Assembly (NCBI RefSeq): GCF_004762035.2 | Contig: NZ_SIJK02000004.1 | Location: 146,772 to 205,527 of the forward strand | DNA length: 58,756 nt | Reading direction: 5' to 3' | Source of the DNA: Candidatus Chloroploca mongolica | GTDB taxonomy: Bacteria > Chloroflexota > Chloroflexia > Chloroflexales > Chloroflexaceae | Shown here: positions 1 to 58,756 of the stretch, piece after piece | Layout of the letters: every line of letters begins with the position of its first letter | Position numbering within the stretch: position 1 is the first letter of the stretch | Notes under the pieces: generated by a model | Seen by the model: only the letters and a program-made list of their open reading frames with translations | Database searches by the model: none | What the model was told of the DNA's origin: nothing | Position numbers and translations under genes: made by a program

Positions 1-316
1 GATTACTGCCACCGCCGGGGCCGCCGGGGCCACCGGGGCCACCGGGGCCACGACTACCGCCGCCGGGGCCGCCAGGTCCACGGCTACTCCCGCCACCGGG
101 GCCACGCCCGCCGGAGCCACCAGGCCCGCCGGAGCCACCAGGCCCCCCGGGGCCACGATTACTCGGGCCACCGGGACCACGTCCACCGGAGTCACCAGGA
201 CCACGCCCCCCGCCGCTACCAGAACCGCGGTTGCCACCACCTGGCCCACCCGAGTCACGACTGCCAGTAGCAGAAAGATCGGCATCACGGGAAGAGACGC
301 CTGTAGTAGTTTTCAT
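1..316 (-). CDS. infB: Translation initiation factor IF-2, N-terminal part (cut by window edge)
   Basis: Only the first 105 codons are present; the gene runs off the left edge. It begins MKTTTGVSSRDADLSATGS and then becomes almost pure Gly/Pro/Arg/Ser (repeats such as RGPGGPGG and GGSGG). The identification rests on context: it lies directly downstream of nusA and ylxR on the same strand, the position infB holds in most bacteria, and IF-2 has a variable, disordered N-terminus ahead of its GTPase core. The GTPase domain itself is outside the window, so the assignment is not proven by motifs. An AAAGGA-like ribosome site precedes the ATG at 316. IF-2 would place fMet-tRNA on the 30S subunit. 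Another Gly-rich RNA-binding protein is the alternative. Confidence 0.7.
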   Translation of the reverse strand, partial: MKTTTGVSSRDADLSATGSRDSGGPGGGNRGSGSGGGRGPGDSGGRGPGGPSNRGPGGPGGSGGPGGSGGRGPGGGSSRGPGGPGGGSRGPGGPGGPGGPGGGSN

Positions 317-417
317 TTCTTCTTATCCTTTCACTTCCCTGAGCCGTTCAGGTGGCCGAATGCCACCGCGACCGACCAATGGAGCTAAGCTTTGTCTGTA
401 CTTACATCATCAGCGCT

Positions 418-723
418 TCATATCTTCGTTGTTTCTAGATCGCGCACATATGCCAGCAACAGAGCACTCACGTCAGGTTCAATACTTGCCACCCGCAGGG
501 CTCGTTCGAGTTGATGCCGCTTGAGGGCGACCTCCCAGCAGGTTATTTCAGGGCAAAGATAGGCCCCACGTCCATTGAGGCGACCCGTCGGATCAATCAC
601 TACCTGTCCCTCAGCGTTGCGCACCACGCGAATAAGACCTTGTTTTGCGTCGGTACGCCGACATGCAACGCAGGTACGTTGAGGAACGGGCCTAGTTTTA
701 CGTAATCCTGACGGATGGGCCAT
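418..723 (-). CDS. ylxR: YlxR/RnpM family RNA-binding protein (DUF448)
   Basis: A 101-residue basic protein with the family signature: an N-terminal RTCVACR, a central DPTGRLNGRGAYLCP stretch and a basic C-terminal helix. The YlxR family (also called RnpM) binds RNA and has been reported to modulate RNase P. It is encoded between nusA and infB in many Gram-positive-type genomes, exactly as here. I place the start at the ATG ending at 723, because GAGG sits 5-6 nt upstream; a GTG two codons earlier (729) is possible. The gap to nusA is about 18 nt, so the two are almost certainly cotranscribed. About 100 nt separate it from infB. Confidence 0.93.
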   Translation of the reverse strand: MAHPSGLRKTRPVPQRTCVACRRTDAKQGLIRVVRNAEGQVVIDPTGRLNGRGAYLCPEITCWEVALKRHQLERALRVASIEPDVSALLLAYVRDLETTKI

Positions 724-741
724 CTTCACCTCACGGGCAAG

Positions 742-2064
742 CTATTCTTCTTCTTCGCTGCCACCCTCACCTTCAATCAGGATATAGGATGCGATCAAGC
801 GATCACGGTCATAGATATACAACTTCTGTGATGTTGTGCGAAGTTGTACAGTCTCACCGATCAGTTCATTGCCAAGCGGGCCATAGCGATGGTTTTGATA
901 CATCACAGTAGCATCAGGCCGCACCTTGCGATTTTCAACCCGAGCGTGTGAAAGCTCAGCCTCGGTTTGCATCTGTTCAGCCTCGGCAAAGCCGCGCGCT
1001 TCTGAGGATGCCCGTTCTTCTTCCAAGAGGGCGGTTGCGCTCTTGATATCAATGCGCCAGCCGGTTAATTTTGCGGCGAGGCGAACATTCTGGCCCTCTT
1101 TGCCAATTGCCAGGGAGAGTTGCTTATCGGGGACAATCACGAGGGCCGCGTGGTCATCTTCATTCAGATGAACTTCAACCACCTGAGCTGGTGAAAGGGC
1201 ATTGGCGATGAAATCTTTAGGATCAACTGACCATTGCACCACATCAATTTTTTCGCCGTTCAACTCATTGACAATATTCTGAATACGGATACCCCGCATT
1301 CCAACGCATGAGCCTACGGGATCAATGCCCTCTTGACGGGCTGCCACGGCCACCTTGGTGCGTAAACCTGGCTCACGGGCGATTGACTTAATCTCCACCG
1401 TGCCATTGTAAATCTCAGGCACTTCCATCTCAAAGAGGCGCATAATCAACTGTTTGTGCGTACGTGAAGCAATCAGACGAGGGCCACGATCCTCACGTCG
1501 GATCTCCATCAAGTAGACTTTCAGGCGTTGACCGTGATAATAGCGGTCGTTATCCACCTGCTCTTTTGGTGGAAGGATGGCCTCGGCTTTGCCCATTTCG
1601 AGGATCACATTGCCTTTGGCCATACGTTGAACCGTCGCAGTGATCAGTTCACCCTCACGATCCATATATTCGCCATAAATATACTCACGCTCAACCTCTT
1701 TGATCCCCTGGAGCACAACCTGTTTCGCCGTTTGTGCGGCGATGCGCCCGAAGTCATGCGGCGTACTCTCCACCATAATTGTTTCGCCGAGTTGTGCATC
1801 TGCCTTGACTTTCTGGGCATCGGCGATATCTATTTCAAAGCGCTCATCGAGCACATCATCAACAACCTGTTTTTCGGCATAGACCACAGCCGCCCCGGAT
1901 TGTGGGTCAAGGCGAACAGTGACCTCCATAGGGGGGAGATTTGTTCCCAGGGTGCGCTTATAGGCTGTGATTAGTGCTTTTTCCATCACGTCTAAAATTG
2001 CCTCTTTGGGAATGCCCCGTTCTGCCGCAATCTGTGAAATCGCTGTATAAAAGTCGCTCTTCAT
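742..2064 (-). CDS. nusA: Transcription termination/antitermination factor NusA
   Basis: A 440-residue protein with the NusA order: an N-terminal RNA polymerase-binding domain ([19 protein letters not shown]), an S1 domain (about residues 135-200) and two KH domains with the typical [26 protein letters not shown] and [17 protein letters not shown] segments. It ends in an acidic SEEEE tail. NusA binds elongating RNA polymerase and RNA and modulates pausing, termination and antitermination. It heads the nusA-ylxR-infB cluster. The usual upstream neighbour rimP is absent; instead there is a long leader with a promoter-like sequence at 2323-2351 and a hairpin at 2090-2114, so autogenous control is plausible. 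Confidence 0.97.
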
Positions 2065-2089
2065 TGGTTTACTTCTCGCCTACAATTAA

Positions 2090-2114
2090 GAAAAGTGGGG
2101 GCTACCCACTTTTC
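2090..2114 (-). promoter_or_regulatory. Hairpin in nusA leader
   Basis: A perfect 10-bp inverted repeat (GAAAAGTGGG / CCCACTTTTC) with a 5-nt loop, 26 nt upstream of the nusA start codon. On the minus strand it is followed by TTAATTG, so it resembles a weak terminator or attenuator. It lies inside the transcript expected from the promoter at 2323-2351. A role in nusA autoregulation is an inference. Confidence 0.5.
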
Positions 2115-2322
2115 CACAACCTCACAACTCAGGCCGCAATACTAATAGATTGGCACGCGCAACCAGTTCTGGTTGGGCGATACCTTTGCCTGGACGCAAA
2201 CTCAGCGATACTTCATCGCAGTGTTCCTGAACGGGCTAATGCGGCGTGACCGAACGGTTTTCTCGAAATACCATGCACAGCAAGGCAGCAAGATGCTGCG
2301 CACACAACCGTGTCGCGGTGAC

Positions 2323-2351
2323 AGTATAACATCTCTAGATCGCTTTGGCAA
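2323..2351 (-). promoter_or_regulatory. Candidate nusA promoter
   Basis: On the minus strand TTGCCA (2346-2351) is followed after exactly 17 nt by TATACT (2323-2328), preceded by TGT (extended -10). Transcription would start near 2316, giving nusA a leader of about 250 nt. That leader contains small dyads, for example GCAGCA-aga-TGCTGC at 2285-2299. Confidence 0.5.
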
Positions 2352-2365
2352 ACCTGTGGTCTGGA

Positions 2366-2393
2366 AAAATTGTGAGTAAAAACTCACAATTTT
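2366..2393. promoter_or_regulatory. Perfect 12-bp palindrome between divergent promoters
   Basis: The arms AAAATTGTGAGT and ACTCACAATTTT are perfect complements around an AAAA spacer. The dyad lies between the putative nusA promoter and the promoter for the small ORF at 2491. With a 5' A-run and a 3' T-run it could be an operator for a dimeric regulator or a bidirectional terminator. The half site TTGTGAG resembles the lac operator half site, but the 4-bp spacer differs. Confidence 0.55.
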
Positions 2394-2397
2394 GGTA

Positions 2398-2426
2398 TGG
2401 ACGCGGTGCCTAATCTTAGGTATACT
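2398..2426 (+). promoter_or_regulatory. Candidate promoter for the 46-aa ORF, with palindrome in the spacer
   Basis: TGGACG (2398-2403), a 17-nt spacer, then TATACT (2421-2426). The dyad CCTAATCTTAGG (2409-2420) fills the distal spacer and abuts the -10, where a repressor could block polymerase. Read by eye; no start site is known. Confidence 0.4.
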
Positions 2427-2490
2427 TATTATATAGACAGCCACGTCGCCTGGCGACGATGGTAGTGTCATAGTCGAAAGGATTGCTGCT

Positions 2491-2631
2491 ATGGCTCTTT
2501 TCTTCATGCTGGTTGTGATGGCCGCCACTCTGGCGCTGCTCATGTTTATTTCGTTCACGTCTTTGCAGCGTGAGCCTGTGCTGCTTCCCATTGAGCGTTC
2601 ACCCCGTCATGTACGACGTCGCGATATGTAG
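2491..2631 (+). CDS. Small single-pass membrane protein, 46 aa
   Basis: A 46-codon ORF from ATG 2491 to TAG 2631, preceded by a good ribosome site (AAAGGA, 8 nt spacing) and its own promoter-like sequence. The first 23 residues (MALFFMLVVMAATLALLMFI then SFT) form one hydrophobic segment. The rest is short and strongly basic, ending RHVRRRDM, which predicts an N-out/C-in topology by the positive-inside rule. I recognise no family. It stands alone, divergent from nusA, with palindromes in front and a complex hairpin (2641-2694) ten bases after the stop. The ribosome site, composition and flanking signals argue that it is expressed; the function is unknown. Confidence 0.6.
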   Translation: MALFFMLVVMAATLALLMFISFTSLQREPVLLPIERSPRHVRRRDM

Positions 2632-2640
2632 GTCTATCCT

Positions 2641-2694
2641 GGCAAGGTACGATGATGTTTGACGAATATCGTCAGGCCTTGAGCGTGCCTTGCC
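2641..2694 (+). terminator. Two-tier hairpin after the 46-aa ORF
   Basis: Outer arms 2641-2651 (GGCAAGGTACG) and 2684-2694 (CGTGCCTTGCC) pair over 11 positions with one G-U. Inside is a second perfect hairpin TGACGA-ata-TCGTCA (2660-2674). A pyrimidine-rich AACTTCTTTCTT follows. It could terminate the small-ORF transcript or be a structured RNA in its own right. Confidence 0.45.
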
Positions 2695-2915
2695 AACTTC
2701 TTTCTTCATGCCACCTTCGGCTGGTTGCCCCGTCTGCCCTTGCGACTGTTTGCCTCGTTTGCATGTGATTCTCTGCGTTGTAGCGCTTGCTATCACGCTT
2801 TTTTCAGTTTGCTCTTGGCTGTTCAGTATTATACTGTGGGCGGTAGTGGTTGTGAGGTCACTCCCGCCTTGTTGCGTTGGCACCGGTAGGTTTGCTTGTC
2901 TGAAGGCACGCATCT
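2695..2915 (+). other. Intergenic region before the 806-aa protein
   Basis: No convincing gene. A TATACT at 2830-2835 with TTTGCT 16 nt upstream is a weak candidate promoter for the ABC operon that starts at 2916. Otherwise pyrimidine-rich sequence without evident repeats. Confidence 0.4.
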
Positions 2916-5336
2916 ATGAAGTCTCGCTCACTGCACTGGTTGCCTGTGCTGCTGGCATTGGTGGTGCTCGTTGCACCGATGCCAGTGCTTCGTGCTGATC
3001 AAGCCGAACGGTTGTCGTTGCAAGCCAGGCCGTTGTTTGGTGATATCTTTCGCACGGCGACCTGGTTCCCTGTGGTTGTTGAGGTCGAAAATCGTGGTGC
3101 TGATCGCACGGTGCAAGTGCAGGTTGGGACGCGTGACGGGGCACAGTATGCAGCATTGCTTGAGTTGCCGCGTGATGCACGCAAGGCGGTGACGCTCTAT
3201 GCATATATGACCCCTTCGTCACGGCGTCTTTTTGTGCGAGTGCTGGAAGATGGGCGCGAACTGGCAACGCAGCCATTGCAGTTGATGCCAGCGAATGCAC
3301 GGGCGCATGTGATCGGTGTTGTTTCTGATCATGATCGTCCGTTGCGCCTGCCCGAGCGGTTACCTGATGGTCAACCTTTGCTGGTTATGTCGGTCATAGC
3401 TGCCGATCTCCCTTCCCATCCCCTTGGCCTGACGATGTTTGATACGCTTCTCCTCGATGAGATCACGGCTACCGAGTTGCGTGACGACCAGCAGATGGCT
3501 TTGCATGAGTGGGTTATGCGGGGTGGACGCCTGATGATTGGTGGGGGCGATCAGCTTCCGGGTTTGCTTGCCAGCCTCCCCGCTTCGCTCCGTCCAGCGC
3601 ACGTCATTGGCGTGAGGCCGCTGTCGGCAGCGACCCTGGTGGGTGCATCAGGGGTTGCCGTTGCGGATGTGCCGTTTGCGCGGCTTGAGCCGGTTGCAGA
3701 TCAAGAAGGTCGCTTGTCCTATCGCTTGCCACTCACATTGCCGGGAATTGATGATCCCATTGCTGTGGAACAGACGCTGGGGCAGGGTTTGCTCACCGTC
3801 CTTGCCCTGCCGCCCAGCCACCCAACCTTGCTCGCCTGGGATGGGTGGAGTTTCTTCTGGGGTGAGTTGTTGCGCTCGGCCAGTCCGCTTCCTCCGGGTT
3901 TTGTGCCGGAACAGACGAGCATGGATAGTTTTCTCGAGAGCAATATGGCGGCGAGTCTGACCAGTTTGCCTGCCCTCGAGTTTCCTCCGCTTGGTTTGTT
4001 GATGGTGCTGGTTGCGACCTATATTCTGCTGGTTGGGCCGGGTACCTTTCTGTTGCTGCGCCATCTCGACCGTCAGGCGCTTGGCTGGATCGTGGTGCCG
4101 CTGATTACCCTGGTCTTTGCAGGATTGACCTATGGGGTCGGGTTTTGGCAGCGGGGCAATGCGGTACTTTTCAATCAGGTGACCCTGATTGAACCTGCCG
4201 CAGGGAGTGGGGGGATTGCGCGCGCCCGTTCGTTTCTGGGGATTTTTTCGCCCCAGCGTGAGCAGTACACCCTCCCTGTTCAGACGGTTGTCTCGTCGCG
4301 TGTCCCACCGCTGATGCGCCCGATCTCGATCCAGGGCCCCTGGGATCTGACCCTGCCGAGCGGCGGGATTTACCATCAAGATGATAGGGTCAGCGCCGTA
4401 CGTGATCTGACGATTGCGCAGTGGTCGATGCGCGCCTTGATGACCGATACGTCGATTCCGCTGGAAGGGTTACAGTCACGGGTGATCTTGCATGGTGAGC
4501 GTCTTGAAGGTGAAGTGACGAATAACACCCCGCTCATCCTGCGCGAGGTACATCTGATGCAGGGCAACCAGGTCTTGCGCCTTGGCGATCTGGCTCCTGG
4601 TGCGACAGCGAGCGGTGTCTTGCAGGTGGTGCAACAGGATCAGATGTTTGGCACAGTCTTTGTTCCGGTTAGCTATCTTATGTATGGCGAGGAACAGCAG
4701 CAGCAGGGCCTCCCCGGTGGTCAACCACTTAGCCCCGATCTCCAACAACGGGTACGGATTCTTGATGCACGGTTTAGTTATGGGCCAGGACAGCATCAGA
4801 GCGAGCCGTTGCTGGTGGCCTGGGCTGATACGGCGGCGGTGCGTTTTGGTGACGAGCAATTGCGGGTGGATCGCCAGGAACTAGCCTTGATTACGGCGTT
4901 TCCGCGCATCGAAGTCAGCGTCAGCGAGGTGAACCTGAGCGAGCAATGGATGCAGGTTCAGTTTGAGCCGAGTGCGACCAATTTCTGCTATGGAGGCCAG
5001 GGCAATGGCCTCGCACTGATACCGCAGCCGCAGGTCTTGCAGTTGCGGCTGCCGCGTGATCTGTATGGGTTGCGTCCAACGGCGTTGACGTTGTTGACCA
5101 GCGGCGATGGGGGGTGGTCTGACGGCACCAATGTCGCCCTCTTTGATTGGGGGACGGGCAATTGGGTCGCACAGCCAGTTGGTTCGAGTATGCGTGATCG
5201 TTCTTTTGCTGTGGCACAACCTGAGCGCTTTCTGCGTAGCAATGGGACGGTACGTATGCAGGTGAGCAATGAGTTACCACAGGTCGCTTTTAGTTGTGTT
5301 TACCTCGGAGTCAGTGTCAGAGGAGCCTTGCCGTGA
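2916..5336 (+). CDS. Large secreted/membrane protein of an ABC-2 export operon, unknown function
   Basis: An 806-residue protein with an N-terminal signal sequence (MKSRSLHWLPVLLALVVLVA to about residue 27). A long beta-rich extracytoplasmic part follows. Residues about 175-220 (MFDTLLLDEITATELRDDQQ followed by a GGRLMIGGG loop) resemble the glutamine-amidotransferase-like fold found in membrane proteins linked to ABC exporters. Two membrane segments lie near residues 355-377 and 389-407, and a second beta-rich domain reaches the C-terminus. The stop overlaps the GTG start of the ABC ATPase, so translational coupling is likely. The family is not recognised by name; by context it is an accessory component that works with the exporter outside the membrane. 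Confidence 0.85.
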   Translation: MKSRSLHWLPVLLALVVLVAPMPVLRADQAERLSLQARPLFGDIFRTATWFPVVVEVENRGADRTVQVQVGTRDGAQYAALLELPRDARKAVTLYAYMTPSSRRLFVRVLEDGRELATQPLQLMPANARAHVIGVVSDHDRPLRLPERLPDGQPLLVMSVIAADLPSHPLGLTMFDTLLLDEITATELRDDQQMALHEWVMRGGRLMIGGGDQLPGLLASLPASLRPAHVIGVRPLSAATLVGASGVAVADVPFARLEPVADQEGRLSYRLPLTLPGIDDPIAVEQTLGQGLLTVLALPPSHPTLLAWDGWSFFWGELLRSASPLPPGFVPEQTSMDSFLESNMAASLTSLPALEFPPLGLLMVLVATYILLVGPGTFLLLRHLDRQALGWIVVPLITLVFAGLTYGVGFWQRGNAVLFNQVTLIEPAAGSGGIARARSFLGIFSPQREQYTLPVQTVVSSRVPPLMRPISIQGPWDLTLPSGGIYHQDDRVSAVRDLTIAQWSMRALMTDTSIPLEGLQSRVILHGERLEGEVTNNTPLILREVHLMQGNQVLRLGDLAPGATASGVLQVVQQDQMFGTVFVPVSYLMYGEEQQQQGLPGGQPLSPDLQQRVRILDARFSYGPGQHQSEPLLVAWADTAAVRFGDEQLRVDRQELALITAFPRIEVSVSEVNLSEQWMQVQFEPSATNFCYGGQGNGLALIPQPQVLQLRLPRDLYGLRPTALTLLTSGDGGWSDGTNVALFDWGTGNWVAQPVGSSMRDRSFAVAQPERFLRSNGTVRMQVSNELPQVAFSCVYLGVSVRGALP

Positions 5337-6292
5337 CCCCTGCGATTGAGACGATCAGTTTGAGCCGCCGCTATGGGCGTATGATCGCGCTTGACCAGCT
5401 CAATTTACGGGTCGAGCGTGGCAGTATTTATGGCTTTATTGGGCCGAATGGGGCAGGTAAAACGACGACCTTGCGCTTGCTTGCCGGTCTTCTCGAGCCG
5501 TCGAGTGGTGAAATTCGGCTTTCGGGACAACGGTTAGTACCGGGAAGTGGTCAGCGTCTCGTCGGGTATATGCCTGATTTTTTTGGCGTCTATGATGATC
5601 TGCGGGTCTGGGAGTATCTCGATTTTTTTGCCCGTTGTTATGGTATTCCATCGGATCGTCGTAGTCGTACGGTTGACGAGTTGTTGAGTCTGGTTGATCT
5701 CAGCAGCAAACGCACTGCGTATGTGCAGACGCTCTCGCGGGGGATGCAGCAACGACTGTGCCTGGCACATGCGCTGGTGCATAATCCACCGGTACTGTTG
5801 CTAGACGAGCCAGCCAGTGGTCTTGATCCGCGGGCGCGCGTCGAACTGCGTGAGTTGTTGCGTACCTTGCGTGAAATGGACAAAACAGTGGTGCTGAGTT
5901 CACATATTCTCAGCGAACTGGCCGAAATCTGTACTGAAATTGGGATCATCGAAAGTGGCAAAATGGTGATCAGTGGGCCTGTTGACGAAGTTCGGCGACA
6001 GTTGCAAGGTGGTGCGCAGTTGCGGATCCGCGTGCTGCACAGTGTTGAACAGGCCGAAATTGTTTTGCGCGGACTCGTCGGCACGGCAAGCGAAACGTTG
6101 CCACATCTGCGGAATGTGCGGCTTGCGCCAACCGAAGAACGAACCCTGATTATCGAACTTGACGAAGCGGATGAGACGTTGCAGACTCGTCTGTTGCACT
6201 ATTTGATCGGTCAGGGTCTGGCGATCAGCGAATTCCGTGCTCAGGCCGAGAATCTGGAAGAACTCTTTTTACGCCTGACTGCGGGTGAGTAG
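5333..6292 (+). CDS. ABC transporter ATP-binding protein (ABC-2 type exporter)
   Basis: A 319-residue ATPase: Walker A GPNGAGKTT (about residue 38), ABC signature LSRGMQQRL, Walker B VLLLDEPASGLD, and a switch His in VVLSSHILSELA. The C-terminal extension (about residues 220-319) is typical of CcmA/NatA-like ATPases that pair with ABC-2 permeases. I choose the GTG at 5333: AGGAG lies 7 nt upstream and it overlaps the preceding stop (GTGA). An in-frame upstream extension to 5294 has no ribosome site and lies inside the previous gene. Together with the permease at 6386 it should drive ATP-dependent export; the substrate is not evident. Confidence 0.95.
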   Translation: MTPAIETISLSRRYGRMIALDQLNLRVERGSIYGFIGPNGAGKTTTLRLLAGLLEPSSGEIRLSGQRLVPGSGQRLVGYMPDFFGVYDDLRVWEYLDFFARCYGIPSDRRSRTVDELLSLVDLSSKRTAYVQTLSRGMQQRLCLAHALVHNPPVLLLDEPASGLDPRARVELRELLRTLREMDKTVVLSSHILSELAEICTEIGIIESGKMVISGPVDEVRRQLQGGAQLRIRVLHSVEQAEIVLRGLVGTASETLPHLRNVRLAPTEERTLIIELDEADETLQTRLLHYLIGQGLAISEFRAQAENLEELFLRLTAGE

Positions 6293-6385
6293 GCTGTGAA
6301 TTACATGTTCTGATGATTTGACGCAAAGACGCAAAGGGTAAGGTACGTGAGCGCAGGTCTTGAGAGGTGAGGGAGGCGGAGGCGA

Positions 6386-7432
6386 GTGTTGCATTTTCAA
6401 CTGAACCCGATCATTGTCAAAGAGGTGCGCACCCGGATGCGAGGCATGCGTCCGTATCTGATTTTGACAGGATTTCTGGTGTTGCTGGCGCTGACCGGGT
6501 TGGGCATCTATCAACTGATGTTGCAGCAAGCTCGTTTTGGGGGGGCAGTGCTGAGTGCGCAGGTTGGACAAGCGCTCTTCCGTGGGCTCAGTTTTGTTGA
6601 ATTGCTCTTGATTATTATGCTGGCCCCGGCCTTGACGAGCGCGACGATCAGCAGTGAGCGGGAGCAACTTACCTACGACATGCTGATGGCTACCCCGCTG
6701 CGCCCCGGGCAACTCCTCTGGGGCAAGTTGCTTGCCGCCTTGAGTTACCTCTTTTTGCTCATTTTTGCTTCGCTTCCAGTCTTTAGCATTGTACTCGTCT
6801 TTGGCGGGGTGGAACCGCGGGCGCTCGTCAAGACAGTGGTGCTCTTGCTGGTAACGACGGTTGCCTTTGGCGCGATCGGGCTCTTTTGTTCGAGCCTTTT
6901 TCGGCGTACGGCCCGAGCAACGACGGTTGCCTATCTGCTAGTCGTACTCTTGATTGGTGTTCCGCTGCTCATCGGTGCCGTGTGGGGCCAGTTCAGTAAC
7001 CCACCGGGGCAATCACCGCCCCCAATGCTCTACTATCTAAACCCACTCAGTGCGCTCTTTGCGGTGACAACGATTGAGCCGGGGGTGATCGAAGGTGGCT
7101 TTGATCCAGGGATGATGCCGTTTATTGCTTTTGACTTTTCGACCGGGGGCCTGCCCTTTTTGCACCTCTTGAGCTCGGGGGTAATCTTTTACGGCCCGGC
7201 TGGCGTGGTCGTCATACCGATCTATCGGGCGACCCTGATTGGGTATAGCCTGATGACGGTGTTGCTCTGCTGGATCAGTGCTCATCTTGTCTTGCCGCAT
7301 CGCCGTTGGCATCTGCGGTGGACTGATCTTGGTTTTGCTTTGCTGCTGATCGGGCTTGGGGCGGTTGCGTACTTCACCCATGCATGGTGGTATCTTGTGC
7401 CGCCACCGCTAGTGATGGGGCCAGCGGGATGA
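6386..7432 (+). CDS. ABC-2 type permease
   Basis: A 348-residue membrane protein with about seven hydrophobic segments. The N-terminus MLHFQLNPIIVKEVRTRMRG is the amphipathic start common to ABC-2 permeases, followed by a first membrane helix (PYLILTGFLVLLALTGLGIY). The EREQLTYDMLMATPLRPGQLLWGKLLA segment is the classical coupling region of this family. It starts with GTG at 6386 behind GGAGGCGGAGG. It is the third gene of the operon, 93 nt after the ATPase. That gap holds a short direct repeat (ACGCAAAG twice, around 6323). The operon ends at the long terminator at 7438-7488. Confidence 0.93.
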   Translation: MLHFQLNPIIVKEVRTRMRGMRPYLILTGFLVLLALTGLGIYQLMLQQARFGGAVLSAQVGQALFRGLSFVELLLIIMLAPALTSATISSEREQLTYDMLMATPLRPGQLLWGKLLAALSYLFLLIFASLPVFSIVLVFGGVEPRALVKTVVLLLVTTVAFGAIGLFCSSLFRRTARATTVAYLLVVLLIGVPLLIGAVWGQFSNPPGQSPPPMLYYLNPLSALFAVTTIEPGVIEGGFDPGMMPFIAFDFSTGGLPFLHLLSSGVIFYGPAGVVVIPIYRATLIGYSLMTVLLCWISAHLVLPHRRWHLRWTDLGFALLLIGLGAVAYFTHAWWYLVPPPLVMGPAG

Positions 7433-7437
7433 AGAGA

Positions 7438-7488
7438 CCTGAGGGAGGAAAGAACGCCAGCTTAGCTGGCGTTCTTTCCTCCCTCAGG
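7438..7488. terminator. Bidirectional terminator, perfect 24-bp stem
   Basis: Arms 7438-7461 and 7465-7488 are perfectly complementary over 24 bp around a TTA loop. It lies between the convergent ABC permease (+) and lexA (-) and can serve both. The stem top is CCAGC-TTA-GCTGG, a core shared with the hairpins at 21338, 29496 and 57387. Confidence 0.9.
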
Positions 7489-7498
7489 CCTCTGTGGT

Positions 7499-8158
7499 CT
7501 ATTCAACGCTACGGATCACACCGACCACGCGCCCCTGAATATGCAGATTATCAGGCGTCGTAAAGATCGGCTCCATCGTCACATTGGCTGGTTGCAAGCG
7601 GATGCGTTCACCCTCGTGGTAGAACTTTTTGAGAGTGACTGCATTTTCGTCAACAAGGCGAGCAACGACGGTCTGCCCATTATCGGCGGTCTCTTGATAG
7701 CGCAAAAGCACGATATCGCCGTCGCCGATCAGCGCATCAACCATTGAATACCCACGTACCTTCAGGGCATAGACATCACGCAACTTTTCGGCTGACCCCA
7801 GTTCAGCGGGAACCTCGATCTGTTCAGCATCCTCGACATTGATCGCTTCAGGGTTGGGCAATGGTGAACCGGCGGTAATCATCCCGAGCATTGGTACCGT
7901 AAAGCCGTGTGACGTTACGACAGTCTGATCAAGGGTCATGCCTGGAATGCTGATGCCGCGGGAAATTTTGCCATCGCGGGAAATTTTGCCTTTCTCTTCC
8001 AGGATGCGCAGATTGTAGGCGACAACCGACGTTGAACTGATGCCGAGGTCATTCTGAATATCACGAATGGCTGGCGGATAGTTGTTCTTTTTGAGAAAGT
8101 CCCTGATGTAGTTCAGAATCTTCTCCTGGCGTACGGAAAGCCCATTTGAAGACCGCAT
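7499..8158 (-). CDS. lexA: LexA repressor, SOS response
   Basis: A 219-residue LexA. An N-terminal winged helix-turn-helix (LSVRQEKILNYIRDFLKKNN, recognition helix near SSTSVVAYNLRILEEKG) is followed by the S24 peptidase domain. The self-cleavage bond is Ala96-Gly97 (MITAGSPLP), the catalytic serine is Ser138 (RGYSMVD) and the general-base lysine is Lys177 (AVTLKKF). RecA filaments stimulate its autocleavage and derepress DNA-repair genes. I place the start at ATG 8158, with AAAGGA 9 nt upstream; an open extension to 8377 runs through the promoter and has no LexA character. The promoter at 8264-8293 carries a SOS-type box, so the gene is probably autoregulated. Confidence 0.97.
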   Translation of the reverse strand: MRSSNGLSVRQEKILNYIRDFLKKNNYPPAIRDIQNDLGISSTSVVAYNLRILEEKGKISRDGKISRGISIPGMTLDQTVVTSHGFTVPMLGMITAGSPLPNPEAINVEDAEQIEVPAELGSAEKLRDVYALKVRGYSMVDALIGDGDIVLLRYQETADNGQTVVARLVDENAVTLKKFYHEGERIRLQPANVTMEPIFTTPDNLHIQGRVVGVIRSVE

Positions 8159-8263
8159 ATGCCCTGTCCTTTCTTCAGGCCGCAGCCCAGACAGGGGGCC
8201 AACGGCAGTATGGATGCATTGTTCAATCGTCAACCTTAACACGATAGAACGTATGTAGGATGT

Positions 8264-8293
8264 ATTATAGCAAGCAAACACTTGTTCTGTCAA
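8264..8293 (-). promoter_or_regulatory. lexA promoter with SOS box in the spacer
   Basis: Minus strand: TTGACA (8288-8293), 18-nt spacer, TATAAT (8264-8269), preceded by TGC. Immediately after the -35 the spacer reads GAACAAGTGTTT (8276-8287). This fits the Bacillus-type SOS consensus GAACRNRYGTTY at all its positions. LexA bound here would cover the polymerase site. Confidence 0.8.
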
Positions 8294-8325
8294 GCGTTTT
8301 CTCCACAGAGAGTCAATCAGCGTGC

Positions 8326-8331
8326 TATAAT
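8326..8331 (+). promoter_or_regulatory. -10 element of the ROK kinase gene
   Basis: TGC-TATAAT, with the last T only 7 nt before the ATG at 8339. Transcription would begin almost at the start codon, giving a leaderless or near-leaderless mRNA. No clear -35 is seen. The GAGGGT between the -10 and ATG could instead be a ribosome site if an upstream promoter is used. Confidence 0.5.
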
Positions 8332-8338
8332 CGAGGGT

Positions 8339-9271
8339 ATGGACTACGTGATTGCAGTTGACATTGGGGGAACCCAACTTCGTGCCGCGCTCGTGACGCT
8401 CACGGGTGAGCTAGTTTTGTCTGAGCGTACCGCGACGCTGGTGCATGAAGGTGCCGAGGCGGTTCTGGGGCGTGTCCTGAAGTTGATTGAACTGGTGCGG
8501 GCCGTGGTTCTGCCCAATGATCGGTTGTTGGGTCTGGGCATTGGTGCACCGGGGCCGCTTGATCCGGTCACCGGGATGATCTATTCGCCGCCGAACATGC
8601 CGGGGTGGGATGCCTTCCCGTTGCGTGATCGGGTCGCCGCAGCGACGGGTTTGCCTGTCACCCTTGGGAATGATGCCAATGTGGCTGCTTTGGGCGAGTG
8701 GCGGTTTGGGCGTGGACAAGGGCTACGCCATCTGGTTTATCTGACGGTGAGTACAGGGATAGGTGGCGGCATTATCGTTGATGGTCACTTGCTGCTTGGG
8801 CGCCTAGGGGCTGCTGGGGAACCAGGTTTTTTGATTGTGGATCAGGCGACCGGGGCGATCTGGGAAGATCTCGCTTCGGGGACAGCGCTTGGCCGTGAGG
8901 CGGCCATGCAGATGCCCCACTATCCCGATAGTGCCCTGCACAAACTGGCGACACCGGCGACGGTCACGGCCGCCGAGGTATCTCTGGCGGCGCAGCAAGG
9001 CGATCGATTGGCCCGGCAGTTAATGCAGCGTGAAGCCCATCTGCTGGGCATGGGTTTTGCTTCGATGCTGCATCTCTTCAGTCCTGAAATTCTTCTGGTA
9101 GGGGGAAGCGTCATTCTGCACAATCCAGCCTTGCTGGAGGCCGCTCGGGAAGTGGCGTATGCCAATGTACGGGTCCCACTCTATCGTGAGGTGCCCATTC
9201 TTGCGGCTTCCTTAGGTGATCACGTTGGTTTGCTTGGTGCCGCTGCCCTTGCGTTGCAGCGCATAGATTAG
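8339..9271 (+). CDS. ROK family sugar kinase (glucokinase-like)
   Basis: A 310-residue ROK protein: ATP-binding phosphate-1 motif (VDIGGTQLRAALV, residues 7-19), sugar-binding region GNDANVAALGEWRFGRG, and phosphate-2 loop VSTGIGGGIIVDG. It would phosphorylate a hexose, most likely glucose, with ATP. An oddity: the zinc-binding site usual in ROK kinases (GEIGH followed by CxCGxxGCxE) is absent. Here the segment reads GEPGFLIVDQATGAIWEDLA, with neither the histidine nor any cysteine. The ATG at 8339 gives the normal N-terminus; the frame stays open upstream but crosses the lexA promoter. Substrate specificity is not certain. Confidence 0.88.
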   Translation: MDYVIAVDIGGTQLRAALVTLTGELVLSERTATLVHEGAEAVLGRVLKLIELVRAVVLPNDRLLGLGIGAPGPLDPVTGMIYSPPNMPGWDAFPLRDRVAAATGLPVTLGNDANVAALGEWRFGRGQGLRHLVYLTVSTGIGGGIIVDGHLLLGRLGAAGEPGFLIVDQATGAIWEDLASGTALGREAAMQMPHYPDSALHKLATPATVTAAEVSLAAQQGDRLARQLMQREAHLLGMGFASMLHLFSPEILLVGGSVILHNPALLEAAREVAYANVRVPLYREVPILAASLGDHVGLLGAAALALQRID

Positions 9272-9280
9272 ATATAGATT

Positions 9281-10693
9281 ATGCAAACAGCTGATTCAGG
9301 TGTTGCCTTACGCCAGGCGGCTCAACAGCGTACGCTGAGCATTGCCTGGGCAAGCCTGCTCTTCTTTTTTGCCCTTTTTGTCGGGTTGGTGACATGGGCA
9401 GGATTGACCGTACGAAATGTGTATCAAGAAGCAACGCTCACCGGTGAAGCGACGCTGATTGTGCGTGGCCCGGCTGAGTCGTTGAGTTGGCGCCCGGCGC
9501 AGCGTACGATCTATCAGGGTGCGCCTGATGGGTTGATTCTGGCTGAGGGCGATAGTGTGCGCACGACGGCGACGGCTGGTTATGGTCAGGTAGCGACGAT
9601 CAAGCTCTTTGATGGGAGCCAGTTTGATCTGTGGGCGGGAACCGACCTGACGCTTGAGACGATGCAGGTTAGTCGGTGGAACCAGGATCATTTTCGCGTG
9701 GTGATGAGGCAAAACAAGGGATACATCCGTTACGATCTGGCGGAAGCTCAGCCCTATGACCATGTACAATTCCAGGTTCATGTTGGCGATGCGTTGATCG
9801 AGTTGACGCCGGGTGGCAGTTACAGTGTCGAGTTGCGTCCCCCGGCACGCTCGGTGTTGCGGGTTGATGATGGTCTTGCGCAGGAAGTTGACGTTGCGGT
9901 GCGAAGTGGTTCGGCCACGGTTATCGGGGTGGATGGGGAAGCGGTAAGCCTCGGTTCTCGTGAACGGGTGACGATCGACGCGGCTGGTTCCCCGGGGCTT
10001 GTGGTTCCCGCACGCTGGGATCTGGTGCGTGATGGTGGGTTTAGCCAGTTTACCGAGGTAGAATACAATAATACCACGGTGGCTGATCCCACACGACCAC
10101 GTTCCGAGTACTGGCACGTCTATTCAGGGCCAGATCTGCCGCGTGAGAACCAGGGCTTCTTTCGGCTTGCGCAGACCTGTCGGCCCCCGATTGTCAACAA
10201 TTTCTGTGCCCCCAACGAGCGACGGGTTGCTGCCTGGTTTTATCGTTCGGGTGGGCAGACAAGTAGTTTCACGACCGGCATCAAGCAGGAACTGGGGACG
10301 CAGGGGTTGGGTGTGGACATCTCGGAGTTTCCCAGTTTGCGCCTATCGCTCTGGGTGCGGGTGCTCTATCAATCCCTGCCCGACACGGGTGATCGTGGTG
10401 TCGAATGCCCCGTGATGGTGCGGCTCATCGCGAAACGAACGACCCCGGCTGATCCTGAAGAGCAGCGTGACTATTGTATCTTTGTTGATGAAGATGCGGT
10501 TGCGCCGATGGTGCGTGAGCCAGGTGTGACGTATTATCCTGTGCCATTAGCCGAGTGGGCTTTGATCAGTTTTGATCTGCGTGAGCAAGATAAACTGCCC
10601 GATTTTCGTTATTTGCGGAGCATCCAGATCTTTGCACAGGGCCATGACTATGATTCACGGGTTACCGAGGTTTCACTTGTTGGCGAGCAATAG
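9281..10693 (+). CDS. Membrane-anchored FecR-like domain protein
   Basis: A 470-residue protein with a cytoplasmic N-terminal tail of about 22 residues and one membrane helix (IAWASLLFFFALFVGLVTWA). A FecR-like beta domain follows (about residues 85-215: GDSVRTTATAGYGQVATIKL then FDGSQFDLWAGTDLTLE). The C-terminal 220 residues are a probable extracellular carbohydrate-binding-like region. FecR domains usually sense envelope signals for an ECF sigma factor, but no sigma factor or TonB gene is adjacent, so here it may simply be a surface protein. It begins 9 nt after the ROK kinase and is followed directly by acpS. No strong ribosome site is seen. The function is unknown. Confidence 0.75.
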   Translation: MQTADSGVALRQAAQQRTLSIAWASLLFFFALFVGLVTWAGLTVRNVYQEATLTGEATLIVRGPAESLSWRPAQRTIYQGAPDGLILAEGDSVRTTATAGYGQVATIKLFDGSQFDLWAGTDLTLETMQVSRWNQDHFRVVMRQNKGYIRYDLAEAQPYDHVQFQVHVGDALIELTPGGSYSVELRPPARSVLRVDDGLAQEVDVAVRSGSATVIGVDGEAVSLGSRERVTIDAAGSPGLVVPARWDLVRDGGFSQFTEVEYNNTTVADPTRPRSEYWHVYSGPDLPRENQGFFRLAQTCRPPIVNNFCAPNERRVAAWFYRSGGQTSSFTTGIKQELGTQGLGVDISEFPSLRLSLWVRVLYQSLPDTGDRGVECPVMVRLIAKRTTPADPEEQRDYCIFVDEDAVAPMVREPGVTYYPVPLAEWALISFDLREQDKLPDFRYLRSIQIFAQGHDYDSRVTEVSLVGEQ

Positions 10694-10696
10694 TTG

Positions 10697-11113
10697 ATGA
10701 TTTATCATGGCATTGATCTTGTAGAAGTCGGGCGTATACGTGAAGCGGTCGAACAGTGGGGCGAGCGTTTCACGCAGCGGATCTTTACCCCAGGGGAACT
10801 GGAAGACTGTGGCTTTGCGACGCGAGCACCACGCTTTGATTCGCTGGCGGCTCGCTGGGCGGCCAAAGAAGCCACGGTGAAAGCGCTTGGGCGTGGCCTG
10901 AGTGGCCTCGGGGCCGCCGAGGCGACGGTGCCGCTGCTGCATCTGCACGAGATCGAGGTTCGACGGGCTGATGATGGTCGGCCCCAGCTCGTGTTGCATG
11001 GTGCGGCCGCAGAGGCTGCGGCGGCCCTTGGCCTGGCCGAGTTGTCACTGAGCCTGACGCATACGCGGGAGTATGCGATGGCGAGTGTGGTTGGATTGGC
11101 AGGCTTGCCGTGA
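10697..11113 (+). CDS. acpS: Holo-[acyl-carrier-protein] synthase
   Basis: A 138-residue phosphopantetheinyl transferase of the AcpS type. The N-terminal motif GIDLVEVGRI carries the Mg-binding Asp, and RWAAKEATVKALG is the second signature (WxxKEA-K). It transfers 4'-phosphopantetheine from CoA to the serine of apo-ACP, activating it for fatty-acid synthesis. The start is the ATG at 10697; a TTG one codon earlier directly follows the previous stop. Its last codons overlap the GTG start of nnr (GTGA), the widespread acpS-nnr pairing. Confidence 0.96.
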   Translation: MIYHGIDLVEVGRIREAVEQWGERFTQRIFTPGELEDCGFATRAPRFDSLAARWAAKEATVKALGRGLSGLGAAEATVPLLHLHEIEVRRADDGRPQLVLHGAAAEAAAALGLAELSLSLTHTREYAMASVVGLAGLP

Positions 11114-12759
11114 AAATTGTTGCTACAGCAGAAATGCGGCGCTTGGAACAGGCTGCGGTTGAGGCCGGCGCTACGTGGGAAGGTTTGATGGAGCATGCCG
11201 GCCTTGGGGTGGCCCGTGAAGCCTTGCGTTACCTTGGCGACCCCGTTGGTCGCCGAGTACTGGTACTGGTTGGGCCTGGCAATAATGGTGGCGATGGATT
11301 GGTGGTCGCTCGTCATTTGCACGATGCAGGTTCTGTCGTCGCGCTCTATCTCTGGCGGCGCCAGGGAGTTGAGCATGATGCCAACTGGCAGCAGTGCCGC
11401 CAACGGGGCATTATTGAGCACGAGGCTGCGCACGATCCTGATTTGCATTGGCTCACGGTAGCACTGGATCGTACCGATCTGGTGGTTGATGCGCTGCTTG
11501 GCATGGGCGCTTCGCGGTACCTGGATCCGAGCCTGGCGGCGATTGTTGCGCAAGTCAATGCCGTGCGCCGCCAGGCCAGCGTGACGACTGGCCCGCAGCA
11601 TCCACTCGTTGTTGCGGTTGATCTGCCCACGGGCGTGCAATCAGATAGTGGTGCTGTGCTCGGAACGGCACTCTATGCCGATCTTACGGTGGCGACCGGC
11701 TTGCCCAAACCAGGGCTTTTCGCTTATCCCGGACGAATGTATCGAGGGCACCTTGCCCTGGCCGAGCTTGAAATTCCTACGCATGATTTGGAGGCGCTTA
11801 TGAGCGATCTGCTGACCGCAGCCTATGCTCGATCGTTGTTACCGGAACGACCACTTGACGCACACAAGGGGAGCTTTGGCAACGTAATGGTAGTGGCTGG
11901 TTCACTTCGGTATCCTGGGGCGGCTTTTCTCGCCTGTGCCGGAGCGGCGCGTGCGGGGGCCGGGTTGGTGACCCTTGCCGGTGCTCGTACGGTGCTGGGG
12001 ATGGCGGCGCGGCTCCCTGAGGTGACGGTGTTGCCGCTGGCTGAGGGTGATTGGGGGGCATTGGGCCCTGCTGCGCTGGAAGAGTTTGGCAAAGAGGTAA
12101 CGGGCTATAAGGCCCTGGTGCTTGGCCCTGGACTTGGTCAGGCTGACTCGACCCGGGCCTTTGTGGAACGTGCCTTTGGCCTGGATACACCAAAAACAAA
12201 ACCACGAGTTGGTTTCTTCTCCAGTAGTGCTGAAGAACAGCCTTCGACCTCATCAGCCGTACCGTCCTTGCCCTTGACGGTGCTTGATGCCGATGGTCTT
12301 AATCTGCTGGCGACGATTGACGACTGGAGTGAACGGTTGCCGAAAGAGCATTTTGTCTTTACCCCGCACCCCGGAGAATTCCGTCGTTTGTTGAAGCTAG
12401 AGAGCTTGCCCGAAGATCGGTTGGCTGTAGTGCGCGAGGCTGCCGAGCGTTGGGGGCAGGTCGTGGTGCTCAAAGGGGCAACCACGCTCATTGCGGCCCC
12501 AGATGGGCGGACACTTGTGCATGACGGGGCCAACCCTGCCCTCGCAACGGCAGGTACGGGCGATGTGCTGGCGGGGGCGATTGGTGGCCTGCTCGCGCAG
12601 GGGTTGAGTCTGTATGATGCGGCTGCGCTGGGTGTCTATCTGCACGGGGCCGCTGGCGCACGGGTGCGGGACGATATGGGTGAGATGGGGACACTGGCTG
12701 GCGATCTGTTGCCTGAACTGCCACGAACGATCAAGGATCTACGTTATGCGCATGGTTGA
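11110..12759 (+). CDS. nnr: Bifunctional NAD(P)H-hydrate epimerase / ADP-dependent dehydratase
   Basis: A 549-residue fusion that repairs hydrated NAD(P)H. The N-terminal YjeF/NnrE epimerase domain (about 1-215) has the GPGNNGGDGLVVARHL motif. The C-terminal NnrD ribokinase-like domain (about 235-545) has HKGSFGNVMVVAGS, TPHPGEFRRLL and the nucleotide-binding NPALATAGTGDVLAGAIGGL. An insertion of about 25 low-complexity residues (around 360-390, FFSSSAEEQPSTSSAVPS) lies in the dehydratase domain and makes it longer than typical homologues of about 500 residues. It is coupled to acpS upstream, and its 3' end overlaps the start of the pyrimidine phosphorylase. Confidence 0.95.
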   Translation: MKIVATAEMRRLEQAAVEAGATWEGLMEHAGLGVAREALRYLGDPVGRRVLVLVGPGNNGGDGLVVARHLHDAGSVVALYLWRRQGVEHDANWQQCRQRGIIEHEAAHDPDLHWLTVALDRTDLVVDALLGMGASRYLDPSLAAIVAQVNAVRRQASVTTGPQHPLVVAVDLPTGVQSDSGAVLGTALYADLTVATGLPKPGLFAYPGRMYRGHLALAELEIPTHDLEALMSDLLTAAYARSLLPERPLDAHKGSFGNVMVVAGSLRYPGAAFLACAGAARAGAGLVTLAGARTVLGMAARLPEVTVLPLAEGDWGALGPAALEEFGKEVTGYKALVLGPGLGQADSTRAFVERAFGLDTPKTKPRVGFFSSSAEEQPSTSSAVPSLPLTVLDADGLNLLATIDDWSERLPKEHFVFTPHPGEFRRLLKLESLPEDRLAVVREAAERWGQVVVLKGATTLIAAPDGRTLVHDGANPALATAGTGDVLAGAIGGLLAQGLSLYDAAALGVYLHGAAGARVRDDMGEMGTLAGDLLPELPRTIKDLRYAHG

Positions 12760-14050
12760 TCTGATTGCCAGGAAGCGCGATGGCCTGCCCTTGACCCGTG
12801 AAGAGATCGACTGGCTGATCGCTGGCTACAGTGATGGTACCATCCCTGATTACCAGATGAGCGCATGGGCGATGGCTGTATTGCTGCGTGGCATGGATGA
12901 TCGCGAGACAGCCGATCTTACGCTGGCAATGGCGCAGAGTGGCGATATGCTCGATCTCCACGATCTGGCCCCAATCACGGTGGACAAACATTCGACCGGC
13001 GGCATTGGCGACAAGACGACGCTGGTGCTTGGGCCAATGGTGGCTGCACTCGGTCTACCTGTCGCCAAGATGAGTGGACGTGGACTTGGGTTCAGTGGCG
13101 GCACGATTGACAAGCTCGAAAGCATACCCGGTTTTCAGACGACCCTTGATGGTGCTACTTTCCGCCGCCTGGTACGCGAGGTTGGCCTGGCGGTCGTCGC
13201 CCAAAGTGGCGACCTGGCTCCTGCCGATAAACGACTCTATGCCTTACGCGATGTGACGGCAACCGTTGAGTCGATGCCCTTGATCGCCGCGAGTGTGATG
13301 AGCAAGAAACTGGCTGCTGGCGCAGATTGCATCGTGCTTGATGTAAAATATGGGAGTGGCGCGTTTATGCGGACCCTCGGGGAGGCCCGTCACCTGGCGC
13401 AGATCATGGTGAAGATCGGGCAACTCGCGGGTCGGCGTGTTGCGGCAGTGCTCAGTTCGATGCAACAACCGCTTGGCCAAGCAGTTGGCAATGCGTTGGA
13501 GGTACGTGAAGCGATTGCCGTGTTGCGCGGAGGTGGGCCGCCTGACCTCGTTGAGCTTTGCCTGGTGCTGGGAAGCGAACTTGTTGTGTTGGCAGGGCTG
13601 ACACAGGAGCCGGATGAGGCGCGGGCGATGCTGCAAGCGACGTTAGCCAACGGTTCAGCCTGGGCGAAGTTTCATGCGATGGTCAGCCATCAGGGTGGCG
13701 ACGTGCGCGTGATAGAGCAACCGGATTTGTTACCGGTGGCGCCGGTGCAGCAGCCGCTCGTTGCGCCATGTACAGGGTATGTTGCCACCATTGATGGGAT
13801 GGCGCTCGGGTTGGCGGTGAATGCGCTCGGGGGTGGTCGCGCACGCAAAGAGGATCTGATTGATCCGGCGGTCGGGTTGATGATCCAGGCTCGTGTGGGC
13901 GATCTGGTTGAGGCCGGGCACCCGTTGTTGACGATCCATGCTGCCGACGAGTCTGCTGCCGCCCAGGTTGCGCCCGCTTTACTGGCTGCCTACCGTTTCA
14001 GTGACCAGCCGGTTGCGCCTCCTGCGCTTGTTGAAGCCATCTTACGCTAG
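12746..14050 (+). CDS. pdp: Pyrimidine-nucleoside (thymidine) phosphorylase
   Basis: A 434-residue member of the thymidine/pyrimidine phosphorylase family. It begins MRMVDLIARKRDGLPLTREE, the characteristic alpha-domain start, and has the phosphate-binding KHSTGGIGDKTTLVLGPMVA and the signature SGRGLGFSGGTIDKLESIPG. The C-terminal beta domain has LGGGRARKEDLIDPAVGL. It splits uridine or thymidine with phosphate to the base and (deoxy)ribose-1-phosphate in nucleoside salvage. The ATG at 12746 has AAGGA 8 nt upstream and lies 14 nt inside the end of nnr. An upstream in-frame extension to 12614 is only nnr read in another frame. deoA versus pdp substrate range cannot be told from sequence. Confidence 0.95.
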   Translation: MRMVDLIARKRDGLPLTREEIDWLIAGYSDGTIPDYQMSAWAMAVLLRGMDDRETADLTLAMAQSGDMLDLHDLAPITVDKHSTGGIGDKTTLVLGPMVAALGLPVAKMSGRGLGFSGGTIDKLESIPGFQTTLDGATFRRLVREVGLAVVAQSGDLAPADKRLYALRDVTATVESMPLIAASVMSKKLAAGADCIVLDVKYGSGAFMRTLGEARHLAQIMVKIGQLAGRRVAAVLSSMQQPLGQAVGNALEVREAIAVLRGGGPPDLVELCLVLGSELVVLAGLTQEPDEARAMLQATLANGSAWAKFHAMVSHQGGDVRVIEQPDLLPVAPVQQPLVAPCTGYVATIDGMALGLAVNALGGGRARKEDLIDPAVGLMIQARVGDLVEAGHPLLTIHAADESAAAQVAPALLAAYRFSDQPVAPPALVEAILR

Positions 14051-14076
14051 ACTTCGGAAAGGGAAATACGCTACCT

Positions 14077-14487
14077 ATGCCAATTTACGAATATCTCTGT
14101 CCAACGTGCAACGGTACCTTTCAGAAACTGGTACGGGGTTTTCAAGATCCCGAGGGTCTGATCTGTCCGCGTTGTGGCAATCACGACGTGCAGCGCGCCG
14201 TTTCGCGGTTTGCCACCTTGAAATCAGAAGAGGCACGGATGGAAGCCCTGGCCGATCCTTCGACCCTCGCTGGACTCGACGAGAGCGATCCGCGCTCGAT
14301 TGCACGCTGGGCCAAACGTCTCGGCAAAGAATTGGGTGAGGAGGCTGGCGAAGATTGGGACGAGATGGTTGAGCAGATGCTTGATGAAGAGCTTGCAGGT
14401 GAAGGCAACACAGGTGAAGATGACGAGGGTGAAGGAAAACCCGCCCCTGCGCGGGCCAAACCACACGATCTCGGGTGGGGCGATTAA
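14077..14487 (+). CDS. FmdB-family zinc-ribbon protein with acidic tail
   Basis: A 136-residue protein. The first 45 residues are an FmdB/CxxC-CxxC zinc ribbon (MPIYEYLCPTCNGTFQKLV then ICPRCG). Then comes a helical segment (SIARWAKRLGKELGEEAGED) and a very acidic, Glu/Gly-rich C-terminus. FmdB-like ribbons were named from a putative regulator of formamidase, but the general function is unknown. It follows the pyrimidine phosphorylase by 26 nt and is probably in the same transcript. About 75 nt downstream the aminotransferase has its own promoter-like sequence (TGG-TATGCT near 14532). Confidence 0.88.
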   Translation: MPIYEYLCPTCNGTFQKLVRGFQDPEGLICPRCGNHDVQRAVSRFATLKSEEARMEALADPSTLAGLDESDPRSIARWAKRLGKELGEEAGEDWDEMVEQMLDEELAGEGNTGEDDEGEGKPAPARAKPHDLGWGD

Positions 14488-14561
14488 GTGACCTGGTGTG
14501 CTGAAGAGCGCTATGCGCCGATGGTCATATGGTATGCTTGCAGTGATAAAGGAGTAGAAAG

Positions 14562-15905
14562 ATGAGTACGTCACAAACAGTTGATCTTAGTGAGCGACCT
14601 GCCGAGCTACCGGGGCCAAAGGCGCGTCATTTTGTTGAGCGTGATCAGCGGGTCATGGCCCCGATGGGCCGCGTTTATCCGCTGGTCATTGATCATGCGT
14701 TGGGGTGTGAGGTCTGGGATGTTGATGGGCATCGTTACCTCGATATGACGTCGGGCATTGCGGTGCTTGCCGCAGGGCATTGCCACCCGCGGTTGGTCAA
14801 GACGATTCAGGCGCAAGCTACGCGCTTTACGCATATGGCGGGGACGGATTTTTACAATGAGCCGATGATCAAGGCGGCAGAAAAACTTGTGTCATTGATG
14901 CCAGGGGGCGCAGGCTGGCAAGTTTTTTATACTAATAGCGGTACCGAGGCGATTGAGGCAAGCATCAAACTGGCGCGATATGTGACAGGCCGTCAAAATA
15001 TTATTGGTTTTTATGGTGCTTTTCATGGTCGTTCATATGGAAGCCTCTCCGTGACGGCCTCGAAGCCGCGTCAGCGTGAGGGGTTCTTTCCGCTCTTGCC
15101 GGGAACCTTTCACACCTATTACCCCAACTGCTACCGTTGCCCGATCAATCTCACATATCCTACGTGTGGCATTGCCTGCCTCGATCTCATCGAAAAGACG
15201 CTCTTTCGGACAACAACGCCCCCTTCGGAGGTAGCCGCGATTGTTGTTGAGCCGATCCAGGGCGAGGGAGGCTATCTGGTGCCGCCGGAGGGGGCGCTGG
15301 TCAAACTGCGCGAGATCTGTGATCGTCATGGCATCCTCTTGATCTGTGATGAAGTCCAGAGTGGCATCGGGCGAACGGGTAAGATGTGGGCCTTTGAGCA
15401 TGAAGGCATTGTGCCTGATATCGTCGCGTCGGCCAAGGGGCTTGGCGGTGGTTTGCCGATCGGGGCAATGATCGCCCGCGAAGAACTGGCGCAGCGCTGG
15501 CTTCCCGGGGCGCATGGCAATACCTATGGCGGCAACGGCCTGACCTGTGCCGTCATGCACGACGTGCTGAGCCTGGTTGAAGAGGAGTTGATGGCAAATG
15601 CGGCGACGGTTGGCGCGCATCTGCTGGCGGGTCTTCAAGCCTTGCAGGCTGAATTTCCACAGATCGGAGTCGTGCGGGGCCGTGGCCTGATGATCGGGGT
15701 TGAGTTTATCGAACCTACCTCTGGGGCGCCTGACCACGATCTGGCTGAGGCGATTATGCAGGAAGCCTTTCTCAACAACTTGCTGGTGCTGACCTGTGGA
15801 GCCTCAACCATCCGTTTCTGTCCGCCACTCGTGTTGACCCATGCCGAGGCTGACGAAGCGATCGAACGTTTTCGCCAGGTGCTCACGATTTGTCTGGCGA
15901 GCTGA
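14562..15905 (+). CDS. Class III PLP aminotransferase (GABA aminotransferase / amino-acid racemase-like)
   Basis: A 447-residue fold-type I PLP enzyme. It has the GAFHGRSYGSLSVT motif, the PLP-binding Asp in LLICDEVQSGIGRTGKMWAFEH, and the Schiff-base lysine in DIVASAKGLGGGLPIGAM. The insertion with paired cysteines, NCYRCPINLTYPTCGIACL, is typical of the archaeal and Chloroflexi subgroup. Characterised Thermococcales members of that subgroup include broad-specificity aminotransferases and amino-acid racemases, so a GABA-only assignment would be overconfident. A strong AAAGGAG precedes the ATG. The 3' end nearly touches the histidine-kinase-like gene that follows. Confidence 0.9.
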   Translation: MSTSQTVDLSERPAELPGPKARHFVERDQRVMAPMGRVYPLVIDHALGCEVWDVDGHRYLDMTSGIAVLAAGHCHPRLVKTIQAQATRFTHMAGTDFYNEPMIKAAEKLVSLMPGGAGWQVFYTNSGTEAIEASIKLARYVTGRQNIIGFYGAFHGRSYGSLSVTASKPRQREGFFPLLPGTFHTYYPNCYRCPINLTYPTCGIACLDLIEKTLFRTTTPPSEVAAIVVEPIQGEGGYLVPPEGALVKLREICDRHGILLICDEVQSGIGRTGKMWAFEHEGIVPDIVASAKGLGGGLPIGAMIAREELAQRWLPGAHGNTYGGNGLTCAVMHDVLSLVEEELMANAATVGAHLLAGLQALQAEFPQIGVVRGRGLMIGVEFIEPTSGAPDHDLAEAIMQEAFLNNLLVLTCGASTIRFCPPLVLTHAEADEAIERFRQVLTICLAS

Positions 15906-15913
15906 CAGCGACG

Positions 15914-16918
15914 ATGCGTGCGTTTGTCGAACAGTATTATGCGCTTGCCCCGCTGCACCTGCCATCGTATCGCACCTTGCGGTACGATGGCGGGGATATG
16001 AGTGTCGATCTGGCAATGTTTTCCCCTGCCGATCAGCGGTTGCTGGGGCGTCTCTATCAGGCCTTAACCGATATCTTTGAACTGTTGCGCGTCCATCGCC
16101 ATAACTCGGTCGTGGCTCTGCCCCGCCTGCGCACGCTCTATCATCAGGGTGATTGGGCGGCACTGGTGTATGATATTCGGGCCTTGGGTGAGACGTTACC
16201 TGTTGAAACGACCTCGCAACGGGTTTATCAGGTGATTCACGACTTGCGAGGTGGCGCGTTCCAGGCGCTGGCGATGCATTTGCAACTACTCACCCTTCAG
16301 ATGGAAGGGCTTGCCAACCTGCACCGCATGTTTTTTCTTGCACGCGATCAACTCAAAATGATGCGCAATGCCCTTCCCGCGATTGATCCTGCCGGGTTGG
16401 CGCGTGATCAGAACGGGGCCGTGCATGCGGTTGAACTACTGGTTGAGAAGTGGCAAGCGAGTAGCCAGTATTATGGGGGGCACGAAGCCGTGATCACGGT
16501 TGAGGCGCACTATACTGGTGCCATTGCCGAGCGTTGTTTGGAATTCTCGGCGCTTGATCGGGTGATCTACAATCTCATTAACAATGCGGTCAGGCACAGT
16601 GCTACCCAGAAGATCGCGTTGACCATCCTGCCCCTCGGAGCGGAACCGGCAGACCTGCGTTTTGTGGTGACCAATCCTCTGACGGTTGAACAGCAGCGCA
16701 TCCTCGAAAACCGGTTCCCTGAGGGAGTTGGTGGGCTCTTTCATGGGGGCTTTACGACTGATGGGAGTGGCCTGGGGTTGCGGATCTGTGCTGATTTTGT
16801 CTGCAATGCCTATGGGCTCAAGGATGTCGCTCAGGGCTTGGCCGAAGGGCATTTTGGCATTGTGCTTGCGCACAACCACTTTGTCGCCTGGTTTCACTGG
16901 CCGGTCGCGGCTGACTAA
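15914..16918 (+). CDS. Histidine-kinase-like protein without sensor domain
   Basis: A 334-residue soluble protein. An H-box-like segment (YQVIHDLRGGAFQALAMHLQ) is followed by a long helix and a GHKL ATPase domain: N-box VIYNLINNAVRHS and G-box GSGLGLRICADF. The D-box is weak. No membrane segment, PAS, GAF or receiver domain is visible, and no response regulator is adjacent, so this is an orphan kinase or a GHKL protein of another role. I use the ATG at 15914, 8 nt after the preceding stop; a TTG at 15890 would overlap the aminotransferase. It converges with the small minus-strand gene at 16932. Confidence 0.75.
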   Translation: MRAFVEQYYALAPLHLPSYRTLRYDGGDMSVDLAMFSPADQRLLGRLYQALTDIFELLRVHRHNSVVALPRLRTLYHQGDWAALVYDIRALGETLPVETTSQRVYQVIHDLRGGAFQALAMHLQLLTLQMEGLANLHRMFFLARDQLKMMRNALPAIDPAGLARDQNGAVHAVELLVEKWQASSQYYGGHEAVITVEAHYTGAIAERCLEFSALDRVIYNLINNAVRHSATQKIALTILPLGAEPADLRFVVTNPLTVEQQRILENRFPEGVGGLFHGGFTTDGSGLGLRICADFVCNAYGLKDVAQGLAEGHFGIVLAHNHFVAWFHWPVAAD

Positions 16919-16931
16919 GTGAGTTGCTGCT

Positions 16932-17144
16932 TCAAGCCAGAACAGCAGGAGCATACCCTGCCTGGTTGAGCGCATCAATTATGTGCGCCAGGCTAGCCTG
17001 TTGATCGCGTTCGAAGCGAAGCGTACGGTCGGCAAGATTTGCGATGGGGTGATGGATGCCTGGTTGCTCGGCAACGAGGCTGAGGATCACCCGACGGTCG
17101 CGTTCGGTGCGCATCTGCTCGATCCGCAGGATTTCAAGAATCAT
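16932..17144 (-). CDS. Small protein, possibly ACT-like fold, 70 aa
   Basis: A 70-codon ORF (MILEILRIEQMRTERDRRVI, ending YAPAVLA) on the strand opposite to both neighbours, filling the gap between the histidine-kinase-like gene and the idi2 promoter. The order strand (MILEILRIEQ), ERDRRVILSLVAEQPGIH, strand (ADRTLRFERD), helix (ASLAHIIDALNQAGYAP) fits a beta-alpha-beta layout like ACT/NIL domains, but this is a guess from pattern. AAAGG sits about 8 nt before the ATG, and TACACT near 17185 could be its -10. No family is recognised. Confidence 0.5.
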   Translation of the reverse strand: MILEILRIEQMRTERDRRVILSLVAEQPGIHHPIANLADRTLRFERDQQASLAHIIDALNQAGYAPAVLA

Positions 17145-17230
17145 GGCTGGGCCTTTGTTTGTGTGAGCCTTTGCTCAATTCAGTGTAGCGTAGGTTGCCC
17201 GATGGGGCAAATGCTTGTGTGGTGAGAGGT

Positions 17231-17259
17231 TTGACGCTCCTTCTCTTTGCTGGTATGAT
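17231..17259 (+). promoter_or_regulatory. idi2 promoter
   Basis: TTGACG (17231-17236), 17-nt spacer, TATGAT (17254-17259) with TGG directly before it (extended -10). The expected start near 17266 leaves a leader of about 40 nt to ATG 17309. Confidence 0.65.
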
Positions 17260-17308
17260 CCGCAGAGAGCATATTACATGCCTTGTTCATAGCAATAAGG
17301 AGTGGGTG

Positions 17309-18352
17309 ATGCCTGATTCAGGCCAGACCGAAGGGCGGAAGGTTGACCATATCAGGATTGTGCTTGGCGAAGATGTTGCCGCCAAAGGTATTGCGACCGG
17401 GTTTGCGGCGTATCGCTTGCCTCATACAGCTTTGCCTGAGCTCGATCTGGCTCAGATTGATACACGGACAACGTTTCTTGGCAAAATGATTCAAGCGCCT
17501 TTACTGATCAGTTCGATGACGGGCGGGGCAAATGTGGCTGAGCGGCTCAATCTGGCGCTTGCCGAGGCTGCCGAGCACCTCGGTTTGCCGATGGGGGTGG
17601 GTTCGCAGCGGGCGGCGGTACTTGATGCGCGCCTTGCCTCGACCTATCAGGTGCGCCGGGTTGCCCCGCGGATTCCCCTGCTGGCGAACCTGGGTGCCGT
17701 GCAGTTGAATTATGGCTTTGGGATTGACCATTGCCAGCGAGCTGTTGATATGATTGAGGCTGATGCGCTTATTCTGCATCTTAATCCGTTGCAAGAGGCA
17801 GTGCAACCTGAGGGTGACACCAATTTTGCCGGTTTACTGGGCAAGATCGAGCAGGTCTGTCGTGCGCTTGAGGTGCCAGTTGTGGTCAAAGAGGTTGGCA
17901 ATGGCATTGGGGCACACGATGCGCGCCGCCTCGCTGAGTGTGGTGTCCAGGTGATTGATGTGGCTGGTGCCGGTGGTACGAGTTGGAGTGAAGTCGAACG
18001 GTTTCGTCAGCCAACGGAACAGGGCCGTCGGGTTGCCGGGGCTTTTGCCGACTGGGGGCTTGCCACGACCGAATGTATTCGCCAGGTGCGTGCTGCGCTG
18101 CCCGAGGTAGGTCTGATTGCTTCAGGGGGCATCCGCAGTGGGGTTGATGTCGCCAAGGCGATTGCGCTGGGCGCTGATCTCGCTGGGACGGCCCGGCCTG
18201 CGCTGGTCAGTGCCGTTGATGAACGCGGTACCGAGGCTGTCGTGGAGGGTCTCACCTCGTTCATGCGTGAACTGCGGGTCGCGATGTTCTGTGCGGGGTG
18301 TGGTGATCTCAAGGCGTTGCGCTCGGTGACGCTGACCGAGTTACGTGGCTGA
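17309..18352 (+). CDS. fni: Type 2 isopentenyl-diphosphate delta-isomerase (FMN-dependent)
   Basis: A 347-residue TIM-barrel flavoprotein. It has [19 protein letters not shown] at the N-terminus, the ISSMTGG motif, [23 protein letters not shown] (substrate and Mg binding), [18 protein letters not shown] and [21 protein letters not shown] (FMN phosphate binding). It interconverts IPP and DMAPP, feeding carotenoid, quinone and (bacterio)chlorophyll tails. The ATG at 17309 has AAGGAG 6 nt upstream; longer in-frame starts upstream lie before the promoter. recF follows after 6 nt, so the two are probably cotranscribed. Confidence 0.97.
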
Positions 18353-18358
18353 TGACGC

Positions 18359-19531
18359 ATGGAAGTTACCCGGCTGAGCCTGCGCGATTTCCGCAATTAT
18401 CAACACCTCGATCTCCCGTTATCCCCTGAGATTACCTTGCTCTATGGGCCGAATGCTGCTGGCAAAACCAGTGTGCTCGAGGCCCTTTTTTATCTTGCGA
18501 CGACGCGGTCGCCCCGGGTTGGGGCTGACCGCGAACTTGTGCGTTGGGAGGCCGAAGCCGAGGCGGGAGTGCCACCGTTTGCGCGGGTGTTTGCTGAGAT
18601 CCACCGGTTGACCGGGCGCATGCGGCTTGAGGTGATTGTGCAGCGGCGCACCGATGAAGAGGGTCAGTTGACGAATACGGCGAGCAAGCTCGTCCGCATT
18701 GATCGCCGCCCGGCGCGTGCGCTTGACCTCGTTGGTCAGTTGCGTGTCGTCCTTTTTACGCCCGCCGATCTTGTGCTGGTTGATGGTCCTCCTGCTGAGC
18801 GACGGCGCTACCTTGATATTACGCTTTCGCAGCTTGACCCTCACTATGTGCGGACGCTCGCGCATTATCAGAAGATTGTGCAACAACGGAATAGCCTTTT
18901 GCGGGCCTGGCGTGAGCGGCGCCGTTCACCGCGGGCGGTTGACGATGAACTTGGCTACTGGGATCAAGAGATGACGGCGGCGGCGGGTTATTTGCTGGCC
19001 GAACGTCTGCGGGCTGTCGCTGAATTGAACGCGCTCGTTGGCCCGCTCTTTCAGGCGATCAGTGGTGGTACAACCCCGCTGAACATTGACTATCTGCCGA
19101 GTTTGCTTTTGCACGAGGCGCGTGATGCGGGCAGCCTTGCCCATCGGTTGATGCAGGAATTGCGCAACAATCGTCGTGATGAACTGGCGCGTGGCCAGAC
19201 GTTGCTGGGTCCGCATCGTGATGATCTGAGTTTTACCGTGGGCACAGTCAACCTGGGGCGGTATGGTTCGCGTGGGCAGCAACGCAGTGTGGCGCTGGCC
19301 CTCAAACTCGGGGAGGCCGCGCTGATGCGCCAGCGCGCCGGTGATGCGCCGGTTCTGTTGCTCGACGATATGCTGAGCGAGCTCGATGCCCAGCGTCGGG
19401 CGCATCTGCTGGAAGCTGTTAGTGTGCCTGGCCAACAAACGCTGCTCACGGCGACTGATCTCGCCGACTTTCGGCCTGAATTTCTGACCAAGATTACCCG
19501 CCTGCGGGTCGAAGAGGGGCGTATTTATTAG
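18359..19531 (+). CDS. recF: DNA replication and repair protein RecF
   Basis: A 390-residue SMC-like ATPase: N-terminal [19 protein letters not shown], Walker [16 protein letters not shown], RecF signature [33 protein letters not shown], then [14 protein letters not shown] and Walker [17 protein letters not shown]. RecF helps load RecA at ssDNA-dsDNA junctions in gap repair. It lacks its common neighbours dnaA, dnaN and gyrB and instead follows idi2. Its last eight codons (VEEGRIY plus stop) lie inside an 86-bp segment that is tandemly duplicated just downstream (19507-19678). Confidence 0.96.
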
Positions 19532-19563
19532 GTTCGCGGCGGGGCATCGCCCCGCCGCGAACC
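19531..19563. terminator. Bidirectional terminator, copy 1
   Basis: Perfect 15-bp GC-rich stem (left arm GGTTCGCGGCGGGGC, loop ATC) starting at the last base of the recF stop codon. Confidence 0.85.
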
Positions 19564-19616
19564 GTGGGGTCGGCGTTAAGCGGTGGTAACAAGGTCGAAG
19601 AGGGGCGTATTTATTA

Positions 19617-19649
19617 GGTTCGCGGCGGGGCATCGCCCCGCCGCGAACC
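19617..19649. terminator. Bidirectional terminator, copy 2
   Basis: Exact second copy of the 15-bp stem and loop, 86 bp downstream of copy 1 and 13 bp from the malQ stop codon. The two identical long stems can also pair with each other. Confidence 0.85.
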
Positions 19650-19661
19650 GTGGGGCCGGCT

Positions 19662-21251
19662 TTAAGCGGTGGTAGCAAGGTCGACGGGATCGTAGATCAG
19701 TTCATCTTCGGTCGTGGCATCTTCGGCTGGTTCGTCGGGTTCGGGTTGTGGCGGCAGGCGCCCATACATCTCGGTAAAGAAATGGAGGCCGTGGGCCAGG
19801 CCAGCGTTGAGCACATCGTCACGGAAGCGCCAGCCCCAGTTGCCCCCAAGGCGTCCAGGTGTATTGATCCGCGCCCTGGCATCGAGGCGAAGCACATCTT
19901 GCAGGGGCACGACCGCCATATCAGCGACTGACATCATCGCCAAGCGCAAGAAATCCCAGGCGATATCGCTGCCACTACGGCCAAGATAGCCACGAATAAC
20001 TTCGCGTTCTTCTTCGGTCAAATCTTCAAACCAGCCAACCGTGGTATTGTTATCATGGGTACCGCTATAGATCACGCAGTTTGGCACGTGATGGTGGGGC
20101 AGATAGACATTTGACGAACCGCCGCCGAAGGCAAACTGCAGCACCTTCATCCCGGGCAGGTCAAACTGATCACGCAGTGCAATCACATCAGGTGTAATGA
20201 GGCCAAGATCCTCGGCGATGATTGGCAAGGCACCGAACTCCTCTTCGAGTCGTTTGAAGAGCGCGGCCCCTGGACCCTTGACCCAGCGCCCATTGATCGC
20301 GGTCTCTTCGCCAGCCGGTACTTCCCAGTAAGCGGCAAAGCCACGGAAATGGTCGAGGCGCAGGATATCCATCTGGGTAAAAGCTGCCCGCAAGCGCTTG
20401 ATCCACCAGGCATAACCGTCCTCGGCCATGCGTTGCCAATTATAGAGCGGGTTGCCCCAGAGCTGCCCCGTTGCGCTGAAGTAATCGGGCGGAACGCCCG
20501 CGACCACGGTTGGCTTGCCTTCGGCATCGAGGAAAAAGAGCTCAGGATTGGCCCAGACATCAGCACTATCATAGGCCACGAAGATCGGGGCATCGCCAAT
20601 AATACGGATCTGATGCTCGTTGGCATAGGCCTTGAGGGGCAGCCACTGCTGGAAAAAGAGGAACTGGAAAAACTGTTGCAGCGTGAACGCCTCGGCATAC
20701 TGGGTACGCGCCTCGGCCAGCGCTTTGGGATCACGCGTACGCAACTCGGCTTCCCAATCGTGCCATGAACGACCGTCGTGAGCCTCTTTCAGGGTCATAA
20801 AGAGGGCGTAGTCATCAAGCCAAGCGCGCTGGTCACGACAAAACTGCGTAAAAGCAACTGCCATGTCTGGTGCCCCACCCTCACGCAGGCGCTCGTAACA
20901 ATGGCGTAACAAAGGCAACTTGAAGGCCAGCACCTCGCCATAATGAACCTGGTCAGCATTCAAATCATAGCGACGTGAAGCCTCAACAACCTCGTCATAG
21001 CTGAGCAACCCGCGCTGGATCAAATGATCGAGGCTAATCAACCCAGGATTGCCTGCAAACGCCGAAAAGCACTGATACGGTGAGTCACCATAGCCGGTCG
21101 GACCGAGGGGCAGGATCTGCCAGAGACTCTGCCCAGCGGCGGCAAGGAAATCAACAAACTGATAGGCGCTTGGCCCAAGATCACCAACACCCCATGGACT
21201 CGGCAAAGCCGTTGGATGAAGTAAAAGACCACTACTTCGCGGAAAGCGCAT
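19662..21251 (-). CDS. malQ: 4-alpha-glucanotransferase (amylomaltase)
   Basis: A 529-residue GH77 enzyme. It opens MRFPRSSGLLLHPTALPSPWGVGDLGPSAY, the GH77 N-terminus, with LPLGPTGYGDSPYQCFSAFAGNP. The catalytic nucleophile Asp is in LRLDHFRGFAAYWEVP, the acid/base Glu in IIAEDLG, and the third carboxylate in GTHDNNTTVGWF. It moves alpha-1,4-glucan segments between maltodextrins or releases glucose. I choose ATG 21251 (GAGG 7 nt upstream) over a GTG at 21263. It lies downstream of the maltose-type ABC genes on the same strand but is separated by the terminator at 21338-21380. The likely product glucose fits the ROK kinase at 8339. Confidence 0.97.
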   Translation of the reverse strand: MRFPRSSGLLLHPTALPSPWGVGDLGPSAYQFVDFLAAAGQSLWQILPLGPTGYGDSPYQCFSAFAGNPGLISLDHLIQRGLLSYDEVVEASRRYDLNADQVHYGEVLAFKLPLLRHCYERLREGGAPDMAVAFTQFCRDQRAWLDDYALFMTLKEAHDGRSWHDWEAELRTRDPKALAEARTQYAEAFTLQQFFQFLFFQQWLPLKAYANEHQIRIIGDAPIFVAYDSADVWANPELFFLDAEGKPTVVAGVPPDYFSATGQLWGNPLYNWQRMAEDGYAWWIKRLRAAFTQMDILRLDHFRGFAAYWEVPAGEETAINGRWVKGPGAALFKRLEEEFGALPIIAEDLGLITPDVIALRDQFDLPGMKVLQFAFGGGSSNVYLPHHHVPNCVIYSGTHDNNTTVGWFEDLTEEEREVIRGYLGRSGSDIAWDFLRLAMMSVADMAVVPLQDVLRLDARARINTPGRLGGNWGWRFRDDVLNAGLAHGLHFFTEMYGRLPPQPEPDEPAEDATTEDELIYDPVDLATTA

Positions 21252-21337
21252 GAAAAACCTCACGGGTACGTTTGGATACCGGGCGGTATTGTATCATGAA
21301 AAACGCACCTTTCGCCTCAGGCCCAGGCAACCCCTCG

Positions 21338-21380
21338 GGCACAGAAAAGAGACCAGCAAAGCTGGTCTCTTTTCTGTGCC
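21338..21380. terminator. Terminator, perfect 20-bp stem
   Basis: Arms 21338-21357 and 21361-21380 match over 20 bp with an AAA loop and the shared top CCAGC-AAA-GCTGG. It closes the sugar ABC operon (minus strand, ends 21388), upstream of malQ. Confidence 0.9.
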
Positions 21381-21387
21381 AAACAAA

Positions 21388-22539
21388 TTACCCTTTGACG
21401 GAGCCAGCGAGCAGACCGCGCACAAAGTAGCGCTGGAGCGAGAAGAAGACGATCAGCGGGATCAACATCGAAATGAAGGCACCTGCCGTGAGCACGTGCC
21501 AATCCTGGCCTCGTGAACCGACCATGTCGGCCAGACGCATCGTGAGCACCTGGACATTCGGCTGGCTACCGATAAAGACCAGGGCAATCAGGTAGTCATT
21601 CCAGACCCAGAGGAACTGGAAGATGGCGAACGAAGCGAGGGCGGGCACCGAAAGGGGCAAAATAAGGCGGGTAAAGATTGTAAAATGTGAGGCCCCGTCA
21701 ATGAAGGCTGACTCAAGGATATCGCGTGGCAACTGACTGATATAGTTATAGAGCAGGTAGGTTGCCAGCGGCAGCCCAAAGCCTGTGTGGGCCAACCAGA
21801 CCGCCATATAGGTTCCATTGAGATCAAGGCTCACAAAATCGCGCAAAATCGGGATGAGCGCCACCTGGAGCGGTACGACCAGGAGGGCGACGACAATCGT
21901 AAAGAGCAGAAAACGCCCTGGAAAACGCATCCAGGCAAACCCATAGGCAGCGAAGGCGGCAATGAGGATTGGGATGACCGTTGCGGGAACAACGACCGCA
22001 ATATTATTGATCAAGACACCCCAGAGATCTTCACCCGATTCAACGACTTCATTGCCATTTGCGTCGATATACGTAAACTCACGCCCACCAGTCACTGCAC
22101 GATAATTATCCAGCGTGAAGTTGGCATTCACCGTCCAACTCTGTTCCTGGATCGCCAGCGTACGGGCGCGTCGATTTTCCCAGGTGACAAATTCCCCACC
22201 TGGAACAACCACGCCTGCATTGAGTTGTTCAGATGTATAAGTTCCTCCACCTAATTCGGCAGGCAGTGTAATCGGTGCCCGCAGATTGGTATCAGGTGGT
22301 AATTGTACCGTCTCAACCGTGTCGAAGGCCCGGTGGGGCAGAACTGTCCACCAGCCTGTCGTACGAATATCGTCACGGGGGCGGAACGAGGAGATGAACA
22401 ACCCGACGGTTGGGATCGTCCAGAGCAAACAGATCAGGCCAAGGATGGTATTGACAATAATCTTGCCGATCAATTGCTGGCGCTTCTGGCTCACGGCGCG
22501 GCGCGAGACCGTGACAGGTTTTGCAGTAACAGCAGCCAT
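21388..22539 (-). CDS. Carbohydrate ABC transporter permease, MalG type
   Basis: A 383-residue permease with six membrane helices and the ABC coupling (EAA) loop ESAFIDGASHFTIFTRLILP. After the first helix (IIVNTILGLICLLWTIPTVG) there is a long periplasm-facing loop (about residues 60-165), as in the alpha-glucoside/maltose MalG group. It starts immediately after the stop of the MalF-type gene. With that gene and the lipoprotein at 23786 it forms an importer, probably for maltose or other alpha-glucosides given malQ next door. No ATPase gene is in the cluster. Confidence 0.93.
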   Translation of the reverse strand: MAAVTAKPVTVSRRAVSQKRQQLIGKIIVNTILGLICLLWTIPTVGLFISSFRPRDDIRTTGWWTVLPHRAFDTVETVQLPPDTNLRAPITLPAELGGGTYTSEQLNAGVVVPGGEFVTWENRRARTLAIQEQSWTVNANFTLDNYRAVTGGREFTYIDANGNEVVESGEDLWGVLINNIAVVVPATVIPILIAAFAAYGFAWMRFPGRFLLFTIVVALLVVPLQVALIPILRDFVSLDLNGTYMAVWLAHTGFGLPLATYLLYNYISQLPRDILESAFIDGASHFTIFTRLILPLSVPALASFAIFQFLWVWNDYLIALVFIGSQPNVQVLTMRLADMVGSRGQDWHVLTAGAFISMLIPLIVFFSLQRYFVRGLLAGSVKG

Positions 22540-23673
22540 TTAGAAGACCTCCTGCTTTCTGATCTGGCGCAGATTGTAGACCATCACCGGAATGACCGCG
22601 ATGAGCAAGACAATGGCAACCGCCGAGCCGTAACCAAAGTTACGGTTCGAGAAATACTGTCGGTAAAACTCAACCGCAATCACATTGGTACCGTACTGTC
22701 CACCCGTCATCACGATGACAATATCAAAAATCTTGAGGGTGACAATCAGAATCGTCGTGGTCACGGTAACAATCGTACCCTGGATCGCCGGGAGCATAAT
22801 GCTCCAGAAGATCTGGATCTCGTTGGCCCCATCAACCCGTGCGGCTTCAAGTACATCGTCGGGGATACCCTTGATCGCCGCCGAGAAGATCACCATCGCG
22901 AACCCGGTCTGCATCCAGACAAGAATAATGACGAGGAAAAAGTTATTTTGAGGTTGTAAGAGCGTTGTCCAGGCTTGCGGTGGAAAGCCCATGTCGGTGA
23001 CAAGCGCGTTGAGCAAGCCGATCTGTGGTTGGCCGGGAGGTGAATAGTAGTAGATAAAACGCCAGATCACGCCGGCACCGACAAATGAAATTGCCATGGG
23101 CATAAAGATCAGCGATTTGGCAAGGGTCTCGAAACTACTCCGATCGGCGAGTACCGCAATAATCAAGCCTGCGACCACACAACCAGCGGTGCCAAAGATC
23201 ATCCAGAAGAAGATATTGTTCCGAAAGGCCGTCTGCATTGAGCGTTCGGTAAAGACCGCAAGATAGTTGTCGATACCGACAAAGTTGGTTGAACTGGCGT
23301 CCAGGAAACTCAGATAGAAGGTACGGATGGTGGGAAAGAAGAGTGCCCACCCAAGAAACAGTACAGCCGGGCCAACAAAGACATAGGGGAGCAAGATTCG
23401 TCGCACATTGCCGGGCAGCTGTTCGACGATCATGTTCAGCGTATAAAAGGTACCGGCGGCACCACCAACACCCCAGATGATGGCTATCGCTGCGGTCAGT
23501 AGTTTTGGCAGCGTGTCACCGCGCTGTGCATCGCGCAGAAAGACAAAGCCTCCCCAGATGAAGAGGACGAGCAGGGCGAACAGGCCGAGCGCGATCACAA
23601 GCCGCCCAGGATTGAAATCCTCGCTGGACGGTGACGTAGCGCGTCCCGGTGTCATCTCAGTTGTACTTTGCAT
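22540..23673 (-). CDS. Carbohydrate ABC transporter permease, MalF type
   Basis: A 377-residue permease with about eight hydrophobic segments: two N-terminal helices (RLVIALGLFALLVLFIWGGF and LLTAAIAIIWGVGGAAGTFY) before the conserved six. The EAA loop reads EAARVDGANEIQIFWSIMLP. It is separated from the binding-protein gene by 112 nt containing a hairpin (23747-23776), a common way of making more binding protein than permease. The downstream permease starts at the next base. Confidence 0.93.
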   Translation of the reverse strand: MQSTTEMTPGRATSPSSEDFNPGRLVIALGLFALLVLFIWGGFVFLRDAQRGDTLPKLLTAAIAIIWGVGGAAGTFYTLNMIVEQLPGNVRRILLPYVFVGPAVLFLGWALFFPTIRTFYLSFLDASSTNFVGIDNYLAVFTERSMQTAFRNNIFFWMIFGTAGCVVAGLIIAVLADRSSFETLAKSLIFMPMAISFVGAGVIWRFIYYYSPPGQPQIGLLNALVTDMGFPPQAWTTLLQPQNNFFLVIILVWMQTGFAMVIFSAAIKGIPDDVLEAARVDGANEIQIFWSIMLPAIQGTIVTVTTTILIVTLKIFDIVIVMTGGQYGTNVIAVEFYRQYFSNRNFGYGSAVAIVLLIAVIPVMVYNLRQIRKQEVF

Positions 23674-23746
23674 GAGCGACGCTCCATTGCGTTACATGTG
23701 AAGGGCTGCCGCCCTCCAATCTCCTGCCGAGAGGCTGACCCTCAAA

Positions 23747-23776
23747 GTGGATGGCAGGTACCAACCTGCCATCCAC
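23747..23776 (-). terminator. Intercistronic hairpin after the binding-protein gene
   Basis: Perfect 13-bp stem (GTGGATGGCAGGT, loop ACCA) ten bases past the stop of the lipoprotein gene. No U-run follows on the minus strand, so it more likely stabilises the upstream mRNA or causes partial termination than full termination. Confidence 0.6.
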
Positions 23777-23785
23777 GGCAACCTC

Positions 23786-25285
23786 TTAACGCGGCCAAGC
23801 CGCGTCGATTTCGCGCATGGCGGTGTCGAGGTCGACGGTGCCAGCAACGAAGTCGGTCATGCCGGTCCAGAACGAGCCAGCCCCAACCTGACCAGGCATC
23901 AGGTCAGAGGCATCGAAGCGCAGGCTGGTCGCATTGAGGATGATTTCACCCACACCACGCTCGATGTCGTTGGCGTACCAGCTCAGGTCTGAGTCATTGT
24001 GGGGCGAAATCGCACCACCGCTCTGGAGCCAGTTCTGCAGCGAGGCCCCACTCGAGAAGTAGGACATCACAGCGCGAACTTCGGGGCGGTCGGTGAACAT
24101 CGCCATCAGGTCACCAGCTACCAGCACTGGCTCGCCATAGGCTGGGTCAATGCCGGGCAGGTAGAAGAAGTCGAAGTCAACGCCAGCCTCAGCCGTGCTC
24201 GGGAAGAAACTGGTGATGAAGTTGCCCTGCTTGTGCAGCCAGCATCCCGGAGGATTCTGGAACATGGGCAGCGGGGCATCACCGAAGCCGGTGGTGACAA
24301 TCGAAGCGCGGCCACCATAGACATACTCGTCGTTGAACCAGATCTCGCCCATCTTCTCGGCGGCACCCTTGACCTCAGGCGAATCAAAGAGCAGATCGCC
24401 ACTAACCCAGCGATCATAGTTTTCCAGCGAGGTGGTGCGCAGCATGATCTCTTCCATCCAGTCGGTGGCGGGCCAGCCGGTGGCCGTGCCTGACTCGATG
24501 CCAACACACCAGGCAGGATCGCCATCAGCCGCGATCTCGTCGGTCAGCGCCAGCAACTCGTCCCAGGTGGTCGGAATGGTGTACCCGGCAGCCTCAAATT
24601 GGGCTTTGGGATACCAGACCAGGCTCTTGCCATTCACACGCTGCCAGATTCCAGCGGTAATCGGCCCGCTGGGGCTCTCCATCGTTGCCATGTCTAGCCA
24701 GCTCTGGTTGTAGTTCTGGCTCAACCAGTCAGCACTGACGAATTGCCCAACGTCAATGACCTTGCCGTCACGCACAAAGTTGGCGAGCAGGCCAGGCTGC
24801 GGGAAGTCGGCGATGTCAGGTGGGTTGCCACCGTCAACGCGGATCGAGATGCTGGTCTCGAACTCTTTCGAGCCTTCGTACTGAATATCAATCCCGGTCA
24901 GTTCCTCAAACTCGCTAATCGCATTGTTGAAGTTGACCGCATCCTGATCGGTGAAGGGGCCGGTCATAGTGACCGAGGTACCACTGTATTCACCAGCAAA
25001 GGCAGCAGCGAGTTCTTCGCTGATGTCAGCGGCGCGCTCGGCGAGCGCTGCGGTCGCTGATCCACTAGCAGCCGGTTCTTCAGTCGGGGCGGGCTCAGCC
25101 GTAGCCTCTGCAGTTGGGGCGGGCTCAGCCGTAGCCTCTGCAGTTGGCGCTGGTTGCGCTGCTTCTTCGGTCGGAGCGGGTTCGGCCGGGGGGACAGTTG
25201 GCGTAACAGCCTGTCCACCGCCACAGGCGGCGATCATTGCCGTGAACAGTGCGATGAGCACAAAAAGCGAGAATTTGCGAAGCAT
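23786..25285 (-). CDS. Sugar-binding lipoprotein of maltose-type ABC importer
   Basis: A 499-residue extracellular solute-binding protein, family 1. The signal peptide ends in a lipobox (FTAMIAACGGG, Cys21). Residues 25-75 are a Pro/Ala/Glu/Thr linker with repeats of AEATAEPAPT; the DNA there has 30-bp direct repeats. The binding domain follows (FEELTGIDIQYEGSKEFETS, ADFPQPGLLANFVRDGKVID). The pattern is closest to alpha-glucoside binding proteins of the AglE/GgtB kind. It would be tethered outside the membrane by its lipid and deliver sugar to the two permeases. It is the first gene of the operon, downstream of the LacI-type regulator. Confidence 0.94.
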   Translation of the reverse strand: MLRKFSLFVLIALFTAMIAACGGGQAVTPTVPPAEPAPTEEAAQPAPTAEATAEPAPTAEATAEPAPTEEPAASGSATAALAERAADISEELAAAFAGEYSGTSVTMTGPFTDQDAVNFNNAISEFEELTGIDIQYEGSKEFETSISIRVDGGNPPDIADFPQPGLLANFVRDGKVIDVGQFVSADWLSQNYNQSWLDMATMESPSGPITAGIWQRVNGKSLVWYPKAQFEAAGYTIPTTWDELLALTDEIAADGDPAWCVGIESGTATGWPATDWMEEIMLRTTSLENYDRWVSGDLLFDSPEVKGAAEKMGEIWFNDEYVYGGRASIVTTGFGDAPLPMFQNPPGCWLHKQGNFITSFFPSTAEAGVDFDFFYLPGIDPAYGEPVLVAGDLMAMFTDRPEVRAVMSYFSSGASLQNWLQSGGAISPHNDSDLSWYANDIERGVGEIILNATSLRFDASDLMPGQVGAGSFWTGMTDFVAGTVDLDTAMREIDAAWPR

Positions 25286-25429
25286 ATATTCCTTCCTTCA
25301 TTGGTACGAATGGCACACATTGCCATGACAGAGCATGCGTGATCGGTGCATCTGGTGATCGGAACCACCTCCTTTCTGAAACATCGCGCATAGTGCGCGC
25401 TGCTTGTTCACCGTCTATATACAACGCCT
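25286..25429 (-). promoter_or_regulatory. Leader/promoter region of the sugar ABC operon
   Basis: Contains the palindrome CGCGCA-tag-TGCGCG (25385-25399), a TATATA-type -10 just upstream of it on the minus strand (25416-25421), and a near-ideal ribosome site AAAGGAGGT (minus strand, 25367-25375) about 85 nt before the lipoprotein ATG. It also contains GGAACCA (25361-25367), matching a half site of the lacI operator. A short uORF (minus, 25346 to 25293, 17 codons) lies between the unused ribosome site and the gene. Confidence 0.4.
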
Positions 25430-26443
25430 TCATCCGGCGATGCGTCGCGTGGTACCACGGGCAATTAATTCAATGGGCAGATATTCGCGTTCAAGCTTGG
25501 CCGACGGGTTCGCCATCCGTTTCAGCAATAACTCGACGCCACGCTCGCCACTCTCGAAGAGTAACTGACGAATCGTGGTCAACCCGAGATACTCAGCCAC
25601 ATCAATGTCATCAAAGCCGATGACGGAAAGCTGGTCAGGTACCGCAAGTTCGAGATCCCGCGCTGCTTCGAGCACCCCCATGGCCTGGGTATCACTGGCG
25701 GCAAAAATAGCGGTGGGTGGTTCAGGGAGTTCCAGCAAGTCACGGGCAAGCACGCGCGCCTCGTAGCGTCCGTGCAGGCCGTGCTGTTGATATTCGTCAC
25801 GAGGTGGAATGCCTGCCGCTACCAGGGCTTGCTGATAACCCTCCAGCCGATGACGGCTACTGGTAAAGTTAAAACTCATTTCATCAGCAATCAGATCACC
25901 GATAAAACCAATGCGCCGATGGCCCAGGGCAATCAGGTATTCGGTAGCCAGTGCTCCCCCCGCCACATCATCAATGGTCACCCCTGGCAAACTATCGGCA
26001 TAAGCGTCGATCAAGACGACTGGGAGGCCCGTTTCCTGGAGGGCAAGAACCTCGTCGGGTTGGGGGGCCAGCGAGATAATCAACAATCCATCGGCGCGCT
26101 GGCTGCGTGGCACATCACGTAGGCAGCTATCACGGCGCGTTGGCGTCTCGACATTGAACACAACCAGGGCATAGCCACCGCTTGCCAGGGCTGCCTCGAT
26201 GCCACGTAAACGCTCGACGACCGAAGGGCGCGTAAAAAAGGGGGCAATGGTTGCAACTGTCAGGGTTTTGCCAAGGGAGAAGCTACGCGCAATTTGGCTG
26301 GGGTTATAACGCAATTCAGCGATGACATCAAGCACACGCTGGCGGGTTGCCTGGCTTACGAGTGGGCTATTGTTGATCACTCGTGAAACTGTACCAAGCC
26401 CAACCCCAGCAACTCGTGCAACATCGCGAATAGTGGCAGCCAT
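25430..26443 (-). CDS. LacI-family transcriptional regulator of the sugar ABC/malQ region
   Basis: A 337-residue regulator. The N-terminal LacI helix-turn-helix is clear ([23 protein letters not shown]) with hinge helix [13 protein letters not shown] periplasmic-binding-protein-like effector domain follows (ending [16 protein letters not shown]). The ATG at 26443 is preceded by GGGGGTG; a few more upstream codons are open but improbable. It probably controls the importer genes directly downstream in response to a sugar, and its own gene through the dyads at 26480-26508. Confidence 0.94.
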
Positions 26444-26479
26444 GACACCCCCGGTCAATCGTGTCGTCAATGACAGAAT

Positions 26480-26508
26480 GAACCAGTTCTATAATTGGAA
26501 CTGGTTCC
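26480..26508. promoter_or_regulatory. Twin dyad operator upstream of lacI-type gene
   Basis: GAAC-CA-GTTC (26480-26489) and GGAAC-TG-GTTCC (26497-26508) have centres 18 bp apart and are themselves inverted relative to each other. They begin one base downstream of the -10 of the minus-strand promoter at 26509-26536. This is the expected position for autorepression by a LacI-type dimer or tetramer. Confidence 0.7.
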
Positions 26509-26536
26509 AGTATAGCACGCTTCTTGTGACTGTCAA
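26509..26536 (-). promoter_or_regulatory. Promoter of the LacI-type regulator
   Basis: TTGACA (26531-26536), 16-nt spacer, TATACT (26509-26514), with TGC before the -10 (extended -10). Confidence 0.75.
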
Positions 26537-26604
26537 GCGTTGTTACAGGGCTTACTTGTGGCTGGCGCACAGGTTCATTGCGGGAAATATAGCGCAGACA
26601 AGGG

Positions 26605-27915
26605 TTAGGCCTCGCCTTGGGATTCCTGGCTAATCAAGACTTTGTCAATGCGCAAACCATCCATGTCAACCACTTCGAAGCGCCATGCGTCCCACGTGAC
26701 ATAATTGCCCGTCTTTGGCAACTGACCGAGCAGGGCGATCACAAGGCCCGCCAGGGTATCGTAGCGAAACGTCGCTTCGCCAGGCAGTTCTTCGACATCG
26801 AGCAAGCTCTTGACTTCATCAATCGCCAGTCCGCCATCAACGAGCCACGAACCATCTTCGCGACGCACGACCGGTTCTTCCGAGGCTTCATCGAATTCAT
26901 CATCGATTTCGCCAACGATCTCTTCGAGGACATCTTCGAGGGTCACGACGCCTTCAATGCCGCCCAGTTCACTCACGACGACAGCCATATGGCGGCGATT
27001 TTTGCGAAAGGTTGCGAGCAAGATCGAGGCCAGACTATTTTCCGAGACGTAGAGCGGTGGGGCGATGACTTCACGTACCTGTGATGCTTCGCCCTTCCGA
27101 CGATAGAGCATCAGCAGATCACGGACATGCACGAGACCAACGACCTGATCAGGTGTTTCTTCATACACGGGAAAGCGTGAGTAGCCACTTTCGAGCAACT
27201 CATCCAGGACGTCACCGAGCAGCGCATCGGCCTCGACCATTTCGACATCGCGTCGCGGGGTCATAATGTGACGTACTTCGCAGTCACTAAACTTGAAGAT
27301 GCTCTCGATAAAGAGTTGTTCTTGCAATGCAACTTCGCCGTCCTCAGCACCTTCACGCACCAACGCTTTGATATCTTCCTCGGTGACACGTTCTTCGGGG
27401 ACATTGCGGAGTCCAAAGATCATGAGGATAATGCGTGCGATCAGATTGATGCCACCCACGACAGGTGCACTGACCCGCGCAAAGAAGGCAATTGGGCGTG
27501 CCATCAACAGCGCATAGCGCTCGGTCTTGATCTCGGCTAGCCGCTGTGGGATCAACTCCCCAAAAATGAGCGTCAAGAGCAGCGCACTTGCGATGACAAG
27601 CCCGGTTGCTACCAACGGGATGGTTGTTTCATCAAGTGATGACCAGGTGTAGACCAGGGGCAGGGCGAGGTTTGCGATCGTGGTGGCACTGAACGCACCG
27701 ATGAGAATCCCCACGGTTGCGATGCCCACCCGTACAGCTGGGAGAAACCGTTCGGGTTCATCTTGCAATTTCAAGACAAGTTTGGCTGCCTCATCGCCAT
27801 CTTCGTCGAGTTCCTCAAGTCGAGCCCGACTTACCGAGAAAATCGCCCATTCTGCACCGACCAGGAGCCCGCGAGCAAGAATGAAACCAACTAACAATGC
27901 GACCTCAACGGTCAT
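26605..27915 (-). CDS. CNNM/CorC-HlyC family membrane protein with CBS domains
   Basis: A 436-residue protein with the family's domain order: DUF21 membrane domain (about 1-195, four hydrophobic segments, starting VEVALLVGFILARGLLVGAE), a CBS pair (about 205-330; MTPRRDVEMVEADALLGDVL and VVVSELGGIEGVVTLEDVLE), and a C-terminal CorC_HlyC domain (about 345-425). Such proteins are linked to Mg2+/Na+ transport or homeostasis; the old name hemolysin is misleading. It is on the same strand as tpiA but separated from it by the terminator at 27939-27966. Confidence 0.93.
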   Translation of the reverse strand: MTVEVALLVGFILARGLLVGAEWAIFSVSRARLEELDEDGDEAAKLVLKLQDEPERFLPAVRVGIATVGILIGAFSATTIANLALPLVYTWSSLDETTIPLVATGLVIASALLLTLIFGELIPQRLAEIKTERYALLMARPIAFFARVSAPVVGGINLIARIILMIFGLRNVPEERVTEEDIKALVREGAEDGEVALQEQLFIESIFKFSDCEVRHIMTPRRDVEMVEADALLGDVLDELLESGYSRFPVYEETPDQVVGLVHVRDLLMLYRRKGEASQVREVIAPPLYVSENSLASILLATFRKNRRHMAVVVSELGGIEGVVTLEDVLEEIVGEIDDEFDEASEEPVVRREDGSWLVDGGLAIDEVKSLLDVEELPGEATFRYDTLAGLVIALLGQLPKTGNYVTWDAWRFEVVDMDGLRIDKVLISQESQGEA

Positions 27916-27938
27916 ACCACCTTCCCCTCCGGGGGAAC

Positions 27939-27966
27939 GTTTGGAGAGACACCTGTCTCTCCAAAC
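27939..27966 (-). terminator. Terminator after tpiA
   Basis: Perfect 12-bp stem GTTTGGAGAGAC with an AGGT/ACCT loop, 37 nt past the tpiA stop and just upstream of the CNNM gene. Confidence 0.8.
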
Positions 27967-28002
27967 ACAGCCAGGTACGGTTTACGTACCCGGTTCAGGG
28001 CG

Positions 28003-28755
28003 CTACTGATACTTCACAATCCGCAGAAAACTGCTTGCGGTCAACGATGCCCCACCAACGAGGGCTCCATCAATATCAGCCTGGGACATCAACACGTCAA
28101 TATTATCAGGTTTGACGCTTCCGCCGTACTGAATGCGTACGCCACTGGCCGTCTCACCGCCAAACTGATCCGCGAGCATCGCCCGAATCGCAGCATGCAT
28201 TGCCTGGGCATCCTCGGGGGTTGCCGTATCACCGGTACCAATCGCCCAGACGGGCTCATAGGCGACGATACATTTTGCCATTTCAGTTGGCGTGAGTCCC
28301 GCCAGGCTGCCCTGAATTTGGCTCCCGACCACAGCTTCGGCTTGCCCGGCGTCACGTTCCGTTTTGGTCTCACCGACGCACACAATTGGCGTCAATCCGG
28401 CGGTCAGCGCGGCCCGCAGTTTGCGATTCACGCTTGCATCAGTTTCGCCAAAATACTGACGGCGCTCGCTGTGCCCCAAGATGACATACTGACACCCAAC
28501 GTCAACTAGCATGCCAGGTGCAATTTCGCCGGTATAGGCTCCCTGCGTTTCATGATAGACATTTTGCCCGCCAAGGCCAAGGCGGGTACCCACGAGCAAC
28601 GGACGCAGGGCGTAGAGGGTCGTAAAGGGCGGACAGATCACCACTTCACGCCCCTCCAGGCTACTTACCTCGGCCAGCAGAGCTTTGACCAGTTCTACGG
28701 CCTCGCCCACCGTCTTGAACATCTTCCAGTTACCAGCAATGATCGGAGTACGCAT
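28003..28755 (-). CDS. tpiA: Triosephosphate isomerase
   Basis: A 250-residue TIM of normal length. It begins [15 protein letters not shown] with the substrate-binding Asn and Lys11, has the electrophilic His in [14 protein letters not shown], the catalytic Glu in [12 protein letters not shown], and the phosphate-binding [11 protein letters not shown] and ALVGGASL loops. It interconverts DHAP and glyceraldehyde-3-phosphate in the cytosol. The ATG at 28755 has AAAGGA 7 nt upstream; an in-frame extension to 28866 overlaps the protease gene and lacks family similarity. It lies 47 nt downstream of the M50 protease gene, probably in one transcript. Confidence 0.98.
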
Positions 28756-28802
28756 ACCAATCCTTTGTCCACTTGCCGACGACAGCCCATTGCTGTCGAT
28801 CG

Positions 28803-29435
28803 TTAGACCCGAATCCCGAAGGTTAAGAGCAGGGCTATCCCGACGGTGACCGCAAAGACGCGCCAATCCCAGGCGAGTACTTTGGCCCCATCAAAGGGAC
28901 CGGCAGGTATCATATTGAAGAGCCCGAGCCAAGCATTAATGCGATAGCCAATACGCGCCAGATCGAGGAGGCGCACGCCAAAGATTGCATCACTCGGGGT
29001 AACGACCATGCTCATCAGCAAAAAACCGACAGCAAGAATGAGGTTGGTCACCGGCCCGGCGAGGGCAATCAAGCCGCCCTGTCGCGGGGTCAGATAGCCG
29101 CGATGCCAGACAGCCCCAGGCGCTGCAATGAAAATGCCGAGAAAGGCAATACCTATCGAGATCAAGAGCCATCCATTATGCGCAACAAAATGGGCCTGGG
29201 CACCAAAATTGCGTGCCACCACGCGATGGGCGAGTTCGTGCAGCAAAAAGCCAATGCCACAGGTCAGGGCAGCAATTGTCAGGGCATAGAAGAAGATACT
29301 ATTGAAAACCTGACCGCCCATAAAATAGATCGCAAAGGCTAGCGATGTGCCAGCCCAGGCTTTGAGGAGCTCAAGGTTGTCATTGCGCCCGTGCATACTC
29401 ATTTCATCGGGCGGCCCGGCAAAAATATCACGCAC
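28803..29435 (-). CDS. M50-family (site-2 type) membrane metalloprotease
   Basis: A 210-residue integral membrane protein with the zinc motif HELAH (in GIGFLLHELAHRVVARNFGA) and the second motif NMIPAGPFDGAKV, whose Asp completes the zinc site. About five hydrophobic segments are present. M50 enzymes cut substrates within the membrane. The small size and lack of a PDZ domain match the minimal archaeal/cyanobacterial subgroup, whose substrates are largely unknown. Start: GTG at 29435 with AGGAG 7 nt upstream. A -10 (GC-TACAAT, minus, 29470-29475) lies upstream. Confidence 0.9.
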   Translation of the reverse strand: MRDIFAGPPDEMSMHGRNDNLELLKAWAGTSLAFAIYFMGGQVFNSIFFYALTIAALTCGIGFLLHELAHRVVARNFGAQAHFVAHNGWLLISIGIAFLGIFIAAPGAVWHRGYLTPRQGGLIALAGPVTNLILAVGFLLMSMVVTPSDAIFGVRLLDLARIGYRINAWLGLFNMIPAGPFDGAKVLAWDWRVFAVTVGIALLLTFGIRV

Positions 29436-29469
29436 ACGTCACTCCTACATTAGCGAAGAAAGTGTTTGC

Positions 29470-29475
29470 ATTGTA
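29470..29475 (-). promoter_or_regulatory. -10 element of the M50 protease/tpiA transcript
   Basis: TGC-TACAAT on the minus strand, 35 nt before the GTG start; part of the extended -10 class seen across the window. Confidence 0.45.
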
Positions 29476-29495
29476 GCATATTGTGTGTAGGATGT

Positions 29496-29550
29496 GCTTC
29501 TTCCCACGCCAAAACGCCAGCATTGCTGGCGTTTTGGCGTGGGAAGAAGC
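29496..29550. terminator. Terminator, perfect 26-bp stem
   Basis: Arms 29496-29521 and 29525-29550 are complementary over 26 bp, loop ATT, top CCAGC-ATT-GCTGG. It lies 11 nt past the stop of the secreted propeller gene (minus). Confidence 0.9.
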
Positions 29551-29561
29551 TGTGTATGAAG

Positions 29562-31442
29562 CTATTGAGCCCAGAGCGGCCAGCGATTTTGCGCCCCATT
29601 TGCGGTAAGGCGTGCCAGGTTCTGGCCGTCGACGCCGATGGTGTAGATTTCATAGTTACCGGTGCGGTCACTCGCAAAGGCCAGGGTGCGGCTGTCGGCT
29701 GACCAGGTTGGTGCTTCGTTGTTCCCTGGCTCGGCAAAGACGCGAGTGCGCCCCGTCGCAAGTTCATAGAGGGCCAGTTGCCAACGGCCTTCTTGCTTGA
29801 TCGAGTAGGCCAGGGTACGACCATCAGGCGCGAGCCGGACATACCGATTGTCGGTGCCATTGTCGGTGAGCCGTCGGGCGTTCACGAAGCGAGCATAGAT
29901 GTAATCCTGCGCATCGTGCCCATAGCTGAGCTCGGCTTGATAGAGGTTAAAGCTCCCGTCACAGTTGGCCGTCCAGTAGATCCGTCGCCCATCAGGTGAC
30001 CACGAGGGTGATTCGTTGACACACCCATCACTGGTCAATTGCACCGGATTATTGCCATTGCTTGGTGCGATCATCAACTCTTGACTGCCGTTCCCCATCC
30101 GATCCGAGACAAAGACCAGCTTGGTACCATCGGGTGACGCTGCGGCGTTGTAGTCGTTGGCCGTATTGTTGGGCAAATACCCTGGGAAGGGGCCGGGATC
30201 GGGCCAGCCGTTGCCATCGCTATAGCTGAGCCGTTTCACCCGGGCATTCCAGGCACGGTCGCCGTCATAGACGGTCACGATATCGAATTCATAGAGTTGA
30301 CGGAACCCGGTGCCCGCACGCCGCGAGTCGCCAAGCAGGCTTTGCTGGCCGGGATCCCAGCTGCGGCGCCACGAGAAGGCCACCGTTTCGTGGTCGTTAA
30401 AGGTAATCCGCTGGCTTTGCCCATTGCCATCGTAACGATAGACTTCCCAGTGGCTGCCGGTGTCAACATTCGAGGCATAGACCAGAATTTCGCGTGGTTC
30501 TGGCGAAATCCAGGGCGTACCAAGGTGGGGATAGCGCCATTGGAAGTAGTGCTGCCCAACATTGCCCATTTCGACTTTGTATCCAGCCGGGTTCGAGGGG
30601 ACGTAGGTCAACACGCGGCGCTCGAAGAGCTGCACCAGAACATCCTGTTCAGCATTGCCAATGCGGGCACGTGTCCAGTAGGCATCGGTGATCGGCAAGC
30701 CCATCGCAAAGAGCCAGTCGACCACGGGGCCGCGTACGATGCGACCATCAATGACGATCGGTCCTTGCTGGCCCATAAAATCCCAGAAGATCCGGGGAAT
30801 ATTGTGGCCGGTGACGCTGTTATACTGCACGATTTCGGTTTCGGGGAGGGCCAGGTCGGGGCGTTGCCCCAGGTTGCCCGCCCGATCAATGGTTAGGCTG
30901 ATGCGTTCACCAATTCGCTGTGGGTCACGATAGCCATTGTCAATCGTCGCGACCCCAGCAAAAGAGCCATAGCCTGGTGAGGTGGGGTTGGCGTTGCGCG
31001 GGTTGCCTGCCGCAGGCACATCACTTGGCCCACGCATATCAACATCGTACGGGTCATCGCCACGCTGCAACCGACCACTGACCAGTTCTTTGACCAACAG
31101 GCCATTGGTCACACCCTGGGCTGGGCCACCAAAATCACTGGGGTTGTTCAGTTCCATCCGGGCTTTGTCAAAATACTGCACGGTTCTGAGCCCGTTCGCG
31201 CCCTGACGATAGAATTCGGCATAGTCGAACCATGGCCCTGGCCCCCAATACCACGTTCGCCCTGAACGTACCGCTTCGCTGTCAGTTCGTGTCCAAACCT
31301 GCTCGAACCGTGGATCGGCGAAGCGTGTCCGTCCGCCATCAAACGGGGCTGCCCGGGCTGGCACAACGGTGAAGAGCAACACAATGATCAAAGGAGCAGT
31401 CAGCAGGGCCATCATACGCTGCGGAAATCGTCTCGCATTCAT
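29562..31442 (-). CDS. Secreted TolB/PD40-type beta-propeller protein
   Basis: A 626-residue protein with a signal peptide (about residues 1-32: MMALLTAPLIIVLLFTVVPA followed by ARA). Residues about 35-310 are an uncharacterised extracellular region often found in Chloroflexi surface proteins (WYWGPGPWFDYAEFYRQGAN). The C-terminal half has WD40-like/PD40 repeats: SPDGTKLVFVSDRMGNGS, SPSWSPDGRRIYWTANCDG, APDGRTLAYS, APTWSADSRTLAFASDRTGN. Such propellers bind proteins or ligands. No peptidase domain is seen. The ATG at 31442 has a strong AAGGAGGAG; upstream in-frame codons are untranslated leader. Its role is unknown. Confidence 0.85.
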   Translation of the reverse strand: MNARRFPQRMMALLTAPLIIVLLFTVVPARAAPFDGGRTRFADPRFEQVWTRTDSEAVRSGRTWYWGPGPWFDYAEFYRQGANGLRTVQYFDKARMELNNPSDFGGPAQGVTNGLLVKELVSGRLQRGDDPYDVDMRGPSDVPAAGNPRNANPTSPGYGSFAGVATIDNGYRDPQRIGERISLTIDRAGNLGQRPDLALPETEIVQYNSVTGHNIPRIFWDFMGQQGPIVIDGRIVRGPVVDWLFAMGLPITDAYWTRARIGNAEQDVLVQLFERRVLTYVPSNPAGYKVEMGNVGQHYFQWRYPHLGTPWISPEPREILVYASNVDTGSHWEVYRYDGNGQSQRITFNDHETVAFSWRRSWDPGQQSLLGDSRRAGTGFRQLYEFDIVTVYDGDRAWNARVKRLSYSDGNGWPDPGPFPGYLPNNTANDYNAAASPDGTKLVFVSDRMGNGSQELMIAPSNGNNPVQLTSDGCVNESPSWSPDGRRIYWTANCDGSFNLYQAELSYGHDAQDYIYARFVNARRLTDNGTDNRYVRLAPDGRTLAYSIKQEGRWQLALYELATGRTRVFAEPGNNEAPTWSADSRTLAFASDRTGNYEIYTIGVDGQNLARLTANGAQNRWPLWAQ

Positions 31443-31782
31443 GGTCTCCTCCTTATAGCTACATGCGCACAAGCTGCGCTTGCGCTCTTACGCTGGGGGC
31501 CTCCATCGCATCCTCACCCGAAAACCTTCTTTTGTGTCGGTTTGGGGCCCGCGTCTCCTCCGAGTCTCCCCGCAGGTGCGTATCCAGGCGTCTTGTCTTT
31601 AGTATAGGGCTTGACCTACGAAAACTGAATGAAGGTTGGTTTTACAAGGGCTTGCACAGACCTGAACATGCGCTGAAGAATGTATCAGGTTCTACACAGG
31701 CATAGGAGCAATGGTATAATGCGGATGAACTTCATTTCCCATTGGCGTAAACCGCATAAGCGCATAGCTCAAGGATCAGGGT
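31443..31782. other. Divergent intergenic region with two promoters
   Basis: 340 bp with no convincing gene. Minus strand: TTCAGT (31624-31629), 17 nt, TATACT (31601-31606), a good promoter for the propeller gene with a leader of about 155 nt. Plus strand: TGG-TATAAT (31715-31720) for the AI-2E permease gene, about 62 nt before its ATG. Confidence 0.6.
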
Positions 31783-32874
31783 ATGGCCTTCAAACTGGAT
31801 CTACGTACCTGGTTTGCCATTGTTGCATTGGGCCCAGCCATCTATGTCGCGATCCAGATCCTGCCCATCCTACGGAGTCTGCTGACCCTGATGATTGTTG
31901 CGGCTCTGTTGACGCTCTTGATCAATCCTCTTGCCGATCGCCTTGAGCGTCGGGGCTTTTCACGAGGGTTTACGGCCGGTGCGACGCTCGGTGGGGTGAT
32001 TGCCCTGCTTGCGGCCCTGGTGCTGATGCTGTTGCCTATCTTGATTGAGAGTCTGCGGTTGCTTTCGGGGGCGTTGAACGGACTGGCCAATGATCTGCCT
32101 GCCCAACTTGAAGCTGCGGTTGGTCTCTCCGAATTTGGGGCGCTTGGCGAGCGATTGATTGGCGATGCTGCTGCGGCAATTCAGTGGGGGCTTGGGCAGA
32201 TTGGCGGCACAGTTGGTCAGGTGGGTGCTTTTGGCTTTGCCGCTTTTGTGCTCTTTGTCGTTGTGTTCACGCTGGTGGGCAGCAAGAGCAGTGCGGCCTG
32301 GGTGATGCGGCTCTTTTTGCCCCAACGGTATCACAAGCGGGCGATTCAGCTTACGCATGCGGTCAGTCATGGGCTGTCACGCTGGTTTGTGGCACAACTG
32401 GCTATTTGTGGCTACTATACGGTTGCCTATATGGTCACCAACTGGATTCTTGGGGTGCCCTATGGTGCCCAGATCGCAGTAGTGAGCGGGTTGCTCGAGT
32501 TTATTCCCTATCTGGGGGGCATTGTTGGCATGATCCTTGGTGCGCTCGCTGCGGCAACGGTCAGCCCGACCCTGGCAATTGTGACCTTGATCGTGAATGT
32601 GATCATTGGGGCGATCGCGGTCTACGTCGTGGCACCCTATGCCTTCTCGAAAGCGGTGGAAGTTCCGGTCGCTTTGATCTTGCTGGGCCTCTTTATTGGA
32701 GGTCAAATCGGTGGTTTTTTTGCGGCCTTGCTGACCGTACCAATCATTACGGCAGCTATGGTCATTTTGCGCGAGTTGCGCCCCGATCTTCGCCCGAAAT
32801 CTTCCCCAACTCAGCCATCGGCCGATGTGCCCGTTGTGCCGGTTGGTCAGCCACGTGATCTACCTGGCAATTAA
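31783..32874 (+). CDS. AI-2E family transporter (TqsA/PerM-like permease)
   Basis: A 363-residue membrane protein of the AI-2E transporter family with about eight hydrophobic segments. The N-terminal pair (IVALGPAIYVAIQILPILRS and LLTLMIVAALLTLLINPLAD) is followed by a helix-rich loop. The conserved C-terminal block has VPYGAQIAVVSGLLEFIPYLGGIVG and a late VPVALILLGLFIGGQIGGFF. Members export or exchange small molecules, including autoinducer-2 in E. coli (TqsA); others act as Na+(Li+)/H+ antiporters, so the substrate is open. AAGGA lies 7 nt before the ATG. It converges with the family 5 binding protein after 12 nt. Confidence 0.9.
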   Translation: MAFKLDLRTWFAIVALGPAIYVAIQILPILRSLLTLMIVAALLTLLINPLADRLERRGFSRGFTAGATLGGVIALLAALVLMLLPILIESLRLLSGALNGLANDLPAQLEAAVGLSEFGALGERLIGDAAAAIQWGLGQIGGTVGQVGAFGFAAFVLFVVVFTLVGSKSSAAWVMRLFLPQRYHKRAIQLTHAVSHGLSRWFVAQLAICGYYTVAYMVTNWILGVPYGAQIAVVSGLLEFIPYLGGIVGMILGALAAATVSPTLAIVTLIVNVIIGAIAVYVVAPYAFSKAVEVPVALILLGLFIGGQIGGFFAALLTVPIITAAMVILRELRPDLRPKSSPTQPSADVPVVPVGQPRDLPGN

Positions 32875-32886
32875 AGGGCTATGCGC

Positions 32887-34542
32887 CTAACGTAGATCGC
32901 CCTGGATTTCACGGTAGCTATCGGTATACCACCGGATCACGGTACGATAACGATCCTCGGTGCCAAAGAGTTGGCGACTGACGGCGCTATCAGGGTCGTC
33001 AAGCCCTGATCCACCTAGCTGAGTCTCAGTGGTAAAACGATAGAGGGGTTGATAGAGTGTGATGGCAGGCACAAGCTCGATCCAGCGTTGCTGAAACGTT
33101 ACATAATCAGCAATGCGAGCGGCTAGCTCCTGCTCGGTGCGTGCTCGCCGCAGGAGAATATCAATCTCGCGGTTATCCAGCCCGGTCACATTCAGTTCAC
33201 TACTCGAATGCCAGAGCAGAAAGGGATCGGGATCAGTCCCAAGCCGTGCCCAGCTATGCAGCGCAAGGGTGAAATCGCCCGTGCGTAGCCGCCGTTGGAG
33301 GGTTGCGCTCTCTAGCTCAACCACTTCAATCGTCAACCCCAGTTCGGCCCATTGACGTGCGATTTCATTGGCGGCCATAACTCGGCGCGGTTCGCTGTCT
33401 ACCAGCAGACTCGCCGTCACAGGAACGTTATTATCTATCAGCAAGCCCTGGTCATTGAGATCATACCCGAGCTCACCGAGGATCGTTGCAGCGCGTTCAG
33501 GATCGGCGTCGTACCAGGTGAGTTCGGGTGCGGCCGCCCAGGATCCGTTCAAGATGGGGGTGTCGAGTCGCACAACACTGCTGTTGAGGGCCTCTTCAAT
33601 CAGGAGGTCTTTGTCGAGGCCATGGGCAAGCGCTTGCCGAAAGCCAATATCATTAAAGGGGTAGGTACGAAGATTAAAGCTGAGTACCGTATAATCATCA
33701 AGCGGAACGACATTGCTGCGGAGGTTACTTGCAGACGTAGCGCCTGACTGCCCAGGGTCGATCCGTTCGCCGTATGCGCTCACCGTCCCGCGCGACAATG
33801 CTGCCTGGGCTGCGGCAGGTGCGGCAAGAAAGCGTAGTTCAATCCGGTCGAGGTAGGGGCGCCCGGTAACATAGGCCTCATTTGCCTCGAGCAAGGCGTG
33901 CTCTTCAGTGAGTTCGATCAGCCGATATGGACCGGTGCCCACAAGCTGTTCAGCAAAAGCAGAGTCTGCCCACTGGTCAGGGGGTAGGCCAAAGAGCAAG
34001 TGGGCTGGTAGGATAGGCACGCGGGCAAAACTCAAAAACGAGGCTAGCGGTTCAACAAGGGTAACCCGCACCGTATAATCGTCAAGGCGATCAACGAGTA
34101 ATGAACGCCACACCTCAGCCACACCTGGTTCACCTGGCTCTTCGAGGATCTGCAGGGTACGCAGGGTGAAGACGACATCATCAGCCGTGACTGGTTGCCC
34201 ATCGTGCCAGGTGGCATTGCGTTGGAGCTTGAAGAGATAGGTTGTTCCCGTGGGATCAAGCTCATAGGACGCGAGGCCTGGTTCGAGCAGCCCATCGGCC
34301 CCGATTCGTACCAGACTATCAAAAACCAGCGCAATGAGGTCACGCCCTACGGGATCAGTCAGTGGATTATTGAGCAGCGGAATGGGCACTTGGGGGTTGC
34401 CTACCACTGCCTCGATATGCGCACCCCCCTCGAGTGGGCTTGCCACCGAGGTGGTCGTGAGGGCAAGCCGCCCGAGTAGGCCCGTCACAAGCAGAATGCT
34501 CAGGGTCGCAATAACGAGTTGCCAGCGAATGCGACGCGCCAT
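32887..34542 (-). CDS. Family 5 (oligopeptide-type) extracellular solute-binding protein
   Basis: A 551-residue SBP_bac_5 protein. The N-terminus is an uncleaved-looking or Sec signal helix (LVIATLSILLVTGLLGRLAL) without a lipobox. The domain has the family features VFDSLVRIGADGLLEPGLAS, LQRNATWHDGQPVTADDVVF and FSLNLRTYPFNDIGFRQALA. It probably binds peptides or another substrate outside the membrane. No DppB/C/D/F genes are nearby; instead it lies 4 nt downstream of secG in what must be one transcript. Confidence 0.9.
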   Translation of the reverse strand: MARRIRWQLVIATLSILLVTGLLGRLALTTTSVASPLEGGAHIEAVVGNPQVPIPLLNNPLTDPVGRDLIALVFDSLVRIGADGLLEPGLASYELDPTGTTYLFKLQRNATWHDGQPVTADDVVFTLRTLQILEEPGEPGVAEVWRSLLVDRLDDYTVRVTLVEPLASFLSFARVPILPAHLLFGLPPDQWADSAFAEQLVGTGPYRLIELTEEHALLEANEAYVTGRPYLDRIELRFLAAPAAAQAALSRGTVSAYGERIDPGQSGATSASNLRSNVVPLDDYTVLSFNLRTYPFNDIGFRQALAHGLDKDLLIEEALNSSVVRLDTPILNGSWAAAPELTWYDADPERAATILGELGYDLNDQGLLIDNNVPVTASLLVDSEPRRVMAANEIARQWAELGLTIEVVELESATLQRRLRTGDFTLALHSWARLGTDPDPFLLWHSSSELNVTGLDNREIDILLRRARTEQELAARIADYVTFQQRWIELVPAITLYQPLYRFTTETQLGGSGLDDPDSAVSRQLFGTEDRYRTVIRWYTDSYREIQGDLR

Positions 34543-34546
34543 AGCT

Positions 34547-34777
34547 TTAGAAGATCGGTAGGCTGGTGAGCAGCGCGAGCATCAAAAAGACGACGCTCAA
34601 CACAATCGTAGCCTGATGCATGGTCTTTTCCAGCCCGCGACGGGTGCGATAGATCGAACTCGTATCGCGATTGGCCATCCCAAGCGAGCGTGCCTGCAAC
34701 ACGACCAGCGTAATAAGCACGGCGCTGACGATAATCATGGAAAAATAGAGCGCAAGCTCCACGTTTCTTTTCTCCAT
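34547..34777 (-). CDS. secG: Preprotein translocase subunit SecG
   Basis: A 76-residue protein with two membrane helices (LALYFSMIIVSAVLITLVVL and ATIVLSVVFLMLALLTSLPI) joined by a polar loop with RRGLEKTMHQ. This is the size, topology and loop signature of SecG, the small stimulating subunit of SecYEG. It is cotranscribed with the family 5 binding protein. TATACT on the minus strand (34804-34809) is a candidate -10, facing the divergent oxidoreductase gene. Confidence 0.85.
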   Translation of the reverse strand: MEKRNVELALYFSMIIVSAVLITLVVLQARSLGMANRDTSSIYRTRRGLEKTMHQATIVLSVVFLMLALLTSLPIF

Positions 34778-34823
34778 ACTAGACGACGAATCAACCTTTT
34801 TCTAGTATACCACATGCACCGTG

Positions 34824-34829
34824 TATAAT
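34824..34829 (+). promoter_or_regulatory. -10 element of the FAD oxidoreductase gene
   Basis: TATAAT 54 nt before the ATG, in the divergent gap with secG. No convincing -35. Confidence 0.45.
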
Positions 34830-34883
34830 ATTTCAGCGGGTGTGTCCTGCATATGTGTCCTGGGAAAGGCGGGGTGTGACACT

Positions 34884-36041
34884 ATGGCAAGAGGTGCGCA
34901 GGTTGTGATCATTGGTGCCGGGGTGATCGGGTCGAGCATTGCCTATCATCTGGCAATACGGGGCTGTACTGATGTGTTGATCCTGGAGAAAGAGGAAGCG
35001 GAAATTAGTGGCAGTACTGCCCGTTCGGCGGCGGGGGTACGGCATCAGTTTTCGAATACGACCAATATTTTGCTCTCGCGCCATAGTATTGAGAAGTTAC
35101 GAGTTTTTGATGAAGAGGTGGGCGGCCATGCCGAGTTACATCAGGTTGGGTATCTCTTCCTCGTCAATGATCCGGTTACCTGGCAAGAGTATCAACGCAA
35201 TGTTGCCCTGCAGCGAGAGCTTGGTGTCCGCGTTGAACTGTTGACTCCCGAGGAGGCCGCCCGGTTTGTGCCACGGATGCGCACTGACGATCTGCTCGGG
35301 GCGACGTTTGGCCCTGATGATGGTTATTGCGATCCATACGGAATCGCCCTCGGCTACTTGCGGGCGGCTCAGCGTCTGGGGGTACGGTTGCAGCGTGCGA
35401 CTCAGGTAACGGGTTTTGACTGTGTTGCCGGGCAGGTTGTCGGGGTACAGACGAATCAAGGCCCGGTCGCCTGTGCGACCGTCGTCAATGCGGCTGGCCC
35501 CTGGGCCGGTGAGGTAGCTGCGCTCGCCGGCCTCGATGTGCCGGTGCGCCCCTATCGCCGCAATATCTATATGACGACGCCCTTTCCGCAGATTCCTGGG
35601 CCTATTCCGTTGACCATTGACGTTGGCTCTGGTTTCTATATGCGCCACGAGGGTGCCGGGATCTTGATGGGCAAATCGAATCTCGATGAGCCAAGTAGTT
35701 TTAATCAGACCGTTGATTGGGACTGGCTTGATCATGTGCTCGAAGTTGGTCTGGCTCGTTTCCCTCTTCTTGAAGAAGCTGGCCTTGCTGAAAGCCAGTG
35801 CTGGGCGGGCCTCTATGAAATCACTCCTGACCATAATCCGATCCTCGGCTATCATCCAGATCTGCAAGGCTATCTTGATGCCAGTGGCTTTAGCGGGCAT
35901 GGTATTATGCATGCACCGGCTACCGGGATGCTGATTGCTGAAGAAATTCTTGATGGGCGAGCACAGACGATCAACATTGATGAGTTGCGGATCAATCGTT
36001 TTCGCGATGGCGCAGCACGGATTGAACGCAATGTGATTTGA
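34884..36041 (+). CDS. FAD-dependent amino-acid oxidase (DadA/SoxB/glycine oxidase family)
   Basis: A 385-residue DAO-type flavoprotein. The N-terminal Rossmann motif VVIIGAGVIGSSIAYHLA binds FAD; then come the STARSAAGVRHQFSN flavin loop, VVNAAGPWAGEVA, and the C-terminal GLYEITPDHNPILGYH and SGFSGHGIMHAPATGMLIAE. The last two are the hallmarks of sarcosine/dimethylglycine/glycine oxidase relatives. It likely oxidises a secondary or D-amino acid; the substrate is not determinable. I choose the ATG at 34884; the frame is open upstream to 34821 but that includes the promoter. Confidence 0.9.
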   Translation: MARGAQVVIIGAGVIGSSIAYHLAIRGCTDVLILEKEEAEISGSTARSAAGVRHQFSNTTNILLSRHSIEKLRVFDEEVGGHAELHQVGYLFLVNDPVTWQEYQRNVALQRELGVRVELLTPEEAARFVPRMRTDDLLGATFGPDDGYCDPYGIALGYLRAAQRLGVRLQRATQVTGFDCVAGQVVGVQTNQGPVACATVVNAAGPWAGEVAALAGLDVPVRPYRRNIYMTTPFPQIPGPIPLTIDVGSGFYMRHEGAGILMGKSNLDEPSSFNQTVDWDWLDHVLEVGLARFPLLEEAGLAESQCWAGLYEITPDHNPILGYHPDLQGYLDASGFSGHGIMHAPATGMLIAEEILDGRAQTINIDELRINRFRDGAARIERNVI

Positions 36042-36050
36042 CTTTGTTAT

Positions 36051-36084
36051 CAGGCTGCATGGGGCTGAGGCCCCATGCAGCCTG
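36051..36084 (+). terminator. Terminator after the FAD oxidoreductase gene
   Basis: Perfect 15-bp stem CAGGCTGCATGGGGC with TGAG loop, 10 nt past the stop, followed by ACTGTTAG. Confidence 0.8.
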
Positions 36085-36131
36085 ACTGTTAGGGCACCAG
36101 CATACGTCCGTTTCAGCGAGGAGTAGCCTCG

Positions 36132-38321
36132 ATGCGCGTGGTCTATACTATTACGATTTTTGTTAGCGCGCTGCTGCTGTTTCTGCTTCAGCCGATGTTC
36201 GCCCGGATGATTTTGCCGCTGCTCGGCGGTACTCCAGCTGTCTGGAATACCGCGATGGTCTTTTATCAGAGCATGTTGCTCGTTGGCTATGCCTATGCGC
36301 ATGTGACGATCCGTTGGCTCGGGGCACGCCGCCAGGCAATGGTGCATCTGGTGGTAATGTTGTTGCCCCTGCTGACGCTGCCGATTGCCGTTCCTGCGGG
36401 CTGGTTGCCGCCTACCGAGGCAAATCCGGCCTTTTGGGTGCTGGCGCTGCTGACGGCTGCTGTCGGCTTGCCCTATTTTGTTGTGTCGACGAGCAGCCCC
36501 CTCTTGCAGGCCTGGTTTGCCGCCGCTGGCCCGCGGGTGGGCAGTCCTTATACGCTCTATGCTGCCAGCAACCTCGGCAGTATGCTGGCCTTGCTCAGTT
36601 ACCCCGTACTGCTTGAGCCATATGTACGCCTCGATCAACAGAGTTTGCTCTGGTCGATTGGGTATGGCCTGCTCGTATTGCTCGCCCTCGCCTGTGCTCT
36701 GGTGCTCTGGCGGTTACCTGTTGTTGCGCCCTCATCGAGTGATCTTGCCACGCCCCCGGTTGAACAGGCGCCCACCTGGCGGCAACGTGGACGCTGGGTC
36801 TTGCTTGCAACTGTGCCTTCGAGTCTGCTTTTGAGTCTGACGACCTATGTGACGACCGATCTCGCGGCGATTCCGTTGCTCTGGGTCTGGCCGTTAGCGC
36901 TCTATCTCTTGACCTTTACGCTGGTGTTTGCCGCTCGCCCACCTCTTCCGCACTGGCTGATGGTGCGGGCGATGCCGATGCTTGTACTGGTTCTCTTGAT
37001 TACGATCGTTGCCCAAGTATCCCGTCCATTTTGGCTCTTGCTGGCGCTGCACCTCGGGGTCTTTTTTGTGGTTGCCATGGTCTGTCATGGTGAATTGGCT
37101 GCAGATCGTCCTGTCCCGCGTTACCTGACAGAATTTTATCTCCTGATGTCGGTTGGTGGGGCGCTTGGTGGCATCTTCAATGCGCTCATCGCGCCGACGA
37201 TTTTTGTGACGATTCTGGAATACCCGCTGGCGCTGATCCTGGCGGCCCTGTTGTTGCCCGTGATGACGGATGAGGCTACTACGTCGATGATTCCGCGCCA
37301 GCAACGTCTCAACGATGTCGCGATGCCGCTTGGTCTTGGTCTGCTTACGTCCGTCTTGATCATCGCTGGTCAGCGGTTTGGCATCGTTGGTTCAACCGGG
37401 TTGATGGTAATGCTTGGTATTCCCGCGTTGATTGGTTTCAGTTTCTCACGGCGTCCCCTCCGCTTTGGACTTGGGTTGCTTGCTCTGCTTGTAGCCGGTA
37501 CGCTCTTCAATCCTGGCAACGGCGACCAGATCTATGCACAGCGTACCTTCTTTGGGGTTCATCGGGTGCTGTTAGATCCAGGGGGGGACTACCATGTGCT
37601 GGTGCATGGCAATACCAAACATGGGGTGCAGAGTCTCGATCCATTACGTCAGGCTGAGCCATTGAGCTACTATACAACGAGTGGCCCGCTTGGGCAGATT
37701 TTTGCGGAACGGCAGGATCGGTCTGATCTGCGGGTTGGCGGGGTAGGTATGGGAACCGCCTCGATGGCCTGTTATGCGCGGCCCGGGCAGTCCTGGACTT
37801 TTTACGAGATCGATCCGGAAGTGATTGCCATTGCCCGTGACACCGGTCTGTTCACCTTTCTTAGCACATGTTTGCCCGATGCTCTGATTGTACCTGGTGA
37901 TGCGCGGCTCTCTCTCCAGCAAACCGACCGCATCTATGATCTCCTGGTGCTTGATGCCTATTCATCTGATGCGATTCCGATCCATTTGATCACCCGTGAA
38001 GCCCTGCAACTCTACCGTGACCGGCTTGCCGACGATGGCTTGCTGGCTTTTCATATCTCCAATCGCTTTTTTGATCTCGAACCAATACTGGCCAAGCTTG
38101 CTGACGATGCAGGGATGATCGCCATGATCCGCCACGATCTGACGGTGACGCCCGAACAGTATGCATCAGGACACTGGCCGTCGAGTTGGGCCGTGCTGGC
38201 AGACTCCGAGGCTGACCTTGGTCACCTGCGTGATGATCCGCGCTGGCGGCTTGCGATTGCCCCGCCGCAGACTCCGCTCTGGACCGACGATTTTGCCAGT
38301 GTGCTCAGTGTCATGAAGTAG
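36132..38321 (+). CDS. Fused MFS-like membrane domain / spermidine-synthase-like protein
   Basis: A 729-residue protein. Residues 1-460 hold about 12 hydrophobic segments, beginning VYTITIFVSALLLFLLQPMF and the family mark ARMILPLLGGTPAVWNTAMV. Residues about 475-729 are a class I methyltransferase/spermidine-synthase-like Rossmann domain: HVLVHGNTKHGVQ, VGGVGMGTASMACYARP (the nucleotide loop), YEIDPEVIAIA, and LLVLDAYSSDAIPIHLITRE. Proteins of this fusion family are widespread, but their reaction is not established; aminopropyl transfer should not be assumed. It stands alone between a terminator and a convergent kinase gene. Confidence 0.9.
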   Translation: MRVVYTITIFVSALLLFLLQPMFARMILPLLGGTPAVWNTAMVFYQSMLLVGYAYAHVTIRWLGARRQAMVHLVVMLLPLLTLPIAVPAGWLPPTEANPAFWVLALLTAAVGLPYFVVSTSSPLLQAWFAAAGPRVGSPYTLYAASNLGSMLALLSYPVLLEPYVRLDQQSLLWSIGYGLLVLLALACALVLWRLPVVAPSSSDLATPPVEQAPTWRQRGRWVLLATVPSSLLLSLTTYVTTDLAAIPLLWVWPLALYLLTFTLVFAARPPLPHWLMVRAMPMLVLVLLITIVAQVSRPFWLLLALHLGVFFVVAMVCHGELAADRPVPRYLTEFYLLMSVGGALGGIFNALIAPTIFVTILEYPLALILAALLLPVMTDEATTSMIPRQQRLNDVAMPLGLGLLTSVLIIAGQRFGIVGSTGLMVMLGIPALIGFSFSRRPLRFGLGLLALLVAGTLFNPGNGDQIYAQRTFFGVHRVLLDPGGDYHVLVHGNTKHGVQSLDPLRQAEPLSYYTTSGPLGQIFAERQDRSDLRVGGVGMGTASMACYARPGQSWTFYEIDPEVIAIARDTGLFTFLSTCLPDALIVPGDARLSLQQTDRIYDLLVLDAYSSDAIPIHLITREALQLYRDRLADDGLLAFHISNRFFDLEPILAKLADDAGMIAMIRHDLTVTPEQYASGHWPSSWAVLADSEADLGHLRDDPRWRLAIAPPQTPLWTDDFASVLSVMK

Positions 38322-38325
38322 GTGT

Positions 38326-40293
38326 TCAGGGTTGATACGGCAGTAGAACGGTAAAACAACTACCCTGACCAAACACACTCTCAACCGTGACGGTGCCGCC
38401 GTGCAATTCCGCCAGACGGCGCACCAGGGTGAGCCCGAGGCCAGTGCCATCGTGTTGCCGCCTCAGTCCGCTATCGAGTTGGGTAAATGGTTGGAAGAGC
38501 CGTTCCATATCTTCAGGCTGGATGCCTATACCGGTATCGCGTACGGCAAAATAAAAGCCGGTCTGGTCAGCGGAGATACCCGCTTCGAGGGTAACCATGC
38601 CACCGCTGGGCGTGAATTTCACCGCATTCGAGAGCAGGTTGACGAGAATCTGTTTGAGGCGCTTGGGGTCAGCGGCCAGTTGAAGCTTGCCGTCCTCTTC
38701 ACGTACCTCAATGTGCAACGTCAGTTGCTTCTTGCGGGCCGTCTCTTTGACAAACTGCAGGCTCGCCTGGCACAATTCGATGACTGGGAAAGGGCTGATC
38801 TGCAAATCGAGTCGTCCGGCCTCAACCTTCGAGAGATCGAGGATATCATTGATCAACGTGAGCAGATGCTTGCCACTGACTTCAATATGATGGATCGCCT
38901 CTTGCTGGCGGTCATTGAGCTCGCCTCGTAGCCCTTCGAGCATGCTCTCGCTCAGGGCCAGGATGGCGTTCAACGGCGTGCGCAATTCGTGACTCATCGT
39001 GGCGAGAAACTCATCTTTGGTACGCAGGGCGCGCGCCATTTCGGCGTTGGCGAGCAACTGAGCCTGCTCGGCCTTTTTGCGATCAGTATTATCGAAAATC
39101 GTTGTCCGGCTCATCACAAAATTACCGGCCTCATCTGGAATCGCAATGGCACTCATAAGCACGGGAAACGTGGTTCCATCTTTACGGAGCAAATCGAATT
39201 CGAGATCTTTGATCCAGCCCTGGGCCTTGAAGATCGGAAACGCCTGTTGGAAGGTAGGCACGCTGTGTGGGGCAATGATTTTGCTCACATGCTGCCCAAT
39301 CAGTTCTTCATGGGTATAGCCGAGCCAGGTCAGTTCCGTCTGATTGACTATCAGAATGTTGCCCTCGGCATCAAGGGAATGGTAGCCATTCGAGGCGCGA
39401 TCATAGAGATCTTGCACCTCGGCGGTTCGCTTGCGTACCAGTGCTTCGAGGTTTTGATTCAGATTGCGCAGCTCTTCCTCGCTTGCGCGTAGCGCGAACT
39501 CGGCCACTTTGCGTTCGGTAATATCCTCAAAGGTTGCATACACCTGATATGGTATGCTCATCCCCGGTTTGAAGAGTGGGATGGCATTGATCCTGATCCA
39601 GGTTGTTTGTTCGATGAAAGGATTACAGACCCCCATCACGATATTGTAGACGGGTTGGCCGGTACGTAAGGCAATGCTCACCGGGTGAACCTCGCCCGGA
39701 AAGGGCGCACCATTTTCGTAGATTGCCTTCCAGCGCAGATCACGTGGGGTTCTTCCGCGTAGTTGGTCGAGGGTCAGACCAAGGATGCGCTGTGCGGCTG
39801 GATTCGCGTCAATAATGTAGCCATCGGGGTGGAGGTAGACAACTCCTTGCACCATTGTCTCGAAGAGCAGGCGATAACGTTCTTCACTCTCACGTAAGGA
39901 GAGTTCCGAATGCTTCCGTGCGGTGATATCAACAAGCTGTAAAATCAGGAAGCGCTCATGCTTCAAGACCAGGTACTCGCCAGAGATCAGGGTATGACAT
40001 CGTCCACCCCCTTTTTGGCATAGCACTGCCTCAAAACCATCAATTCTTCCCTGTGCATCGAGGTGATCTAGGAGGCGCTGGCGATCGTGCGGGTTTTCCC
40101 AGAGACCGAGTGCCAGGGCAGTGCGCCCAAGCGCCTCTTCGCGGGTATACCCAACGAGTTTCATCCAGGCAGCATTTACTTCGACAATCACGCTATCCTG
40201 AAGGCGGGTCATGACAATGCCAATTGGGCTATGATAAAATATGGCTGCAAAGCGGGTCGTGGCATCAGCGTCATACTCTTGTTGCTCATTCAT
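38326..40293 (-). CDS. Multi-PAS sensor histidine kinase
   Basis: A 655-residue soluble kinase: PAS 1 (about 10-125, FYHSPIGIVMTRLQD), PAS 2 (about 135-260, LLFETMVQGVVYLHPDGYII), a short coiled coil, PAS 3 (about 295-410, NGYHSLDAEGNILIVNQTEL), a HisKA domain with H-box ATMSHELRTPLNAILALSES, and a HATPase domain (ILVNLLSNAVKFTPSGG, RDTGIGIQPEDMERLFQPF, GTGLGLTLVRRLAELHGG). It has no membrane segment, so it senses a cytoplasmic cue such as redox, light or ligand through PAS. No response regulator is adjacent (orphan kinase). It converges with the spermidine-synthase-like gene 4 nt apart. Confidence 0.95.
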   Translation of the reverse strand: MNEQQEYDADATTRFAAIFYHSPIGIVMTRLQDSVIVEVNAAWMKLVGYTREEALGRTALALGLWENPHDRQRLLDHLDAQGRIDGFEAVLCQKGGGRCHTLISGEYLVLKHERFLILQLVDITARKHSELSLRESEERYRLLFETMVQGVVYLHPDGYIIDANPAAQRILGLTLDQLRGRTPRDLRWKAIYENGAPFPGEVHPVSIALRTGQPVYNIVMGVCNPFIEQTTWIRINAIPLFKPGMSIPYQVYATFEDITERKVAEFALRASEEELRNLNQNLEALVRKRTAEVQDLYDRASNGYHSLDAEGNILIVNQTELTWLGYTHEELIGQHVSKIIAPHSVPTFQQAFPIFKAQGWIKDLEFDLLRKDGTTFPVLMSAIAIPDEAGNFVMSRTTIFDNTDRKKAEQAQLLANAEMARALRTKDEFLATMSHELRTPLNAILALSESMLEGLRGELNDRQQEAIHHIEVSGKHLLTLINDILDLSKVEAGRLDLQISPFPVIELCQASLQFVKETARKKQLTLHIEVREEDGKLQLAADPKRLKQILVNLLSNAVKFTPSGGMVTLEAGISADQTGFYFAVRDTGIGIQPEDMERLFQPFTQLDSGLRRQHDGTGLGLTLVRRLAELHGGTVTVESVFGQGSCFTVLLPYQP

Positions 40294-40509
40294 AGGCTGT
40301 GCTGTTCTCTTCTTTGCTTGGAAAGTTGCTTAATGATAACACTACCTTAATGCTTCTTATCACCGAAATGGCCGATACCAGTCTACGATATGCAGTAGAC
40401 CTAGCGTAATCATGTAGATATGCAAACAAGAGGCGGAGACTTCGCGTTTGATTCTGTTCGGATGGTGATATCTGTAGCGTTGTGCCCGCTGCCAGAAAGG
40501 AACGAGACC

Positions 40510-40902
40510 ATGCTGGTCCGCGATCGTATGAGTGCCCATCCCGTTACGATTGAGCCCGAGTCGAGCGCATTGTCAGCGCTTGGCATTATGCAGTACCATC
40601 ACCTTCGCCATTTGCCCGTTGTCGACCCGACCGGTCGTCTGGTAGGCATCCTGGCCGAGCGTGACCTGCTGCTTGCGGCATCACGTCATCTGCACGCCGG
40701 AATGGAAGTCTCAGAAGTGATGTCACGCGACGTTGTTGTTGTCCATCCCGAGACACCGCTGGCCGAGGCTGCTTTGTTGATGGCCAATCATCACTTTGGG
40801 AGTTTGCCCGTAACTGATGCTGAGCATACCATTGTTGGTATTTTAACCGAGAGTGATATTTTTCGGGCATTCGCTGATCTTGATGCTCGCGTTAAAGCAT
40901 AG
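40510..40902 (+). CDS. CBS-domain pair protein
   Basis: A 130-residue protein made of two CBS motifs (about 1-58: MLVRDRMSAHPVTIEPESSA and RLVGILAERDLL; about 68-125: VSEVMSRDVVVVHPETPLAE and IVGILTESDIFRAF). Stand-alone CBS pairs bind adenine nucleotides and report energy state to partners, here unknown. The ATG at 40510 has AAAGGA 8 nt upstream; an open extension to 40420 is not CBS-like. A 6-bp dyad, GTCTAC/GTAGAC (40381-40400), lies upstream. Confidence 0.9.
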   Translation: MLVRDRMSAHPVTIEPESSALSALGIMQYHHLRHLPVVDPTGRLVGILAERDLLLAASRHLHAGMEVSEVMSRDVVVVHPETPLAEAALLMANHHFGSLPVTDAEHTIVGILTESDIFRAFADLDARVKA

Positions 40903-41022
40903 CTTTGTTGGGAAATAACAAGAGGGGGTAAGCAGGTAGTTGCGAGTGCCAATTCGTTTGGTGCTTCGCAGTAGCTTGCTTGCCCTATCTTCTTGTGCTG
41001 CGGTGCCTTCAAGCGGCATTGG

Positions 41023-41060
41023 TATGATGCCCCCGCTGGCGGTAGAGATTGTGGTATGCT
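41023..41060 (+). promoter_or_regulatory. Two candidate ruvB -10 elements
   Basis: TGG-TATGAT (41023-41028) and TGG-TATGCT (41055-41060), both extended -10 type, 85 and 53 nt before the ruvB ATG. No clear -35 for either. Confidence 0.4.
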
Positions 41061-41112
41061 ATGACTCTCCTGGCGATGATAGTCGTCAATAGCAGATCGC
41101 AGCGAGGTTCGG

Positions 41113-42165
41113 ATGGAGCAGCAAGATCGACTCGTTAGCCCCAGGTCTGATGGGGACGATCCGCAGGTTGAAAAGAGTCTGCGCCCGCGCAGTCTGGCCG
41201 AATTTATTGGTCAGGAGAGGGTTGTTGCGCAACTGCGTATTGCGATTATGGCGGCGCGTGCGCGTGGCGAGCCCCTGGATCACACCCTCTTTTATGGGCC
41301 TCCTGGCCTTGGCAAGACGTCGCTCTCGAATGTGATTGCGCACGAGATGGGCGTCAAGATCAAGGTGACGAGTGGCCCTGCGATTGAACGGGCTGGTGAT
41401 CTCGCTGCGTTGCTCACCAATCTCCAGAAAAATGATATCCTCTTCATTGATGAGGTCCACCGCCTCAATCGGGTTGTTGAAGAGGTACTGTATCCGGCGA
41501 TGGAGGATTTTGCCCTCGATCTGATCGTCGGTAAAGGGCCGAGTGCGCGTAGTTTGCGCCTCAAGTTGCCTCGTTTCACCGTGATTGGGGCCACAACGCG
41601 ACTCGCCTTGCTGACTTCGCCGCTCCGCGATCGTTTTGTTGCGCCCCATCGCCTTGAGTTTTATACCGATACGGCGATGTGCGAGATCGTCGTTCGTTCG
41701 GCGCGCATTCTTGAGGTTCCGATCACGGCTGAGGCGGCGCTGGAAGTGGGCCGTCGGGCACGTGGTACGCCCCGTATTGCCAATCGTCTGTTGCGCCGTT
41801 TGCGCGACTATGCCCAGGTTGTCGCCGAGGGGCAGATCGATCTCGAGGTTGCGCGAGCGGCCCTTGCTCAGCTTGAAGTCGATGATCTTGGCCTTGATGA
41901 AAATGATCGCCGCTTGCTGCGGGCGATTATTGAACTCTTTAACGGTGGTCCCGTCGGCCTCTCGACGCTCGCCGCTGCTCTTGCCGAAGAGGTCGATGCC
42001 ATTGAGGATGTCTACGAGCCTTTTTTGCTTCAGCTTGGGTTCCTCCAGCGCACGCCCCGTGGCCGTATTGCGACCCGTCGTGCGTTTGAACACCTCGGTT
42101 TGCCGTTCCCCGAAAAGACGCTTTCGTCGCCTGATGACAATGATTTGCAGCCCCGCCTCTGGTGA
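41113..42165 (+). CDS. ruvB: Holliday junction branch-migration helicase RuvB
   Basis: A 350-residue AAA+ ATPase of the usual size: [20 protein letters not shown], Walker [12 protein letters not shown], Walker [12 protein letters not shown], sensor 1 [18 protein letters not shown] (arginine finger region), and the C-terminal winged helix ([20 protein letters not shown]). RuvB hexamers drive branch migration with RuvA. ruvA and ruvC are not adjacent. The binding-protein gene at 42235 follows after about 70 nt on the same strand. Confidence 0.98.
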
Positions 42166-42234
42166 ATGACTCCTGAGGGGGGCCGGTGAGCTTTGCCTGA
42201 GGCTTCTAACCAGAGGCCAGGTGATGAGGATGCG

Positions 42235-43065
42235 ATGATGCGATCGGGCGTTGTTCGTCATTGGATGGTTGATCTCTTGGCCCTGGCGGTGTTGTGTGGG
42301 TATGGCGGGCTCGTCTGGCTTGTTGCTGGGGGCCTGCAGGGAACGGCGTCGGTTGCGCTTGACCCTGTCATGGCGGCTGCCCGTGAACGTGGGACGCTCC
42401 GCATTGCCGTAGATATCGGGGTGTTACCCTTTGCCGATCAGCAGGGCGAGCGTCTGGTCGGCTACGATATTGAACTGGTCGAGATCGTTGCTGCGCGGAT
42501 GGGGCTTGCCACCGAGTTTGTGCCGACGGGCTTTGATGGCCTCTATGATACGCTGACGAGTGGTCGCGCCGATCTGATTGCTTCGGCGCTCGTCTATGCC
42601 CCTGAGCAGGGTTTTCGCGCACGCTTTTCCGCCTTCTATTTTGACGCTGGTCAGATGCTCCTTGTCCCCGAGGCGGTGCCAGTGAGCAATCGACGCGATC
42701 TTGTTGGGCGCACGGTGGGGGTTGCGCTGGGGAGCGATGCTGATGCACTCGCTCGACGGATGGTGCGTGATGGGATGCCGATGCACCTTGTTTCGACGTA
42801 TGATGAGCCAGCCGATGTGGTCGCAGCGTTGCAGGCAGGCCATCTTGAGGCCGTGATGGTTGATCATATGACGGCGCTTGCGGCGATCCACGCGCATCCT
42901 GAGCTTCGCATTGCCGAAGCATTGAGCTTTGAGCCACTGGTGCTGGCGATGCCGCGTTCGGCGTTTCAGCTTGAAGCCGATATCAACCGCATCCTCGCTG
43001 ACCTCCGCCGGGAAGGTGTTTTGACGACCCTTGAGCAACGCTGGTTTGGGTCGGATCGTCCGTAG
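42235..43065 (+). CDS. Family 3 (amino-acid type) solute-binding protein, membrane-anchored
   Basis: A 276-residue SBP_bac_3 protein: one N-terminal membrane helix (LLALAVLCGYGGLVWLVAGG) and then GTLRIAVDIGVLPFADQQGE, RLVGYDIELVEIVAARMGLA (the signature), FDGLYDTLTSGRADLIASAL and GRTVGVALGSDADALARRMV. No permease or ATPase gene is near, so it may be a receptor-like binding protein or serve a transporter encoded elsewhere. I choose ATG 42235 (GAGG about 6 nt upstream); a TTG at 42193 would add 14 charged residues. Its TAG stop lies inside the inverted repeat at 43061-43135. Confidence 0.87.
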   Translation: MMRSGVVRHWMVDLLALAVLCGYGGLVWLVAGGLQGTASVALDPVMAAARERGTLRIAVDIGVLPFADQQGERLVGYDIELVEIVAARMGLATEFVPTGFDGLYDTLTSGRADLIASALVYAPEQGFRARFSAFYFDAGQMLLVPEAVPVSNRRDLVGRTVGVALGSDADALARRMVRDGMPMHLVSTYDEPADVVAALQAGHLEAVMVDHMTALAAIHAHPELRIAEALSFEPLVLAMPRSAFQLEADINRILADLRREGVLTTLEQRWFGSDRP

Positions 43066-43135
43066 GGGCGCAGTACCCGTCCGCGAGCGCCGTGCAGTCT
43101 CGCGACACACCCGCGGTGGGTGTTTTGCCCCTACG
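43061..43135. repeat. 75-bp inverted-repeat element (terminator-like, possibly interspersed)
   Basis: Terminal arms CGTAGGGGC (43061-43069) and GCCCCTACG (43127-43135) bracket GC-rich sequence with an inner stem ACACCC-gcggt-GGGTGT followed by TTTT. The left arm includes the stop codon of the binding-protein gene. It looks like a small palindromic repeat element that doubles as a terminator; whether it is repeated elsewhere in the genome cannot be seen here. Confidence 0.55.
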
Positions 43136-43149
43136 TTGCTGCTCTGTGC

Positions 43150-43155
43150 TACAAT
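43150..43155 (+). promoter_or_regulatory. -10 element of the degenerate-helicase gene
   Basis: TGC-TACAAT in the context CTCTGTGCTACAATA, 34 nt before ATG 43190. The same 15-mer occurs before clpC (54848-54862). Confidence 0.5.
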
Positions 43156-43189
43156 ACAAAAAGGGGATCTATAGGCATAGTGTAGATGC

Positions 43190-46100
43190 ATGGATAGCAA
43201 TTCGCAATCAGGTGGTCGACATGGTGGGGGCGATCTTGTTACCGCCCTGCAACAGATTGCCCGCCAACGCACGCGCAACGAATCTCCGTTGCTTGCCGTG
43301 CAAACCTTTGCGAAACGTGCAGGGGTGCGCATTTCCCACTTGCCGATTCACCAGCATCTGGAACAGGCCTGGATCCGTGTTGTTGGTGAACCGTTTCATC
43401 AGCATCAGGCGCTGGCGCTCGCGTCTTTGCGTCGTGGTGAACCGTTGGCTCTTATGGGCGGCGCTTCTGCCGAGCAAACGCTCTCGCTGCTGCTGACGGA
43501 GTATGTGCGTGACACTTCCCCTTCGACTGCGCTGGTGCTGGTTCCCGATGATCTAAGCGCAACCCATTATGCTGCCGATCTCGTCCGGTTGACCGCAGCG
43601 TTACCCGAGCCGTTGCGTGTGGGTATCGCCGCCGGAGCCGGTGTGCGCAACGCGATGGCGGCTCAGGTGATCGTGGCGACGCCTGCAATGCTGCATCAGC
43701 GCCTCTTGCGTCACCATGATCGCGCCTGGATGGCCTTCTGGTCGCGGTTACGCACGGTGGTTTTACTCAGCGCTCATGCCTATACCGGTGTTGCTGCCGC
43801 CCACCTTGAGGCTCTGTTGCTCCGCGTGCGCCGCTTGAGCCCCGCAGGTGCCAGCCTCCAGTATATGGCAACGATGGCTCCTGTTACCGGGGGAGAAGAG
43901 GCGCTCGCTACGATGAGTAGGGTCGCCTGGCGTGTTATTTCCGCCCACGATACCCTCTCACCAGAGGTGACGCTCGCAGTCTGGCGCACGGGTGCCGAGC
44001 GGATGCGCGATCTCGTGGCGCTTACCCTTGGTCTCGCTCGTACTGCAACCTCGCTTCATGTGACCTGCCCTCCGTTTGAATTGGCGCTTGTGCAGTCGGT
44101 TGTCGGTCAGGATGAACCAGCGGTGAGTCTCGGCTTGTATGCAGTACCTGCCGATGTGCAGATCTTTCCTAGTCTGAGTGGTGTTGCTGCATCACTCCGT
44201 GCAGCGCTGGATCGCACACGGTTGATTGTCTTGATGCTAGGTGATGATCCTGCGGAGCATATGCTCGTACGTATGGCAATGCAGGATCAGTTTCCTTTGC
44301 TCGATGGTCAACCTCCTGCCTGGATTGTTGCCCCTGGCAATAGCTATATCGAGGCCCAGCATCTGCTGTGTGCCGCTAGCGAGCAGCCGTTGCAAGTCGC
44401 TGAAGTGGTGGAAGAGTGGCAGTCAATGCCTATTGTGCAGCATTTGCAACAGCAGGGTCGGCTCCGTATCTTGCCAGGATCGGCCCAGATGTGGCAACCT
44501 GCTGCTGGGCCGCAAGATCCCTATGCTGCTTTCACTGTGCAGAGCGTTGAGGGTGAAGTCGCCCGTCTTGTGAGCCCACAGGGTGCGGATCTCGGTTCGG
44601 TCACGATGACGCTGTTTGATCGCTGGGGTGCGGTCAATGCGGTCTTGCCTCCCTTTGGCCGTGGCTATCGTGTGCTCGAGCGCGATGACGTAAACCTTGT
44701 GCTGACGTTGAGTACGGCCTATGAGGCGCGCCGTACGATGCCGCTGCGCCGGTGTAGTGTGCATGTGCGCGAGCGCCGTGAACAGCGTGTGATCCGTGGC
44801 CTCGACGTCGCCTGGGGGCGGGTAACCGTTGATGAGGAGATCTATGCCCTGCGCGAAGTCAATGCCAGCAATGCGATTACGCAGGTGCCGTTGGCCGAGC
44901 CAATTATGGGGAAGTGGACCGCCCCGGCGCTCTGGATTGATCTGGTAAACGGGATCATTGCCGAGGGCCAGGTGATGGGTTGGTCGCTCGTGATGGCGCT
45001 GCCGCTTGCTACCCTTGCCTCGATCTACGATCTTGTGCCTGCGTATGATGAAGAAGCCCGCAGGCTCTATTTTGTTGATACCGAAGCAGGTGGCAATGGG
45101 GTCGCCTACTGGCTCTATCAGGCGCTTGAAACGCTCTTGCCACTTGCCTATGATATTGTGAATCAGCGCGGCCTTGATCCGCTCTTCGAGCCGGTGGCTC
45201 GTGCCGATAAGGATTGGTTACTTGCCCTGCTTGCCGGTGGGCAGACAGTTGCGCCGCCCCAGCCACGTTCGGTCGTGCGCCCTCAGTCGGTGCCACCGCT
45301 ACCTCCCCAGTCTTCGTCCCCTGCCCGTTCGCCGAATCGTCCAACAGCGATCCCTCCGACCGATGTGCGGCGTGCTGTAGTGTCACCCCCGCCCCCGCCG
45401 GGTGGGGAGGCGTCGGTGCGTGGGGCGTCAGGTGACCCGCCTGCGCCAGTGCGAGAGGGATTGCCCGGCCCGTTGGGTGGCGTGGCGTCGGTGCGTGGGG
45501 TGTCAGGTGAGCCGCCTGCGCCGGTGCGCCAGGAGTTGCCTGGCCCGCCGGGTGGAATGGCGTCAGACGAGCCGCCTGCGTCGGTGCGCCAGGAGTTGCC
45601 TGGCCCGCCGGGTGGAATGGCGCCAGACGAGCCGCCTGTGTCGGTGCGCCAGGAGTTGCCTGGCCCGCCGGGTGGAATGGCGTCAGGCGAGCCGCCTGCG
45701 TCGGTGCGCCAGGAGTTGCCTGGCCCGCCGGGTGGAATGGCGCCAGACGAGCCGCCTGTGTCGGTGCGCCAGGAGTTGCCTGGCCCGCCGGGTGGAATGG
45801 CGTCAGGCGAGCCGCCTGCGTCGGTGCGCCAGGAGTTGCCTGGCCCGCCGGGTGGCGTAAGTGGGCCGGGTAGCGAAGCGTCGCTGCCCATCGCGCCGGG
45901 AACACCTGCTGACAAACCGGATCAGGAACGTGAGTCTCCACCGCCGCCCCGGACACGTTCGTCAGGAAAAGCTCGGACGTCTTCGTCTGCACGTAAACAG
46001 CCAAAGTCAGATGCGAATGCGGCTACGCCAGAAGAAGAAGGCACGGCTCCGAGCATGCCACGTAGTCGCCGTGCCGATCAATCTTCGCGTCCACGTACGC

Positions 46101-46495
46101 AGGCTGGAGAGCCTTCCAAAGCTAATCCTCCAGCGAGCCCACCTGCGCGACCTGTGCCACCACAAGAACCGCCTGCGCCACCACAAGAACCACCACCCGT
46201 TATGCCTGACGCTGCCGCGATGGTGGAACGGCTACGGCGTATGCGTCAGCAGCAGGAAGCCCAGAAGCAGAATCCAACGACACCATCTCTGCCATCTTCG
46301 TCGAGGTTCGACCCGATTGAACCGCGTTTTCTCCCAGGTGACCAGGTGCTCTGCAATCCTTATGGGGAAGGCGAGGTTCTTGCCAGCCGGATCGAGGATA
46401 ACCGTGAAATTCTTGTTGTCGCCTTTCCCATCTATGGACATCTCACGATTGATGCCATCGTGAGTGCGGTACGTCTTGTTCAGGCACGCAGCTGA
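43190..46495 (+). CDS. Catalytically degenerate MrfA/YprA-like helicase with Pro-rich repeats and UvrD-type Tudor domain
   Basis: An 1101-residue protein. Residues 60-680 follow the motif order of MrfA/YprA SF2 helicases: HQHQALAL (70-77, Q-like), MGGASAEQTL (89-98, where an active enzyme has GKT), LVLVPDDLSATHYAADL (Ia), VATPAMLHQRLLRHHDRAW (Ib), VVLLSAHAYTGVAAAHLEAL (190-209, in place of DExH-YRG), QYMATMA (III), NSYIEAQHLLCAASEQPL, and a DUF1998-like end without its cysteines. Residues about 685-1035 are Pro/Gly/Glu-rich with 20-residue repeats (EPPASVRQELPGPPGGMA), then basic. Residues 1043-1101 resemble the PcrA/UvrD C-terminal Tudor domain (PGDQVLCNPYGEGEVL). Without Walker lysine or DE it should not hydrolyse ATP; a scaffold role in repair or at RNA polymerase is inferred. 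Confidence 0.75.
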   Translation: MDSNSQSGGRHGGGDLVTALQQIARQRTRNESPLLAVQTFAKRAGVRISHLPIHQHLEQAWIRVVGEPFHQHQALALASLRRGEPLALMGGASAEQTLSLLLTEYVRDTSPSTALVLVPDDLSATHYAADLVRLTAALPEPLRVGIAAGAGVRNAMAAQVIVATPAMLHQRLLRHHDRAWMAFWSRLRTVVLLSAHAYTGVAAAHLEALLLRVRRLSPAGASLQYMATMAPVTGGEEALATMSRVAWRVISAHDTLSPEVTLAVWRTGAERMRDLVALTLGLARTATSLHVTCPPFELALVQSVVGQDEPAVSLGLYAVPADVQIFPSLSGVAASLRAALDRTRLIVLMLGDDPAEHMLVRMAMQDQFPLLDGQPPAWIVAPGNSYIEAQHLLCAASEQPLQVAEVVEEWQSMPIVQHLQQQGRLRILPGSAQMWQPAAGPQDPYAAFTVQSVEGEVARLVSPQGADLGSVTMTLFDRWGAVNAVLPPFGRGYRVLERDDVNLVLTLSTAYEARRTMPLRRCSVHVRERREQRVIRGLDVAWGRVTVDEEIYALREVNASNAITQVPLAEPIMGKWTAPALWIDLVNGIIAEGQVMGWSLVMALPLATLASIYDLVPAYDEEARRLYFVDTEAGGNGVAYWLYQALETLLPLAYDIVNQRGLDPLFEPVARADKDWLLALLAGGQTVAPPQPRSVVRPQSVPPLPPQSSSPARSPNRPTAIPPTDVRRAVVSPPPPPGGEASVRGASGDPPAPVREGLPGPLGGVASVRGVSGEPPAPVRQELPGPPGGMASDEPPASVRQELPGPPGGMAPDEPPVSVRQELPGPPGGMASGEPPASVRQELPGPPGGMAPDEPPVSVRQELPGPPGGMASGEPPASVRQELPGPPGGVSGPGSEASLPIAPGTPADKPDQERESPPPPRTRSSGKARTSSSARKQPKSDANAATPEEEGTAPSMPRSRRADQSSRPRTQAGEPSKANPPASPPARPVPPQEPPAPPQEPPPVMPDAAAMVERLRRMRQQQEAQKQNPTTPSLPSSSRFDPIEPRFLPGDQVLCNPYGEGEVLASRIEDNREILVVAFPIYGHLTIDAIVSAVRLVQARS
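45541..45860 (+). repeat. 60-bp tandem repeats in the Pro-rich linker (120-bp higher-order unit)
   Basis: Five 60-bp units run from 45541 to 45840, with a partial sixth. Units 2+3 (45601-45720) are identical to units 4+5 (45721-45840) over 120 bp, and single units differ at only a few positions. Each codes 20 residues (PGPPGGMA, then [S/P][D/G]EPP[A/V]SVRQEL), so frame is kept. Degenerate copies extend upstream to about 45410. Confidence 0.97.
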
Positions 46496-46499
46496 TGTG

Positions 46500-46973
46500 T
46501 CATAACGTATGATCGCTGACAATCACCCCATCGGCATCAGCATAGAGATGCGCACCTGGCTTGAGGGTAAGACCGGCGAGGTGCAGCGTTCCGCCGCGTA
46601 TTCCCTGACCTCGTTTGATACTGCGCCGTGGATGCGGAGCGAGGGCCAGGATCCCCAGGGGCATATGTGCAAGGTCTTCGGTATCACGGACACAACCGTG
46701 AATCACCACACCGGCCCATCCATTTTTTACTCCCAGGGCCGCTAACTGGTCACCGAGCAACGCACAACGTAGCGACCCGCCGCCATCAACAACGAGCACA
46801 TGGCCTTCACCGGGTTCTTCGAGGATCGTACGCACAAGCGCATTATCTTCAAAGACCTGCAGGGTTTCGATTGGCCCACTAAAGATGGTTACCCCACCAA
46901 AATGGCGCCACATTGGTTCACCGACCTGCACCTCGGGATTGGCGTCGGAAAGATCAGTCGTTTTGAACGTCAT
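46500..46973 (-). CDS. RraA-family protein (HMG/CHA aldolase-like or RNase E regulator-like)
   Basis: A 157-residue member of the RraA fold: begins [20 protein letters not shown], has [20 protein letters not shown] (the central conserved block), [14 protein letters not shown] with the Arg-Asp pair that binds metal/substrate in the aldolases, and a C-terminal [15 protein letters not shown]. The family includes the E. coli RNase E inhibitor RraA and class II 4-hydroxy-4-methyl-2-oxoglutarate aldolases; the R-D pair is compatible with aldolase or oxaloacetate decarboxylase activity. It lies 21 nt downstream of the AAC(3)-like gene with AAGGAGGAG before its ATG, so they form an operon. Confidence 0.92.
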
Positions 46974-46994
46974 TGACTCCTCCTTCTTCCATAT

Positions 46995-47858
46995 CTATTT
47001 CCCCCTCCCCGCCTCTGCGTTAAAACCGTCTCTCTCGTCAATCCGCAACCGTTCCATCCAGGCTATCGCATAATCAACGAGGGGACGTTGTGGCACCAGG
47101 ATACCCGTCCCTACGCCCACGGTACCGCGTTGTTCGAGGCCAGTAGCCTCGGCAAAATCAGCCCCGATCTGGGCAAAATCGTGGTCATTCCAATCAAGAT
47201 CAGTCCATGTCACCCATTGCCGTTGCCCATCCAGCATCACCGGTGCTCCCGTCATAATCGTTTGTTTTTGCGGAAAATTGGCGCGGTACTCGGCCAGGTG
47301 GAGCGACGTATTGTTAGCGTGGCCGACACCGAGCAGCAGCACAAAACCAGCGCGATCATACAAGCGAGCTAGTGGTGAGCCTTCGCCGAGATTGACGTGA
47401 TACGTATGATCGGCCACAATCCACTCGGCGTGGCGACCCCATGCAGCAAATGAGACCTGAGGATGCTGACTCCGTACGACTCCCGGTTGACGACGAAAGG
47501 TTTCGGCGATCGTCCCCATCCGGCGTGAAGGAGTGAGCGCCGGATCATAGGCGGGCATATGGTCACGGATCACAGGCCACCAGGGTTCGGGGACGGGTGG
47601 AGCGACCCAGGCCGCAGGATCGGAAAGATCGGCGCTATGGGTTGGCATCACCAGGGTGCCACCGCTTCCCAGAACCTCTTCGAGGGCCAGGATCACCGCA
47701 ACCGGCCCCCCACAGACCCACCCCAAGCGACTCAAACTCGCATGCACCAGCACGGTCATACCTGCTTGCAGGCCGAGTCTACGCAGATCGTCACAGAGCG
47801 TGGCAACCGTAACAGGCATACCATCTGACTGACGTATTGCTTCTTCCTCGCGCATCAT
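46995..47858 (-). CDS. AAC(3)-family N-acetyltransferase
   Basis: A 287-residue antibiotic-NAT family protein: [78 protein letters not shown], and [18 protein letters not shown] with the conserved His-Glu pairs. The founding members acetylate aminoglycosides at N3 with acetyl-CoA, but many chromosomal homologues (YokD-like) have unknown natural substrates, and resistance should not be inferred. Upstream, TTGACA occurs but no well-spaced -10; the ATG lacks a clear ribosome site, so the start is less certain (an in-frame Met at codon 14 is the alternative). Confidence 0.9.
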
Positions 47859-47998
47859 GTGTGTGCTATCCTAGTTATTGGTCTGTCAACGAAATTTCCC
47901 GCCTAGTTAGGCCAATTCCCGTTGACCATGCTGGATGTACGTTGCTGGGCATCCTACACGGTGATGAGGAGCGGCGCAAGCCAATACCCGTAACGGGG
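47859..47998. other. Intergenic region between AAC(3)-like gene and amidase gene
   Basis: 140 bp. Contains TTGACA on the minus strand (47886-47891), facing the AAC(3)-like gene, and the small dyad CCCGtaaCGGG (47988-47998) right after the amidase stop, a weak terminator candidate. Confidence 0.35.
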
Positions 47999-49423
47999 TT
48001 AGATCATGGCTGGTTGGTGACGATAGTAGCCAGTTGCCTGCTCGAACGCATACCCGAGTTGGAGCACGAGGCGTTCATCGCGGGGACGCCCAACAATTTG
48101 CAGGCCTACAGGCAAGCCGGTGGAAGTAAAGCCACCGGGTACGGCCAGGGCGGGTTGCCCGGTCACGCTGATCCAGTAGCACGAGCGCATCCACTCGATA
48201 TAGTTTTGCATTGGCACCCCATTGATCTCAGTCACATAGGGTTGTTCGATCGGAAATGGCGGAACCTGGCTCACCGGCAAGACCATCGCATCATAGCGGT
48301 TGAAGAAAGCCCGCATATGGGCGAGCAGTTGACTATGCTTGCGCATCGCCTGACCGATCGCTGGCCCTCGCAACTGCTGACCAGCCTCGATATTCCAGAT
48401 CACCGTGTCTTTCATCTGGGCACGATGCTCTTCAAGCAAGTTGCCCAGGCTCAATTCAAAGTGCAAAGCGCGTAGGGTCACAAAGATCTCATCGGCATCG
48501 CTCAGGTCAGGATGCGCATCTTCAACAAAACATCCAAGGCTTTCGAAGATCGAACGTTGGGCCGCAAAGACCGTGGCGACCTCGTGATCCACTGGCAACC
48601 CACCGAGATCCGGTGCCCATGCGATGCGCAGACCGTGGAGATCGCTTGCCAGCGGTTCGCGGAAGGATGCGCCGGGTTCATCGAGCGACAGCGGTGCCCG
48701 TGGATCTGGCCCTGCGATCGCCGAGAGCATCAGGGCGGCATCGCTGACGGTGCGCGCCATCGGCCCAACCACCGACAGTGGCATATATGGAGCTAGGTCA
48801 GGCCACACGGGGACTCGTCCTGGGGTTGTGCGAAACCCAACAATATTGCAAAAACTCGCTGGATTGCGCAGACTCCCGCCCATATCTGAGCCATCGGCCA
48901 GGGGTAACATTCTGCAAGCTAAGGCGACGGCAGAACCCCCACTGCTCCCGCCACATGTTTTATCCAGATCATAGGGGTTGCGTGTGGCGCCAAAGACGGC
49001 ATTGAACGTCTGGGAACCAGCCCCAAACTCGGGGGTATTCGTTTTGCCAACCGTAATCGCACCGGCCCGCTTCAGGCGTTCAACAATCAAGGCATCAAAA
49101 ACCGGGACATAATCGGCAAAGATGGGGGAACCGTAGGTTGTGCGTAGCCCTCGTGTTTCTGTCAGATCCTTGTGCGCCACAGGTAGGCCGTACAATGGTG
49201 CCTCTTGGGACGAGGGGGCTGTCCCGTGAGCGAGGGCTTCATCATACGAGCGAGCAATGGTTAACGCACGTTCAGGGATACATGTCACAAGCGCATTGAC
49301 CTGAGCATTCAGCCGATCAATGCGCTCGATGTGCGCTTTCATGACCTCAGTGCAACTCAGACGTCGTGCTCGCATATGCGTCGCGAGTTCAGTTGCCGTC
49401 ATCAAGCAGAGTTCTTCTGACAT
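47999..49423 (-). CDS. Amidase (amidase-signature/GatA-like family)
   Basis: A 474-residue amidase-signature enzyme with the Ser-cisSer-Lys triad: Lys85 (PVAHKDLTET), cis-Ser near 160 in CGGSSGGSAVALA, and nucleophile Ser184 in SDMGGSLRNPASFC. It hydrolyses amides to acid and ammonia. The standalone setting with no gatB/gatC, and the long C-terminal part (YIEWMRSCYWISVTGQPALAVPGG), point to a free amidase rather than the tRNA amidotransferase subunit. It is divergent from the DinB-SCP2 gene, with mirrored -10-like sequences between. Confidence 0.93.
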   Translation of the reverse strand: MSEELCLMTATELATHMRARRLSCTEVMKAHIERIDRLNAQVNALVTCIPERALTIARSYDEALAHGTAPSSQEAPLYGLPVAHKDLTETRGLRTTYGSPIFADYVPVFDALIVERLKRAGAITVGKTNTPEFGAGSQTFNAVFGATRNPYDLDKTCGGSSGGSAVALACRMLPLADGSDMGGSLRNPASFCNIVGFRTTPGRVPVWPDLAPYMPLSVVGPMARTVSDAALMLSAIAGPDPRAPLSLDEPGASFREPLASDLHGLRIAWAPDLGGLPVDHEVATVFAAQRSIFESLGCFVEDAHPDLSDADEIFVTLRALHFELSLGNLLEEHRAQMKDTVIWNIEAGQQLRGPAIGQAMRKHSQLLAHMRAFFNRYDAMVLPVSQVPPFPIEQPYVTEINGVPMQNYIEWMRSCYWISVTGQPALAVPGGFTSTGLPVGLQIVGRPRDERLVLQLGYAFEQATGYYRHQPAMI

Positions 49424-49441
49424 AGAGTCTTCCTACAGTGT

Positions 49442-49464
49442 TATACTACCCAGGTTATAGTATA
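49442..49464. promoter_or_regulatory. Divergent promoter dyad (amidase / DinB-SCP2)
   Basis: TATACTA (49442-49448) and TAGTATA (49458-49464) form a perfect inverted repeat in the 76-bp divergent gap. Each arm includes a -10-like hexamer, the right one merging into TATACAAT. The dyad could be overlapping promoters or an operator. Confidence 0.45.
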
Positions 49465-49499
49465 CAATCTGTAGAGACAGACGAAACACGATAGAACCT

Positions 49500-50489
49500 A
49501 TGCGCAAGCCAGAACAAAGCATTCCTTCTCCCCCTCATACACTTGAACCAGCCGCAACACCAGAGTCATCAGAGCCAGAACTTACCCCCGAGCAAATTGA
49601 AGCAGCGGCTGCCATGGCCCGCCTGGAAGATCGGAGCGGTGCCTTTACCTCAGTGACACTCGCTGCTGATCTGCTCGAGTTACGTGATATTTATCGTGGA
49701 ACCTTCGAGCGTACCCGTGACGAGGATTGGCTGCGGCGTTTGGGACGAAACGCAGAGGGTTGGACACGTCGTGAAGCCCTGGCATATGTCGAGGCGATGA
49801 CGCAAACGTATCATCTGGCGATCCTCGCGACGCTTGGCGGTGCTCCGTTGATTATCCCAGGCCTCAACCACCTTGATGAATTGCCAACATTTGCCCGCCA
49901 ACAGATCGAGGCGCGGGCTGAGGCTACCGAAGCCGAACTGATCGCTTCACTTGAGACAGCCTTCAGCGAGATCGCACGTATTGTTGGTCAACTTGGCCCT
50001 GAAGAATTAGGGCGTACGCAAGCTGTTCCATGGATGACGTCAGTTCCGACTGTAGCCGAGCTTGCTGGGGCTGTGCTGGCGAACGCGGGAGTACTATACG
50101 GATTGCATCTGGCGCTGGCCCGCTCACGCCCAACCTGGCTCTATTTTTCACCTGGCATGATGCGTCGTCAGTTGACGCGTTTGATCCATCTGATAGGGCT
50201 CAGTTACCGGATCAATCAGGGGGGCGAGCTGTATGCCACGATTGGGCTCAATATTGTTGGTCAGGGTGGTGGAAGTTGGTTCGTCCGTATCAGTGCAGAA
50301 GGTGGTATGGGTAAAATTGGGGTCGCACGTACGACCGATGTTACGCTGGAGATCGCGAGTGCGGATCTCTTTTGCCGGCTCGTGCTAGGTCAGGCTTCGC
50401 CGTGGCAGCATTGGTTGCGCCGCACGTTGCGGATAAAAGGCAACCTGCGCCTGGCCCGCAGGTTGCCTGCTTTGCTTATCCCTGGATGA
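49500..50489 (+). CDS. DinB-like / SCP2 sterol-carrier fusion protein
   Basis: A 329-residue protein I do not recognise as a named gene. After a disordered Pro/Glu-rich start (1-45), residues about 50-215 form a helical domain resembling the DinB/mycothiol-dependent isomerase four-helix fold (WTRREALAYVEAMTQTYHLA). Residues about 235-325 look like an SCP2 lipid-binding domain (GELYATIGLNIVGQGGGSWF, TTDVTLEIASADLFCRLVLG, LRRTLRIKGNLRLARRLPAL). DinB-type and SCP2 domains are joined in several actinobacterial and Chloroflexi thiol-dependent enzymes, so a lipid or thiol-related role is possible. The 3' coding end contains a 12-bp hairpin (50438-50468). Confidence 0.75.
   Translation: MRKPEQSIPSPPHTLEPAATPESSEPELTPEQIEAAAAMARLEDRSGAFTSVTLAADLLELRDIYRGTFERTRDEDWLRRLGRNAEGWTRREALAYVEAMTQTYHLAILATLGGAPLIIPGLNHLDELPTFARQQIEARAEATEAELIASLETAFSEIARIVGQLGPEELGRTQAVPWMTSVPTVAELAGAVLANAGVLYGLHLALARSRPTWLYFSPGMMRRQLTRLIHLIGLSYRINQGGELYATIGLNIVGQGGGSWFVRISAEGGMGKIGVARTTDVTLEIASADLFCRLVLGQASPWQHWLRRTLRIKGNLRLARRLPALLIPG
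50438..50468. terminator. Hairpin inside the 3' coding end of the SCP2 gene
   Basis: Perfect 12-bp arms AGGCAACCTGCG / CGCAGGTTGCCT with a 7-nt loop, ending 21 nt before the stop codon and followed by GCTTTGCTTATC. It lies between convergent genes and may serve the minus-strand gene at 50504 as terminator. Confidence 0.6.
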
Positions 50490-50503
50490 TTCATGTCTGA
50501 GTG

Positions 50504-51028
50504 CTAACGGCCTCCCTGTTGCTGGAGCAGGTGTTGCCGCTCTTCAGCGGTGAGCAGCATGAAGCTTTGTTCACGGTTGACATAGACCATCTCTTCATTC
50601 TTGATCCGTACAATCAAATCATTGGCACCATCACCATTGATATCTGCCAGGCGCATGGTGACTGGGGTCAGGTCTTCGCCTGCTCCAAACAGGTATGGCC
50701 CGGGCATGGTGCGTACCTGGTTGACGTCCCCACCAGGAATCTCGATAATCATCACTTGCCGATCAAGATTCAGGGCGATCAGGTGGGTGGGTGCCCCGGT
50801 CTCCTCGGGTCGTCCAACATGAGCTGTCAGATGATAGGTGCGTGGACGACCATATTGGACGTCGTCTATGGCAATGCGTACCCGGCTGACGATGCTGCTC
50901 AGCAAGACATAACTTGCAAGCAGAACGAGAATGCCTGTAATCAGATAGGCAAGATTGCCCGCATATCCGCTGGGCATGCTAAGCGGCCAGCGCCGCTCAG
51001 GGCGTAGTTCACGACTCTGGACAGCCAT
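50504..51028 (-). CDS. Membrane-anchored protein with FG-GAP/VCBS-like motif
   Basis: A 174-residue protein: a basic N-terminus, one membrane helix (AYLITGILVLLASYVLLSSI), then a beta-rich extracytoplasmic region with LADINGDGANDLIVRI, the calcium-binding DxNxDG-x-D pattern of FG-GAP/VCBS repeats. Only one repeat is obvious, so this is not a full propeller. The ATG at 51028 has GGAGGAGGG 8 nt upstream and its own good promoter (51101-51129). The function is unknown; surface location is likely. Confidence 0.75.
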   Translation of the reverse strand: MAVQSRELRPERRWPLSMPSGYAGNLAYLITGILVLLASYVLLSSIVSRVRIAIDDVQYGRPRTYHLTAHVGRPEETGAPTHLIALNLDRQVMIIEIPGGDVNQVRTMPGPYLFGAGEDLTPVTMRLADINGDGANDLIVRIKNEEMVYVNREQSFMLLTAEERQHLLQQQGGR

Positions 51029-51100
51029 CGTAGACCCTCCTCCAGGAATTGACACGGCACCATAACGGTCGTGTTTGGCTTTTGCGCTCTTCTGTGCTAA

Positions 51101-51129
51101 AGTATAGCAGAGGGAGGGGGTTGCGTCAA
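51101..51129 (-). promoter_or_regulatory. Promoter of the FG-GAP-like membrane protein
   Basis: Minus strand TTGACG (51124-51129), 17-nt spacer, TATACT (51101-51106), with TGC before the -10. Leader of about 65 nt. Confidence 0.7.
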
Positions 51130-51154
51130 GAACGAATTTTCGGATTTTATCAAT

Positions 51155-52120
51155 CTATTGTGGGCGAAAGGTGCAGGTTTTACGATCAACCGGGGTCTTC
51201 AACCCTTTGAGCCAGCCCTGTGCAAAGGCGATGGCGCGATTGAAGACTGGTGGCCGTTGGAAGCGCCTGAGTGAACTCAGGGTTGGACCGATGATGACGC
51301 GCCACAGCTCGCATCCGCAGACGAGCAGCATCGCGGGGTGCCCACATTTCAACAGCTTGGCATAGATCGCTGCCATACCAAAGATGTAGCGCTTCATCAG
51401 GGTGCGCCCATCGGCATGACTCCGAAAGCCGTAATGCTCAACTGAGATATCCTTTGTGCGATAGATGGTGAAGCCACGCAGGAGTGAGCGCAGCGCTGCA
51501 TCGGTCTCCCACGCACTTCGAAACATCGAGCCTGATCCGAGGTGTTCATCAATGCCGCCGATCGCAAGCATCATCGAACGTCGCATTGCGACGCCGGCTC
51601 CGATCCCGGTATTGCCGCCTCCTGCCGCGCACCAATCACGAATGCTGTTGATCGTGCGATTACGGTCGGCAAGGCTGATGGTAATCCAGCCAAGCTCGCT
51701 ATCGTGGGGGGCAGCGACAACATCACAAAAGACCATGGCGGCCTTGGGATGGGCCTCAAGTGCCTGCATCATGTCGCTGACCCAGGTGGGCGAGACGACA
51801 CAGTCGTCATCGGTCATCACGAGATACTCGGCTCGCGCTGCATTAATGCCAATGTTGCGCGCCAGACCAACCCCTACCCCTGCGGTGCGGACATAGCGCA
51901 GGCGCAAGTCGTTACTCAGGTGCTGCATGATCTGTTCCGAGGCATCACTGTCACTCTGATCAATGACCAGGAGTTCAAAGTTGGTGTGGGTGCTGGCTAG
52001 AACTGACTCGGTTGCACGGAGTAAATCCGATGCCCGGTTCCGTGTACAGATAACGACCGAGACCTGAGTCACTGGATCGCTTGCTGAAGTGGAGGCGGAA
52101 GTGAAAGATTGTGTGAGCAT
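51155..52120 (-). CDS. Family 2 glycosyltransferase
   Basis: A 321-residue GT-A fold transferase: VSVVICTRNRASDLLRATES (nucleotide-sugar binding start), FELLVIDQSDSDASE, ARAEYLVMTDDDCVVSPTWV (the DXD metal motif as DDD), and GGIDEHLGSGSMFRSAWETD (the ED-like acceptor/base region). It adds a sugar from a nucleotide donor to an acceptor, perhaps a surface glycan or lipid. The ATG at 52120 is my choice; a GTG at 52162 would add 14 residues. TATAAT on the minus strand (52213-52218) is a probable -10 upstream. It has no other glycan genes around it. Confidence 0.88.
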   Translation of the reverse strand: MLTQSFTSASTSASDPVTQVSVVICTRNRASDLLRATESVLASTHTNFELLVIDQSDSDASEQIMQHLSNDLRLRYVRTAGVGVGLARNIGINAARAEYLVMTDDDCVVSPTWVSDMMQALEAHPKAAMVFCDVVAAPHDSELGWITISLADRNRTINSIRDWCAAGGGNTGIGAGVAMRRSMMLAIGGIDEHLGSGSMFRSAWETDAALRSLLRGFTIYRTKDISVEHYGFRSHADGRTLMKRYIFGMAAIYAKLLKCGHPAMLLVCGCELWRVIIGPTLSSLRRFQRPPVFNRAIAFAQGWLKGLKTPVDRKTCTFRPQ

Positions 52121-52260
52121 GGCATGGTTCCAGTCTCGTGCCACACCATTGTGGTGAGTCACGTCATAGGGGAAGTGGGGCTACGTCCCGGCTTCCATGT
52201 GCCGTTAGCTCAATTATACGGTATCGTGCAACCAGGACGCTATGGTTCGTTCAGGTATGA

Positions 52261-52959
52261 TCATGCTTGCGTATGCCGTCGCTGGGCAAAATGCCGTCGT
52301 ACTGCCGATCCACTCGATCCACGTACGAGCGAACGTGCTAGCGCAATCGCATGAACCTGCTCTGCGCCGGCGGCCAGCAATGCTTCGGCGCATGCCGAGA
52401 GGGTGGCCCCGGTGGTGACAACATCATCAATCAGGATGACGCGGGCCGGTGGTCGACCCGGGCCATGCCAGAAGAAGGCTCCGGCGACATTGCCCTGACG
52501 TGCTTCGCGATTCAGACGGGCCTGATGCCCTGTGTCACGTTCGCGTTCGAGCCCCCGGTTGCAGACTGGTATGCCCCAGCATAGGCCGAGACTGTTTGCG
52601 AGTTCTTCGGCCTGGTTGAAGCCACGCTCGCTCAGGCGCTCTGGGTGCAGGGGAACCGGGATCAGGGCGTCAGCTTCGGGTGGGGTGAGTGTGGTCGCTA
52701 AGGCCTCGGCCAGCACGCCACCCATCCGCCGTCGGCCTCGGTATTTCAGGCAGTGAATTGCCCGCCGTGCGGTTTCGTCGTAGATCCAGCCGACCTGGAT
52801 GCTCACGAGATCGGTTGGTACCGCCATCGTTGGGTATGCCTGCAACGTCGCTCGACAGTTGCCACACAGTAAGTTGCCCCTCTCTCTGCACACAGCACAA
52901 TGATCGGGGAAAAAGAGGGCGAAAAGATGTTGATAGATCTGGTTGAGCCACTGTTTCAT
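52261..52959 (-). CDS. comF: ComF-family phosphoribosyltransferase-like protein
   Basis: A 232-residue ComF protein: an N-terminal four-cysteine zinc knuckle (PDHCAVCRERGNLLCGNC) followed by a PRT-fold domain with ALIPVPLHPERLSERGFNQA and the PRPP signature VILIDDVVTTGATLSACAEA. ComF (GntX-like) is needed for DNA uptake in naturally competent bacteria; the exact biochemical role, possibly at the ComFA translocase, is unresolved. No other competence gene is adjacent. It diverges from the methylmalonyl-CoA mutase gene across a 114-bp gap. Confidence 0.93.
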   Translation of the reverse strand: MKQWLNQIYQHLFALFFPDHCAVCRERGNLLCGNCRATLQAYPTMAVPTDLVSIQVGWIYDETARRAIHCLKYRGRRRMGGVLAEALATTLTPPEADALIPVPLHPERLSERGFNQAEELANSLGLCWGIPVCNRGLERERDTGHQARLNREARQGNVAGAFFWHGPGRPPARVILIDDVVTTGATLSACAEALLAAGAEQVHAIALARSLVRGSSGSAVRRHFAQRRHTQA

Positions 52960-53023
52960 GCTCTTTGTACCGCCTGGCTCGCAAAAAAGATGCGCGACTC
53001 AGCCGCCTGTCGATTGGACGTGT

Positions 53024-53029
53024 TACAAT
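53024..53029 (+). promoter_or_regulatory. -10 element of the mutase gene
   Basis: TGT-TACAAT, 44 nt before ATG 53074; GGAGGATC provides the ribosome site. No clear -35. Confidence 0.45.
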
Positions 53030-53073
53030 AAGAAAAAGCATCTTGGCCTGGCTATAGTCTGGAGGATCAACGC

Positions 53074-54747
53074 ATGGTTGAGGAAAAAGAAGCAGTGCAG
53101 GCAGCACAGGCGCGCTGGGAACAAGAGACGCTCTGGCCGACGCTCGAACGTACGCCCGAGCGGGATGTGCGGTTTATGACGACGAGTAGTGCGCCCATCG
53201 AGCGCCTCTATACGCCACTCGATCTGCAGGATAATGACTATCTGCGTGATCTTGCCCATCCCGGTGAGTATCCTTATACCCGTGGGGTGCATCCCACAGG
53301 GTATCGCGGTAAGATCTGGACGATGCGCATGTTCGCTGGCTTTGGTACCGCCGAAGAGACGAATGCTCGTTTCAAGTATCTGCTCAGCCAGGGCCAGACC
53401 GGGTTGTCGATCGCGTTTGATATGCCGACCCTCTATGGCCGCGATACCGATCATCCGCTAGTAGAGGGTGAGTTTGGTAAGTGTGGGGTGGCGATCTCGT
53501 CACTCGCCGATATGGAACTCCTGCTGGATGGCTTGCCCCTTGATCAGGTCTCAACGTCGATGACGATCAATTCACCTGCCGCAATGATCTGGGCAATGTA
53601 TCTTGTCGTGGCCGAGCAGCGCGGCATTCCCTGGTCGAGTCTCCGTGGGACGACCCAGAATGATATCCTCAAGGAGTATATCGCTCAGAATGAGTATATC
53701 TTTCCGCCTGAACCCAGTATGCGGCTGGTGGTGGATACGATTGAGTTCGGGAGTACGTATGTGCCGCAGTGGAATCCGGTCAGTGTGAGTGGGTATCACA
53801 TCCGTGAGGCCGGCAGTACGTCGGTGCAAGAACTTGCTTTTACGCTGGCTGATGGACGGGCTTATGTCGAGGCCTGCCTTGAGCGTGGGCTCGATATTGA
53901 TGATTTTGCGCCCCGGATCTCGTTCTTCTTTAATGCGCATAATGACTTTTTTGAAGAGATCGCCAAGTATCGCGCCGCCCGCCGGATCTGGGCTCGGTTG
54001 ATGCGTGAGACCTATGGGGCCAAAAAAGAACGTTCCTGGTGGCTCCGTTTCCATACGCAGACTGCCGGTTGCTCGTTGACGGCGCAGCAACCCGAGGTCA
54101 ATATCGTTCGCACGGCGGTCCAGGCCCTCGCGGCTGTCCTCGGTGGTACCCAGAGTCTCCACACGAATTCAATGGATGAAGCCCTGGCGTTGCCCAGCGA
54201 GAAGGCCGTGACGATTGCCTTGCGTACCCAGCAGGTCATTGCCGCCGAGAGCGGCGTGACCAATACGGTTGATCCGCTCGGGGGAAGCTATTTTGTTGAG
54301 GCGCTGACCGACCGGATGGAACGCGAGACAAATGAGTATTTCAAGGCGATCTATGATCAGGGTGGCGTGATTGCCGCTATTCGCAATGGCTATTTCCAGC
54401 AGGCAATTGCCGATGCGGCTTACCGCTATCAGCAAGAGATTGACGATGGTGAGCGTGAGGTGATCGCCGTCAATGCGCATACCGTCAAAGCGCCGATCGA
54501 GGTGCCGATCCTCGAAATGGATCCCGAAGGCGAGCGCAAGCACCTTGAACGCCTCAATCGCGTGCGCCGTGAGCGTGATCAGGCGCTGGTTGCCCAACGC
54601 CTTGCCGAGCTACGGGCTGCTGCTGAAGGCACCGACAATACTATGCCGGCCATCCTCAACTGTGTGCGTGCCTACTGCACCGTCGGCGAGATGTGCGATG
54701 TGCTCCGCGAGACCTTCGGCGTCTACCAGGAGATGCTCGTTGTCTAG
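53074..54747 (+). CDS. mcmA1: Methylmalonyl-CoA mutase, large (catalytic) subunit without B12 domain
   Basis: A 557-residue catalytic TIM-barrel subunit: [40 protein letters not shown], the substrate block [59 protein letters not shown] and [20 protein letters not shown]. It ends without the C-terminal cobalamin-binding domain (no DxHxxG), so a separate small B12-binding subunit must exist elsewhere, as in archaeal-type mutases. It interconverts (R)-methylmalonyl-CoA and succinyl-CoA, in propionate metabolism or, in Chloroflexaceae, in the 3-hydroxypropionate bicycle. The gene stands alone here. Confidence 0.94.
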
Positions 54748-54856
54748 GGTTTGCTCCGCTGGTTGCCCAGGCTCGTTAGGCTGGCCTGGGCAACCGTGTC
54801 GTGGAGATTCCTGAGAACCGCAGCCCCCCAACCCTCCAATCCAAGAGCCTCTGTGC

Positions 54857-54862
54857 TACAAT
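54857..54862 (+). promoter_or_regulatory. -10 element of clpC
   Basis: TGC-TACAAT within CTCTGTGCTACAATA, identical to the 15-mer before the gene at 43190. It lies 42 nt before the clpC ATG. Confidence 0.5.
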
Positions 54863-54904
54863 AGAAATGTCCGCTCCTAAAAGAAGATAGATGAGGAAAA
54901 TCCT

Positions 54905-57385
54905 ATGCGATTAGAGCGCTTCACCGAAAAGGCGCAAGATGCATTTCAGACTGCTCAGGAAATTATGCAAGAGCAGCACCATACTCAGCTAGATGTCGAA
55001 CACGTTTTCCTGGCGATGTTGCGCCAGAAGGATGGTCTTGCTCAACGTACCATGGTGCGTTTGCAGGTGGAACCTGAGGTCATTTCGCAGCGTGTTGAGC
55101 GTGAACTTGAGAAATCCCCCAAAGTTTATGGTCAATATGGTTTTGATAATCGTGTCTATGTTACCCCGCGAACCCAGCGCCTGGTGAAGCGTGCCGAAGA
55201 AGAGGCCGCTCGCCTTGGTGATAAGTATGTCGGCATTGATCATTTGCTGATTGCGCTCAGTGGTGAACGTGAAGGTGCGTCGGCGCGCATTCTTAATAGT
55301 TTCAATATCGATCAGGAACGGGTCTATCAGGCGCTGATGGAGATCCGAGGTTCCCAGCGTTCCGATGATCCTACCGCCGAGAGTCGCTATGAGGTGCTGG
55401 AGAAGTACAGTACCGACCTTACCCAGATGGCGCGCGAAGGCAAACTCGATCCGGTCATTGGCCGCGAGTCAGAGATTATCCGCGTGATCCGCATTCTTTC
55501 GCGGCGCACCAAGAATAATCCTGTACTCGTCGGCGAAACCGGGGTTGGCAAGACGGCCATTGCCGAAGGTTTGGCGCAACGCCTTGTCAGTGGTGATGTT
55601 CCACCAACCCTGCGTGATCGCAAGCTGCTCGCGCTCGATCTCGCCGGGATGGTGGCTGGCTCGAAGTTCCGTGGTGAGTTCGAAGAGCGTCTCAAGGCGG
55701 TGATGGAAGAGGTGCGGAGTGCGCAGGGCAAAGTGCTGCTCTTTATTGATGAATTGCATACCGTTGTTGGTGCCGGTGCCGCCGCCGGTAGCATTGATGC
55801 CAGCAATATGCTCAAGCCAGCCCTGAGCCGCGGTGAGATCCAGGTTGTCGGGGCGACGACGATTGATGAGTATCGCAAGCATATCGAAAAAGAAGCCGCC
55901 CTCGAGCGCCGCTTCAGTCCCGTTTTTGTCGAAGAACCGGATCTCGAAACGACGCTGTTGATGCTGCGGGGTTTGCGTAAACGCTATGAAGATCATCATC
56001 AGTTGACGATTAGCGATGATGCGCTCAATGCGGCCGTTCATCTCTCTAGTCGCTATATCAATGATCGCTTTTTGCCCGATAAGGCGATTGATTTGATTGA
56101 TGAAGCCAGTGCCAAGTTGCGCATTGATATCTTTGCGATGCCGACTCCGCTCAAGGAGAAAGAAGCTGAGTTGCACCGTTTGCAACACGAAGAGGAGGAG
56201 TCTGGCGCACGGCGTGAGTATGAAAAGGCTGCGTTGCTGCGTGCGCAATTCCTCGCCTTGCAGAACGAGTTTGATCAAGAGCGCGAAGCCTGGCTCAAGT
56301 CGGCAAACCTTGATGAAGTTGTTGATGATGAGGATGTGGCTCAGATTGTTTCGAGTTGGACAGGGGTGCCTGTCAGTCGGATGCTCGAAACTGAACGCGA
56401 AAAGCTTGTCCATATGGAGGAACGCCTCCACGAGCGGGTGATTGGTCAGCACGAAGCAATTGTTGCCCTCTCTGATGCGATCCGTCGTGCCCGGAGTGGC
56501 CTGCGTGATCATCGTCGCCCTATCGGCAGCTTTATTTTCGTTGGACCTACTGGCGTCGGCAAGACTGAGCTTGCCAAGGCACTCGCTGAGTTTCTGTTTG
56601 ATAGCGATGATGCCCTGACTCGTGTTGATATGAGTGAGTTCCAGGAGCGCCACACGGTTAGTCGGCTGATCGGGGCCCCTCCTGGTTATGTTGGCTATGA
56701 TGAGGGTGGGCAGTTGACCGAGAGTATCAGGCGGCGTCCGTATCAGGTGGTGCTCTTTGATGAGATCGAGAAGGCGCACCCCGATGTCTTCAATGCTTTG
56801 CTCCAGGTGCTTGATGATGGTCGCCTTACCGATGGGCAGGGACGTACGGTTGATTTCCGCAATACCGTCATCATCATGACCAGCAATGCCGGCACCGAGC
56901 ATCTGCAGGGCGCTAGTATCGGATTTTCGGCAGGAAGTCGTTCGTCGAAAACCGTTGATCTGAACGAGGCTCGCAAGAAGGTTTTTGATGCGATGCGCCA
57001 GACCTTCCGGCCCGAGTTCCTCAATCGTATCGATGACACGATTCTCTTCCATCCGTTGACGATGGAGGATCTGACCTGTATCGTTGATCTCCAGATTGCC
57101 GAACTCGTTGAGCGTCTCCGTGAACAGAAGATTGCGCTGAGCCTCACGAGTGATGCCAAGGAGTTTCTGGTCGTCGAGGGCTTTAATCCAGTCTATGGTG
57201 CTCGTCCGTTGCGCCGGACGATTCAGCGCCTCGTTGAGACACCGATCTCGCGTGAGTTGTTGCGTGGCATCTTCAAGGAAGGTGACGCGATTGAGGTTGA
57301 CCTTGAACATGGTCAACTCGTTTTCCATCGCGGCGATGTGCTCACGATCGAGACGACACGCTCGACGGAACCGATGGGTGCGTGA
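54905..57385 (+). CDS. clpC: ATP-dependent Clp protease ATP-binding subunit ClpC
   Basis: An 826-residue Hsp100 unfoldase. Two Clp N-repeats (about 1-145, [20 protein letters not shown]), AAA+ 1 with [13 protein letters not shown] and [20 protein letters not shown], a short middle region with a UVR-like motif ([20 protein letters not shown]) that marks ClpC rather than ClpB, and AAA+ 2 with [19 protein letters not shown]. An IGF loop (GASIGFSAG) fits docking to ClpP. It unfolds substrates for degradation. GAGG 8 nt before the ATG is a good ribosome site. No ctsR/mcsAB precedes it. Confidence 0.97.
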
Positions 57386-57386
57386 T

Positions 57387-57457
57387 GCGTGAGGGTGCGT
57401 ACGTAGAAACGGCCAGCAAAGCTGGCCGTTTCTACGTACGCACCCTCACGCTTTTTT
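57387..57457 (+). terminator. clpC terminator, perfect 31-bp stem plus T6
   Basis: Arms 57387-57417 and 57421-57451 are complementary over 31 bp with AAA loop and top CCAGC-AAA-GCTGG, followed by TTTTTT. The longest perfect stem of the window and a textbook intrinsic terminator, starting one base after the stop codon. Confidence 0.95.
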
Positions 57458-57602
57458 ATGGATTACAAATCTGTCATAATCGTACTAGAATGATAAAAAA
57501 GAGCAGACAACAAGGCCTTTTTGCGGTACACTTATCGTTATAAATCACTTGACGCATATCTTCTACGTTTTGCTATGGCAATGAAGCCCCAGTGAGGTGT
57601 AT

Positions 57603-58664
57603 GTGCAGACGGTTCCTACTACCAAGCCTATGTCAAAGCGCAAGAGTCGTACGATCCGTCTGCATCAAGCTCTCGAAGGCTATGGTCTTTTCCTCGCCGC
57701 AGCCCGTGATGCTGATCCTTTGCCCAGACTCCGCGATCTCGCATGCGATTGGATGCATGCAGAAGAAGTTGTGATCCATATCCCCGCTGGATTGGCTCCC
57801 CTCCACTGTAACGATAGCAACAAAATATGTGGTTCGATTCAGATCGGAAGACAGGTTGTTGGTGCGATTGAAGTCTATCGTTCGCATCCGTTTGATGAGG
57901 ATGATCGGGCCTTACTTGCCACGCTCGGCAAGATGATTGGCGCTGCGCTTGAACACCATTCATTGCAAAGCCAGATCGCATCGCACTCGCTTGAAGCGCG
58001 GGCTTATAGTGACACGCTTGATCGCTTGCTCGATTTTGGTCGTCAGGTCGTTCGTGGTGCGGCCACTCCCCTTGAGTTGGCAATCCTTATTGTCTCCCAG
58101 ATCCCTGTCATGGTCAGTGGCGATCGTGCTTCCCTTTTGTTGTTACCTGATGAAACGGGCGATGAACCGATCCTGGTGTTGAGTGATGGTACCCTGACGA
58201 CAACCGAACGTGCGGTTCAGGTGAGTGAGCAGGGGCTCGTTGCTATGGTGCTCCGCGATCGCTTGCCGATCATTATTGATGAGACTGATACTGACCGTCG
58301 CTGGCTCAGTCTGCCTATGCAGCAGACTGATACTCCGACCCGTTGTGCGATGGCCGTTCCGTTACTCTGGGGGAGTCACGCCGTTGGTGTGCTGACGGTG
58401 ACAACTTCGCAGAGTCGCCTCTTTAGTCCGACCCACCTTAATCTCCTCGAACTTGTGACATGTCATGTCTCGCTCGCGGTTCACGCGGCGCTCCTCGATG
58501 CTCGCATCGCCGCGACCGCAGCAACGATGGGGGCCATGGCAACGTATCTCGAAACGGCTCTCCAGGCTATCCAGGCTGGTGATGTGACTGCCCTGGCAAC
58601 GGTTGGTGCCGTCGTCGAACGGTTGCGCAACGAACAGCAGAGTCTGCTCGCCAAAGCTTTGTGA
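57603..58664 (+). CDS. GAF-domain protein
   Basis: A 353-residue soluble protein with two GAF-like regions: a short degenerate one (about 15-120, containing ICGSIQIGRQVVGAIEVYRS) and a clearer one (about 140-300: VSGDRASLLLLPDETGDEPI and MAVPLLWGSHAVGVLTVTTS). A coiled helix ends the chain. No kinase, cyclase or HD output domain follows, so it could be a partner or a ligand-binding module of another signalling protein. The start is uncertain: GTG 57603 has GAGG 5 nt upstream; GTG 57597 and ATG 57630 are alternatives. A TTGACG occurs at 57549 without a good -10. Confidence 0.75.
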   Translation: MQTVPTTKPMSKRKSRTIRLHQALEGYGLFLAAARDADPLPRLRDLACDWMHAEEVVIHIPAGLAPLHCNDSNKICGSIQIGRQVVGAIEVYRSHPFDEDDRALLATLGKMIGAALEHHSLQSQIASHSLEARAYSDTLDRLLDFGRQVVRGAATPLELAILIVSQIPVMVSGDRASLLLLPDETGDEPILVLSDGTLTTTERAVQVSEQGLVAMVLRDRLPIIIDETDTDRRWLSLPMQQTDTPTRCAMAVPLLWGSHAVGVLTVTTSQSRLFSPTHLNLLELVTCHVSLAVHAALLDARIAATAATMGAMATYLETALQAIQAGDVTALATVGAVVERLRNEQQSLLAKAL

Positions 58665-58756
58665 CCCAACGCTTTGTCGCCGTGTTGTAACTTCTGTTCC
58701 TCACAGGGCTGATGCAAAGTCAGAGTCAGCAGCGGCAACCGACACCATGTGAACAC
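58665..58756. other. Right edge, no gene seen
   Basis: 92 bp after the GAF gene with no ribosome site followed by an ORF and no obvious hairpin. Confidence 0.4.

Follow-up and report, generated by a model that had tools for sequence, protein, structure and literature searches.

In the 58,756-nucleotide stretch of Candidatus Chloroploca mongolica DNA analysed here (the window), a 1101-residue open reading frame with an ATG start lies at 43190..46495 on the forward strand, as do all of its parts described below. On the evidence of profile comparison and predicted structure, it encodes an inactivated MrfA-fold protein with a C-terminal Tudor domain. In the ortholog search 58 of 61 genomes gave matches; the match in one of these (G030) is an intact helicase and the count of genomes carrying the dead MrfA-like gene was therefore lowered to 57.

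The MrfA-fold region (residues 14–682, 43229..45235; inner borders approximate) comprises RecA1, a shortened RecA2, winged-helix and canopy regions and an MZB-like end with an incomplete cysteine cluster. The query sequence on its own matched PDB chain 6znp with an E-value of 4.6e-10, and a profile built from 40 orthologues matched it with an E-value of 2.3e-47 in two stretches (chain residues 40–312 and 353–720), in an alignment that places the shortening within RecA2. The AlphaFold model of the region (pLDDT 88.6, pTM 0.90) is MrfA-like, RecA-like lobes included; Foldseek matched it to 6znp (E 2.9e-38) and a VIA comparison with MrfA aligned 624 residues (Z 32.8, rmsd 6.8). The overall MrfA fold (RecA1, RecA2, winged helix and canopy/MZB) is thus predicted for the dead protein, with the same domain order over the whole body as in Bacillus subtilis MrfA/YprA (6znp, 6znq and 6zns; DUF1998/MZB helicases), and the MrfA/YprA-type likeness proposed in the preliminary description is borne out by both the profile and the Foldseek matches.

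The winged-helix block and the GGxG of the MZB-like end are also common to MrfA/YprA and the dead protein, which differs in lacking motifs I, II and VI and a complete cysteine cluster, in its shortened RecA2 and in the additional presence of a linker, a basic motif and the Tudor domain. Pfam produced two sub-threshold matches to the query and nothing else, namely MZB (E 0.048) and WHD_HRQ1 (E 0.0017), the latter over residues 381–405 (44330..44404) at the start of the winged helix, which contain NSYIEAQHLLCAASEQPL. The NCBIfam family TIGR03817 (putative DEAH-box helicase) matched the query with an E-value of 7e-26; membership was rejected, because the family requires 874.1 bits and the query scored 90.7.

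Loss of the catalytic motifs

Aligned sequences from 48 dead loci (50 less the incomplete L050 and L023) were compared with 25 related active MrfA-type helicases (28 active-type ORFs less the incomplete L156, L157 and L166, the first two of which come from outside the order). The motif I lysine is found in none of the 48 dead orthologues and in all 25 active helicases, confirming the earlier claim that the Walker lysine is absent; the corresponding region of the query is ALMGGASAEQTLSLLL (residues 86–101, 43445..43492). In one orthologue (L017) a lysine stands one position past this site. Motif II, which has the active form DExHxYRG, is represented by VLLSAHAYTG in the query (residues 191–200, 43760..43789); its D is present in 0/48 dead and 25/25 active sequences, and its closing G is found in 42 of the 48 dead rows. 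The absence of the DExH acidic pair noted in the preliminary description is confirmed and holds throughout the order, with the qualification that the E survives in six of the 48. No dead row retains an intact motif I or motif II. Both arginine sites of motif VI lack arginine in every dead row and have it in every active one. The final two MZB cysteines are likewise missing from all 48 dead rows; the first is present in 19 of them, so that the earlier statement that the DUF1998-like end has no cysteines fits the query and not all of its orthologues.

Because the aligned dead rows are trimmed close to the end of the body, a pattern check of the 50 whole dead ORFs was added. Neither QxxGRxGR nor a C.C(2-4)C..C cluster (the zinc cluster of active MZB domains being CxCxxGCPxC) occurs in any of them, and the occurrences of GK[ST] (5/50) and DExH (3/50) always lie off the motif I and motif II sites. 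A protein that binds nucleotide without the classical motifs, acting as a switch rather than a helicase, could be suggested by the surviving motif II E and by the D that takes its place in 27/48 rows, but the uniform loss of the motif I lysine, the motif II D and the motif VI arginines, together with a motif I glycine that persists in just 6/48, makes such a switch very improbable.

Elsewhere in the body, away from the ATP site, W180, R212, R215, N384, E398, P400, W582, G635 and G637 are as in active MrfA in all 48 dead rows, as is H169 in 96% of them; N384, E398 and P400 belong to the winged helix. A further set of invariants (W61, W184, L428, P429, R478 and W576) is specific to the dead proteins over the same 48 rows. 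Motif Ia is mostly lost: its first P remains in 83% of dead rows and the remainder of the motif mostly does not.

Distribution, selection and gene context

At E ≤ 1e-60 the dead gene is present in 71 of the 74 listed genomes of the order, which consists of filamentous bacteria, and in none of 76 other genomes of the class, so that nearly every sampled member of the order carries it. Among the genomes without a match, 31 are absent from the listing behind this count; since the listing is ordered by kinship, they were taken to lie outside the order. In a tree of 17 of the 48 dead rows and all 25 active rows, the dead rows fall together beyond one branch with a support of 100/100. Over ten close pairs, dN/dS was 0.023–0.195 for the body, 0–0.132 for the Tudor domain and 0.072–0.414 for the linker, indicating that the dead MrfA-like protein is under purifying selection. 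Two genomes deserve mention here: G030, a near-complete (98%) but fragmented (1,640 contigs) family member, has an intact helicase (L083) and no dead gene, and in G032 the frame stops within the body (L023, 599 residues).

The missing catalytic motifs, and this one early end among 50 loci, are what would be expected of local decay or a sequencing error in a pseudogene. That explanation is ruled out by losses that are identical in 48/48 rows, by open frames, with no internal stop in any listed match among the 61 genomes, and by dN/dS values far below 1 in both domains. The idea of a pseudo-helicase kept as a real protein is therefore upheld, in the form of a single clade under purifying selection.

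The preliminary description further proposed that the protein could tether a repair partner, perhaps an active MrfA paralogue, and suggested looking for such a paralogue in the same genome. None closely related was found in the window's own genome (99.84% complete). A close active copy exists in 17 of 82 genomes of the order, all 17 of which also carry the dead gene, but it is lacking from the other 65, and only one of 41 genomes in the family of C. mongolica has it. Partnership with active MrfA, whether as tether or as regulator, is thereby ruled out as a general role, and it is very improbable that the protein serves as an MrfA partner at all. More distant intact relatives occur in a few genomes (G030, with pieces in G007).

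An all-against-all ORF comparison of 21 neighbourhoods revealed no neighbouring gene conserved across the order. The dead gene itself was grouped in 20 of these; it is missing at L063, where the contig stops soon after the body and the frame consequently stays open. The other groups of at least four loci span six, five, four and four loci. The five-locus group, hydrolase-like by sequence reading, comes from members of the window's family, where it adjoins the dead gene divergently; the last four-locus group overlaps the dead gene on the opposite strand. An operon partner was rejected as no neighbour is common to the order, and the dead protein is thus probably a stand-alone protein. Regulation through an SOS box was also rejected, GAAC-N4-GTTC or CTGT-N8-ACAG occurring near the start in just one of 50 loci.

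YprA relatives operate in the antiphage systems DISARM, Dpd, Druantia and ARMADA (PMC12458937), and PADLOC gave weak matches to DruE (best E 1.7e-05), which would be in keeping with a defence component. However, the dead gene is near-universal and family-grouped and has no neighbour conserved across the order; there were no matches in phages, and those in five plasmid records were short, of at most 29% identity and to annotated DEAD/DEAH helicases. A defence function is accordingly considered most unlikely.

Linker, basic motif and Tudor domain

The body is followed by a flexible linker (residues 683–1043, 45236..46318) of about 360 residues, close to the 350 given earlier for a Pro-rich tail; proline makes up a fraction of 0.22 of the tail, and the linker is fast-evolving. 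It includes a 60 bp (20-residue) tandem-repeat array (45502..45855; TRF, 5.9 copies, 95% match). Near its end, tail motif scoring identified the conserved, basic, helix-like motif PDAAAMVERLRRMRQQQE (residues 1006–1023, 46205..46258). This 18-residue motif was found 38–49 residues N-terminal to the Tudor domain in 35 of 37 tails, the criterion being a score above the maximum of 100 shuffles and only tails with a readable Tudor domain being counted. The 13 of 50 tails left out comprise ten that run past the end of the contig or stored stretch (L004, L005, L006, L008, L012, L019, L021, L025, L027 and L029), L023 (early end), L036 (masked bases) and L046 (frame stops first); for L046 a Tudor domain was found further along the same contig (L112). 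The two misses despite a Tudor domain are L034 and L044, the former scoring 3.9, below its own shuffles, yet at the expected position. The matrix was seeded by 12 sequences and three further rows are identical to seeds, so 20 of the 35 are seed-independent in that sense.

Against its own genome the motif matched only the dead protein itself at E ≤ 1 (E 1.3e-11). The motif search covered 21 genomes; in G012 it matched C606 (E 8.6e-10, a 465-residue frame) and C95 (E 4.2e-4), and C606 may be the missing end of a split dead gene in that genome. The Tudor domain and basic motif are constant and the surrounding linker is variable; from these sequence comparisons, the basic motif before the Tudor domain appears to be a new feature of the dead MrfA-like family.

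The C-terminal Tudor domain (approximately residues 1044–1101, 46319..46492) was predicted by AlphaFold with a pLDDT of 95.2. Its first Foldseek match was 5dma (E 1.0e-3, probability 1.00), and hhalign to the UvrD/PcrA-type Tudor domains of the same order gave 97.3% (E 1.7e-11 in a one-against-one comparison, 53 columns), in agreement with the PcrA/UvrD-like domain claimed at the outset. Pfam PF21196 was sub-threshold, with E-values of 0.14 and 0.022 in two of six Tudor peptides. Fold and profile similarity to the C-terminal Tudor domain of PcrA/UvrD (5dma, 7egs and 9dqs) thus indicate homology; in the dead family, however, the domain is joined to a relative of SF2 helicases and not to the SF1 helicase UvrD. 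An origin from the Mfd RID is less favoured, hhalign to the order's Mfd-type domains giving 9.1%. CarD chains matched with E-values of 0.012–0.076 by sequence profile and 0.010–0.066 in Foldseek, and Pfam CarD_TRCF_RID was sub-threshold (E 0.023) in one of six peptides.

In PcrA, mutants of H681, K712 and L714 were severely reduced in polymerase pulldown, each tested mutant losing most binding. W684 is likewise among the residues that PcrA needs for polymerase binding. At what we take to be the equivalent positions, the dead-family Tudor domains have C for H681 in 24/24, L, V or I for K712 in 24/24, with a D three positions on in 23/24, and I, V, L or M for L714; the W684 equivalent is Y, H or W, with W in just two of 24. 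The 30 UvrD/PcrA-type Tudor domains of the order have H in 30/30, K or R in 24/30 and L or M in 30/30 at the sites of H681, K712 and L714.

These replacements bear on whether the Tudor domain binds the TGE hairpin of the RNA polymerase β subunit, or UvrB, as in PcrA/UvrD, and thereby delivers a passive MrfA body to lesions or to sites where transcription has stalled. Besides the homology to the order's own UvrD/PcrA-type domains, the best Foldseek matches include 7egs (UvrD C-terminus with the polymerase lobe) and 7egt (with UvrB), polymerase-binding domains of CarD and Mfd appear in the fold list, CarD tops the sequence-profile list, and FDPLTGEVI in a UvrB-type protein of the window's genome resembles the PcrA partner motif. 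Against this, the residues on which PcrA depends for polymerase binding are replaced, and the RpoB frame has no TGE within the inspected residues 200–420, TG[ED] being found at 144 and 567 only. Recruitment to polymerase or UvrB is thus judged rather unlikely, and the tether to RNA polymerase put forward earlier is not supported.

A candidate non-enzymatic role

The combination of a lost motor with a docking domain on a long flexible tail suggests that the protein is probably a DNA-bound scaffold rather than an enzyme. On balance, we favour a non-enzymatic, ATP-independent scaffold of MrfA fold whose partner is recruited by the Tudor domain. The distribution and the tree, of which the root is not known, suggest that the capacity to bind and hydrolyse ATP disappeared in an ancestor older than the order's last common ancestor; the protein would afterwards have been kept as a scaffold by purifying selection. 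The MrfA body would hold nucleic acid, probably DNA, without translocating along it, through surfaces that active MrfA has too, namely motif Ib with its P-x-x-x-H, R212/R215 and the winged-helix N384...E398-x-P400 block. The tail, bearing the basic helix-like motif and the Tudor domain, would recruit a protein partner. As the polymerase contacts of the Tudor domain are replaced in a fixed way throughout the family, this partner probably differs from that used by UvrD.

The scaffold is favoured by the retention of the fold where the catalytic residues have gone in 48/48 rows, by the low dN/dS of body and Tudor domain, by the near-universal presence of the gene in the order as a single clade, by the MrfA positions preserved away from the ATP site, and by a Tudor domain and basic motif that stay constant within a varying linker. 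Counting against it are the loss of motif Ia, which could weaken DNA binding, the shortened RecA2, the absence of the gene from G030 and the truncated frame in G032. A more specific and decidedly tentative possibility is a hitherto undescribed, order-wide adaptor for genome maintenance or transcription, in which a motorless MrfA DNA clamp, tethered to a captured UvrD-type Tudor domain of altered ligand (invariant Cys, new Asp) and a family-specific basic helix, might recruit a repair or transcription factor where other bacteria use ATP-driven MrfA or UvrD, and would have outlasted the active MrfA in the majority of the order's sampled genomes.

Most of what is known of conserved pseudo-helicases comes from eukaryotes. 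To our knowledge, one such protein, Utp25, has neither an MrfA canopy nor a Tudor domain. Utp25 is described as a pseudohelicase of the yeast SSU processome (PMC9539457) and resembles the present family as a conserved helicase-like protein without helicase function, but belongs to eukaryotic ribosome assembly.

The dead MrfA body and its Tudor domain can be regarded as a variant on the known MrfA fold and the UvrD/PcrA Tudor domain, with a putative scaffold function. A pseudo-helicase kept throughout an order, also in genomes that lack the active relative, lets a motor-free role of the MrfA fold be tested. It also places a Tudor docking domain on another helicase scaffold with its known contacts replaced, which makes a direct search for a new partner possible.

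Loss of catalytic residues in a MrfA-fold body

The open reading frame at 43190-46495 (forward strand) encodes 1101 residues in a genome of 6.3 Mb that is 99.84% complete. Its closest named relatives over residues 1-692 are the proteins of Candidatus Chloroploca asiatica (96%) and Candidatus Chloroploca sp. Khr17 (95%). A Pfam search gave no family above cut-off, with WHD_HRQ1 and MZB appearing only below threshold, and the NCBIfam match to TIGR03817 (E 7e-26) lies far under the family cut-off and thus supplies no name. The predicted model of residues 1-692 has a pLDDT of 88.6 and a pTM of 0.90. The relation of this body to MrfA, as put forward in the preliminary description, is clear from sequence profiles (PDB chain 6znp, E 2.3e-47) and from the predicted structure, for which Foldseek gives E 2.9e-38 and VIA-align matches 624 residues with Z 32.8 and rmsd 6.8 (Z 23.8 for the top non-MrfA chain).

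Alignment of 48 orthologues with 25 active MrfA-type proteins, drawn from search hits in the same order (Chloroflexales) and the wider phylum with motifs not used as a criterion, shows at the sequence level that the catalytic residues have been lost throughout the order. The motif I lysine, the motif II aspartate, the motif VI arginines and MZB cysteines 3 and 4 occur in 0/48 orthologues and the motif I glycine and motif II glutamate in 6/48 each, whereas every one of these is present in 25/25 active proteins. The loss of the Walker lysine and DExH acids first described for the single protein thus recurs across the family, with no intact copy among the 48; in one orthologue (L017) a lysine is placed one position past the motif I site, and there the motif II aspartate is absent as well. 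The DUF1998-like end had been described as free of cysteines, which holds for this protein but not for the whole family, cysteine 1 being retained in 19/48 orthologues. Because the inactive rows of the alignment had been cut short close to where the body ends, 50 whole orthologue ORFs were also scanned; none contains QxxGRxGR or C.C(2-4)C..C, and stray GK[ST] (five ORFs) and DExH (three) patterns do not fall at motif sites.

The protein is, as judged from sequence and predicted structure, a pseudo-helicase of the MrfA fold. A 2025 preprint on the YprA family describes inactivated nucleases and one inactivated GTPase; the stem 'inactiv', used six times, never refers to a YprA helicase there, and the main text lacks the term Tudor (PMC12458937). 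Literature on inactive or pseudo-helicases of YprA, DUF1998, SftH and Hrq1, and on Chloroflexota pseudohelicases and signature proteins of the order, likewise yielded no description, subscription journals being scarcely covered; this agrees with the initial impression of an architecture not previously described.

Distribution and independence from active MrfA

The inactivated gene is present, in some cases as pieces, in 57/61 genomes sampled. Among these 61, no match was found in G011 (86% complete), G018 (71%) and G057 (76%), and the sole match in G030 (98% complete, 1,640 contigs) is an intact helicase. In a class-wide sample at E<=1e-60, 71/74 listed genomes of the order match, the misses again being G011, G018 and G057, against 0/76 other genomes; in a phylum-wide sample the top match outside the order (E 1.6e-44, genome G296) is a protein with intact motifs (L154). 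A branch with 100/100 support sets the inactive proteins to one side of the tree, with families grouped within, and suggests a single origin if the root of this unrooted tree lies among the active proteins. Across ten close pairs, dN/dS is 0.023-0.195 for the body, 0-0.132 for the Tudor domain and 0.072-0.414 for the linker, synonymous sites being close to saturation in one pair (L028-L031). A role in photosynthesis is unlikely, since Herpetosiphon, which is not a phototroph, belongs to the order.

An active MrfA paralogue had been proposed as a possible partner. A close active copy, defined by at least 50% identity to that of G042, occurs in 17/82 genomes of the order (1/41, 5/6, 1/9 and 10/26 in families f1 to f4; those of G048, G140 and G148 are counted from pieces or partial sequence), and the inactivated gene is present in all 17. 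A search of the window's genome returned only partial matches in frames of 566-1993 residues and the inactivated gene itself; no second WHD_HRQ1 match was found there, and its five MZB matches above cut-off each lie in other frames. Since 65/82 genomes, including this one, show no close active copy, the inactivated gene does not depend on an active MrfA, and the proposed partnership is not borne out as a general role. A third MrfA-like paralogue of 911-949 residues (L171, L172 and L173 in G042, G045 and G037) has intact motifs I and VI, a variant Cys cluster and a long branch of its own.

No order-wide conserved neighbour emerged from the neighbourhoods compared. Among its neighbours in the window, an aminoglycoside 3-N-acetyltransferase family protein (46998-47858, reverse strand; PF02522, E 1.2e-94) is encoded between an RraA-like gene and one for an amidase; the others encode RuvB and a family 3 solute-binding protein. 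A hydrolase-like gene adjoins it in 5/21 neighbourhoods (L059, L060, L062, L063 and L064), all from the window's family.

Basic motif and Tudor domain of the tail

The linker is rich in proline and bears repeats. An 18-residue basic motif, PDAAAMVERLRRMRQQQE in the window (46205-46258, forward strand; residues 1006-1023), lies 38-49 residues upstream of the Tudor start pattern in 35/37 tails with a readable Tudor domain, in a linker that is otherwise evolving fast (tails of L001-L050). In each of the 35 tails it outscores all 100 shuffles of that tail; 12 sequences seeded the matrix and three further rows are identical to a seed, the real support being the remaining 20 rows, which include those of Herpetosiphon type (L040-L043, L049). 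No match was found elsewhere in the window's genome at E<=1.

The Tudor domain (residues 1044-1101) is predicted with a pLDDT of 95.2, and its top Foldseek match is the PcrA Tudor domain (5dma, E 1.0e-3, probability 1.00), with the UvrD1 Tudor domain (9dqs) and UvrD C-termini in complex with an RNA polymerase lobe (7egs) or UvrB (7egt) also among the best; CarD and Mfd domains are likewise among the fold matches. By sequence profile alone, CarD chains (E 0.012-0.076) rank ahead of UvrD (E 0.43-0.75). Profile-profile comparison with hhalign gives 97.3% (E 1.7e-11) to the UvrD/PcrA-type Tudor domains of the order against only 9.1% to its Mfd-type domains, which speaks against an Mfd-type origin and sustains the PcrA/UvrD-like assignment. 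A CarD/TRCF RID family match occurs in 24/26 genomes, two in G039 and one in each of the others; the frames that hold these matches span 496-1326 residues, and none of the size of a stand-alone CarD was found in the 26.

Although fold and profile are shared with PcrA/UvrD, the residues differ at the positions that we take, from the PcrA sequence, to be those of polymerase contact: H681 is replaced by C (24/24) and K712 by L/V/I (24/24), W684 corresponds to Y/H/W and L714 to I/V/L/M, and a new D appears in 23/24. The 30 UvrD-type Tudor domains of the order have H in 30, K/R in 24 and L/M in 30; the H formed part of their search pattern, although every one of the 30 loci fitted that pattern. In PcrA, H681A, W684A, K712A and L714A each severely lower RNA polymerase pulldown (PMC5397179). 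Because these contact residues are replaced across the family, the ligand has probably changed, which speaks against the polymerase tether originally envisaged. A UvrB-type protein of the window's genome carries FDPLTGEVI, which resembles a known PcrA partner motif (PMC8318588), and no TGE was found in the stretch of RpoB inspected (residues 200-420 of the frame), so that UvrD may dock on UvrB alone in this organism; the loci compared were L177 (G000:C113) and L175 (G000:C72).

Proposed mode of action

Motif Ia is mostly lost in the inactive proteins, which counts against passive DNA holding by the body. Positions beyond the ATP site are kept as in active MrfA (H169, W180, R212, R215, N384, E398, P400, W582, G635 and G637), and new invariants specific to the inactive family have arisen (W61, W184, L428, P429, R478 and W576). 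Because of this retention and these new invariants, we favor a model in which the MrfA-fold body would hold DNA passively and the tether would recruit a partner to the site bound by the body.
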